DNA from: Bacteroidales bacterium | GTDB lineage: Bacteria > Bacteroidota > Bacteroidia > Bacteroidales > F082 | Length of the DNA: 49,197 nucleotides | NCBI GenBank assembly: GCA_018399335.1 | Contig: JAGYNM010000003.1 | Span: 1 to 49,197 of the forward strand | Direction of reading: 5' to 3' | Translations under genes and position numbers: made by a program | The notes under the pieces: model-generated | What the model was told of the DNA's origin: nothing | The model's input: only the letters and a program-made list of their open reading frames with translations | The model's database searches: none | Shown here: piece after piece, positions 1-49,197 of the stretch | Layout: each line of letters begins with the position of its first letter | Position numbering within the stretch: the stretch's first letter is position 1

Positions 1-2
1 TT

Positions 3-233
3 GGCAGAGATCGCGGAACTATTGAAGACGTTTTATCACAAATCAAAGCCAAAACACTCGTCATTGCCCTGGATACCGATCAGCTTTTCCCTCCTGAAGA
101 ACAGGCTTTTATGGCTAATCATATTCCCTTCAGTAAGCTGGTTACTGTGAAAACTAATTTTGGCCATGATGGTTTTTTAATCGAAACGGAGCAGATTACT
201 AAAATGGTTAACACATTTCTTACGGAGGAATAA
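3..233 (+). CDS. metX: Homoserine O-acetyltransferase, C-terminal part (5' end outside window)
   Basis: Frame from nt 3 reads GRDRGTIEDVLSQIKAKTLVIALDTDQLFPPEEQAFMANHIPFSKLVTVKTNFGHDGFLIETEQITKMVNTFLTEE*; the DQLFPPEEQ and GHDGFL motifs are typical of the MetX alpha/beta-hydrolase C-terminus. Confidence 0.8.
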   Translation, partial: GRDRGTIEDVLSQIKAKTLVIALDTDQLFPPEEQAFMANHIPFSKLVTVKTNFGHDGFLIETEQITKMVNTFLTEE

Positions 234-264
234 CTAAAGAAAATGTCTTTCGTTCAAAAAAATA

Positions 265-272
265 TACTTTTG
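265..272 (+). promoter_or_regulatory. Bacteroidetes-type -7 element TACTTTTG upstream of the CDF transporter
   Basis: TACTTTTG matches TAnnTTTG 16 nt before the ATG at 288. Confidence 0.5.
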
Positions 273-287
273 TAGTTTAAGACAAGC

Positions 288-1226
288 ATGATAAAATCAA
301 GAGAAAAGAGCATTATCAGGGCATCCTGGATAGCCATACTGGCAAATGCCTTTCTGTCAGTCCTTAAAATTGTTGCAGGCTTTTTATCAGGCAGTATGAG
401 CCTTGTCGCTGATGGAATTGATTCGGCGGGTGATATTTTGGGGTCGCTCATCACGCTTCTTACGGCACGCATCATTTCGCGTCCGCCAAATATTAAACAT
501 CCTTACGGTTACGACAAAGCCGATACGATAGCCTCTAAACTTCTGGCTTTCCTGATTTTCTTTGCCGGCGCACAACTGGCAATTGCCACTTTTGGAAGAT
601 TGATAAGTGGAGAAGAAGGGGTTATTCCTGCGCCAATGGCAGCCATTGTGGTCATCATTTCCATTGCCGGAAAACAACTGTTGGCTCAGTATCTCCGCAA
701 AACCGGCAAAAGAATCGACAGTCCTATGTTGCAAGCCAACGCCAAAAACATGCAAAACGACGTTATCATTTCACTGGCTGTTTTGCTTGGGCTCATCTTC
801 ACCCATGTTTTTAATTATCCTTTGCTCGATGTTATAACAGCTTTTGCCGTAAGTGTTTGGATCATGATTGTTGCCATAAAAATTATCATCCGTTCAAGTC
901 GTGAGCTTATGGATGGACTGGATGATCCGGGCATCTATAACATCATTACCAAGGCCGTGGGCAGAATTGAGGGAGCCCATAACCCACATCGCATCAGGGC
1001 GCGAAAAATGGCTCACTATTATATGATTGCACTCGATATAGAAATTGATGGCAAAAAAAGTTTGAATGAAGCGCATGAAATCGCTCATAATGTTGAAGAT
1101 GAAATTAAAAGCCGAATTAAAAATGTTTATGATATCCTTATTCATATTGAACCGCTTGGTGCCGACCGCTCGCACGAAGCCTTTGGCGTGTCGCCGTTAG
1201 ATCTCTTAAACAACCAAAATGACTAA
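288..1226 (+). CDS. Cation diffusion facilitator (CDF) family transporter
   Basis: 312 aa; N-terminal TM segment with SLVADGIDSAGDILGS (CDF signature region) and HPYGYDKADTIAS. Confidence 0.9.
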   Translation: MIKSREKSIIRASWIAILANAFLSVLKIVAGFLSGSMSLVADGIDSAGDILGSLITLLTARIISRPPNIKHPYGYDKADTIASKLLAFLIFFAGAQLAIATFGRLISGEEGVIPAPMAAIVVIISIAGKQLLAQYLRKTGKRIDSPMLQANAKNMQNDVIISLAVLLGLIFTHVFNYPLLDVITAFAVSVWIMIVAIKIIIRSSRELMDGLDDPGIYNIITKAVGRIEGAHNPHRIRARKMAHYYMIALDIEIDGKKSLNEAHEIAHNVEDEIKSRIKNVYDILIHIEPLGADRSHEAFGVSPLDLLNNQND

Positions 1227-1292
1227 TTGCCTGCTGTCAATTATTTATCTTGCTTACCTGTCTGTTTTCGTTAGCAAATTGGTGTCATTTTA

Positions 1293-1300
1293 TATCTTTG
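1293..1300 (+). promoter_or_regulatory. Bacteroidetes-type -7 element TATCTTTG upstream of purL
   Basis: Exact TAnnTTTG about 43 nt before the ATG at 1344. Confidence 0.55.
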
Positions 1301-1343
1301 CAGCAGTTTTTTCTTTGCTAATTTCCTGCAAAACGCAAAACCC

Positions 1344-4300
1344 ATGATACTGTTTTTTCAGCCCTCAGCCAACCGCATTATTGCACTGGAATCCAATTCG
1401 AAACCTGATCAGGACACCCTGCAAAAGCTCACCTGGCTTTTTGGTGGCGCCAGACAAATTCAGGAAAAAACAATTAAAGGTTATTACATTGGTCCGCGCA
1501 AAGAGATGATAACTCCCTGGAGTACGAATGCCGTCGAAATAACACAAAACATGGGCGTTCAAGGCATTAATCGGATAGAGTCGTTTTATAAAACCGATAA
1601 AACGAATACTGATTACGACCCCATGCTACAGGCTCGTTATCACAACCTCGATCAGCTTTTGTTTCACATCGAGCATAAGCCCGAAGCCGTTCGGTATATC
1701 GACAATCTTGATACCTATAACCTCCAGGAAGGTTTGGCGCTAAGCGATGATGAAATTAACTACTTGGAAGAGATAAGCTTAAAAATCAACCGCAAACTTA
1801 CTGACAGTGAAGTATATGGTTTTGCGCAGGTGAATTCTGAGCATTGTCGTCACAAAATTTTCAACGGCACCTTTGTAATTGACGGCAAAACAATGCCGGA
1901 AACTTTATTTGCCTTAATTAAAAAGACTTCAAAAGAACATCCTAACAGACTGGTTTCGGCTTATAAAGACAATGTAGCTTTTATTCTCGGGCCGCAAATT
2001 GAGCAATTTGCTCCTGCCACACAACACCAAGCCGACTTTTTTGAAATAAAAGACATCCAATCTGTCATTTCAATAAAAGCTGAGACGCATAATTTCCCTA
2101 CAACAGTAGAACCTTTTAATGGTGCTTCAACTGGAAGTGGCGGAGAAATCCGCGATCGGCTGGCAGGTGGCAAAGGGTCCGTCCCACTAACAGGTTCAGC
2201 GGTTTATATGACATCCTACCCCCGAACCGAGGAAAACCGTAGCTGGGAAAGCTCTTGCGAATCACGCGACTGGCTTTATCACAACCCTGCTGATATCCTG
2301 ATCAAGGCATCTAACGGAGCTTCTGATTTTGGAAATAAATTCGGGCAGCCGCTTATTAATGGCAGCTTACTCACCTTCGAGCATAAGGAACAGGGATATT
2401 TTGGATATGACAAAGTGATTATGCTGGCTGGTGGCGTTGGGTTTGCAAAAGCCGACGATAGCCAGAAGGAAAAACCCGAGCCAGGCGATTTGATCGTGGT
2501 TCTGGGTGGCGACAACTACCGTATTGGTATGGGTGGTGGCGCTGTTTCGAGTGTGGATACCGGCGAATTTAGTAATGCTATTGAACTAAATGCCGTGCAA
2601 CGTGCCAACCCCGAAATGCAGAAACGCGTTGCTAATGTTATCAGAGCAATGACCGAAAGTGCAGTAAATCCAGTGCGTTCTATCCATGATCATGGTGCAG
2701 GAGGGCATTTGAACAGCCTTTCGGAACTCGTTGAAGATAGCGGTGGAATAATTGAAATAGGGAAATTACCTGTTGGCGATCCAACACTTTCAGATAAAGA
2801 AATAATCGGAAATGAATCGCAGGAAAGAATGGGTTTGGTTATCCATCCCGATTTTATGGAAATCCTGCAAAAAACTTCAGAAAGAGAACGCGCACCTATG
2901 TATATCGTAGGAAAGGCAACTTCGGATCAACAACTTGTTTTTCAAAGAGATGAAACGGTTTGCCCGATAGATTTGCGATTGGAATATCTTTTTGGCAAGC
3001 CACCAAAAACAGTACTCGAAGACCAATATAAACCCTACAAATTCGCTGCATTACAATACAATCTTGATGATATTTATTACTACATCAACGAAGTACTGCA
3101 ACTGGAAGCAGTGGCATGTAAAGACTGGCTAACCAATAAAGTTGACCGCTCTGTTACAGGTCGCGTAGCCTTGCAGCAATGCGCCGGTGCAGTTCAATTA
3201 CCACTAAACAATCTTGGCATCACTGCATTGGATTACAAAGGAATCAAAGGAATTGCCTCAGCATTGGGACACGCCCCAGTTGCTGGTTTGATCGATTCGC
3301 GCATAGGCTCTAGACTCTCAGTGGCAGAGGCTTTAACAAATATCCTTTGGGCACCTTTGGAAGGTGGCCTCGAAGGCGTTTCGCTCAGTGCCAACTGGAT
3401 GTGGCCGGCCAAAAATCCGGGTGAAAACAGCCGGCTCTATATGGCTGTAAAATCCTTAAGCGATTTCTGTATCGAGCTGGGCATCAATGTGCCCACAGGA
3501 AAAGACAGCCTCTCGATGACGCAAAAATATCCTGATGGCACCAAAGTATTGGCTCCGGGAACGGTTATTGTTACGGCTGCTGCTGAAGTAAAAGATCTAA
3601 AAAAAGCAGTGAAACCCGTTCTGAAAACTAATCCGGATACCGCTATCGTTTACATAGATTTTTCATCAGACGATTTTGAACTTGGCGGCAGTAGTTTTGC
3701 TCAGCTCTTGAATGGGATTGGAACCAAAGCTCCTGACGTGAAAGATGCTGCTTACTTTAAACGCGTTTTTAATACGTTGCAGGAATTAATTGATCAGGAA
3801 CTTATTTTGGCTGGTCACGACGTTTCGGCTGGCGGCCTGATCACCACCTTGCTCGAAATGAATTTTGCCAACACTGATTTTGGTCTGGAAATCAGCCTCG
3901 ACAGTTTTCAAAAACTGGATATCATTCAGCTCCTCTTCAGCGAAAAACCTGCGGTTGTTATACAATTGAAAAAAGATTCTCCCGCCTTTGAGCTCCTTTC
4001 AAAAGCACAAATCACCTATCATACCATTGGAAAACCAATTGCAGACCGGCTGCTTATCCTGCATCATTTCAAAGCAACCTATAACCTGGATATAAATGCC
4101 ATGCGCGACAGTTGGTTCAAATCGTCCTATCTGCTTGATAAAATGCAAAGCGGCGAAAAACATGCCCTGAGGCGTTTTAAAAATTACAAAAAACAAGACC
4201 TTGATTTTAGCTTCGGGAAAGGTTTTACCGGCACACTTAATAGCTTTGGACTTGAATCTTCAAGAAGAAAACCAACTGGCTTTAAAGCAGCCATAATTCG

Positions 4301-5039
4301 CGAAAAAGGTGTTAACGGTGACCGAGAAATGGCCTATGCCCTTTATTTGGCTGGATTTGACGTTAAAGACATTCACATGACTGATCTCATTAGCGGTCGC
4401 GAGAACTTGTCTGATGTACAAATGATCACTTTTGTGGGCGGATTTTCCAATTCCGACGTCCTGGGATCAGCCAAAGGATGGGCTGGCGCATTTTTGTACA
4501 ATGCGAAGGCAAAGGAAGCGCTTGAAAACTTTTATGCCCGTCCTGATACTTTGAGTCTGGGTGTTTGCAATGGCTGCCAGCTTATGATGGAGCTAAACCT
4601 TGTTTATCCCGAACATCCCGAAAAAGCTTTGATGCTGCATAATGAATCCGGCAAATTTGAGTCGGGCTTCATCAATGTAGATATTCCTTCTAACAATAGT
4701 GTGATGCTGAATAGTCTATCAGGCAAAAGGCTTGGGGTTTGGGTTGCACACGGAGAAGGCAAATTCAGTTTCCCATGCTATCAGGATAAATATAACATCG
4801 TGATGCAATACGGACAGGAAGCTTACCCCGGCAATCCGAACGGAAGCGATTTTGCAGCTGCGGCCGTTTGCTCCAACGATGGCCGGCATTTGGCTATGAT
4901 GCCTCATATCGAAAGAGCGTTTTTACCCTGGCAATGGGCTCATTACCCTGAAAACCGCAAAGCAGATGAGGTTAGCCCGTGGATTGAAGCATTTGTAAAT
5001 GCCCATAGGTGGATCGAACAAACTAAACAAACCAAATAA
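1344..5039 (+). CDS. purL: Phosphoribosylformylglycinamidine synthase (single-chain)
   Basis: 1231 aa; EHCRHKIFNG, SIKAETHNFPTTVEPFNGASTGSGGEIRDR, and a C-terminal glutaminase domain (SLGVCNGCQLM...). Confidence 0.97.
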   Translation: MILFFQPSANRIIALESNSKPDQDTLQKLTWLFGGARQIQEKTIKGYYIGPRKEMITPWSTNAVEITQNMGVQGINRIESFYKTDKTNTDYDPMLQARYHNLDQLLFHIEHKPEAVRYIDNLDTYNLQEGLALSDDEINYLEEISLKINRKLTDSEVYGFAQVNSEHCRHKIFNGTFVIDGKTMPETLFALIKKTSKEHPNRLVSAYKDNVAFILGPQIEQFAPATQHQADFFEIKDIQSVISIKAETHNFPTTVEPFNGASTGSGGEIRDRLAGGKGSVPLTGSAVYMTSYPRTEENRSWESSCESRDWLYHNPADILIKASNGASDFGNKFGQPLINGSLLTFEHKEQGYFGYDKVIMLAGGVGFAKADDSQKEKPEPGDLIVVLGGDNYRIGMGGGAVSSVDTGEFSNAIELNAVQRANPEMQKRVANVIRAMTESAVNPVRSIHDHGAGGHLNSLSELVEDSGGIIEIGKLPVGDPTLSDKEIIGNESQERMGLVIHPDFMEILQKTSERERAPMYIVGKATSDQQLVFQRDETVCPIDLRLEYLFGKPPKTVLEDQYKPYKFAALQYNLDDIYYYINEVLQLEAVACKDWLTNKVDRSVTGRVALQQCAGAVQLPLNNLGITALDYKGIKGIASALGHAPVAGLIDSRIGSRLSVAEALTNILWAPLEGGLEGVSLSANWMWPAKNPGENSRLYMAVKSLSDFCIELGINVPTGKDSLSMTQKYPDGTKVLAPGTVIVTAAAEVKDLKKAVKPVLKTNPDTAIVYIDFSSDDFELGGSSFAQLLNGIGTKAPDVKDAAYFKRVFNTLQELIDQELILAGHDVSAGGLITTLLEMNFANTDFGLEISLDSFQKLDIIQLLFSEKPAVVIQLKKDSPAFELLSKAQITYHTIGKPIADRLLILHHFKATYNLDINAMRDSWFKSSYLLDKMQSGEKHALRRFKNYKKQDLDFSFGKGFTGTLNSFGLESSRRKPTGFKAAIIREKGVNGDREMAYALYLAGFDVKDIHMTDLISGRENLSDVQMITFVGGFSNSDVLGSAKGWAGAFLYNAKAKEALENFYARPDTLSLGVCNGCQLMMELNLVYPEHPEKALMLHNESGKFESGFINVDIPSNNSVMLNSLSGKRLGVWVAHGEGKFSFPCYQDKYNIVMQYGQEAYPGNPNGSDFAAAAVCSNDGRHLAMMPHIERAFLPWQWAHYPENRKADEVSPWIEAFVNAHRWIEQTKQTK

Positions 5040-5043
5040 AATC

Positions 5044-5814
5044 ATGAATACCAAAACAGCGATCATAACCGGTGCTACCAGCGGAATAGGGAAAGCCACA
5101 GCGCTGCGCTTCGCAGCTAATGGCTGGCAGTTAGTAGTAACCGGCAGACGTACTGAAAAACTTGAAGCCCTTCAAAAGGAAATTTCTGACAAGTTTACAA
5201 CTCATGTGGTGATTCTTACACAGGATGTTCGCCAACCAGAAAGTGGTAATGAGTTACAAAAACTTCTCGAAAAGCTGAAAATTAAGCCTGATCTATTGGT
5301 CAATAATGCTGGGTTAGCAGCTGGATTAGCCCCCGTGCACGAAAGCGAAACTGACGATTGGGAACGCATGATCGACACCAATATTAAAGGTCTGCTGTAT
5401 ATTTCAAAAGCTGTTGCAGCTATGATGGTTCAGCAAAGATTCGGCCATATCATCAACATTGGATCTATTGCGGGCAAAGAAGCCTATCCGGGAGGCAATG
5501 TGTACTGCGCCACAAAACATGCAATCGACGGCCTCACAAAAGCCATGCGCATGGATTTATTACCTCACGGAATCAGAGTAAGCCAGGTTGCTCCCGGAGC
5601 AGTAGAAACAGAATTTTCGCTTATCCGTTTTAAAGGCGACGAGCAAAAGGCTCAAAATGTTTATAAAGGTTTTAAGCCTCTTACAGCCGATGATATCGCT
5701 GATGCAATCTGGTATGTAGCCAGCGTACCGCCTCATGTCAACATCAATGATCTATTGATTATGCCAACTGCTCAAGCCAGTGCAATGCAGTTCAACAAGC
5801 AAATCAACAGCTAA
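5044..5814 (+). CDS. SDR family NAD(P)-dependent oxidoreductase
   Basis: TGATSGIGKATALRFA, NNAGLAAGL and YCATKHAIDGLT motifs; ATG at 5044 preferred over the ORF-track start at 4999. Confidence 0.92.
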   Translation: MNTKTAIITGATSGIGKATALRFAANGWQLVVTGRRTEKLEALQKEISDKFTTHVVILTQDVRQPESGNELQKLLEKLKIKPDLLVNNAGLAAGLAPVHESETDDWERMIDTNIKGLLYISKAVAAMMVQQRFGHIINIGSIAGKEAYPGGNVYCATKHAIDGLTKAMRMDLLPHGIRVSQVAPGAVETEFSLIRFKGDEQKAQNVYKGFKPLTADDIADAIWYVASVPPHVNINDLLIMPTAQASAMQFNKQINS

Positions 5815-5916
5815 TCAGAATCTTAATTATTGTTATTTTTTTCTTAATATTGCTGCCACATTTTATTGCTTGTGTTGGTATTAATTGCTATTCAATAGCT
5901 TACTAAGTTTACGTTT

Positions 5917-7692
5917 ATGGATAAAAAGATTACACGCATCTTTGATTTACTGCCCTATTACGAGCAAAAATTCCAGCCAAAAGATGATGCCCTGGCCGGA
6001 AAAGAAGACGGTGAATGGGTAAAATACGACATCACAAAATTTCGGGAAATTGTTGACAATATCAGCTATGCACTGATGCATCTTGGTGTTGAAAAAGGTG
6101 ATAAAATCGCTACCATTTCTAATAACTGTCCCGAGTGGAATTTCATTGATTTTGGTGTGCTGCAAACCGGCGCCATCCACGTACCCATTTATCCAACCAT
6201 AAGCGAAACGGATTACAAATACATCCTGAAACACTCAGAAGTTAAATATGTATTTGTGGCCGGCAAAGAACTCTATCGAAAAATAGATCACATCCTCCCT
6301 GAAACAGAAAACGTTCTCGACGTTTATACCTTCAAAACAACGGAAGGCCTTAAACACCTCAGCGAACTAATCACGCTTGGCGCCGAAAACAAGGCGCCTG
6401 AAAAACTCGAAGCAATCAAATCTAATATCAGTCCGGATGAAGTTGCCACTTTGATTTATACTTCTGGCACAACGGGAAATCCCAAAGGCGTTATGCTTTC
6501 CCATAGTAATCTGCTTAGTAATGTGTCTGCTGTAAATCATATTTTTCCGGTTGACGAACATTGCAAGGCCGTGAGTTATTTGCCGCTCTGCCATGTGTAC
6601 GAAAGGATGAATATTTATACCTATTTCTATTTGGGCGTAAGTATCTATTATGCCGAAAATATGGGAACAATTGCAGATAATATCCGTGAGGTGCAACCCG
6701 AAATTCTGACCACAGTGCCCAGGCTACTCGAAAAAGTTTACGATAAAATAATTGCTAAAGGTCTTAAGCTCAAAGGTGTAAAAAAACAATTATTTTTCTG
6801 GGCTGTCAATTTAGGACTTCGCTACAGAGCCGAAAACAACAACGGAGTATTTTACGATCTGCAACTTGCAATTGCCAACAAACTAATTTTCTCCAAATGG
6901 CGTGAAGCTCTTGGCGGAAAAATGAGGGTCATTGTTTCGGGTGGGGCAGCACTTCAACCCCGCCTGAGCAAAGTATTCACTGCTGCGCAAATACCCGTAC
7001 TTGAAGGATACGGATTAACAGAAACTTCGCCCGTGATTGCTGTAAACACGCTCGAACCTGGCGGATTAAAGTTTGGAACAGTAGGCAAAGTGATCAAAAA
7101 TGTTGATGTAAAAATTGCTGAAGGTGGCGAAATACTGGTAAAAGGACCAAATGTCATGAAAGGCTATTTTAAAGATGCTGCCATGACTGCCGAAGCCATT
7201 GACAAAGATGGATGGTTTCATACCGGTGATGTAGGTGTAGTTGACGAGTCAGGTCACCTAAAGATTACTGGCCGCATTAAAGAAATTTTTAAAACCTCAA
7301 TGGGCAAATACATCAGCCCGGCATTGATTGAAAACCGCTTTAAAGAATCAGCTTTTATCGATGGTATCATGGTGATTGGAGAACATCAGAAATTTGCAGC
7401 AGCACTGATCGTTCCCAATTTTGATCACCTGCGTTCGTGGTGCAGGATAAAAGGAATTAAATACACCTCTGACAGTGAAATGATTGCGCATAAAGATATA
7501 AAACTGCGTTTCAAAAAAGAAGTGGATCATTACAATGAATTTTTTGGAGATTTTGAGAAGGTGAAAAAATTCGAGCTAACCGATCATGAATGGACTGTTC
7601 AATCAGGAGAATTAACCGCTAATCTTAAACTAAAAAGAAGTTTTATTGCCAAAAAATACCAGGAAAAGATTGACAAAATCTACAGTGCTTAA
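5917..7692 (+). CDS. Long-chain fatty-acid--CoA ligase (AMP-binding), copy 1
   Basis: 591 aa; YTSGTTGNPKGVMLSHSN, GYGLTETSPVI, DGWFHTGDVG. Confidence 0.93.
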   Translation: MDKKITRIFDLLPYYEQKFQPKDDALAGKEDGEWVKYDITKFREIVDNISYALMHLGVEKGDKIATISNNCPEWNFIDFGVLQTGAIHVPIYPTISETDYKYILKHSEVKYVFVAGKELYRKIDHILPETENVLDVYTFKTTEGLKHLSELITLGAENKAPEKLEAIKSNISPDEVATLIYTSGTTGNPKGVMLSHSNLLSNVSAVNHIFPVDEHCKAVSYLPLCHVYERMNIYTYFYLGVSIYYAENMGTIADNIREVQPEILTTVPRLLEKVYDKIIAKGLKLKGVKKQLFFWAVNLGLRYRAENNNGVFYDLQLAIANKLIFSKWREALGGKMRVIVSGGAALQPRLSKVFTAAQIPVLEGYGLTETSPVIAVNTLEPGGLKFGTVGKVIKNVDVKIAEGGEILVKGPNVMKGYFKDAAMTAEAIDKDGWFHTGDVGVVDESGHLKITGRIKEIFKTSMGKYISPALIENRFKESAFIDGIMVIGEHQKFAAALIVPNFDHLRSWCRIKGIKYTSDSEMIAHKDIKLRFKKEVDHYNEFFGDFEKVKKFELTDHEWTVQSGELTANLKLKRSFIAKKYQEKIDKIYSA

Positions 7693-7726
7693 ATCTAAGT
7701 AATTATCAACTAAATCTGCCAATCAC

Positions 7727-9514
7727 ATGAAAAACGCCCGTATTTTTGACATTCTGGATGAATTCAGAAAAACTGAAACAGCTGATAAAGAAATTTTTGC
7801 AGCACGCAAAAATGGAAAATGGAATAGCATTACAGCTGCACAATATGTTGAAACCGTTGATCAGCTTAGTCTTGGCTTTTTAGAATCAGGTATTAAAAAA
7901 GGCGATCGTGTAGCTACAATTTTAAAAAATTGTCCCGAATGGAACTTCATCGATATGGCACTTTTGCAGATCGGTGCCATTCAGGTGCCCATCTATCCTA
8001 CCATCAGCGATAATAACTACCTGTTTATTTTTAACGATGCCAGCGTAACTTATATCATTATTTCTGATGAAGCTTTTCATCTCCGGATCAAAGATGTGGT
8101 GAACGAAGTACCCAGCCTTGAAGGTGTTTTCAGCATTGAAAAAGTGGATGGATTACGCCACTGGACCGAACTACTCGATCGGGGCAAAACCTCCGATCGA
8201 AAAGCTGAACTCGAAAAGCTACGCAACAGCATTGATGCACAGGAAATGGCAACGCTGATTTATACTTCCGGCACAACCGGAAACCCAAAAGGCGTAATGC
8301 TTTCGCACAGCAACATTATGAGCAATGCTGATGCCACAATCGAGATTCTGGCGCATAATCCGGTAAGCCGGGCACTTAGCTTTCTCCCATTGTGTCATGT
8401 GCTTGAAAGAATCATGAATTACACTTATCAGCGTCACGGTGCCAGCATTTATTATTGTGATAATCTGGATCAGATTGGTGAATATATTCGCGATTCCAAA
8501 CCTGAAATGTTTACCGCAGTGCCACGTGTACTGGAAAAAACCTATGAAAAAATCGTTCGTAAAGGCCGCGGACTCAAAGGCATCAAAAAAGTAATCTTTT
8601 TCTGGGCCATCAGCATTGGTGAAAAATATGAGCCCTGGCAAAAAGGTAGTTTTTGGTATCAGCTTAAGCTTGGCCTGGCTCGCAAACTGGTTTTCAGCAA
8701 GTGGCATGCTGCTTTTGGAGGCCGGCTAAATGCTATCGTGAGTGGCGGTGCCAGTTTACAGGAACGCATCGCACGGGTTTTTTGGGCAGCCGGATTTAAA
8801 ATTATGGAAGGTTATGGCCTCACCGAAACTTCGCCTGTGATTGCAGTGAGTAATTTCCTGCCCGGAGGCGTAAAAATTGGAACCGTTGGCCCTGCCTTAC
8901 CGGGCGTAGAAATAAAAATCGCAGAAGATGGGGAAATCCTGACAAAAGGGCCTAATGTAATGCTTGGCTATTACAAACGTGAAGATCTTACCGATGAAAT
9001 TATTGATAAGGATGGTTGGCTGCACACTGGCGATATCGGGCGGTTCGAAGGAAATTTCCTCCGGATTACAGATCGCAAAAAAGAGATTTTTAAAACTTCT
9101 GGCGGAAAATATGTTGCACCACAACAAGTTGAAAATAAACTTAAAGAAAGTGCTTTTATTGAGCATGTAATGGTTGTGGGCGAAGGAAAAAACTATGCCG
9201 CTGCAATTATCATCCCCGATTTTGCTCACCTGGAATCCTGGTGCAACGTAAAAGGAAGAAAATTCGAAAGCAAAGAAAAAATTATCAAGGATCAGGTGAT
9301 TATCAGCCGCATAGAGCGCGAAATTAATGAGAAAAACAAACAGCTGGATCAGACTGAACGGGTGAAAAAGTTTGTGCTGCTCGCTGATTCATGGAACGTG
9401 GAAACAGGTGAACTCTCGCCTACGATGAAACTCAAAAGAAAATTCCTGATGCGGAAATATGCCGTATTGGTTGAGACACTCTATGTGAATGCGGGATTTA
9501 ATGCAAAAGTTTAA
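7727..9514 (+). CDS. Long-chain fatty-acid--CoA ligase (AMP-binding), copy 2
   Basis: 595 aa; YTSGTTGNPKGVMLSHSN, GYGLTETSPVI, DGWLHTGDIG; collinear with the preceding paralog. Confidence 0.93.
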   Translation: MKNARIFDILDEFRKTETADKEIFAARKNGKWNSITAAQYVETVDQLSLGFLESGIKKGDRVATILKNCPEWNFIDMALLQIGAIQVPIYPTISDNNYLFIFNDASVTYIIISDEAFHLRIKDVVNEVPSLEGVFSIEKVDGLRHWTELLDRGKTSDRKAELEKLRNSIDAQEMATLIYTSGTTGNPKGVMLSHSNIMSNADATIEILAHNPVSRALSFLPLCHVLERIMNYTYQRHGASIYYCDNLDQIGEYIRDSKPEMFTAVPRVLEKTYEKIVRKGRGLKGIKKVIFFWAISIGEKYEPWQKGSFWYQLKLGLARKLVFSKWHAAFGGRLNAIVSGGASLQERIARVFWAAGFKIMEGYGLTETSPVIAVSNFLPGGVKIGTVGPALPGVEIKIAEDGEILTKGPNVMLGYYKREDLTDEIIDKDGWLHTGDIGRFEGNFLRITDRKKEIFKTSGGKYVAPQQVENKLKESAFIEHVMVVGEGKNYAAAIIIPDFAHLESWCNVKGRKFESKEKIIKDQVIISRIEREINEKNKQLDQTERVKKFVLLADSWNVETGELSPTMKLKRKFLMRKYAVLVETLYVNAGFNAKV

Positions 9515-10502
9515 ACAGCATTTCGCGGTATAATTCATCTACTCCGATATCCTGGCTCTTGTAACCTTTCGATTTCAGATCGTATTCGCGCAAGATGCCA
9601 ATACACCGCACTGCATCGGCAATATTGTAATTGCGGGCGGCTTCCTGCATATCCTGAACAAAAAACGGATTGAGCCCCAGCAAACTGGCCAGGTTGTTGC
9701 GGCTTTTATCATGGGCATAATGCACCTTCAAAATACGGGTAAAAAAGCCATATAAATTTATTGTTGTCAGCAGCAAGGGATAATCCTTCGGATTAGACCC
9801 AAAAAACCGAATGATCTGATTAGTCCGGAGCACGTCTTTTTTACCCAGAGCTTTCTGTAATTCAAAAATATTGTAGTCTTTGGAAATACCGATGTTGCGC
9901 TCCACATCTTCATCGGTAATTTTTTTGCCTGCAGGAAGTGCAATAATCAGCTTTTCGAGTTCATTACGAACCTTATGAAGATCGGTACCCAAAAAATCTG
10001 CGATCATTTGACAGGCTTTCGGCGTGATGGCATAATTTTTTTGCGCCAGATATTGTTCTATCCATTTTGGGATATGATTGTCGTAAAGCTTTTTAGCCTC
10101 AAATAATACCCCACGGGCTACTACTTTTTTGGCAAGAGCCCTGCGTTTATCAAGTTTCTTGTATTTATAATTGATCACCAGAATGGTCGTTTCAGGCAGT
10201 TTTTCGATATACTCTTCCAGCTTGTCAATTTGCTTAATGTCCTGTGCTTCTTTCACAATAAGCACCTGATAATCGCCCGTCATGGGATAATTTCTGGCCT
10301 GATTTACAATGGTTTCTACATCTACATCGCGGCCATAAACCACCATCTGATTAAAGGCCTGATCAGCAGGATCGAGCACTTGTTCTTCGAGCATATCCGA
10401 AATGGTATCAATAAAATAAGGCTCATCTCCCATCAGGAAATAAATGGGATGGTAAACCTTATTACGAATATCACCAACAATCTGTTCAAAAGTTAATACC
10501 AT
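9498..10502 (-). CDS. holA: DNA polymerase III subunit delta
   Basis: 334 aa; YFLMGDEPYFIDTISDMLEEQVL N-terminus and HolA-like C-terminal region. Confidence 0.88.
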   Translation of the reverse strand: MVLTFEQIVGDIRNKVYHPIYFLMGDEPYFIDTISDMLEEQVLDPADQAFNQMVVYGRDVDVETIVNQARNYPMTGDYQVLIVKEAQDIKQIDKLEEYIEKLPETTILVINYKYKKLDKRRALAKKVVARGVLFEAKKLYDNHIPKWIEQYLAQKNYAITPKACQMIADFLGTDLHKVRNELEKLIIALPAGKKITDEDVERNIGISKDYNIFELQKALGKKDVLRTNQIIRFFGSNPKDYPLLLTTINLYGFFTRILKVHYAHDKSRNNLASLLGLNPFFVQDMQEAARNYNIADAVRCIGILREYDLKSKGYKSQDIGVDELYREMLFKLLH

Positions 10503-10504
10503 GA

Positions 10505-11275
10505 TTAAAAACGCAGGTGTTTCACAGTGATTCCATTATTGATAAGCTGCTGCAGGGCATCAATACCGATTTTCAGGTGATCGGCCACAAAGCGGTGATT
10601 TACCTTTCGATCGCTATCCGAAGTTTTCACCCCTTCGGGAATCATCGGTTGATCAGAAACCAACAATAAAGCACCAGTCGGGATTTCATTGGCAAAACCA
10701 ACAACGAATATTGTTGCAGTTTCCATATCCACCGCCATCGAACGGGTTTCAATCAGGTACTCTTTAAATTCATCATCGTGTTCCCACACCCTTCGGTTGG
10801 TGGTATAAACCGTTCCAGTCCAATAATCGCGTCCATGATCCCTGATGGTGGTCGAAATAGCTTTTTGCAAACTAAATGCAGGCAAAGCAGGAACTTCTTC
10901 GGGCAAATAATCGGTAGATGTTCCTTCGCCGCGAATAGCTGCAATGGGCAGTATCAAATCACCAACCATATTTTTCTTTTTGATGCCACCACATTTACCC
11001 AAAAACAAAACAGCTTTGGGATGTATGGCACTTAAAAGATCCATAATGGTAGCGGCGTTAGCACTTCCCATGCTAAAATTAATGATGGTGATATCTCCTG
11101 AAGTAGCGCAGGGCATAGGATGATCTTCGCCAACGATTGGAACATTATGCCATTGTGCAAACAATTCGAGGTATTGATTAAAATTGGTGAGCAAGATATA
11201 TTCTCCAAACTGATCAATCGGCAAACCAGTATAGCGCGGAAGCCAATTTTCAACAATCTCCTTTTTAGTTTTCAT
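10505..11275 (-). CDS. amn: AMP nucleosidase / nucleoside phosphorylase superfamily
   Basis: 256 aa; FLGKCGGIK, GDLILPIAAIRGEGTS, VDMETATIFVVGF phosphorylase-superfamily motifs. Confidence 0.8.
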   Translation of the reverse strand: MKTKKEIVENWLPRYTGLPIDQFGEYILLTNFNQYLELFAQWHNVPIVGEDHPMPCATSGDITIINFSMGSANAATIMDLLSAIHPKAVLFLGKCGGIKKKNMVGDLILPIAAIRGEGTSTDYLPEEVPALPAFSLQKAISTTIRDHGRDYWTGTVYTTNRRVWEHDDEFKEYLIETRSMAVDMETATIFVVGFANEIPTGALLLVSDQPMIPEGVKTSDSDRKVNHRFVADHLKIGIDALQQLINNGITVKHLRF

Positions 11276-11293
11276 ACGTTAGCTTTTAACTTA

Positions 11294-11301
11294 CAAAATT
11301 A
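11294..11301 (-). promoter_or_regulatory. Bacteroidetes-type -7 element (TAATTTTG on minus strand)
   Basis: CAAAATTA on the plus strand about 20 nt upstream of the amn start. Confidence 0.45.
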
Positions 11302-11447
11302 ATGGTTTTATAGACGTGACCCACACCTTTGGCTTCGAATTGGTCATTAGTTTAGTTTAAACAAATGCTTTTTGACAACAAAACCCAAAAGCATTTATCA
11401 CCTCTGTTTTAGTTGTTTATCCTTCGATAACAGAAGTTCTTATTTTG

Positions 11448-11455
11448 TATCTTTG
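11448..11455 (+). promoter_or_regulatory. Bacteroidetes-type -7 element TATCTTTG
   Basis: Exact TAnnTTTG about 33 nt before the ATG at 11488. Confidence 0.5.
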
Positions 11456-11487
11456 CCGCTGAAAAGGATTTTTCGGCGCTTGTTTTT

Positions 11488-11940
11488 ATGGAATGGTTTA
11501 AAACAAAGGAATCAGAGAGCCAATTGAAGGTTTTTGATCCCATCAGAAGACGATATGTTGCCCTCACACCTGAAGAAAAAGTGCGGCAACAAGTATTGTA
11601 TCTGCTGGTAAACAACCTTTATGTGCCAGTTGGGCTGATTGCTGTGGAATATACCATCAAAGTGGGAAAACTCACCAAACGTTGCGATATTGTTGTGTTT
11701 TCGGAAAGCCACAAACCGATGATGATCGTTGAATGCAAAGCCACCCACATTGAGCCGGGGCAAACAACACTGGAACAAGCTGCACGATACAATCGCGGAC
11801 TTCAGGTGAATTATCTGATGATAACTAATGCGAAAACATATTTTTTATACCGTATCAATCCTCATAACGGCAGCTTAATCCCCTGTGAAGAATTGCGCGA
11901 TTTTGCTCAAATGAACCACGAAAATCAAAACCCTCAATGA
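11488..11940 (+). CDS. Small HsdR-N-terminal-domain-like protein (PD-(D/E)XK nuclease fold)
   Basis: 150 aa; RCDIVVFSESHKPMMIVECKA contains the D...ExK core; RKKVR-like EEKVRQQVLYLLV N-terminus as in HSDR_N_2 proteins. Confidence 0.8.
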   Translation: MEWFKTKESESQLKVFDPIRRRYVALTPEEKVRQQVLYLLVNNLYVPVGLIAVEYTIKVGKLTKRCDIVVFSESHKPMMIVECKATHIEPGQTTLEQAARYNRGLQVNYLMITNAKTYFLYRINPHNGSLIPCEELRDFAQMNHENQNPQ

Positions 11941-14840
11941 ATAAGCATACTATCGTTTTAATTTTCCTTTTTTTTATTTTTTTCGTCCAGCTCTTACCAG
12001 CACAAACTCATGAAAACAATAAAAATGATCAGCTTGCAGAAGCTCAAGACTATCTTTTGATAGCAAAAAGTTTTTACGGAAAATCTACCGAAAAAGCTTT
12101 AACATACAGCCAAATGGCGCTTGAAAAAGCCAAATTTTCAAATCACGATTCCCTTCTTGCTCAAGCCTACAAATCTGTTGGAATTGCGCATTATTATGCA
12201 GGTAATCCAAACAAAAGTATTCCGCTTTTCGATTCTGCCCTTGTCATTTTTAAGCAGTTGGGTGATACTTTAGAAATTGGAAACATTTATAACAATTTGG
12301 GTATTATGCGCGCAGGTATTGGAGATTACAACACCTCCGTAGAAATGTATCTAAAATCTTTGCAAATCCGTCTGGATCAGCAAGACACGATCTCGTTAGG
12401 ACATCTTTACAATAATCTTGGATCATTGTATTATCAATTGGAATCTTTTAAAGAAAGTCTCAAATATTTTACGGAGGCATTCGCGTTAGCAGAATTACAA
12501 AATGATTCAACGGGAATGATGAGCTCGAAAAATAATATTGGCCTCGTACTTATTAATCTGAAAGAATACGAAACTGCGCTGGTCACATTTAAAGAATCTA
12601 TAACCATTGGCAAGCGCAACAACGACCATATGGGAATTGCCAACAGCTATCATAATTTGGGGATGATTCATTACCTGAATAAACAAATCGACAGTGCGCT
12701 TTATTTTTACAATGCAGCAGACGCAATTTATAATCGCGTTGGTTATCTTTCCGGCAATAATTATCTGGGTCGTGGCAACTGCTATTTTGAACTGAAACAA
12801 TTTCAGGATGCCTTGTCTGATTTTAACAAGGCGTTAGAAATCAGCTATACGATTAACGATCGCAATTTACGTCTCGATGCTTTTCGCAATATCTATGAAA
12901 CGTATAAAACCACTAATAACAATACAGCTGCGCTTGAAGCTATTTCAAACTACCACAGCCTTTTCGATTCCGTAAAAACAATGTTCGACTCAACTGCCGT
13001 TAAAAATCTCCAGGCACGTTTCGAAATCGACAACCATTTGCGTGAAGTGGAAGGCCTTAAAAAAGAACAAGCTATCCAACAAGCTTTATTAAAAGAACAA
13101 AAGCAAAAGCTTCAATTTCAAAAAATATTAAGTTACATCAGTCTAGTTTTTCTGGCTGCTGTACTCGTTTTCCTTTATTTTCTGTTCAAGCTTTACCGGC
13201 ATAACAAAAAGGCCAACAAAGTATTGACACAACAAAACCTGGAACTGGATGAAGCCCGAAAATCGATCAAACACTCTCACGCTTCGCTACAGGAGCAGGA
13301 AGAGTTGCTGCGAACACTTATCAATGCCACACCGGATATTATTTGTTTTAAGGATGCGCAAGGACGATGGCTCAAGGCAAATCAGGCCGATATCGAGCTT
13401 TTTAAACTCACAGGGGTGGATTATGTAATGAAAACTGATGCCGAGCTGGCGGCATACAGTCCTACGCATAAAGAAGCCCTCGAAAATTGTATGGCTTCAG
13501 ACAAAATCACCTGGCAAAAAAGAAAAATCACCAGAAGTGACGAAGAAATTCCCGGCCCCGATGGGGAAATGAGAACTTATGACGTGTTTAAGATTCCGCT
13601 TTTCAATCCTGATGAAACAGCTAAAGGACTAATTGTTTGGGGCAGGGATGTTACTGATCGTAAAAAAGAAGAACAGAAATTAGCCAAAGCACTTGTAAAA
13701 GCTGAAGAATCTGACCGCCTCAAAACGGCATTTCTGTCGAATATGTCTCATGAAATACGTACACCTTTGAATGCTATCATTGGTTTTAGTGAATTACTTG
13801 ACGACGAAAGCCTTACCAAATCTGAAAAAACCCAATTTATCAAACTGATCCACCAAAACGGTGATTCCCTGCTCAGCCTGATAAACGATATTATTAGTCT
13901 GGCAAAAATTGAAGCCGGCGAAACCCACATCAAACCAGAACCCATTTCTCTTAAAAATCTATTTGAGGATTTGGATGCTACCTACCAAACCTTACTAGTT
14001 CAAAGAAAAAAAGCGCAGCTAAACTGGAAAATTTCGATTCCGGAACAGGAAATAATAGTCAATACAGATTATGCCAAGCTGAGACAAATTCTTGTTAACC
14101 TGCTGGATAATGCCATTAAATTTACAGACGAAGGCGGTATAGTATTTGGATTTGTGGCAAACAGAAACAGTAATCAGGAAATTGAAGAGGTTGAAATTTT
14201 TGTTCAGGATACTGGAATAGGCATCGCGGCTGACCAACAGCGAAAAATCTTTAAGCGTTTCACCAAACTTAACGATGACGGAAAGAAAATCTATCCCGGA
14301 ACAGGTTTAGGGCTAAGCATTGTGCAGCAATACGTTCAATTGATGGGTGGAAGTATTAAGCTGGAATCAAGTCCCGGAAAAGGCACTCGCTTTATTGTCG
14401 TTTTACCACTTTTTAAGCAGGCTCGCGAAACAGCACTCAAACAAAGCAAATTATTGAGCCATCAATATAATTTTGATAACAAAACCATTCTAATTGTTGA
14501 AGATGTCGATTCAAATTTCGAATTGTTAAACATCATTCTTCAGGCTACAAGAGCAAAAGTTATAAGAGCTGTTTCGGGAACTGAAGCGGTTGAATTATGT
14601 GGTACAAATCCGGCTATTGATCTGGTGTTGATGGATATTCAATTACCCAAGCTAAACGGACTTGAAGCAACAATCCGCATCAAAGCTATTCGCCCGGAAT
14701 TACCCATAATAGCTCAAACTGCTTTTGCCATGAGTGAAGAAAAAGAAGCTTGTTTTGCTGCTGGTTGCGATGCCTATCTGGCCAAACCCATCAAAACCGA
14801 ACTGATGCTTCCGGTTCTTCAGGAAATTCTCGGAAAATAA
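11937..14840 (+). CDS. TPR-PAS hybrid sensor histidine kinase with C-terminal receiver
   Basis: 967 aa; signal peptide, TPR repeats, TM near aa 400, PAS (PDIICFKDAQGRWLKAN), HisKA FLSNMSHEIRTPLNAIIGFSELL, HATPase GTGLGLSIVQQYV, REC (LVLMDIQLPKLNGLEA). Confidence 0.95.
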   Translation: MNKHTIVLIFLFFIFFVQLLPAQTHENNKNDQLAEAQDYLLIAKSFYGKSTEKALTYSQMALEKAKFSNHDSLLAQAYKSVGIAHYYAGNPNKSIPLFDSALVIFKQLGDTLEIGNIYNNLGIMRAGIGDYNTSVEMYLKSLQIRLDQQDTISLGHLYNNLGSLYYQLESFKESLKYFTEAFALAELQNDSTGMMSSKNNIGLVLINLKEYETALVTFKESITIGKRNNDHMGIANSYHNLGMIHYLNKQIDSALYFYNAADAIYNRVGYLSGNNYLGRGNCYFELKQFQDALSDFNKALEISYTINDRNLRLDAFRNIYETYKTTNNNTAALEAISNYHSLFDSVKTMFDSTAVKNLQARFEIDNHLREVEGLKKEQAIQQALLKEQKQKLQFQKILSYISLVFLAAVLVFLYFLFKLYRHNKKANKVLTQQNLELDEARKSIKHSHASLQEQEELLRTLINATPDIICFKDAQGRWLKANQADIELFKLTGVDYVMKTDAELAAYSPTHKEALENCMASDKITWQKRKITRSDEEIPGPDGEMRTYDVFKIPLFNPDETAKGLIVWGRDVTDRKKEEQKLAKALVKAEESDRLKTAFLSNMSHEIRTPLNAIIGFSELLDDESLTKSEKTQFIKLIHQNGDSLLSLINDIISLAKIEAGETHIKPEPISLKNLFEDLDATYQTLLVQRKKAQLNWKISIPEQEIIVNTDYAKLRQILVNLLDNAIKFTDEGGIVFGFVANRNSNQEIEEVEIFVQDTGIGIAADQQRKIFKRFTKLNDDGKKIYPGTGLGLSIVQQYVQLMGGSIKLESSPGKGTRFIVVLPLFKQARETALKQSKLLSHQYNFDNKTILIVEDVDSNFELLNIILQATRAKVIRAVSGTEAVELCGTNPAIDLVLMDIQLPKLNGLEATIRIKAIRPELPIIAQTAFAMSEEKEACFAAGCDAYLAKPIKTELMLPVLQEILGK

Positions 14841-14921
14841 TACTTTTCGTTTAGCCTTAGCTTAGGTTGTTAATATTTTATCAAGTAGAGCAGATTTCAA
14901 CCAATAATTAGAAAAAAACTT

Positions 14922-14929
14922 TACATTTG
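14922..14929 (+). promoter_or_regulatory. Bacteroidetes-type -7 element TACATTTG
   Basis: Exact TAnnTTTG about 20 nt before the ATG at 14949. Confidence 0.45.
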
Positions 14930-14948
14930 CAGTGAAAAATCATGCCTT

Positions 14949-15548
14949 ATGAAGAGCCTTATCCTTAAAATCGTTTTATTTGCCGTGATTATCTTTCTCG
15001 GATACATGGTATATGTAAGCATTAACAAACCGCTGGAGTTCAAAAAAGAAAGAGCTCAGCGCGAAGTTGAAGTCGTTCAGCGACTCAAAGATATTCGAAA
15101 TGCGCAATCCCTTTACAAGGAAGCAAACAATTCTTACACTCCCAGTTTTGACAGTTTGCTGGCGTATATGAAAACAGGTGAAATCCCTGTAGTAAAGCTT
15201 ATTCCAGATCCTGAAGACACTACCTTTACCAAAACTATTGCCGATACACTTGGATATGTTAAAGTAATGGATTCTCTTTTTGGAAAAAGATCAGGATATA
15301 ATGTAAATAACCTGCGTTACATTCCTTTTAGCGATGGCATTGAATTTGAAATGGATGCCGGAACCATCGACCGGGGTGGTGTTACTGTGAGTGTTTTTGA
15401 AGCTAAAGCACCATTTATGGCTTATCTAAAAGGCATGGAAGAACAAAGAATTTACAATATTATTGCTGCTGAGGAAGATATTGACAAGTATCCGGGACTA
15501 AAAGTGGGTTCAATGACAGAGCCGTCAACTGACGGGAATTGGGAGTGA
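14949..15548 (+). CDS. Conserved hypothetical, single N-terminal TM, pseudopilin-like segment
   Basis: 199 aa; N-terminal hydrophobic helix followed by RLKDIRNAQSLYKEANNSYTPSFDSLLAYM, resembling the pilin-like helix plus 'YTPSLDSL' layout. Confidence 0.7.
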   Translation: MKSLILKIVLFAVIIFLGYMVYVSINKPLEFKKERAQREVEVVQRLKDIRNAQSLYKEANNSYTPSFDSLLAYMKTGEIPVVKLIPDPEDTTFTKTIADTLGYVKVMDSLFGKRSGYNVNNLRYIPFSDGIEFEMDAGTIDRGGVTVSVFEAKAPFMAYLKGMEEQRIYNIIAAEEDIDKYPGLKVGSMTEPSTDGNWE

Positions 15549-15560
15549 CGATTTTTTACC

Positions 15561-16433
15561 ATGATTGCCCCGTCGAAACCAACACTTAGTCTGATTGACA
15601 AGTCCTTTAAACAGGACTATTCAAAAAACTTTCAAATGACCATCCGGATTGCTCCGGATGGTTTTTCATTTGTTATTTTTTCGCCAGAAAAACAACGTTT
15701 TGTTGGTTTGGAAACCTACAGTTTTACTACTCAGAATGAAGCAATTCAGTTGGTTGGTATGCTAGACGAAATCATGATGAAACAAGCCTGGATTGCTTAT
15801 CCATATCAACAGGTTAAAGTGCTCATTGACAATATGTATCTGGCCCTGGTGCCTAATCCTTTGTTCGAAGAAAAAGAAAAAGGTACTTACCTGGCTTTTG
15901 CTCAGCCATTTCAAGAAAATAGCAGAATAGCAAGTGACTCGCTCAAGACAGCTGATGCTACTGTTGTTTATTATCTTTCGAATATTCTTACAACTAAAAT
16001 CAAAGAATTTTGGGCTAATGCCAAAATTCATCACCTTAGCAGCGCTTTTATTGAATCTGTTTTGATTGCCAATAAAAATATCCAAGCTGAACCCGCTATT
16101 TTTATCCACGTCAGGAACCGGAGTTTTGATATGCTTGTGCTCGAAGGTCAAAAACTAAAATTTTACAACCTATTCCGGTTCAATACCAAAGAAGACTTTA
16201 TCTATTTTTTGCTTTTTGCAATGGAGCAACAACAGCTTAATCCTGAAAAAACTCCCGTAATTTTTTCAGGAGCCATTGATCAGAGCTCAGCGATTTATGA
16301 GATTTCCGAGAGATATATCAGAAATGTCAGCTTCGAAACACGAAACAAAAACTTTGATTACAGTTATGTTTTTGAAACGCTGATCTGGCATCAAAACAGT
16401 TTACTTTTCAATACGCTACAATGCGAATTATAA
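15561..16433 (+). CDS. DUF3822 family protein
   Basis: 290 aa; position immediately upstream of and overlapping rsmD, which is typical of Bacteroidetes DUF3822. Confidence 0.75.
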   Translation: MIAPSKPTLSLIDKSFKQDYSKNFQMTIRIAPDGFSFVIFSPEKQRFVGLETYSFTTQNEAIQLVGMLDEIMMKQAWIAYPYQQVKVLIDNMYLALVPNPLFEEKEKGTYLAFAQPFQENSRIASDSLKTADATVVYYLSNILTTKIKEFWANAKIHHLSSAFIESVLIANKNIQAEPAIFIHVRNRSFDMLVLEGQKLKFYNLFRFNTKEDFIYFLLFAMEQQQLNPEKTPVIFSGAIDQSSAIYEISERYIRNVSFETRNKNFDYSYVFETLIWHQNSLLFNTLQCEL

Positions 16434-16957
16434 GGGGAAAATACCAACGCCGTCAAATCGTTGCGCCAGCAAGCCTTCCTGTGCGTCCAACCACCGATAT
16501 GGCCAAAGAAAGCTTGTTTAATATCCTCGAAAATCAATTGGAGCTGGAGCAATTAAATGTGTTGGATCTTTTTTCTGGCACCGGAAATATTGCCTACGAA
16601 CTGGCTTCGCGTGGCTGTAAAAATGTTCTGGCCATCGATCAGCATCCTGCCTGCGCGCGCTTTATCAGATCGATAAAAGACAAATTGGAAATTGAAAATC
16701 TTCAGGTGTTACAGTTGGATGTGTTTAAATTCATACCTACCACACGCCAGAAATTCGATTTAATCTTTGCCGATCCTCCTTACGACAGCACTCATTATCA
16801 ACTGCTTGTTGAATTAATTTTTAAGCACGAATTATTAAATGAACAGGGGGTACTCGTAATTGAACATTCGGGAAGCCATGACTTTTCGTTACATGATGCC
16901 TTTGTTGAGCTACGCCGATACGGAAGGGTTCATTTTAGCTTTTTTGAGCAGGCATAA
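16421..16957 (+). CDS. rsmD: 16S rRNA (guanine(966)-N(2))-methyltransferase RsmD
   Basis: MRIIRGKYQRRQIVAP...RPTTDMAKESLFNIL, LDLFSGTGNIAYELASRG, DLIFADPPYD. Confidence 0.93.
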   Translation: MRIIRGKYQRRQIVAPASLPVRPTTDMAKESLFNILENQLELEQLNVLDLFSGTGNIAYELASRGCKNVLAIDQHPACARFIRSIKDKLEIENLQVLQLDVFKFIPTTRQKFDLIFADPPYDSTHYQLLVELIFKHELLNEQGVLVIEHSGSHDFSLHDAFVELRRYGRVHFSFFEQA

Positions 16958-16979
16958 AAAAACCGGCCTTTAGCCGGTT
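16954..16979 (-). terminator. Rho-independent terminator for the minus-strand DUF2795-like gene
   Basis: AACCGGC-cttta-GCCGGTT stem followed by a T-run on the minus strand. Confidence 0.8.
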
Positions 16980-16986
16980 CAAGGTT

Positions 16987-17208
16987 TTAATATTCATCTT
17001 CATGAAAAAAGAAATCTTCCTTGGTGGGATAATCAGGCCAGATATCTTCGATACGTTCGTAAATCTCGCCTTCATCTTCCATTTCCTGAAGGTTTTCGAT
17101 TACTTCCTGAGGGGCACCTGAGCGAATAGCCCATTCCAGTAATTCATCCTTTGTTGCCGGCCAGGGAGCATCTTCGAGTTTTGAAGCTAATTCAAGTGTC
17201 CAATACAT
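16987..17208 (-). CDS. Small acidic DUF2795-like protein
   Basis: 73 aa; MYWTLELASKLEDAPWPATKDELLEWAIRSGAPQEVIENL; strongly acidic C-terminus. Confidence 0.8.
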   Translation of the reverse strand: MYWTLELASKLEDAPWPATKDELLEWAIRSGAPQEVIENLQEMEDEGEIYERIEDIWPDYPTKEDFFFHEDEY

Positions 17209-17237
17209 AATTCCTAAACTTAAGGTGAAATTTTTTG

Positions 17238-17245
17238 CAAAAGTA
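17238..17245 (-). promoter_or_regulatory. Bacteroidetes-type -7 element (TACTTTTG on minus strand)
   Basis: CAAAAGTA on the plus strand about 30 nt upstream of the 17208 start. Confidence 0.5.
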
Positions 17246-17294
17246 ATTTTTTTTTAATGGAAGTCAAGAAAAAACGATAATTTCCTAAAAAGTC

Positions 17295-17861
17295 CTAATA
17301 TCGTGCATTCCAGACTGTTTCCTTTGCGCCATTATGATAACCCAGGTATCTGGCAAGTACAAAAAAGTAGTCAGAAAGACGATTGAGGTACTGCAGATCA
17401 AGGCCATCAACAGGATAATGCTCACTCAGGCGCACTGCCAAACGTTCAGCTCTGCGACATATTGTGCGGGCTACATGGCAATAAGACACTACCATATGAC
17501 CTCCCGGAAGAATAAAATTTGTGAGTTCAGGCAAATCCTTGTTCATCCTGTCAATCTCCTTCTCCAAAAGTTCAACGTCTGCTTCAAACAACGAAGGCAT
17601 CGGTTTTGGGATAAATGCCTCCTTATCCTCAGCCAAATGCGATTCCAGCGTAAAAAGCCTGTCCTGAATTTCCAACAAAGTTTTCCGGCTTTGCTCATCC
17701 GTGCCCTCATGATCCCTGATAAGCCCCACAAAGGAATTTAACTCATCTACAGTTCCATAGGCTTCAATCCTGTCGTGATATTTTGGAACCCGGGTTCCTC
17801 CAATCAAGGCTGTTTGACCTTTATCGCCAGTGCGTGTATAAATCTTAAATTCATCTGTCAT
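17295..17861 (-). CDS. Cob(I)yrinic acid a,c-diamide adenosyltransferase, PduO type
   Basis: 188 aa; KIYTRTGDKGQTALIGGTRVPKYHDRIEAYGTVDELNSFVG; C-terminal RLSDYFFVLARY. Confidence 0.93.
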   Translation of the reverse strand: MTDEFKIYTRTGDKGQTALIGGTRVPKYHDRIEAYGTVDELNSFVGLIRDHEGTDEQSRKTLLEIQDRLFTLESHLAEDKEAFIPKPMPSLFEADVELLEKEIDRMNKDLPELTNFILPGGHMVVSYCHVARTICRRAERLAVRLSEHYPVDGLDLQYLNRLSDYFFVLARYLGYHNGAKETVWNARY

Positions 17862-17929
17862 AATAGAATATTTAGGCTTTTTAACAAGCCAGAAGGCGGT
17901 TTGTTTAAAAGGAGCTATTAATTGAAAAT

Positions 17930-18646
17930 CTATTGACGTTGGGCAACCATGATGATATTGTTGTTCAAGTCGTCTGATTCTATCCTTCCGTCGCGCAATC
18001 TCACCACGCGATGGGCATGCATGGCAATATCTTCCTCATGGGTAACCACAATAATTGTGTTTCCCGCTTTATGGATAGTTTCGAGCAGTCCCATAATTTC
18101 TACTGAAGTTTTAGAGTCAAGATTTCCGGTTGGTTCGTCAGCTAAAATAATTGACGGACTATTCACCAGGGCTCTGGCAATAGCCACACGCTGGCGCTGA
18201 CCACCAGACAACTCATTTGGGCGGTGTTTAATTCGATCGGTCAGTTGTACATCGGCAAGCACTTTTTCTGCTATTTCGATTCGCTGTTGCTTGCCAATAC
18301 CGGAATAAACCAGGGGCAACATCACATTTTCGAGTGCAGTAGAACGTGGAAGCAAATTAAATGTTTGAAAAATAAATCCGATTTCCCTGTTTCTGATATC
18401 AGCCAGTTCGTTGTCGTTCATTCTGCTCACATCCTTGCCATTTAAAAAATATGATCCGGCAGTAGGTGTATCTAAGCAGCCCAAAAGGTTCATCAAAGTT
18501 GATTTACCAGATCCGGAAGGCCCCATTAATGCAACATATTCATTCCGTTTGATATCCAGCGTGATTTCATCAAGCGCCTTAACGATTTCTGTTCCAACTT
18601 TATAATGCCTTGAAATGGCATTGAGACGAATCACATAATTATCCAT
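17930..18646 (-). CDS. ABC transporter ATP-binding protein (MacB/LolD-like)
   Basis: 238 aa; [51 protein letters not shown]. Confidence 0.93.
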
Positions 18647-18667
18647 GAGCTAGCTTTTTGGGAGAAA

Positions 18668-18675
18668 CAAAGTTA
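18668..18675 (-). promoter_or_regulatory. Bacteroidetes-type -7 element (TAACTTTG on minus strand)
   Basis: CAAAGTTA on the plus strand about 22 nt upstream of the ABC ATPase start. Confidence 0.45.
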
Positions 18676-18685
18676 CTAAACATAT

Positions 18686-19477
18686 TTACATCCGAAGCGT
18701 AAAATGTTGCTTTGCAATTCCCTTTCTGAAAAATACCAACCCAAACTGAAAAAGATCAATTGTCAGGCTCACTTGTTCATGTTCTTGAATTTGCTTCCAG
18801 GCTTCGTCCATTTCAGATGACCAGTGTATGTCGTCGAAAATAAAGAGACTGTTTTCGTGCGCTTTTGTGAGGCAATGATGAAAATAATCCAGCGTTGGAA
18901 CTTTTTGGTGATTACCATCAAAAAAAACAAGATCAAGTTTAGGCAAACTATTCAAAACTTCTGGAAGCGTTTGATTAAAGTTACCGATAACGATATTGAC
19001 ATTAGTTGTTTTGAGTCGTTCAAAACTGCCATCTGCCACAGAAGCTATCGACGCACAACCTTCGAGCGTTGTAACTTTTGCCTCAGGATTTCCCATGGCC
19101 AATGATGCAGCACTCAATCCGGCAGCTGTGCCAAACTCGAGTACATAATCAGGTTTAAAATAACGGGCCAATCTGAAGAGGAGACGATTATACCGCTCAG
19201 CATGTGAGCGTCTTTTCACAAGTTTCTGCACCCTTGCCCGATAGGTTATAAAATCTTTTGATCCGGCTGAAGCACCAAAATCAACGGTTTCGATTACATT
19301 ACGATTACTTAGCAGGCGTTTACGTTGCCGATGCAGCATTTCATATTCCGGATAGCTTTTATTATCCCGCAAAACCTCGGTTGCAAGTTGAAAAACAAAT
19401 GGAGAGTGCAATCCTTGAAGTCCTTTAGCCTTAAATACATAAGCTATGAACCTCCTTGTTTTGTTTATGGAGCTCAT
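18686..19477 (-). CDS. Class I SAM-dependent methyltransferase (O-methyltransferase-like)
   Basis: VLEFGTAAGLSAASLAMGNPEAKVTTLEG, DLVFFDGNH; start MSSINKTRRF at 19477 chosen because a -7 element lies at 19504-19511. Confidence 0.85.
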   Translation of the reverse strand: MSSINKTRRFIAYVFKAKGLQGLHSPFVFQLATEVLRDNKSYPEYEMLHRQRKRLLSNRNVIETVDFGASAGSKDFITYRARVQKLVKRRSHAERYNRLLFRLARYFKPDYVLEFGTAAGLSAASLAMGNPEAKVTTLEGCASIASVADGSFERLKTTNVNIVIGNFNQTLPEVLNSLPKLDLVFFDGNHQKVPTLDYFHHCLTKAHENSLFIFDDIHWSSEMDEAWKQIQEHEQVSLTIDLFQFGLVFFRKGIAKQHFTLRM

Positions 19478-19503
19478 AAGTATAATGTTGGATTGATCTG
19501 ACA

Positions 19504-19511
19504 CAAATATA
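19504..19511 (-). promoter_or_regulatory. Bacteroidetes-type -7 element (TATATTTG on minus strand)
   Basis: CAAATATA on the plus strand upstream of the methyltransferase start. Confidence 0.45.
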
Positions 19512-19570
19512 CGAAATAATACCGAATACAATAAAGTATTGTCTATTGGGTAAAACCATAAATGGTCTAT

Positions 19571-21124
19571 CTACTCAAAAGCTATTTTCTGAAGAAAGAA
19601 AACACTTCTGGGATTGTCGCGCACAAGCCTGCTATTGCTGATTTTTTGATTGGCAGTAACAATAAAATAATTACCATACCAGTGAATAAGCCTGCTAAAA
19701 TTTTCTTCGAGCAGCCTATCATTTGAAAAACGCATATCCAGGTTTGTTTTGGCTGGTTCACCAATTAGTTCCCCTTCGAGACTCATAAGTTTGCTATGCA
19801 GCACACCTTCGTGATAAGCTGCTGCCAATACGTCATTTTCGAGCAACGACACAAAAACATGACGATCAAGTTCGTAAGTTATCAAATCTCGTAGTTGGAA
19901 AGTATTTAGCCAATTTACCCCTCCACTCCTGTCGAATGAAACCAAAAGCGTGTTAAAAAACTGATAGCCCTCAAAAATGGTGTAGGTATAAGGAATTGGC
20001 CGTCCATAAAAATCGTAATCAATGCGCGACTCCACCCGATAGCGCGGACGGAAAGCCTCAGCCGAAAAAATAAACAAACTATCCTGACTGATTAACTGTG
20101 GCTCATAGAACTGAAAAGCAATCTCTGTTTCCTCGAGCCTGGCCTTGCCGCGCGACTGCTGTTGCCTGAGTCGCATCAGATCTTCACTTGCCAGTGCCAC
20201 ATCTATATTAGGCAAAGTGGCAAATGGATGATACTTGATATTGCTTTGCCCGTTAGCCTGCAGCTGCAGAAAAAACATGCCGGCAGCCTCACGTCCTATA
20301 GTTTCCTGAGCATTTTTAATAGCTGTGGGTTTGCTTTTTTCTCTTTCGTAAGTGCCGATGGCAACAAACCTTCCCTGCTGACTAAAAAACCCAACTGAAG
20401 CCAGATACCGATGTTGTTCATCTGCAACTTCAAAGCTGTTTATCAAACCTCCATTCAGATCAAAAAACAAAAAGATATCTGCTTCAAAGCGCTTATTACC
20501 AAAACGTTTTACAAATACACCAAATCGCTCATCAGATTGCATTACAGCAATTTCCTGTATTATATATTGGCCCTCAGCCAGAACATCAAGCGTTTTTAAG
20601 TTTCCTTTGGAGAGGTCGAAAAGTAACAAGTCAGCAAGATTATCTGCCAAATTGATCCCGATCAAAAGTTTATCTTTTTGCGCATCAAGCGTATTGATTT
20701 CTGACTGAGCAGGAAAATCTCCACCCATCAAACTAAACTTTTCAGTTTGCAAATGATAGCTTACAATTTCGTATGCAACAGACTCCTGTTTCTTCCCTGA
20801 ATTATTGATAAATAAAACGATCAAACGCTCCTTTGTCGAAAGAATTTTATGGATACGCATACCTTCAGATAGCGCAACCAGCTTAACCCATTGTTCTGTA
20901 AGATTGGTGTCGAGTTTCGAAAAAAACCACTTCCGTTTATTATTTTCATCCAGCTCACTACTTTCATAAAAAAGCATCAGCCCATTTTCACCTAAAAGCT
21001 CATAACCATATGATTTGACGTCTAAACGCGTTGGCAGTTCGAGCCTTACCGGCTCATATTCCTGAGCCTGCGCAAAATGGCCAATAAATAAAACCAACAG
21101 AAAAATACAGGTGAAACGTTTCAT
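19571..21124 (-). CDS. Conserved hypothetical secreted protein
   Basis: Long intact ORF; MKRFTCIFLLVLFIGHFAQAQ signal peptide; no recognised domain. Confidence 0.8.
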   Translation of the reverse strand: MKRFTCIFLLVLFIGHFAQAQEYEPVRLELPTRLDVKSYGYELLGENGLMLFYESSELDENNKRKWFFSKLDTNLTEQWVKLVALSEGMRIHKILSTKERLIVLFINNSGKKQESVAYEIVSYHLQTEKFSLMGGDFPAQSEINTLDAQKDKLLIGINLADNLADLLLFDLSKGNLKTLDVLAEGQYIIQEIAVMQSDERFGVFVKRFGNKRFEADIFLFFDLNGGLINSFEVADEQHRYLASVGFFSQQGRFVAIGTYEREKSKPTAIKNAQETIGREAAGMFFLQLQANGQSNIKYHPFATLPNIDVALASEDLMRLRQQQSRGKARLEETEIAFQFYEPQLISQDSLFIFSAEAFRPRYRVESRIDYDFYGRPIPYTYTIFEGYQFFNTLLVSFDRSGGVNWLNTFQLRDLITYELDRHVFVSLLENDVLAAAYHEGVLHSKLMSLEGELIGEPAKTNLDMRFSNDRLLEENFSRLIHWYGNYFIVTANQKISNSRLVRDNPRSVFFLQKIAFE

Positions 21125-21191
21125 TTGAACGAAATCATTTAGCAACAAAACGAAAGTACGGAATATTTATGATTTCCTTCCCGTAAAAAAC

Positions 21192-21228
21192 AAAAACTGC
21201 ACAAAGGAAATTTCCTTGTGCAGTTTTT
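21192..21228 (-). terminator. Strong stem-loop terminator downstream of the T9SS cargo gene
   Basis: AAAAACTGCACAAaGGAAA / TTTCCTTGTGCAGTTTTT inverted repeat. Confidence 0.8.
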
Positions 21229-21246
21229 GATCAGAAAATGAAAAAA

Positions 21247-22890
21247 TTATTTTACAAATCGTGTGTGTGCAATTGTTCCGTTTTCAAAAACAAAGCTGAT
21301 AACATAAACGCCTTGCTTTAGGTTTGCAGCATCAATACGATTTTGGCCGGCAACCAAATTATTACCGTAAACAACTTTACCACTCATATCCGTAATTTGA
21401 ACATTCGCCTCTGAATCAAGGTTGAAGCGAATTTGATCTATTACTGGATTTGGATACAGTTTAACTGCTTCGGCAATCATTTCATTCAGGCCAACTGTTT
21501 CTTCTCCAATTACACGCACCCAGTCAACTTCCCAGGTAGAAGCAGCGGCAGTGGTAGAAGTATATTTAAATGCCACAAACAGTTTAGGATTAGCATAAGA
21601 AAGCACGTCCAGTGAACCTGATTCTGCCCATTCATATCCGCCTGGAGACCAGTCGAATTGATCGGTTAAATCAGTCCAGGAGAAATCATTTGGATTACCT
21701 TGTCCGTCATAATCACTTGATACCATCAGGCGAAGTGGATCACCATCAAAATTGTAAGCCGTGCGGAAACTGAGCGTTGCTGACTGCATATTGGTGAGAT
21801 CCATTTCGGGGCTGATCAACCAGTCTTCATTAAGCAAAGCACCACCGGAATAGCCTGACATACGTGCAAACTGATCATCTCCAAAAGTGCTATGCGACCA
21901 TTCCTGATCTCCAACAACGTTATAAGTACTCATCACACCCAAATCCTGATCAAAGGGCTCATTGAGCAACGTAACTGTATTTGATGTAGTTACAATAGCT
22001 TCTGGATAAGCTCCATCTGTTTTGTAATCAATATTTTCGCCCAAATTAGTATAAGGGAAAATAACAAAATGATAAGTTGTGGTAGCCTCCAAATTACTGA
22101 AGACATGCGATTCTTCGCCAAAAGGCACATTCCATGCGATGTATCCTAATGAAATATCCAGGTTATTGGCAACAGGAGTGCCATCAACAGGAAGATCAAA
22201 ATTCAATCCTTTTGTTACCAGTGCTTCACCAAGAATAAGATAGGCATCCGGAAGCTGTTCACCAGTGGCATCAGTCCAGCTTAAACTTACTCCAACATCC
22301 TGAGGTTCAGCAGTAAAAGCAGTAGGATAATTTGTAGGCTCTGGTTTGATGATTAAATCACCACTGATGGAGAAATCATCATAAAAAACTGAACCGCCTA
22401 AATTACCGTCTTGTTTGTAAACACGCACTTCGAAACGAAATTTTGTAGCATTAGCAGGAGCTGTAAGCACCTGTGAATAATGCATCCAATCAGCATTATC
22501 TTCACTGTAAGTGCCAGGTCTCAAAACCTCTGCATCATCATCCAGATAGGTGTTACTTTCGTCCATCCAGTATGACCAGATACGGTGACGGGCAGCCGGA
22601 TCATTATCCAAATAATAATATTCAATGGTATAAGTAGTTCCGGGAACAATTCCTTCAACATCCTGCTGAAAATCGAGTGTTCCATCACCTGAAGTGTGAC
22701 GGGCAGCAAAACTTCCACCATGAACATTGGTTGATTCTTTGGAAATACTTTCGGCTTTAGTCCAGCCAGCAGGCTCGGTATCGGAGTTCCAAACTTCCAG
22801 ATCACCATTTACTACAATGTTTTGGGCTTGAAGTGGCAGGAAAAATGCCACTAAAACCACACTTAAAAAAGTAAAAATTACTTGCTTCAT
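21247..22890 (-). CDS. Secreted T9SS type A sorting-domain protein with choice-of-anchor/carbohydrate-binding-like modules
   Basis: 547 aa; signal peptide; C-terminal LYPNPVIDQIRFNLDSEANVQITDMSGKVV...LKQGVYVISF...TRFVK. Confidence 0.88.
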   Translation of the reverse strand: MKQVIFTFLSVVLVAFFLPLQAQNIVVNGDLEVWNSDTEPAGWTKAESISKESTNVHGGSFAARHTSGDGTLDFQQDVEGIVPGTTYTIEYYYLDNDPAARHRIWSYWMDESNTYLDDDAEVLRPGTYSEDNADWMHYSQVLTAPANATKFRFEVRVYKQDGNLGGSVFYDDFSISGDLIIKPEPTNYPTAFTAEPQDVGVSLSWTDATGEQLPDAYLILGEALVTKGLNFDLPVDGTPVANNLDISLGYIAWNVPFGEESHVFSNLEATTTYHFVIFPYTNLGENIDYKTDGAYPEAIVTTSNTVTLLNEPFDQDLGVMSTYNVVGDQEWSHSTFGDDQFARMSGYSGGALLNEDWLISPEMDLTNMQSATLSFRTAYNFDGDPLRLMVSSDYDGQGNPNDFSWTDLTDQFDWSPGGYEWAESGSLDVLSYANPKLFVAFKYTSTTAAASTWEVDWVRVIGEETVGLNEMIAEAVKLYPNPVIDQIRFNLDSEANVQITDMSGKVVYGNNLVAGQNRIDAANLKQGVYVISFVFENGTIAHTRFVK

Positions 22891-22930
22891 AATGTAAAAA
22901 TTTTAGAGAATAATTTCTTTAATCAGTTGG

Positions 22931-22938
22931 CAAAGTTA
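22931..22938 (-). promoter_or_regulatory. Bacteroidetes-type -7 element (TAACTTTG on minus strand)
   Basis: CAAAGTTA on the plus strand about 40 nt upstream of the 22890 start. Confidence 0.5.
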
Positions 22939-22975
22939 AGGATAAAATACTTGGCTCACAGATTAAAATAGCATT

Positions 22976-23005
22976 AAAAAAAGGCTGATCGTTACCGGAT
23001 CAGCC
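22976..23005 (-). terminator. Rho-independent terminator for dnaK
   Basis: GGCTGATC-gttaccg-GATCAGCC stem with a T-run on the minus strand. Confidence 0.85.
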
Positions 23006-23039
23006 CTTTACTATATGTTGAGATTAAGATAATTTTCTA

Positions 23040-24959
23040 TTATTTCTTGTCGTCAACCTCTTCAAAATCCACATCAGTCACTTCGTCGTCGCCTCCTTGT
23101 CCGGCTGATGAGCCAGCGTTGGCATCAGCACCAGGCTGAGCGCCATCCTGTGTCTGTTGTGTGTTTTTGTACATCTCTTCACTTGCCGACTGCCAGATGC
23201 CGTTAAGCTTTTCCATTGCAGCATCTATAACAGGAATATCCTGGCTTTGATGTGCTTTTTTCAGCTCTTCGAGGGCACTTTCAATTTCTGACTTTTTATC
23301 AGCCGGAAGTTTATCACCGTATTCTTTCAACTGCTTTTCGGTTTGGAAAACCAAAGCATCAGCTGAATTTAGTTTGTCGATTTTCTCGCGCTCTTTTTTA
23401 TCCGCTTCGGCATTGGCAGTTGCTTCGTCCTTCATTTTCTGGATTTCGGCATCAGTCAGTCCCGAAGAAGCTTCGATACGGATGCTCTGCGATTTTCCGG
23501 TTGCCTTGTCTTTAGCAGACACATGCAAGATACCATTGGAGTCAATATCAAAAGTTACTTCAATCTGCGGAACGCCGCGTGGTGCAGGTGGAATATCGTT
23601 CAGATGGAATCGTCCGATACTTTTATTCTGATTGGCCATCGGCCTTTCGCCCTGCAAAACGTGAATTTCAACAGAAGGTTGATTGTCAGCTGCAGTTGAG
23701 AAAGTTTCAGACTTTTTGGTCGGGATGGTTGTGTTCGACTCGATGAGTTTTGTCATCACACCACCAAGGGTTTCAATACCCAGGCTAAGTGGCGTAACGT
23801 CGAGCAACAGCACGTCTTTTACCTCTCCGGTAAGCACACCACCCTGAATAGCAGCTCCAACAGCAACTACTTCATCAGGATTTACACCTTTTGAAGGCTC
23901 TTTTCCGAAAAATTCTTTTACGATATTTTGAATTGCCGGGATACGTGTTGAACCACCAACCAAAATCACTTCATCTACATCGCTTGCAGTCATTCCGGCA
24001 TCTTTAAGTGCCTGACGACAAGGTTCAATAGTTCCCCGAATCAAAGAATCGGTAAGCTGTTCAAATTTCGAACGGGTTAGCTTACGCACAAGGTGCTTTG
24101 GCACGCCATCAACTGGCATGATATAAGGCAGATTGATTTCAGTTTCGGTAGAACTGGAAAGTTCAATTTTTGCTTTTTCGGCTGCTTCCTTCAAACGCTG
24201 AAGTGCCATAGGATCTTTGCGAAGATCAAGACCTTCATCTTTTTTAAATTCGTCAGCAAGCCACTGAATCACAGCATCATCAAAATCGTCGCCGCCAAGA
24301 TGTGTATTACCATTGGTTGATTTTACTTCGAATACTCCTTCACCTAATTCAAGGATTGAGATATCAAAAGTTCCGCCACCAAGGTCGAATACTGCAACTT
24401 TTACATCATTTTTCTTTTTATCCAAACCATATGCAAGAGCTGCAGCAGTAGGTTCGTTTATGATACGTCTCACTTTCAAACCAGCCACTTCACCAGCTTC
24501 TTTAGTTGCCTGTCGCTGAGAATCGCTAAAATAAGCCGGAACAGTAATTACCGCTTCTGTTACCGTTTGACCCAGATAATCTTCAGCAGTTTTCTTCATT
24601 TTCTGAAGCACCATTGCCGAAATTTCCTGCGGTGTGTACATGCGATCATCTATCTGAACACGTGGTGTATTATTTTGTCCTTTAACAACTTTATAAGGTA
24701 CGCGGCCAACTTCTTTAGAAACCTGATCAAATGTCTCTCCCATGAAACGCTTGATCGAAGAAATGGTCTTCTCAGGATTTGTGATAGCCTGACGCTTGGC
24801 AGGATCACCCACTTTGCGTTCGCCATTTTCGGTAAAAGCAACAATTGAAGGGGTCGTACGACGGCCTTCGCTGTTCGGGATTACAACCGGCTCGTTACCT
24901 TCCATTACTGCAACGCATGAGTTGGTTGTTCCAAGGTCAATTCCAATTATTTTTCCCAT
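23040..24959 (-). CDS. dnaK: Molecular chaperone DnaK (Hsp70)
   Basis: 639 aa; [36 protein letters not shown]-terminal [16 protein letters not shown]. Confidence 0.98.
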
Positions 24960-25004
24960 TTAGTTTTCCTCCTTTTTATCAAATTTATTTTCAATTCTTA
25001 AGCT

Positions 25005-25023
25005 TTGACAAGTGTTTTGTCAA
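25005..25023. promoter_or_regulatory. Perfect 7-bp inverted repeat upstream of dnaK (possible operator)
   Basis: TTGACAA-gtgtt-TTGTCAA about 46-64 nt upstream of the dnaK start. Confidence 0.4.
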
Positions 25024-25216
25024 GGATTGTGCCAAAACTAAAAGTGCAATAAAAGTACTTTATCAAGAACAAAAGAGTTTTCTGGCTTAGAAAATTTCTA
25101 AGTCAAATTCAATTGATTATGAATATGTTAATGAATTATCGATGCCACTATTCGAGCAGCAGATAACTTGAATGACAAAAAGACAGTCTGGAATAAAAAA
25201 AGTGTGTCAGAATCAA

Positions 25217-26203
25217 TTAACGATTAAGCACAAAGCCCCAGTTGTAATCCTCAACCAGTTTGGTTTCACTCAGTACACTCAGGCTGTAAGTTTGCAGTGC
25301 CTGGCGTCTGGCAGAAAAAATACCGTAGCCATTTTCAATATTGGTGTACTGTGGGATTTCCTGAACGATGCTGTTTGAGGGAGCATTCACATCAATAAAA
25401 GTGCTCAGCTCTTCACCCCCAGCCGAAATAGTTAGTAAAACTTCATCAGCCCAACGCCTTACGTTAAGCACATCATCGAGCTCCTGACCTAATCGGGCAT
25501 AAAACTCTGATCCCATATAGCTTACACTCATGCCCTCGCCTCCATCGAGCGTCTGCGCCTGGCGTGTTCCCAAATTCCAGTTCATAGTTTTATAAACCGT
25601 ATCAGGACTGCCCGGTCTTAACTCTTTATAATAAAACTTGAGGTTAACCTCGTAACGTCTGCCGCCACGAGCCGAATTCCATTCAATTTGAGTAGCAACC
25701 GTTGAAGCAAAATTGATCCGGTTAACGGGTCTGAGGATGCCAAATGAACCTATCATATCGGTTTCAGCTTCTATGGCTTTTTCCTCGGGGGCAACCTTAA
25801 GGGTATATTTTGCATTTGCATCTAAAGATGCAGTGGTATAATACAATAACTGACTTGGAAAATAGAAAATCGAATCTCCGGGCAATTTGTCATGAATAGT
25901 TATTGTATCCAAAATTATGGGATTAAGGTCGACACTGTTTTTTCTGCCTTGCAGCACCACATTCAGCTTTTCAGCATAATTGCTCGAATCTGGATCTTTA
26001 GCAATCTCAAGGGCATTTCCGGGCCCCAAAAAAGCTTTGGTTATCTTCACAAAATTGGTGTCCTGTCCGGCATCAAGCAAGCCATAAACAATGGTAATAT
26101 CTTTATAATCAGCATATAAATCCACATCTGTGCTGCAAGAACTGATTCCGGCCAGCAAAGATGCCAATACTATAAATGACAGGAAGTTATTTTTGAATTT
26201 CAT
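25217..26203 (-). CDS. Putative lipoprotein, conserved hypothetical
   Basis: Intact ORF; LLAGISSC lipobox at the N-terminus. Confidence 0.8.
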   Translation of the reverse strand: MKFKNNFLSFIVLASLLAGISSCSTDVDLYADYKDITIVYGLLDAGQDTNFVKITKAFLGPGNALEIAKDPDSSNYAEKLNVVLQGRKNSVDLNPIILDTITIHDKLPGDSIFYFPSQLLYYTTASLDANAKYTLKVAPEEKAIEAETDMIGSFGILRPVNRINFASTVATQIEWNSARGGRRYEVNLKFYYKELRPGSPDTVYKTMNWNLGTRQAQTLDGGEGMSVSYMGSEFYARLGQELDDVLNVRRWADEVLLTISAGGEELSTFIDVNAPSNSIVQEIPQYTNIENGYGIFSARRQALQTYSLSVLSETKLVEDYNWGFVLNR

Positions 26204-26424
26204 TAGTTTCGACAATTAAATTTTGAAAACAACAACAAAAACCAGCACTTCTGGAATGCTGAGAACGGACAAAATTACGATATATTTTCTCCTGCACAAA
26301 CACTGACCAGTAAACGGTTGTGGATGACCTGATAAATGAATGCTTTGAATAAAAATTTAACATGCCGTATTTTTTGACACCTTTAAACGAACACAAAATG
26401 TAAACCCTGTCAGCTAAAAACCTT

Positions 26425-26432
26425 TACTTTTG
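26425..26432 (+). promoter_or_regulatory. Bacteroidetes-type -7 element TACTTTTG upstream of panB
   Basis: Exact TAnnTTTG about 20 nt before the panB start. Confidence 0.45.
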
Positions 26433-26452
26433 CCTCATTAATACAAAACATT

Positions 26453-27268
26453 ATGTATTCTTCGAAAGATATCCCAAAGATTACCACTCATGGCTTCCAG
26501 GAGATGAAGCAAGGTGAAAAAGATTGCTATACGACAGCCTACGATTATTCGATGGCTGATTACAGATGAAGCCACGGCATTGACGTGATTTTAGTTGGCG
26601 ACAGTGCTTCCAACGTTATGGCTGGTTATAAAACAACTTTTGCCAATCACACTAAATGAGATGATTTATCACGCCAGTTCGGTAGCGCGTGCTGTGCAAC
26701 GATCTCTGGTTGTTGTGGATATGCCTTTCCGGGACTTATCAGGGCAATTCAAAGAGGCACTTTCGTCGGCAATTCGTATTATGAAGAATCCCGGGCGCCA
26801 ATGCTATTAAGCTGGAAGGCGGAGAAGAAATTGTGGAATCTGTCGACAGGATTCTTAGCGCAGGTGACTACCCTATCATTAATGCCATCTTGGGCTACTC
26901 CTCAGAAGCATCAAATAAATTTGGAACATGTGGTAGAGAGCCACCGATGATAAAGCTGAAAAATTACGGCGTGACGCTAAGATTCTGGAACAGGCCGGTT
27001 TGTTTTGGTATTGTTCTCGAAAAATTCCTGCATCTACGCCGACAAGTAACACAAAGTGTCAGGGAATACCTACCATTGGTATCGGTGCAGAAATCAGGTT
27101 GACGGGCAGGTGCTGGTTTTGCACATGATATCTCGCATTAATCTGAAATTTTCCTTGGAATTCTTCGTCGTTATCATAATCTGCATGATGAAATCAAAAC
27201 GGCTGTATTCAGTTATATCCAGCGATGTAAAAACTTCTGATTTCCCAAATGAAAGGGAACAATATTAG
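26453..27268 (+). pseudogene. panB: 3-methyl-2-oxobutanoate hydroxymethyltransferase, frameshifted in this assembly
   Basis: KITTHGFQEMKQ..TAYDYSMA, GIDVILVGDSASNVMAGYKTT, EMIYHASSVARAVQRSLVVVDMPF spread over several frames. Confidence 0.85.
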
Positions 27269-27292
27269 ATTTTTCGTTAGAACTTTTAGCTT

Positions 27293-27993
27293 ATGCCTCA
27301 TCCGTTTGAATCACGAATTTTATTCGAGAACAATCATCTTTTAGTGATCAACAAACGGCCATCGAATTGTACGGGGCGATAAAACCGGCGATAAATGCTT
27401 GCTGGATGAAGCTGCTGATTACCTGAAATGGAAAGAAATAAATCAGGAGCAGCTTTGTTGGGCTGGTTCACCGCATCCGACTGGCGACCAGTAAGCGGAG
27501 TGTGTTATTACTGGCAAAAACAAGTAAGGCACTGAGCAGGTTGACCATACAATTAAAAAAGATAAAGCTGGCAGAAGATATACCTGGCATTGGTTAAAAA
27601 CATGCCGCCAAATCACGCGACAGCCTCACCCATTACCTTAAAAAGACGAAAAACAGAACAAATCCTATGTTGTTGCACCCGAAACCACAGGCGCAAAACA
27701 AGCCAAATTAAATTACAAATTGATTGGTTCGCTGGATTATTACTCAATGCTCGAGGGTTGAATTACTTACCGGCAGGCATCATCAAATCAGGGTTCAACT
27801 GTCAGCAATTGGCTGCCCAATCAAGGAGATCTTAAATATGGTAAACGATCAAACCCTGACGCTTCAATTAGTCTTGTGCTGGAAACTAAGTTTTATGCAT
27901 CCCGTATCGAAAGAAGTTATTACTATCAGCTCCACTTCCAAACAGACCCTGGACAAGGTGCTCGGCAAATACTTTAATCTCTTTTACACATAA
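27293..27993 (+). pseudogene. RluA-family rRNA pseudouridine synthase, frameshifted
   Basis: FESRILFENNHLLVINKRPS ... EIVRGDKTGDKCLLDEAADYLKWKE (other frame) ... TGRHHQIRVQLSAIGCPI. Confidence 0.8.
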
Positions 27994-28189
27994 TGTTAAA
28001 AATCCATACTTCTGAATAATTCCTAAGGACAAATTTTTTGATACAAGCTGCTCCCCTTGGCCTAATCACCAAATCTACGGTAAATTACGGATACAAATAA
28101 GTGTTTTACCACATTAAACTAACTCTATCACCGCTTCTACTTTTGTACCATATTCATTATTAGTACAGAAACCTCAAGAAACTTATGAT

Positions 28190-28953
28190 TATATGAGAGG
28201 CCTTACTTCAGTTAGACTTCAGAAAAATCAGTCAAATAGCAATGGCAGCCATCTTTATTGCAGCACCTTTAGCTGTTTTCAAACGATGTGAAAGGATGGA
28301 CGATGTACGCCAGATCAGTAATCCATAATCAGAACATAATCAAAATATGTTATTTCGGTTGGACGATTAATGGCGGATCAGACGATTTCACTCGCTCGTC
28401 GGCGATATCACAACTACGATTGGGCTGGGCGTAGCCGTACAGCTGATGGATATAATTGTTCGTTGTTCAGTGATGCAGGTACCGTTGAATTGAAAGGCGT
28501 GCGCTTGCCAAAACAATCAAACAACAGTTACACTTTTACCCCATCGCTTACGAATCCAACCGGTATTGATTTGAGTGGCGACATCACCTGGAATGTTTCT
28601 GGCAATGGCGATGTGCCGGCCTTCCACCACATGCCGTTACCACAGCATTCCCCAGCGTTAGTTGCTATCGCAGCAGTTCCGACATATTTGCAAATCAGGC
28701 TACACCTAACTGTGGCATCTGTCAACAATGCAGACTCAGTTTATTTTCAAGTAGGAAGCGTGGTAAAGTTCTTCCCGGAAATGCAATGCGTGCCAGTTTT
28801 CTGCAGATGATCTCTCATTCAGATCTGGGCACAAGGACAGTCAATCGTTCAGGTGGCACACTATTAAATGAGCAACGCACAATATGGTGGAGAAAAACCT
28901 ATTATTTCATCAACGAAAGTACAAGCAGCATCTCAGCCAATATCACCAACTAA
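28190..28953 (+). pseudogene. Unidentified protein, frameshifted (putative exported)
   Basis: ORF pieces such as TYTFTPSLTNPTGIDLSGDITWNVSGNGDVP and ..KTYYFINESTSSISANITN* in different frames; boundaries approximate. Confidence 0.45.
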
Positions 28954-28978
28954 ACAAGGTTAATTTTTAACACATTCA

Positions 28979-29010
28979 ATGCCTGTGAATATTTCACAGG
29001 CATTTTTTTA
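28979..29010 (+). terminator. Rho-independent terminator
   Basis: GCCTGTGAA-tat-TTCACAGGC followed by ATTTTTTTA. Confidence 0.9.
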
Positions 29011-29109
29011 ATGAGCTGTACCTTTTAAACATTCCTGGTGAAAGTTCCTCTTCCAAAAATTGCTTTCCTTTGCAAAGCTCCCAAAATGCAATAAACTCGC
29101 CTCTGCCAA

Positions 29110-30347
29110 ATGAAACAATACCTCAGCCTATTCTTTGATTTATTCATTAATTTCAGGATCATTCTGCCACTTCATTCACAATGGGTTACCTAAAATCATC
29201 ATAAATCAAGACTCAACAAAATATACGACACCTGCTTTCGGGGCGATCACTTTTGATATGGATACTGCCGTCACCGAAAAGTGATGCTGTATATTGAAGT
29301 AAAAAATCTTTCTCCCCATTTTTTCCTGACAGGTATGTCCACAACTCCAACGGAATAAGCAAAAATAATCTGATCGTTTTTGATGAGCCACAGCAAAGTT
29401 TTCGCATCGAATCTGTCAAGCCAGATCATTTTAAACAGGCTTACCTTATTCATACACCTGACATGACTACCGAAATTAAGCCAAAAATACAAGCTACGGA
29501 TAGCTGTGCACATCCACCGATGGTTATTGCAGGAAGTGTGGCGCGCAGGTTTGCCTGATCCTGATTACGAGCGAATTCCAAACTATTATCAGGCATCAGA
29601 TTATTCATCATTCCGGCAACGGATAATAGCTCACAGATTATGCAATCTGATTCGCAGCATTTATCTTTATCATACGGAAGTAAATGGCTGGTCAGATATA
29701 GGCTACAATTACCTGATCAGTCCCGATGGCAGTTTGTTCGCCGGCCGAGATCCGGGTGAAAGTCTGGATCAGGATGATGTGGTAGAATACTTTTTGTGCA
29801 TCAAATACCAGTACTATGGGAATTTGCATGCTGGGAAATTTCATAGACAGTTGCCAGCATCAAACACTTTCAACCTTAAACCAGTTAATCAGCTGGAAAG
29901 CAATCGCATCAAGCCGCGATCCTGAAGGCCTCAACCACCATCCTCTCAGCAGCCCAGATTTAGGCACTATTGCAGGCCATCGCGATGGCTGTGCAACCAA
30001 CTGTCGGGGAGATTCACTGGCGTCCAAATTTGCTCAAATACGCACTAAGCCTTGAAACGCTTTATAGTTACGGTGTTTTCCCGGAGTTTAAGCACACACT
30101 CCAACAATTCTTACCGACTTGAAGATTTTCCCAAACCCCTCGAATAAATCTACAATAAGTACAGCTCATCTCAATCTTCAAAGGCTATTTTGTTTGATAT
30201 TTTAGAAATCAACTGGCAGTTTGGGATAATCTGGCTGAAAAAACACCCTTCAACTGCCTTCAAATATTAAAGAAGGACTTTACATTATTCTAATTTATTA
30301 CAAGCAGCGGAAGGGTGATATCTCAAAAAATATTAGTGACCGAATAA
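29110..30347 (+). pseudogene. N-acetylmuramoyl-L-alanine amidase / PGRP-like protein with T9SS C-terminal domain, frameshifted
   Basis: VRSIYLYHTEVNGWSDIGYNYLISPDGSLFAGRDPGESLDQDDV, MGICMLGNFID, LGTIAGHRDGCATNC; then IFPNPSNKSTIS ... LKEGLYIILI..SSGRVISQKILVTE*. Confidence 0.8.
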
Positions 30348-30461
30348 CTTTGAGTAGTTTTCGATATTTTCAGGTAACCTTCTTAAAGATTAATACGTAA
30401 GAAATAGTATTTTTGTTTATTATTGTTACCTACTAAAATGACAGGTTATACCTAGATACTG

Positions 30462-32109
30462 ATGGAGAAATCAGACAAAACAATGCCAAGCCCTACAGGC
30501 GAAATTTCATCGCTGAAGCATACTGTATCGAAACTTCAGGAACAATTGCACCTGCAAAATCGGCGTCGGAAAAGATATGGAGCATCGTTTGGCAGTTACG
30601 ATCAACAATATCCCGCTTGCCATTTTAAATCTCGATCGGTTTGGATATATCACTGCTGCCAATCCGGCTTTTCTAAAGCTTTTGATACCACCGCTGCAAA
30701 CATCATCAATAAGATGAATGTGAAGCATTTTCCTCCATTTCAGGGCACAGAACTCAGCCTAAAGATCAGTCAGATGATCGACAACAAGACAGGTTTTGAT
30801 ATTGAGGCACCCTTTCCGCTCAACAAAGATAAAGACACCTTCTTTAAATGTCGTGGCACGGTTGTGTCCACAACAAAATAAGGCGATGCCCTTTCTTTTA
30901 TTTTAATCATCGAGTGATGTTTCGAAGCGAAAAATGACAGAGTATGAGCTCATTAAAGCCTCGAAAAGAGCTGAAGAATCTGATAAACTCAAAACAGCTT
31001 TTTAACAAGCATGTCGCACGAAATCAGAACACCCATGAATCACATCATTGGCTTTGTTGATTTTTTGCGCGATCCGGAGTGCCTGCTCACGAAAGGGAAG
31101 AATATTCCACAAATTGTGAGCCCAACCCGGGCAGGTTTTACTCAGGCTGATCGACGATATTATCAGTCATTGCTAAGATTGAGGCCGGTCAGATGCGGCT
31201 ACCTGAAATAATTTTGTGCTAAACGAACTCATGCACAACCTCTATCGATCCTACGATCAGTTGCGCACAAAAAACAAACAAAATCTACAGTTTAAATTGA
31301 CTACACCTCACAATATCAGTAATATAACTGTAAATATGACGTCCTGTGAGACTTCAGCAAATTTTAAACGTCCTGCTTGATAACGCTTTCAAATTTACTG
31401 ATAGTGGCATTATAGAAATGGGTTATAAATAACGAATAATCAGCTGCAATTTTTTGTAAAAGATACCAGCGTGAGGATAAGCCCCGACAAACATGAGTTG
31501 ATTTTTAAGCGTTTCCGGCAGCTCGACTATAGCAGCACTAAAAAATACGGCGGCACAGGGCTTGGACTTTCCATCATCAAAGGGATTAATCGATCTATTA
31601 GAAGGATCACTTGAATTGGATTCCAACACTCAACACTGGATCATGCTTTCGTTTTTACACTTCCATCAGCCATTGTTCAAATTGAACACAAGGAAATTCA
31701 AATTACTGACAAACAAAAACATGCTTATCATTGGCCTGAAAAACAAATTTTAATTGTTGAGCCAGACGAACCAATTATAATTTGCTCATGATTATGTTGC
31801 GCCCTTCACAAGTGAAAATCCTTTGGGCTATGGACGGACAGGAAGCCATCGACATGATAAAAGAGGGAAGAAGAACAAATTGATTTAATTTTAATGGACA
31901 TCAGACTACCCAGGATAAATGGCTATCAAGCCACAGAAACCATTAAAAATATCAAGCCTTCTGTTCCGATAATAGCCCAAACAGCCTACGCGATGGATAT
32001 TGAGATTCAAAGGGCCGAAAAAGCAAGATGCGATGGTTCATCACCAAGCCTATTGATCGCAATCAACTCCTCGAAACGATGTATTCCTTTCTTGGATAAC
32101 TACTTATGA
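30462..32109 (+). pseudogene. PAS hybrid histidine kinase-response regulator, frameshifted
   Basis: MSHEIRTPMNHIIGFVDFL, FKRFRQLDYSSTKKYGGTGLGLSI, DLILMDIRLPRINGYQATETIKNIKPSVPIIAQTAYAM in different frames. Confidence 0.85.
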
Positions 32110-32119
32110 CAGGTTTTTA

Positions 32120-32711
32120 GCAATAAAGCTTGAACCTGACTGCCTCCCCGCTGTGCCAAGTATCACGTCAAGAATTGTTATGGTTTTCGTTGAACAGCAT
32201 AGGATTCAAACCTTCAAAATCCTGTTTGCAGCATAACAATGTGCTTATAGCATTTCCTCATTTTAGGGCCACCGAGTTATATTGACTGATCTTTGTGAAA
32301 AGCCTCAATAATAAGCAAGCCACCAGGTACGAGACTTTTTACTAATTTGCCTGATGAACGGCTTGTCTGATCTGAACAGGCAGATGCGCGAAAATCAAAG
32401 CAACAGCATCCGTAGGTGTTTTCGGACACCTTAAGCTGCGCAAGATCCTGAATCTGATAATCAATCCGGTTTTCGTTGCTGATAAGTTTTAATGCCTTTG
32501 CTTTTCCGGAAATACTGTAATCCACAGCAGTAACATCCCATCCAACAGTAGCTGCCCACACTGCATTACGGCCTTCACCCTCGCCGGGCAACAATAGCCT
32601 TCCGGGAAGTATTCTAGAAGGAATTTCACGAAAAAATACATTAGGAGCCTCACCATAAATATAGGCTTCCTGCAGCGAAACGTTCGTCCCAAATAATTTC
32701 ATAAGGCTCAA
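32120..32711 (-). pseudogene. Class I SAM methyltransferase (TehB/UbiE-like), frameshifted
   Basis: LLPGEGEGRNAVWAATVGWDVTAVDYSISGKAKALKL; LVPGGLLIIEAFHKDQ; 3' boundary approximate. Confidence 0.7.
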
Positions 32712-32834
32712 AACAATAAGACTGAATTATTGTTCAACAGACATTATTCTGCATTATTGCAAGCTGTAATTTGCTAAATTTGCTGCGGAAACAATATTTA
32801 TACTAAACAAAGGCATTGGATGTAATTGCACAAA

Positions 32835-35037
32835 ATGAAAAACTTACTAATCCTGATGGTGCTTGGCCTAGGATTGTTTCGCATGGAAGCGAAAGCTGAT
32901 GAAGGCATGTGGATTCCGATGTTTATCGACCGCCTGAATTATGAAAGACATGCGAAAAAATGGGACTTCAGCTTACAGCAGAAGAAATCTACAGTGTTAA
33001 TCAGGGTAGCCTGAAAGATGCCATCGTGATTTTTGTGAGGTTGCACCGGTGAAATCGACTTTCAGATCAGGGACTTTTGCTTACTAACCACCACTGCGGT
33101 TATGGCTCGGTCAGTCTGTAAGTACCGTTGAAAACGATTATCTTTCTGATGGTTTTCTGGGCCAAAAACATGGAAGAAGAAATTCGGTTCCGGGTCTTAC
33201 AGCGCAATTTCTCATTCGCATGGACGATGTTACCAGCCGCATGCTCGAAGGCGTTACTGCTGAGATGACAGAAAAGAACGCAGTAAAACTTAACGCGAAA
33301 ACCGTCGTGCTATCGTAGATGAAGCCGCAAAGACACTACAATGCAGTTGTAAAAGATTATTGCCTGGAAGACGCGGGTACATCTGCTCGCCACGACCTTC
33401 AAAGATATACGTCTTGCAGGTACGCCTCCCGAAGCCATCGGAAAGATTTGGCGCCGATACCGACAACTGGATGTGGCCACGCCATACCGGCGATTTCTCA
33501 ATTTTAGAGTTTATGCCGGCCTGAACAATAAACCTGCTGAATATAGCACTGACAATAAACCTTTTAAGCCGCCATTTCCTGCCAGTTTCTATTGCCGGCA
33601 TCGAGAGTGATTTCATAGCAGTTGTGGAAACCCAGGTAGCACTGACAGATGCCTTACTTCATGGGGTGTTGATCTGGCCGTGGAAGGAAAGCAATCCTGC
33701 CATCGTAAAATTCGCGAAAAACTCCCGTATCATGCGCAGAGGAATGGATGCAAGCGAAAAAACACGCCTGCAATATGCTTCTAAATATGCCGGAACAGCC
33801 AACTACTGGAAATATTTCATCGGCCAGACCAAAGGCCTGAAACGCCTGAAAGTGGCTGACAAAAAACGTCGTATTGAAGCTGACTTCAATCAGTGGCTCA
33901 ATCAGCAATCCTGCCATGAATAACAAATATGGTGAGGCTCTTCCATTGATCGAAAATGCATATCAAACCATCGGCGAATACAACCTTGCACGCTAATGTT
34001 TCTCGTGATGGGCTTGCGCGGACCACAAGAAATCCTGGGTTTGCCAACCGTTTCCAATCGCCTTGCCGAACTGCTGGCTGAAAAAGATGCTGACGAAACT
34101 GCTATCAAGCAGCAAACTGATAGACTTAAAAGAAGTGCTGTTGAAGATCACTTCAAAAACTATAATACTGGTGATCAAAATATGCTAGTAAGCATGATGC
34201 AGATGTATTGCGAAAATGTTCCGGCTGATCAACAACCCGAAGCACTTAAAGAAATGGTAAAAAGTATAAAAGGGATTATAATGCTTTTGCAGCTGATGTC
34301 TTCAAAATCTGCTTTTACCCGAGAATCAAGCGTAAACGCTTTACTTGAAAATCAAAAGCTAAAACCATTGAAAAAGATCCTGCATACGAGATGGTGCATG
34401 CTTTTGTTCAGCCTACAACGAAATGATGGCTAAAACAGGTGATGCCTATGACAATCTCGACAAAGGCAACCGATTGTTTATAGCTGGCCTGCCTGCGCGA
34501 GATGCAGCCCGATAAAGTTTTATCCCAATGCTAACTTCGGCACAAGGACTGACTGCTACAGGTGAGTGCAGGATTACTATCCGGCTGATGCTGTTCACTA
34601 TGATTATATTACCACTACCGAAGGCATTCTTTTGAAAAAATTCCATCTACTTGGGAATTTGTTGACAACGATCGCCTGAAGAAATCATTGAAACCAAGAC
34701 TACAGGCGGTATGCCAATAAAGACGGCAGCATGACGAGTAAATATGCTTACAACACACGATATCACCGGAGGAAATTCCGGAAGCCCTGTGATTGATGCC
34801 AAAGGCCGCCTGATTGGATTGGCTTTTGATGGCAACTGGGAAGCTATGAGTGGCGATATCGCCTTTGAGCCTGAGCTACAGCGCACAATCAATGTCGATA
34901 TTCGTTATGTATTGCTTATTATCGACAAATTGCAGGAGCACAAACCTGATTGACGAAAATGGTGATTGTAAAGATCGTCCGGTTTTGAAAACTGAAAAGC
35001 TGAAAAAGCTGTAGAAGAAGCTGTTATGGTTGAATAA
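32835..35037 (+). pseudogene. S46 family peptidase (DPP7-like), frameshifted
   Basis: ADEGMWIPMFIDRLN, LTNHHCGYG (other frame), [67 protein letters not shown]. Confidence 0.88.
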
Positions 35038-35056
35038 CAGCGACAAAAATAATCTA

Positions 35057-35095
35057 AAAATCCCGGCGGTATTGCACTCGCCGGGATTTTCTTTC
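35057..35095 (+). terminator. Rho-independent terminator after the S46 peptidase
   Basis: AAAAATCCCGGCG-gtattgcact-CGCCGGGATTTT. Confidence 0.88.
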
Positions 35096-35132
35096 TCATT
35101 CATTCAAAATATAATTTTACCGTTTGCGTTTC

Positions 35133-36210
35133 ATGCTCATGCTGAAACATTTTGGTTTTGCTCATACTTTTTCTCACATCGCTACAGCTCCTGGCAACGC
35201 AAGCTGAACCCGACTGAAACAAATCGAGGTAACTCAAAAAGGCCCAAAGTTACAATCAATCGATGCGCTCGCTGACTTTATCCATAGTTTTCTTTCCCGA
35301 AGATAAAGAATCCGCAGCAGCCATTTTATTGGTGGCTCAGTAACAACATCACTTACGATTTGCAAGCTTACCGGCAAGCTGAAATACACGAAACGAAAGC
35401 CCTCAGATAATTATCAGACGTACTTTTAAACAGCGCAAAGGCGTGTGCGAAGGCTATGCAGGAATAATGGACAGCGATCGCTCAGGCTTCTGCGTATTCA
35501 ACCTTTCGGCATTGGGCTATACCCGTCAAGGGAAATCATTAGTCGGTGCCACACGCCTGGGTGGCTACAAAAATTGACCAAAAATGGATGCTGTTTGAAT
35601 CCAACATGGGCAGCAGGATCACTTATTGGCAAACGCTTTGAAACCCGATTTGATCCGGGCTTTTTCTGGTAAAACCTGAGCAAATGCGGCTTACTCACAT
35701 GCCATACGATCCAATCTGGCAATTTGCTTGAGCAGCCACTTTCATCAAGTTTCATCAAAGTAAGTTTCAACAAACAGATTTGATTGGGGTTTTTCGCTTT
35801 TACAGATTCCATAGCAGCCCATGAAAATTTAGATCCAGAATGCCCAAATGCTTGCCGAATATCACCGCATTCTTCGCTATTACTATACATAAAGCCATAA
35901 ACACACATCTTGATTTTTATCTCAAAACCTCGAGATTGCCCGCTACAATCAGGAAGTTGATTTACTGAATCGAGCGACTACAAGCTATAATCAGGCTGCA
36001 ACATCCTACCAGCGAATGGGTTGACTGGCAGCAGCGAAACGGGCCGCGTAATTCAGAAACAAGTGACCGCTTGCTACTTGATTCAGGCAAAAACTGGCCA
36101 GCAGATGAACTGCAGACATTGCAACAAGCTTCGCCCGAACTCCGCAAAGGCGTTCGCTCGCTCGAAAAAGCCGTCAACTCCTTAAAAATCAGCTGGAAAA
36201 AGAGGATTGA
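35133..36210 (+). pseudogene. Transglutaminase-like superfamily protein, frameshifted
   Basis: RRTFKQRKGVCEGYA, SGYTRQGKS, AWVATKIDQKWMLFDPTWAAGSLIGKRFETRFDPGFF pieced together across frames. Confidence 0.7.
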
Positions 36211-36454
36211 GGTTTGAGTGAAATTAAATTCAATAGATTTTGTAAAGAAAAACAGTTTCATTTTTTCTTACCTTTGACAAATTGATACTGTGTGATCAAT
36301 ATGTTTACCTGACCAAAAGCATTGATTCGACCAAAGCAATTAATCTATAAAGAGCAAAAGTATATTAAAAGCAATCCAATTAGTCATTAAATGAATCCAC
36401 TAAGTCATATTTTTTTCAAAGTATTCGACTCAAGATTAAGGCAAAAAATATAAA

Positions 36455-37290
36455 ATGAAAAATTTTGGAAAAACTATAAAACTCTTTCCTGTGATGGTGA
36501 TCAAACAGAAATGAACAGAACTTTCAGGTTCAGATTTGCAAACAATCAAATAAAAAGATGAATGTTCAGGTAGGTCAGTTTAAATAATCTGGTTTATCTG
36601 CTTTTCGGGAAAAGACGAAACAGGTAAAGATCTTGTTTACATAGAGGAAGCTGAAATTGTTCTAAAAGATTAACGCAACATTTAACTCAAAAAGATTTCT
36701 GAATGAAGCTATTGTCTTCATTAGTAAAGACGAAAATTTAAACAAAGCTCACATCAAATATCTTGAAAACGGATTATTTGAAATTGCTAAAAAGTTAATC
36801 GATACCAACTAGATAACACAACAATCCCCACACAATCTTCAATTTCGGAACCTGACAGAGCTGAAATGGAAGAATTTATAGAGAATATTAAAATCATAAT
36901 AAATACACTCGGTCATAAGGTTTTGAAAAGAGAAAGTGGCAAGGCCACCAGCAAGAGCAAAGAAACCTTTTCATTCAAGCAGCGCGTGGAGCAGATGCAC
37001 AGGGAGAACCAACATCAACGATATGGTTTTGTGGTCTTGAAAAGGTTCTAAAATTGCAAATTCAACAGTGCACTTCACTTTCTTTAAAATTTACTTCGTT
37101 TAAGAACTCATTATTTGATGAAATGAATATTCAAAATATTAATGGAATCTATGAATTATCAGAAGATTTTGTTTTCGAGTCCAAGCACCTTAGCTGTTGT
37201 TGTTCCTAGGTAGAAATGCTAATGGATTAACCGAGTGGAAGCTAAAAAGATGGAACTACACTAGAAACTTTCGAATCGAAAGACACATAA
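36455..37290 (+). pseudogene. GIY-YIG nuclease family / DUF4357-type protein, frameshifted
   Basis: MKNFGKTIKLFLCDGDQTE, then in other frames SKDENLNKAHIKYLENGLFEIAKK, PDRAEMEEFIENIKIIINTLGHKVL, GFVVLKGSKIANSTV-like, ELSEDFVFESPSTLAVVVLGRNANGLTEWK. Confidence 0.65.
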
Positions 37291-37333
37291 CCACAAAATG
37301 CAGTGGCACTAAAACCAGACAAATGTAAATGTT

Positions 37334-38147
37334 TTATGCTTTTAATCTCACCCTCTCAAAGCCCTGACTCAAGCTCAGTAGCTCGGCGATGTCATAATTC
37401 TTCATCCGCTCTTCCTGATTTTGTATTTGATGCCGTCTAATATCATCTGCCATACAAAACGGACAAGCTGTGGCTATGATATCGCTCCGGTTGCAATAGC
37501 CTCTTCGGTGCGCTCGATGACTTCCTTGTCGCCTTTTTCGGCTTCTTTAAACATTTGTCCGCCGCCGGCTCTAACATAATCCAAAACTTTTATTGCGTTT
37601 CATCTCAACCTTTACAGAAGGTATGGCATCCAGCACCGAACGCGGCGCCTCATATTCGCCATTGCCCCTGCCCAGGTAACAGGATCATGAAACACGATTT
37701 TTTGGAAGCAAAAGTTTGGAAACGTCTTTAAAATCGCCGGCTTTCTGCCGCTTTCGGCCAAAAACTGCGAATGATGCCAAACCTCATAATGTCCACCCGG
37801 CTCAGGATACTCATTTTTAAGCGTGTTGAAATCCATCGTGGGCAACAGGTCACGATCTTTTTCACTTCATACCCATTCAATATTTCAATATTTTGCAGGG
37901 CCTGCATCTGAAAAAGCATCTCATTCCCAGCCCGACGAACCCATCTCCGCTATCGGATTCTTCTACCCTAACACGGCATAATCAACGCCCAAATAAGTGA
38001 GCAGTTTCACAAATTCGCGGCTAACCTTTTTATAGCGATCATCGAAAGCACCTGCCGATCCCCACCCAGAAAAGCCATTCGGGCTTGCGTCCTGTAGCTG
38101 CCAGATCGGCTATAACAGGTACTAAGTTTTATTTTATTTTCTGTCAT
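37334..38147 (-). pseudogene. (Fe-S)-binding oxidoreductase with CCG cysteine-rich domain, frameshifted
   Basis: YCNRSDIIATACPFCMADDI and DGIKYKNQEERMKNYDIAELLSL on the minus strand across frames. Confidence 0.72.
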
Positions 38148-38159
38148 TACACTTTTTCT

Positions 38160-39574
38160 TTAGTCGTTCCTATTCACTTTGTTTTCACGCTTTTGGTTCA
38201 TATACAAATCCTCAGCCCAGTTCAAACGGGTCTTCAGGTGAAAACTGCCAGGGAGCTCCATTATTCTCGATATTCGTAAAAGCGGTATTCAATCCCGAAG
38301 GTGCTGGATTGCTCAAAACTAGTGCGACGTATATCGAGAATAAGCGAAAGACTGGTTGATATTGATCGGGCATTCCTGCACACAGGCATTACACATGGTA
38401 CAGGCCCACAATTCCTCTTCGGAAATATAATCTCCAATCAAAGATTTTCCGTCATCAAAAGCTGCACCTTCTTTCATCAGTCCTGCACCTTTTTCTTTCA
38501 TACGAGCCCTTATATCCATCATGATTTTACGTGGTGAAAGCAATTTGCCAGTGATCATATGGCCGGACAAACAGCTGTGCATCGGCCACATTGATGCGTG
38601 GAGCATTCGCCTCATTCACTTTAGTTGATCATTGCATCAAATTTGCGTGGTTGCTGCAAATGGAAATATCAATGACGTCAAAAACTGATTGCTGGCGGAT
38701 CGACATCAGTTTTCGCTTACCACATTGTTTCCGTATTATCCATATAAGGAGTTCAAGTAATCCTAATGTTGCGAACATTTCAACCACCACATGAGGGAGT
38801 GCTGCTCTGAGTAAAACGATGACTAATGAGATCAATGGTCTTTCGAGAAGTTATCAATTCGAAACGATATGAAAATAATGCCTTGATCAGACATTCCGGC
38901 AAAAGATCAGCCAGACTTTGACTCACCGGATAAACACCTTCAAAATCAGTCAGCATTTGCATCTCGAGGGAGGTAAAAAGTATTCATTCCCAGCAGACTA
39001 AGCATCAACAGTAGAATGAATGAAAGCGCCAGATTAACATCGGCTTGCTTCAGAAACAGTTTCATCTCAGGGCCATAAAAACGTTTCACGTGGGGAAAAG
39101 TCGCCTGATAAAAACACCAAAATGGACAAGGGCGATTATGGCGGCAAATAAATCACCCGAAGCCATCAAAAATCGCCGAACTTATTAAAACAACCAAAAC
39201 TCCTCCTGTACCGAAAAAGCCCGTCGACAACCATCTCTCGATGCTGCCAAAAAAATATCACCATAAAGCCCAGAATACCAGTGCATGCAAAAATCCCATC
39301 ACCGGATGGCGGAAAATTTTCTGCTGAGCAATGGCAACTTTTAAGGTTTCTCTGCTGAAGCGGGCCGGAAAGTCTGAAATTGCTTTCTTATGAGTATATC
39401 TGAAGTTGAAAAAACGCGCCGCATCGTAAAAGCAAACACCCCAAGGGTAATCAACGACTCAGCGCAAACAAGATTTGTGCAGTCATAAAGCAATTTTTGG
39501 TTCAAATAGCCCTGCAATAATACCTGTTCGAGACACAAAACCCCACTGATTCAGCGCAAGAACCAGAAATTCAT
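38160..39574 (-). pseudogene. Membrane (Fe-S)-binding / heterodisulfide-reductase-related protein, frameshifted
   Basis: IGDYISEEELWACTMCNACVQECPININQ, SGLNTAFTNIENNGAPWQFSPED, with N-terminal hydrophobic segments. Confidence 0.72.
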
Positions 39575-39776
39575 TGATATTTAATACATAACATGATGTA
39601 AATGCTAATGTTAAATGGTCACAGCACTGCCAAATTTAGATTGATTTTGAATAAAATTTTGTGTACTATTCATTCCATATATCTGGAAAGCAGCAACAAC
39701 TCAGCTTGCAATAAAATGCAGATTACAAACCCTTTATTACGCTAAAACCTGTCTATTTGTAGCAACTCCAAAGAAT

Positions 39777-40779
39777 ATGATACTCTCCAGCTGCTCATGG
39801 TTTTTACCCTTACCGCAGTGCTATTTCAGGCCAAAACAGAAAATACCATAACCCTTTGGATGACAATACAGTTTGGATAAGCCAACTTTCTTTTTCATCG
39901 CTTTATCAACCAGATCGTTACGAAGCGCTTGGCGATTCGAAACACTGATAATCCACTCAAACGAGCCGGAAAGCTCATACTGCTGGATGCCATTGCAGAC
40001 AGTGTTTCCAGAAGCCTGATTCTTGATACCGGATCCGCAGGGGACTTGTTCTCCTTAGTATTTATTTCGAGACGGACGGCCCAAGCACGGATATGTAACG
40101 GTGGCGTAACTGGAAAACTAAGGCAGTGCAGCAAAAAAATTAAATTAAAGCTTCAATTTAACGAACTGAGCTATCAAAATATCCCGCAGACCTCTCTGAT
40201 CTTGGCCATCTCTCGAATCAGCAAGGCAAACAAAAATCATCCGGTTTTTTCCGGGCTGGTTTTATTTCGTGATTTTGAAATTGTACTCGACTTGCAAAAC
40301 AATGTGATGGAACTTCATGCCTCAACAAGATGGAGAGCGTTTGAACAATAACCACCGCCGGTTCCCGAATCTTGAACTCTCCATTTACAACTATAGTGAA
40401 GTGTATTTTGTTGAAGGAAAAAATCAGCAACAAACGATACACCTTTTGTCTCGATACAGGGGCCGAAGCCAATGTGTTGCATAATTATCTCCCGGATAAA
40501 ATCATGAACACCATAACGATTCTCAGAAGAAACAAACTGCGTGGTTCGGGTAAACAATCAACGGAAGTTTATTACGGCCTGATGAACGACTTCAACATTG
40601 GAGGGAGGTCTATTAATGGCATGCAAACACTGATAACTAACCTCAATGCTATGAGCGAAGCTTATGGCCAACAAATTGACGGCATGTTGGGGTGTGCCTT
40701 CTTCGAGAAAGGTGTTTTTTACTTCAATACAACAAAAAAAACACTTGGTATTTGTTTCTATAAAGCTGATGTGCCATGA
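39777..40779 (+). pseudogene. Two-lobe retropepsin-like aspartyl protease, 5' half frameshifted
   Basis: SLILDTGSAGDLFSL (39929-40351 frame) and RYTFCLDTGAEANVLHNYLPDKI...IDGMLGCAFFEKGVFYFNTTKKTLGI (40372-40779 frame). Confidence 0.65.
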
Positions 40780-42215
40780 AAAAACTGATGCTATTCTACC
40801 TATTATTTGTGCTAAGCCTGCTTTTATCAGCTCAGGACTTTTCAAAAGGCGCGCGCATACACAACGGTCAATTTCAATTGATTGTTGAGCTTGGAATAAG
40901 CCTTGACGAACAAAATGATTTTGTGCAGCAATATGATCTTGACAGTTTGATGGCAGCCAAGCTCTTCCGGCAGAATTTTCGCTACATCAACGATTCCACA
41001 GACTGGAAAGTAAGTTTGATTTCACCTGATAAAGTTTTACTTACCAAAGCACTGTCAGCACAAAGCCAAGCAGAACCTGATCTTTCGGCTATCATCCTTT
41101 CCGAAATTTTCGCACAGGAGAGTCCTTTTCCGGTTCCGGCTGACCTGACAGCAAATTATGGCATCAACCGGCTGCTGGATGCTTATGCCTTTCAGCAATA
41201 TCAAAATGAAAGCTGCTTTTTTCTGCGCGGACATAAAAAAGCAAACAAAGTGGTGCTGGCGGGTTCGTTCAATAACTGGAACACCATGCAAAATACCATG
41301 CAAAAAACAGATAGCGGATGGGTTAGCTGTATGCCACTTAGCCCTGGCAAGCACACCTATAAATACATCATTGACGGGCGCTGGCACGAAGATCCGGCCA
41401 ATCAACAAACTGAAAACAATGAACATGGCACAGTTAATTCTGTAGTGTTTGTTTACAATTACAACTTTGAACTAACTGGTTTTCATGAAGCTGCAAAAGT
41501 TTATCTTGCTGGCAGTTTCAACAGCTGGAATCCGGAAGAGCTTCGCATGCAAAAAACCGAATCGGGCTGGCAAATCCCAATGTTTCTACGCAAGGGAACC
41601 TATTCCTACAAATTTATTGTGGATGGCAGCTGGATACTTGATCCTGACAATCCTGATCAGCTAGCTGATAGCAGAGGCAACACTAATTCTGTACTAAGTT
41701 TTGGTAACAAAATGCAATTCATTCTACCTGGTTATAAAGATGCTAAAAAAGTGGTGCTCAGCGGCTCGTTCAACAATTGGAATCCAGATGAAATACAACT
41801 CGAACGCACGCCTTACGGATGGGAAACTACCTATGCCATGGCTCCAGGCTTGCACGAATATAAATATGTTGTTGACGGCCAATGGTTGCATGACCCAGCA
41901 AACCCATATACCACAGGCGAGCCCCCCTACCTGAACTCGCTAATTGCCATCGACCCCAATCACATCTTTGTTCTGGAAGGAAACAGTGATGCCATAGAAG
42001 TACTTGTTTCGGGGTCATTTAATGGCTGGCGCAAAGACGGCTACCGCATGCAGCGCCGCAACAACAGCTGGATTTTCCCAATTCATCTGCAGCCTGGCCG
42101 ATATACTTACAAATTCGTTATCGATGGTGAATGGATAACCGACCCCGACAACCCTTACTACGAAAAAAACGAGTTCGACACCGACAATTCTGTGCTTTGG
42201 ATAGAACAGGAATAG
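40776..42215 (+). CDS. Secreted protein with four tandem CBM48/AMPK glycogen-binding-like modules
   Basis: Signal peptide MKKLMLFYLLFVLSLLLSAQ; four copies of V.L.GSFN.W ... W ... G.Y.YKF.VDG.W..DP.NP; ATGA overlap with the upstream protease. Confidence 0.88.
   Translation: MKKLMLFYLLFVLSLLLSAQDFSKGARIHNGQFQLIVELGISLDEQNDFVQQYDLDSLMAAKLFRQNFRYINDSTDWKVSLISPDKVLLTKALSAQSQAEPDLSAIILSEIFAQESPFPVPADLTANYGINRLLDAYAFQQYQNESCFFLRGHKKANKVVLAGSFNNWNTMQNTMQKTDSGWVSCMPLSPGKHTYKYIIDGRWHEDPANQQTENNEHGTVNSVVFVYNYNFELTGFHEAAKVYLAGSFNSWNPEELRMQKTESGWQIPMFLRKGTYSYKFIVDGSWILDPDNPDQLADSRGNTNSVLSFGNKMQFILPGYKDAKKVVLSGSFNNWNPDEIQLERTPYGWETTYAMAPGLHEYKYVVDGQWLHDPANPYTTGEPPYLNSLIAIDPNHIFVLEGNSDAIEVLVSGSFNGWRKDGYRMQRRNNSWIFPIHLQPGRYTYKFVIDGEWITDPDNPYYEKNEFDTDNSVLWIEQE
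41211..42212 (+). repeat. Four diverged in-frame repeats of about 83-84 codons (glycogen-binding-like modules)
   Basis: Modules start at about 41211, 41460, 41709 and 41961. Confidence 0.85.
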
Positions 42216-42247
42216 GCCTCATTGAACTGGCTTCAGCATAAATCCCT

Positions 42248-42255
42248 TAACTTTG
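42248..42255 (+). promoter_or_regulatory. Bacteroidetes-type -7 element TAACTTTG
   Basis: Exact TAnnTTTG about 22 nt before the ATG at 42278. Confidence 0.5.
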
Positions 42256-42277
42256 CCGATAACCAAAAAACGTACTT

Positions 42278-43435
42278 ATGTTGACTTTCGAAGGAAACAT
42301 CCCCTCCAAGCTGCCTCAAGTCGGTACTTCCATTTTTGCTGTGATGTCGAAAATGGCACAAGAGCATGGTGCTGTTAACCTTTCGCAGGGCTTTCCTGAT
42401 TTTCCTATAGCTCCGGAGCTTATTGAGCTCGTAAACAAAGCTATGCGCGACGGCCATAATCAATATGCTCCCATGCCGGGTTTGCCAAAACTGCGTGAAG
42501 CCATTGCCGAAAAAATTTACAACACTTATCAACTCCGCTACTCGCCTGATGAAGAAATCACGATAACGGCAGGCGCCACGCAAGCTTTATTTACTGCCAT
42601 TGCTGCCTTTGTAGGCGAAGGAGATGAAGTGATTATTTTTGAGCCGGCCTACGATAGTTATGCACCTGCCGTAAAGGCGTGTGGTGGTATTGTAAAATAT
42701 GCACAGCTCAAACTTCCCGATTATCATATCGACTGGGATGAGGTAAAGCGTATGGTGAGCAACCGCACCCGCATGATCGTAATCAACAGCCCGCACAACC
42801 CAACAGGCAGTTTGCTTAGCGAAAAAGATTTAAAAGCGCTGGAGGCCCTCACGCGTCAGTCGGATATGCTGGTACTGAGCGATGAAGTTTACGAACACCT
42901 TGTATTCGATGGTAACCGACACGAAAGCGTTTGCTATTATCCTGAGCTGGCATCCAGAAGCCTTGTGGTAGCTTCTTTTGGTAAAACTTTTCATGCCACC
43001 GGCTGGAAGATGGGTTATGTGATTGCCCCGGCTAATCTGACAGCAGCATTCAGAAAACTGCATCAGTTTGTTGTTTTTGCTGTGAATACACCCATCCAAC
43101 ATGCCATAGCCGAATACCTCGGCACTCCGGTTCACTATCAGCAGCTCGGCAATTTCTATCAGCAAAAAAGGGATCTTTTTGTACAAGAGCTGAGCCAATC
43201 GCGCTTTAAAATCATCCCTGCCAAAGGAACTTATTTTCAGGTGCTCGATTACAGCGCTATCAGTGATTTGCCTGAAATGGAATTTGCCGAAGAACTGATT
43301 AAGGAATATGGTATCGCTTCGGTTCCTTTGTCGCCATTCTACAATCAGCATGACAACAATCACCAGCTTCGGTTTTGTTTTGCTAAAACCGACGAAACTA
43401 TTCAAAAAGCTACTGAAATATTATGCAAGATTTAA
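42278..43435 (+). CDS. PLP-dependent methionine aminotransferase (YbdL-like)
   Basis: 385 aa; GAVNLSQGFPDFPI, NSPHNPTGSLLS, SFGKTFHATGWKMGYVIAP. Confidence 0.92.
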   Translation: MLTFEGNIPSKLPQVGTSIFAVMSKMAQEHGAVNLSQGFPDFPIAPELIELVNKAMRDGHNQYAPMPGLPKLREAIAEKIYNTYQLRYSPDEEITITAGATQALFTAIAAFVGEGDEVIIFEPAYDSYAPAVKACGGIVKYAQLKLPDYHIDWDEVKRMVSNRTRMIVINSPHNPTGSLLSEKDLKALEALTRQSDMLVLSDEVYEHLVFDGNRHESVCYYPELASRSLVVASFGKTFHATGWKMGYVIAPANLTAAFRKLHQFVVFAVNTPIQHAIAEYLGTPVHYQQLGNFYQQKRDLFVQELSQSRFKIIPAKGTYFQVLDYSAISDLPEMEFAEELIKEYGIASVPLSPFYNQHDNNHQLRFCFAKTDETIQKATEILCKI

Positions 43436-44183
43436 CATTAGCATTCATTCAGGCTGATCTGCATTGGGAAAACCCTTCGGCCAATCGTGCTCATTTTGAA
43501 AAGTTAATCAATCAAATTGATAAACAAACAGATTTGATTGTGCTACCCGAAACTTTTACAACTGGCTTTCCGGTTGACCCAAAACTATGGGCCGAACCTA
43601 TAGCAGGCGAAACGATGCAATGGATGCAGCAAACAGCAAAAATAAAAACACTGTGATAACCGGCAGTATTTTGCTTGAAACTGATGCAGGATTTCAGAAT
43701 ACGCTGATTTGGATGCGACCTGACGGAAATTACGAGACCTACGCCAAACGCCATGTGTTTTTAGATTGGAGGCGAACATAAACACATCATTCCCGGGAAA
43801 GAGCTACAACTTTTTGTTGAGCTTAAAGGATGGAAGATTAAACCACTGGTTTGCTATGATTTACGATTCCCCTGTCTGGAGCAAAAACACCTTAAAAGAT
43901 GACACTTTTGCTTACGATCTGATGCTTTTTATGTAGCCAACTGGCCGGCAGTTAGAGCCATGCCTTGGCAACAATTGCTCACGGCACGTGCAATCGAAAA
44001 CATGGCTTATGTGCTGGGCGTAAACCGTATCGGCAGCGATCCGCAAGGTGTCGCTATCAGGAGATTCGAGACTGCTTGACTTTTAAAGGACAAATTCTTG
44101 CGCAAGCGATTGCAGAAAAAGAAACTACCGTAATAAGCACCCTTAAAATGGACGAATTGATCCGATTCAGAACAAAAATTTAA
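43423..44183 (+). pseudogene. Nitrilase-family amidohydrolase (omega-amidase/YafV-like), frameshifted after about 43640
   Basis: LTLAFIQADLHWENPSANRAHFEKLI, LIVLPETFTTGF, then WPAVRAMPWQQLLTARAIENMAYVLGVNRIG-like in another frame. Confidence 0.82.
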
Positions 44184-44341
44184 TGTCGGACTCGACTGGG
44201 ATACCTTTTGATATCAGGAATAAGGCTTGTGCTCAATGGCTCAAAAAAAAATTGAGCTGATAATGTTTTGGTAAATCATCCGAAGTAATTATTTGAAATT
44301 GAAGCTATAAGTGATAATTTTACCGCCCAAAAAAGTTTGAA

Positions 44342-45690
44342 ATGAATATTGTGATAGCCGGTGATGGAGAGGTAGGTTTGCATTTGGCGGAGGCCCTTGT
44401 AAATAGCAACCACAATATCACCATTGTTGACCCGCACGAAGATTTACTTTTAAAATGATTGAGTCGCATACCGACCTGATGACCATCATCACAGGCGATT
44501 CGACTTCAATCAGCGTTTTGCGTGCCAATGTGCGCAAGGCTGATTTGTAATTTCGGTTGTTCATGATGAGCATATCAACCTGATGACTGCCATTCTGGCC
44601 AAGAAATTAGGTGCACAAAAAGTGATTGCCCGGCGTAAACACCATGGAAAACCTGAGCGCCGACAGGCTGAAAATTTATCAGGAACTAGGCATCGACGGA
44701 CTGGTTTCGCCCGAGGATATTGCTGCCCAGGAAATCATCACCTTACCAAGCAAACAGCTGCTACTGAAGTATTTGATTTTTCAGATGGCAAGCTTCAACT
44801 TTTTATGATCAAACTTTTGAGCACGGGAGCACCTGTTTTGCATAAAACACTCAATGAGATTGCCAGCGAATACAAACACGCTTGATTTTCGTGCCATTGC
44901 CGTGCACCGCAACCGCGAAACTTTTATACCTCGTGGCGAGGGACGTTTTGAAGAAAACGATCTGTCGTATGTAATTACAAAGCCTGAGGCCATCAACAAC
45001 CTGCTCAGCATGGGCGAAAGTGCACCACGACATTCACAATGTAATGGTTGTAGGCGGCGGACGTGTTGGTCGAATGACTGCCAAACGGCTCGAAAGGACA
45101 TGAACATCAAATTGATTGAAAAAGACAAAGAGCGCCAGCTGTATATTTCTAACCGATTATCTTGAAATACCTTTTGTAAATGGCGATGCGCGCAACCTTC
45201 AACTGCTCGAAGATGAAGATGTGCGCAGCATTGATGCCTTTATTGCCGTAACCGATAATACCGAAACCAACATCCTAACGTGTTTGCAGGCGCGCGCATA
45301 TGGCGTTAAGAAAACCATCGCCCTGGTCGAAAATATTGATTATATCGACATCTTCAAAACATTGGTATTGATACCATTATCAACAAAAAACTGATTGCTG
45401 CCAGCTATATGGTGCGTTACACCATGGGTGCCGAAGTAACCTCACTCAAATGCCTGAGCGGTATTGATGCTGATGCCATGGAACTGATTGCCAGGCCAGG
45501 CTCTGCCGTAACACGCAAACCCATTCGCAAACTAAACATCCCCGAAGGTGCTATCATAGGAGGTATAGTGCGCGGCGAAGAAAGCTTTATTGCCATGGGT
45601 GATTTTCAGATTGAAGAAAACGACAAAGTTGTTGTGTTTGCCCTTCCGCATGCCATTCATAAAATCGAAAAGCTCTTTTCATTAAAATCA
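44342..45690 (+). pseudogene. trkA: Trk potassium uptake protein TrkA, frameshifted
   Basis: MNIVIAGDGEVGLHLAEALVNSNHNITIVD; VMVVGGGRVGRMTAKRLE; FVNGDARNLQLLEDEDVRSIDAFIAVTDNTETNILTCLQARAYGVKKTIALVEN. Confidence 0.88.
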
Positions 45691-45694
45691 TACT

Positions 45695-47146
45695 ATGAAA
45701 GCTTTATGCGTAAAAATAAACTTCAGTCTGATCATCAGAATCATCGGATTTCTTTGGTGATTGAAGGTATTTTTATGTTTACTGCTTTGCCGTTTACTAT
45801 AAATATTGCATCTGAATGTTATGCCATACCCATTTCCGGAACAATCACAATCGTTTTGGGAGGCCTGATGTTTCTGCTTAACAGAAATCTTTCTAAAAAT
45901 ATCGGCAAGCGCAGAAGGTTTTATCATTGTAACATTCAGGTAAGCTTTATCGTTTCCACTGCCTTATTACATCAGTGGTACCATACCCAGTTTTTCGGAT
46001 GCCTTTTTCGAAACAATCTCGGGTTTTACAACTACAGGCGCTACCATTCTTACGGATATTGAGGCCATGCCCAAAGATTTGCTTTACTGGCGCAGCCTCA
46101 CACACTGGCTGGGTGGAATGGGAATTATCGTATTCACAGTAGCCATCTTGCCGATTCTAGGAATTGGCGGCATGCAGCTTTTTATGGCCGAAATGCCCGG
46201 CATTACTTACGACAAACTCCACCCCAGAATTACAGCTACAGCCAAGCGGTTATGGGGAATTTATGTTTTACTAACTTTACTGCAAACCCTCTTGCTTTGG
46301 GCGGGCGAGATGGATTTTTTTGACGCTATCAATCATGCTTATGCCACGATGGCAACAGGCGGCTTTTCGACGCGAAATGCAAGTATAGCCGCATTTTCTC
46401 CATACAGCCAATATGTTATCATCGTATTTATGATACTTGCCGGAACTAATTTTACGCTTCATTATTTTGCTCTGCATGGTAAAGTTGCCCGCGTTTTTAA
46501 AGATGAAGAATACCGTGGATACATTGCCATAATTGGAATAATTACTTTTATTATCGCCGCTGGATTGCTAATCGTGGGCAATACTCATCCTGAAGCGGCT
46601 TTCCGTGATGCTTTGTTTACTGTTACATCAATTTTAACCACTACCGGTTTTGCAACAGCCAACTACCTGATGTGGCCTACTATCCTCTGGATGTTGATCT
46701 TTGTGCTGATGTTTATAGGAGGATCGGCAGGATCAACAGGTGGCGGAATGAAGATTATCAGACAGATGCTTTTACTTAAAAATTCTTGGATGGAGCTAAA
46801 AAGGGCTATTCACCCAAATGCTGTGTTGCCCGTTCGTTTCAACAAGAAATCTGTATCGCAGGATACCATTTACAAGGTGATGGCATTCTTTCTGATGTAT
46901 GTTCTGATCTTCTCGATGGGAATGATTGCGCTCTCGGCAATGGGTCTTGATTTTCAGACTGCTGTTGGGGCTTCGATTGCCAGTTTGGGTAATATTGGCC
47001 CAGGAATCGGAAATGTGGGTCCTGTTGATAATTATGCTTTCATGCCATTGGGAGCCAAATGGCTACTCGCCTTTATGATGCTGATGGGGCGTCTGGAAAT
47101 TTTTACTGTACTAATCCTGTTCTCACCACAATTTTGGAAGCGTTGA
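45695..47146 (+). CDS. trkH: Trk potassium uptake protein TrkH; 5' about 350 nt frameshifted, intact from about 46.0 kb
   Basis: GFTTTGATILTDIEAMPKDLLYWRSLTHWLGGMGIIVFTVAILP; GGSAGSTGGGMKIIR; intact ORF 46067-47146. Confidence 0.9.
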
Positions 47147-47244
47147 TCTATTTACTAGTTGTTAAACATTTCCAAAAATCCAATTTATAAGAAAAAAAAT
47201 TGCACTTTTGTAGAAATTTTAAAACACCAAAAAATCAATCTACT

Positions 47245-47781
47245 ATGAAAACAATGACCAAACTCTTACTCCTTTTGGCTGTGGTTGCTTTACTCAGTCC
47301 GGGATGTGAAAAAGCCAAAGATTTGCTCGATGTTAAATTCGATGCCAACTTCAAAAGTGATCTGAATATTGATGTGCCAGCTGGTACCAAAAGCGCAACT
47401 TTCGGTGCTGAGGCTACCATCGACCCTCAATCAAACACTGATTTTGCTGAATATGGAAGTAAAATCAAAGAAATTGAAATAAAAGAAGCAAAAGCTACAA
47501 TCCTTGCCATCAACAAAACCGTTGTACTGGAAAACGCTGAGATTTCTGTTACCTCAGGCAGCATGACACCAGCAAAGTGGAGTTTCAGCAACGAAAACTT
47601 AGCTGTTGGAACCGTGCTTACTTTAGGCAACGATAGCGGACAATGGGATAATGTTCAGGCAATTTTGAATACACAAAATGCTTTTACAACTGCCATTAAT
47701 GGAACAGTGAGTGAAGACGATGTTCAGTTTACGCTTCAAATCGAAATCAAAACAAGCGTAACAGCTAATCCGCTCGACTAA
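47245..47781 (+). CDS. Small lipoprotein, hypothetical
   Basis: ATG at 47245; MKTMTKLLLLLAVVALLSPGC lipobox. Confidence 0.75.
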   Translation: MKTMTKLLLLLAVVALLSPGCEKAKDLLDVKFDANFKSDLNIDVPAGTKSATFGAEATIDPQSNTDFAEYGSKIKEIEIKEAKATILAINKTVVLENAEISVTSGSMTPAKWSFSNENLAVGTVLTLGNDSGQWDNVQAILNTQNAFTTAINGTVSEDDVQFTLQIEIKTSVTANPLD

Positions 47782-47800
47782 TTTTTAATGACTTAAAGTA

Positions 47801-47840
47801 AAAAGCGGCTGGCAAATAAATTTGCCAGCCGCTTTTATTT
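47801..47840. terminator. Bidirectional terminator between convergent lipoprotein and ssb genes
   Basis: Perfect 16-bp stem AAAAGCGGCTGGCAAA-taaa-TTTGCCAGCCGCTTTT. Confidence 0.93.
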
Positions 47841-47854
47841 ATTCCTGTTCGGAT

Positions 47855-48181
47855 TTAGAAAGCCAAAATTTCGTTTACTACAACCTCAACCTGATAGCGC
47901 TTGTTACCATCTTTGTCTTCCCAGCTGCGGTTTGTCAGCTTACCCGAAACAGCAAGCTCTTTGCCTTTTTTAACAAGCTTTTCAACTACCTCAGCAGATT
48001 TTCCCCAGGCCACAAGCTGATGCCATTGGGTATCTTCTACCCGCTCGCCTTTCTGATCATAGTAATAGCTGTTTGTTGCAATGGAAAATCGGGCCATTTT
48101 GCGCTCTTTGTCAAATGATTTAATTTCCGGATCCATGCCTGCACGGCCGATAAGTTGTACGAAGTTATTTAATGATGTCAT
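47855..48181 (-). CDS. Single-stranded DNA-binding protein paralog 1 (short, tailless)
   Basis: MTSLNNFVQLIGRAGMDPEIKSFDKERKMARFSIATNSYYYDQKGERVEDTQWHQLVAWGKSAEVVEKLVKKGKELAVSGKL...; OB-fold SSB motifs. Confidence 0.93.
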   Translation of the reverse strand: MTSLNNFVQLIGRAGMDPEIKSFDKERKMARFSIATNSYYYDQKGERVEDTQWHQLVAWGKSAEVVEKLVKKGKELAVSGKLTNRSWEDKDGNKRYQVEVVVNEILAF

Positions 48182-48236
48182 GATTTTCAAGTGTTTATTG
48201 ATTAATAAAATGCAAATTTGATTGTGATAGTTGCAA

Positions 48237-48578
48237 TCAGCTGGCAACTTTGGTGAATGTATGAATTTGATTCAATACAACCTCCACAAAATAGCGGGTG
48301 TTACCATCTTTGTCTTCGTAGGTGCGGTTTGTAAGCTTGCCGGTTATGGCAATTTCACTACCTTTCCTGACTATTTTTTCTACCACTTCTGCAGTTTTTC
48401 CCCAGGCAACCAGCTGATGCCACTGAGTATCTTCTACACGTTCGCCTTTCTGGTTATAGTAATAACTGCTAGTAGCCATCGAAAAACGGGCCATTTTACG
48501 GTCTTTGTCAAATGTTTTAATTTCAGGATCTTTTCCTGCGTGACCGATTAACTGTACATTGTTACTTAATGTTGTCAT
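48237..48578 (-). CDS. Single-stranded DNA-binding protein paralog 2 (short, tailless)
   Basis: MTTLSNNVQLIGHAGKDPEIKTFDKDRKMARFSMATSSYYYNQKGERVEDTQWHQLVAWGKTAEVVEK...; start at ATG 48578, with a TTG three codons upstream. Confidence 0.93.
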   Translation of the reverse strand: MTTLSNNVQLIGHAGKDPEIKTFDKDRKMARFSMATSSYYYNQKGERVEDTQWHQLVAWGKTAEVVEKIVRKGSEIAITGKLTNRTYEDKDGNTRYFVEVVLNQIHTFTKVAS

Positions 48579-48644
48579 GATTTTCAAGTATTTAATGAAT
48601 GAATAAGTGTTGAATTCAATAATGGATTTAAAAATTTGATGAGG

Positions 48645-48974
48645 CTAGCTCACGCTGCGGATTTCATTCAATACGATTTCCACTTTTGTGCGTTTTTGTC
48701 CACTCCGGTCTTCCCAATTCCAACTGCTCAGCTTTCCGCTAATGGCGACTTTCTTGCCTTTTTTTACCTGCATTTGAACCACATCGGCAAGCTTGCCCCA
48801 GGCTACCACCTGATGCCATTGAGTTTTTGAGATACGCTCCCCATCTTCGTTTGTTGAAGCACTGTTGGTTACAAATGCAAAACGTGCCATTTTTCTTGTG
48901 TTTTCCAGATTTTTAATCGTTGGATTGTTGCCGGCGCGACCGGTCAATTTTACGCTGTCGTTTAATGTTGTCAT
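48645..48974 (-). CDS. Single-stranded DNA-binding protein paralog 3 (diverged, tailless)
   Basis: MTTLNDSVKLTGRAGNNPTIKNLENTRKMARFAFVTNSASTNEDGERISKTQWHQVVAWGKLADVVQMQVKKGKKVAISGKLSSWNWEDRSGQKRTKVEIVLNEIRSVS. Confidence 0.92.
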   Translation of the reverse strand: MTTLNDSVKLTGRAGNNPTIKNLENTRKMARFAFVTNSASTNEDGERISKTQWHQVVAWGKLADVVQMQVKKGKKVAISGKLSSWNWEDRSGQKRTKVEIVLNEIRSVS

Positions 48975-49035
48975 GATTTTCAAGTGTTTAATGAATGGAT
49001 AATGATTCTAATTCAGTAACGGGATTGTGTTCGTC

Positions 49036-49197
49036 TCAGCTCGCAAGTTTTCCAAAGACCTGGATTTGATTCAGGACAATCTCAACAGCATAACGCTTGT
49101 TGCCTTCCTTGTCGTCCCAGCTGCGGTTGGTCAGCTTGCCTGAAACAGCAAGCTGTCTGCCTTTTTTTACAAGTTTTTCAACTACTTCTGCTGTTTT
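49036..49197 (-). CDS. Single-stranded DNA-binding protein paralog 4 (C-terminal half; gene runs off the window)
   Basis: Minus strand, absent from the ORF track: KTAEVVEKLVKKGRQLAVSGKLTNRSWDDKEGNKRYAVEIVLNQIQVFGKLAS*. Confidence 0.9.
   Translation of the reverse strand, partial: KTAEVVEKLVKKGRQLAVSGKLTNRSWDDKEGNKRYAVEIVLNQIQVFGKLAS

Follow-up and report, generated by a model that had tools for sequence, protein, structure and literature searches.

The acidic tail of the canonical bacterial SSB recruits partner proteins. SSBs without this tail are known mainly from competence in the Firmicutes. In B. subtilis and S. pneumoniae, SsbB is an alternative SSB that is expressed only in competence (PMC3128108). 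In Bacteroidetes, a non-canonical LexA has been reported, and in some species ssb (COG0629) is under the motif CTAA-N5-TTAG (PMC8565304). In Riemerella, HHH, ComF and YifB genes are of importance for transformation (PMC8459023). Here we analysed a window of 49,197 nt from a Bacteroidales bacterium, which is the entire contig C149 of a draft genome (2.3 Mb, 77% complete) and ends inside an ssb gene. The array of tailless ssb genes at this end is a real, maintained, genus-level multiplication of one known accessory SSB.

The first-pass annotation had described three complete and one truncated SSB gene on one strand, and these were confirmed at 47855–49197 on the minus strand (Table 1). They are designated A, B, C and D in the order of transcription, and the intergenic gaps are 61 nt (A-B), 66 nt (B-C) and 55 nt (C-D). 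In the PF00436 profile search that the annotation had proposed, C, B and D passed the curated cut-off at 89–102 bits and were assigned by score to the TIGR00621/PF00436 SSB family, and the fragment of copy A scored 45 bits. The AlphaFold models of C (pLDDT 89.8) and B (pLDDT 90.4) have the SSB OB-fold, and the structures nearest to the B model in Foldseek were solved SSBs. The array proteins have the OB-fold and the aromatics (W or Y) at W54, F60 and W88 in common with canonical SSBs, i.e., that of E. coli and the tailed copy of the same genome. However, as annotated, every copy lacks the linker and the DDDIPF-like acidic C-terminal tip, so that none is a canonical tailed SSB, and B also lacks an aromatic at the position of E. 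coli W40. A tail hidden behind a sequencing-error stop was ruled out, because the 55–66 nt between the genes are too short for a frameshifted tail. The canonical tailed SSB was located on contig C146, where it follows a mutY-like gene; it has 162 aa and ends in TDDLPF.

Table 1. Features at the right-hand end of the window.
Feature	Position	Strand	Basis or remark
Tailless SSB copy A, 3' part (last 53 codons)	49036..49197	minus	Contig end cuts gene
Tailless SSB copy B, divergent paralog, 109 aa	48645..48974	minus	PF00436, AlphaFold, tree, residue comparison
Tailless SSB copy C, 113 aa	48237..48578	minus	PF00436, AlphaFold
Tailless SSB copy D, 108 aa, last in probable operon	47855..48181	minus	PF00436
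Terminator-like hairpin, 16-bp stem, between the convergent ssb array and small lipoprotein-like gene	47801..47836		
Small lipoprotein-like gene, convergent to ssb array	47245..47781	plus	No Pfam match

The array proteins resemble Firmicutes SsbB in that they are OB-fold proteins of ~110 aa, have no acidic tip and are accessory to a tailed essential SSB. Against the SsbB family NCBIfam PRK06752 (112 aa), however, C and D scored 52–58 bits and B 35, below the cut-off of 189, and the present genus differs by its four tandem copies rather than one and by an operator with 10.5-bp repeats. Within Bacteroidota, a single tailless SSB is ordinary. Among 36 further genomes of the family, the majority had at least one, of ~110–118 aa, and named matches came from Flavobacterium, Aquimarina, Salegentibacter, Winogradskyella, Chitinophagaceae and Saprospiraceae. 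One copy was present at 71 of the 80 named loci; pairs and triples also occur, as in Flavobacterium orientale (two) and Salinimicrobium nanhaiense (three). The tailless SSB of Flavobacteriaceae, Chitinophagaceae and Saprospiraceae is the same type of protein behind the same operator, often with a zinc-finger gene divergent from it, but these families usually have one copy, rarely two or three, whereas this genus has four. The array has therefore arisen by expansion, in this lineage, of an accessory gene that is already known. The early judgement that the locus is unusual holds for the size of the array, four diverged copies maintained beside a normal tailed SSB, but not for tailless SSBs themselves, and small tandem sets recur in the phylum. 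Descriptions of tandem tailless ssb were not found in the open-licence PMC papers searched.

Copies were counted in six congeners. Exactly four tailless ssb genes were present in five of them (G001, G002, G003, G005 and G006), whereas G004 had a single one. The order A-B-C-D is common to these five, with intact orthologs of A in all, which shows that the array is no assembly artefact. The lipoprotein-like gene, trkH and trkA are kept beside the array in most congeners. The dN/dS values between species were 0.02–0.21 for all four copies, indicating purifying selection, and were lowest for B between close relatives.

A candidate control element was found upstream of the first tailless ssb. The operator is a ~60-bp array of ~10.5-bp repeats of the TTACAAACG type with about six sites, as in TGACAAACGGTTACAAACGATTATATCCGTATGTACTCGGTAATCATACGACT from congeners in this genus. 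The operator of the window itself is deduced from these congeners, since the contig ends inside copy A. TAnnTTTG is the promoter box of Bacteroidota, and such a box lies ~20 nt 3' of the operator at a fixed distance and is followed by a conserved leader. The autocorrelation of the operator peaked at 10–11, 20–21 and 30–31 bp (z about 20 at 10), a periodicity as would be expected for a protein touching one face of the helix. Of the 80 named Bacteroidota loci, 75 had their top PWM site immediately before ssb, with a score >20 in 65, and no other site in the same loci scored above -8. Across Bacteroidia the operator recurs before tailless ssb genes, whereas tailed and phage ssb do not have it; none was found at 80 viral ssb loci. 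Scans of 37 and 32 genomes placed the strongest site nearly always at tailless ssb. With model R2, which was trained on genomes other than the 32 scanned, 29 of the 32 matched, and almost all of these had their best site beside a tailless ssb. What is best supported is an operator essentially dedicated to tailless ssb, usually with no other strong target. In this genus, a single operator site precedes the array and the strong terminator-like hairpin follows it, which makes a single operon of all four genes probable.

The Bacteroidetes SOS regulon (PMC8565304) also has an operator for DNA-metabolism genes and belongs to this phylum, but its published LexA motifs are not those of the tailless ssb: CTAA-N5-TTAG, GGA-N5-TCC and the E. 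anophelis variant were found in 0 of 33 operators tested. SOS control through these motifs was therefore rejected. No description of an operator sequence with these 10.5-bp repeats, or of DUF2116, was found in the open-licence PMC papers searched. The first-pass annotation had regarded the array as its best candidate for an undescribed system; the array does not carry that claim, but the operator together with a zinc-finger gene, both outside the view of that annotation, is apparently an undescribed element.

The zinc-finger gene encodes a protein of ~115–125 aa with a treble-clef zinc finger and weak similarity to DUF2116. Of 23 zinc-finger/tailless ssb pairs that are divergent, 20 have the operator between the two genes. 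The gene was present in all 37 genomes searched of the family f1, and in G041, G044 and G048, each with a second short SSB; it was absent from most genomes with canonical ssb only, with weak matches in G058. Among 148 genomes of the class, 83 had both zinc finger and operator, 13 the zinc finger only, 7 the operator only and 45 neither (Fisher 8e-19, in a test that ignores shared ancestry). The source genome carries the gene on contig C53. From its co-occurrence with the operator, and its frequent divergent position across it, the zinc-finger protein appears to be the best candidate for the regulator. It could instead be a functional partner, because the f1 gene is usually elsewhere in the genome without an operator.

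We favour, with moderate confidence, a four-gene accessory SSB operon under the control of the operator, with the zinc finger as the likely switch. Dedicated regulation is probable because the promoter carries a ~60-bp array of helically phased sites. A dedicated regulator would probably switch the operon on through the TAnnTTTG promoter with its phased sites, and the co-occurring ~115-aa treble-clef protein is the candidate for this switch. A burst of tailless SSB would shield ssDNA without drawing in the partners that the tailed SSB has in replication and repair, and might be used in DNA uptake or ssDNA stress. More tentatively, there may be a Bacteroidia unit in which the zinc finger reads the phased operator and switches on tailless SSB. 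Such a unit would be separate from the SOS response and from known competence circuits; prophages, integrase-like recombinases and repeat cassettes would have borrowed it, and in this genus it would drive a four-gene, possibly heteromeric SSB operon. A tailless SSB with its own operator across the phylum, accompanied by a candidate regulator, offers a handle on when Bacteroidota coat ssDNA without repair partners, and a testable entry to the control of DNA uptake or ssDNA stress, which is poorly described in this phylum.

The four copies could be interchangeable and merely raise expression. A, C and D are mostly 67–80% alike and were resolved only in part in the tree, and in G003 (L038) the DNA identity of A and D reaches 95%, with 3' ends shared with C, as though homogenised; this identity suggests gene conversion within that array. 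We nevertheless consider pure dosage unlikely in view of copy B. In the tree, the B orthologs group together and have the divergent second genes of genus g13 as their neighbours (support 99/91), and B is therefore, on the sequence evidence, a distinct and old paralog. It evolves slowly and consistently lacks the aromatic at the W40 position. The four copies are probably dosage plus a modified subunit: the extra copies would add dosage, and mixed tetramers containing B may bind DNA differently, as B lacks this aromatic. The array is a natural case for testing whether SSBs act as mixed tetramers.

Competence use of tailless SSB is plausible, and in its fullest form these proteins would do in Bacteroidota what SsbB does in Firmicutes, being induced in a competence regulon and protecting incoming transforming ssDNA. 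In being short and tailless, they share the anatomy of the B. subtilis and S. pneumoniae SsbB. Where a genome has many sites, operators stand before a comM, before DUF2851 genes and a gene of the ComEA-like HHH type, and before genes for an exonuclease and a Y1 transposase; the ComEA-like gene, with three HHH, is in G674, the comM/YifB gene in G602, and ComF-like genes follow the operator in two prophage regions of G006. These HHH, ComF and YifB types matter in Riemerella transformation (PMC8459023). However, 30 comM loci were examined and had no operator, and 30 DUF2851 genes likewise lacked one close upstream; the strongest match at a DUF2851 locus (L429) lay >1 kb upstream of the gene. This direct test does not support a general competence regulon. 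No comEC or dprA site was recognised either, ssb was not listed among the hits of the Riemerella Tn screen (PMC8459023), and the comM site of G602 may be incidental, because operator copies have exploded generally in that genome. We regard the SsbB-counterpart reading as rather improbable, and the operator-controlled accessory operon as preferable. The two G006 regions (L274, 4210–4875; L275, 3844–4423) are prophage-like, with terminase-like genes, and have a ComF-like phosphoribosyltransferase behind the tailless-ssb operator.

A role of the operator regulon in site-specific recombination or in the transposition of ssDNA, with tailless SSB feeding the reaction, is quite improbable. The operator does lie upstream of integron-integrase-like tyrosine recombinases in G018 (L276), G299 (L315) and G314 (L318), between the recombinase and a divergent zinc-finger gene in the first two; the same divergent pair was found in G036 (L339). 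It also precedes a Y1 (IS200-like) transposase in G644 and occurs in repeated cassettes of G602 and G674. Against this, in most genomes tailless ssb is the only place with the operator, and the array locus is inherited vertically with the trk genes in the genus. At L318 the recombinase stands alone behind the operator. Many dispersed operators were observed in G602 (L352–L366), G674 (L369–L373) and G694 (L387), each before short repeated cassettes that are apparently non-coding, such as ACTTGGGTAGGGGGCGGTAGCCCCC and GGAGGGTGGCTCGCGGCCGGCC; among the repeat-cassette loci checked with Rfam, only a tRNA matched. In three genomes (L372, L379 and L386), operator-like sites lie 12–28 nt upstream of genes for four-helix-bundle (23S rRNA IVP/bAvd-like) proteins.

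SSBs can occur in defence loci, and a defence-linked module had been among the first suggestions for the array, but this is very improbable and unsupported: no PADLOC model matched, conserved defence neighbours were not found, and the 80 viral ssb loci have no operator site. A phage origin of the array was likewise rejected, since viral homologs reach 53% identity at best and have no operator. The reading of the copies as an assembly duplication or as decaying duplicates, to which the position at a contig end and a degenerate array in G013 could point, can be almost wholly dismissed, with window copies just 58–78% identical in DNA, the same four-copy arrays in five other assemblies, and purifying selection.

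The G013 array (L049) carries stop codons in its tailless ssb genes behind an intact operator, and such arrays can therefore decay. In the trkA/trkH region of the window (44583–46070), several overlapping short ORFs correspond to larger homologous ORFs in relatives, and they are probably split by frameshift errors of the draft genome.
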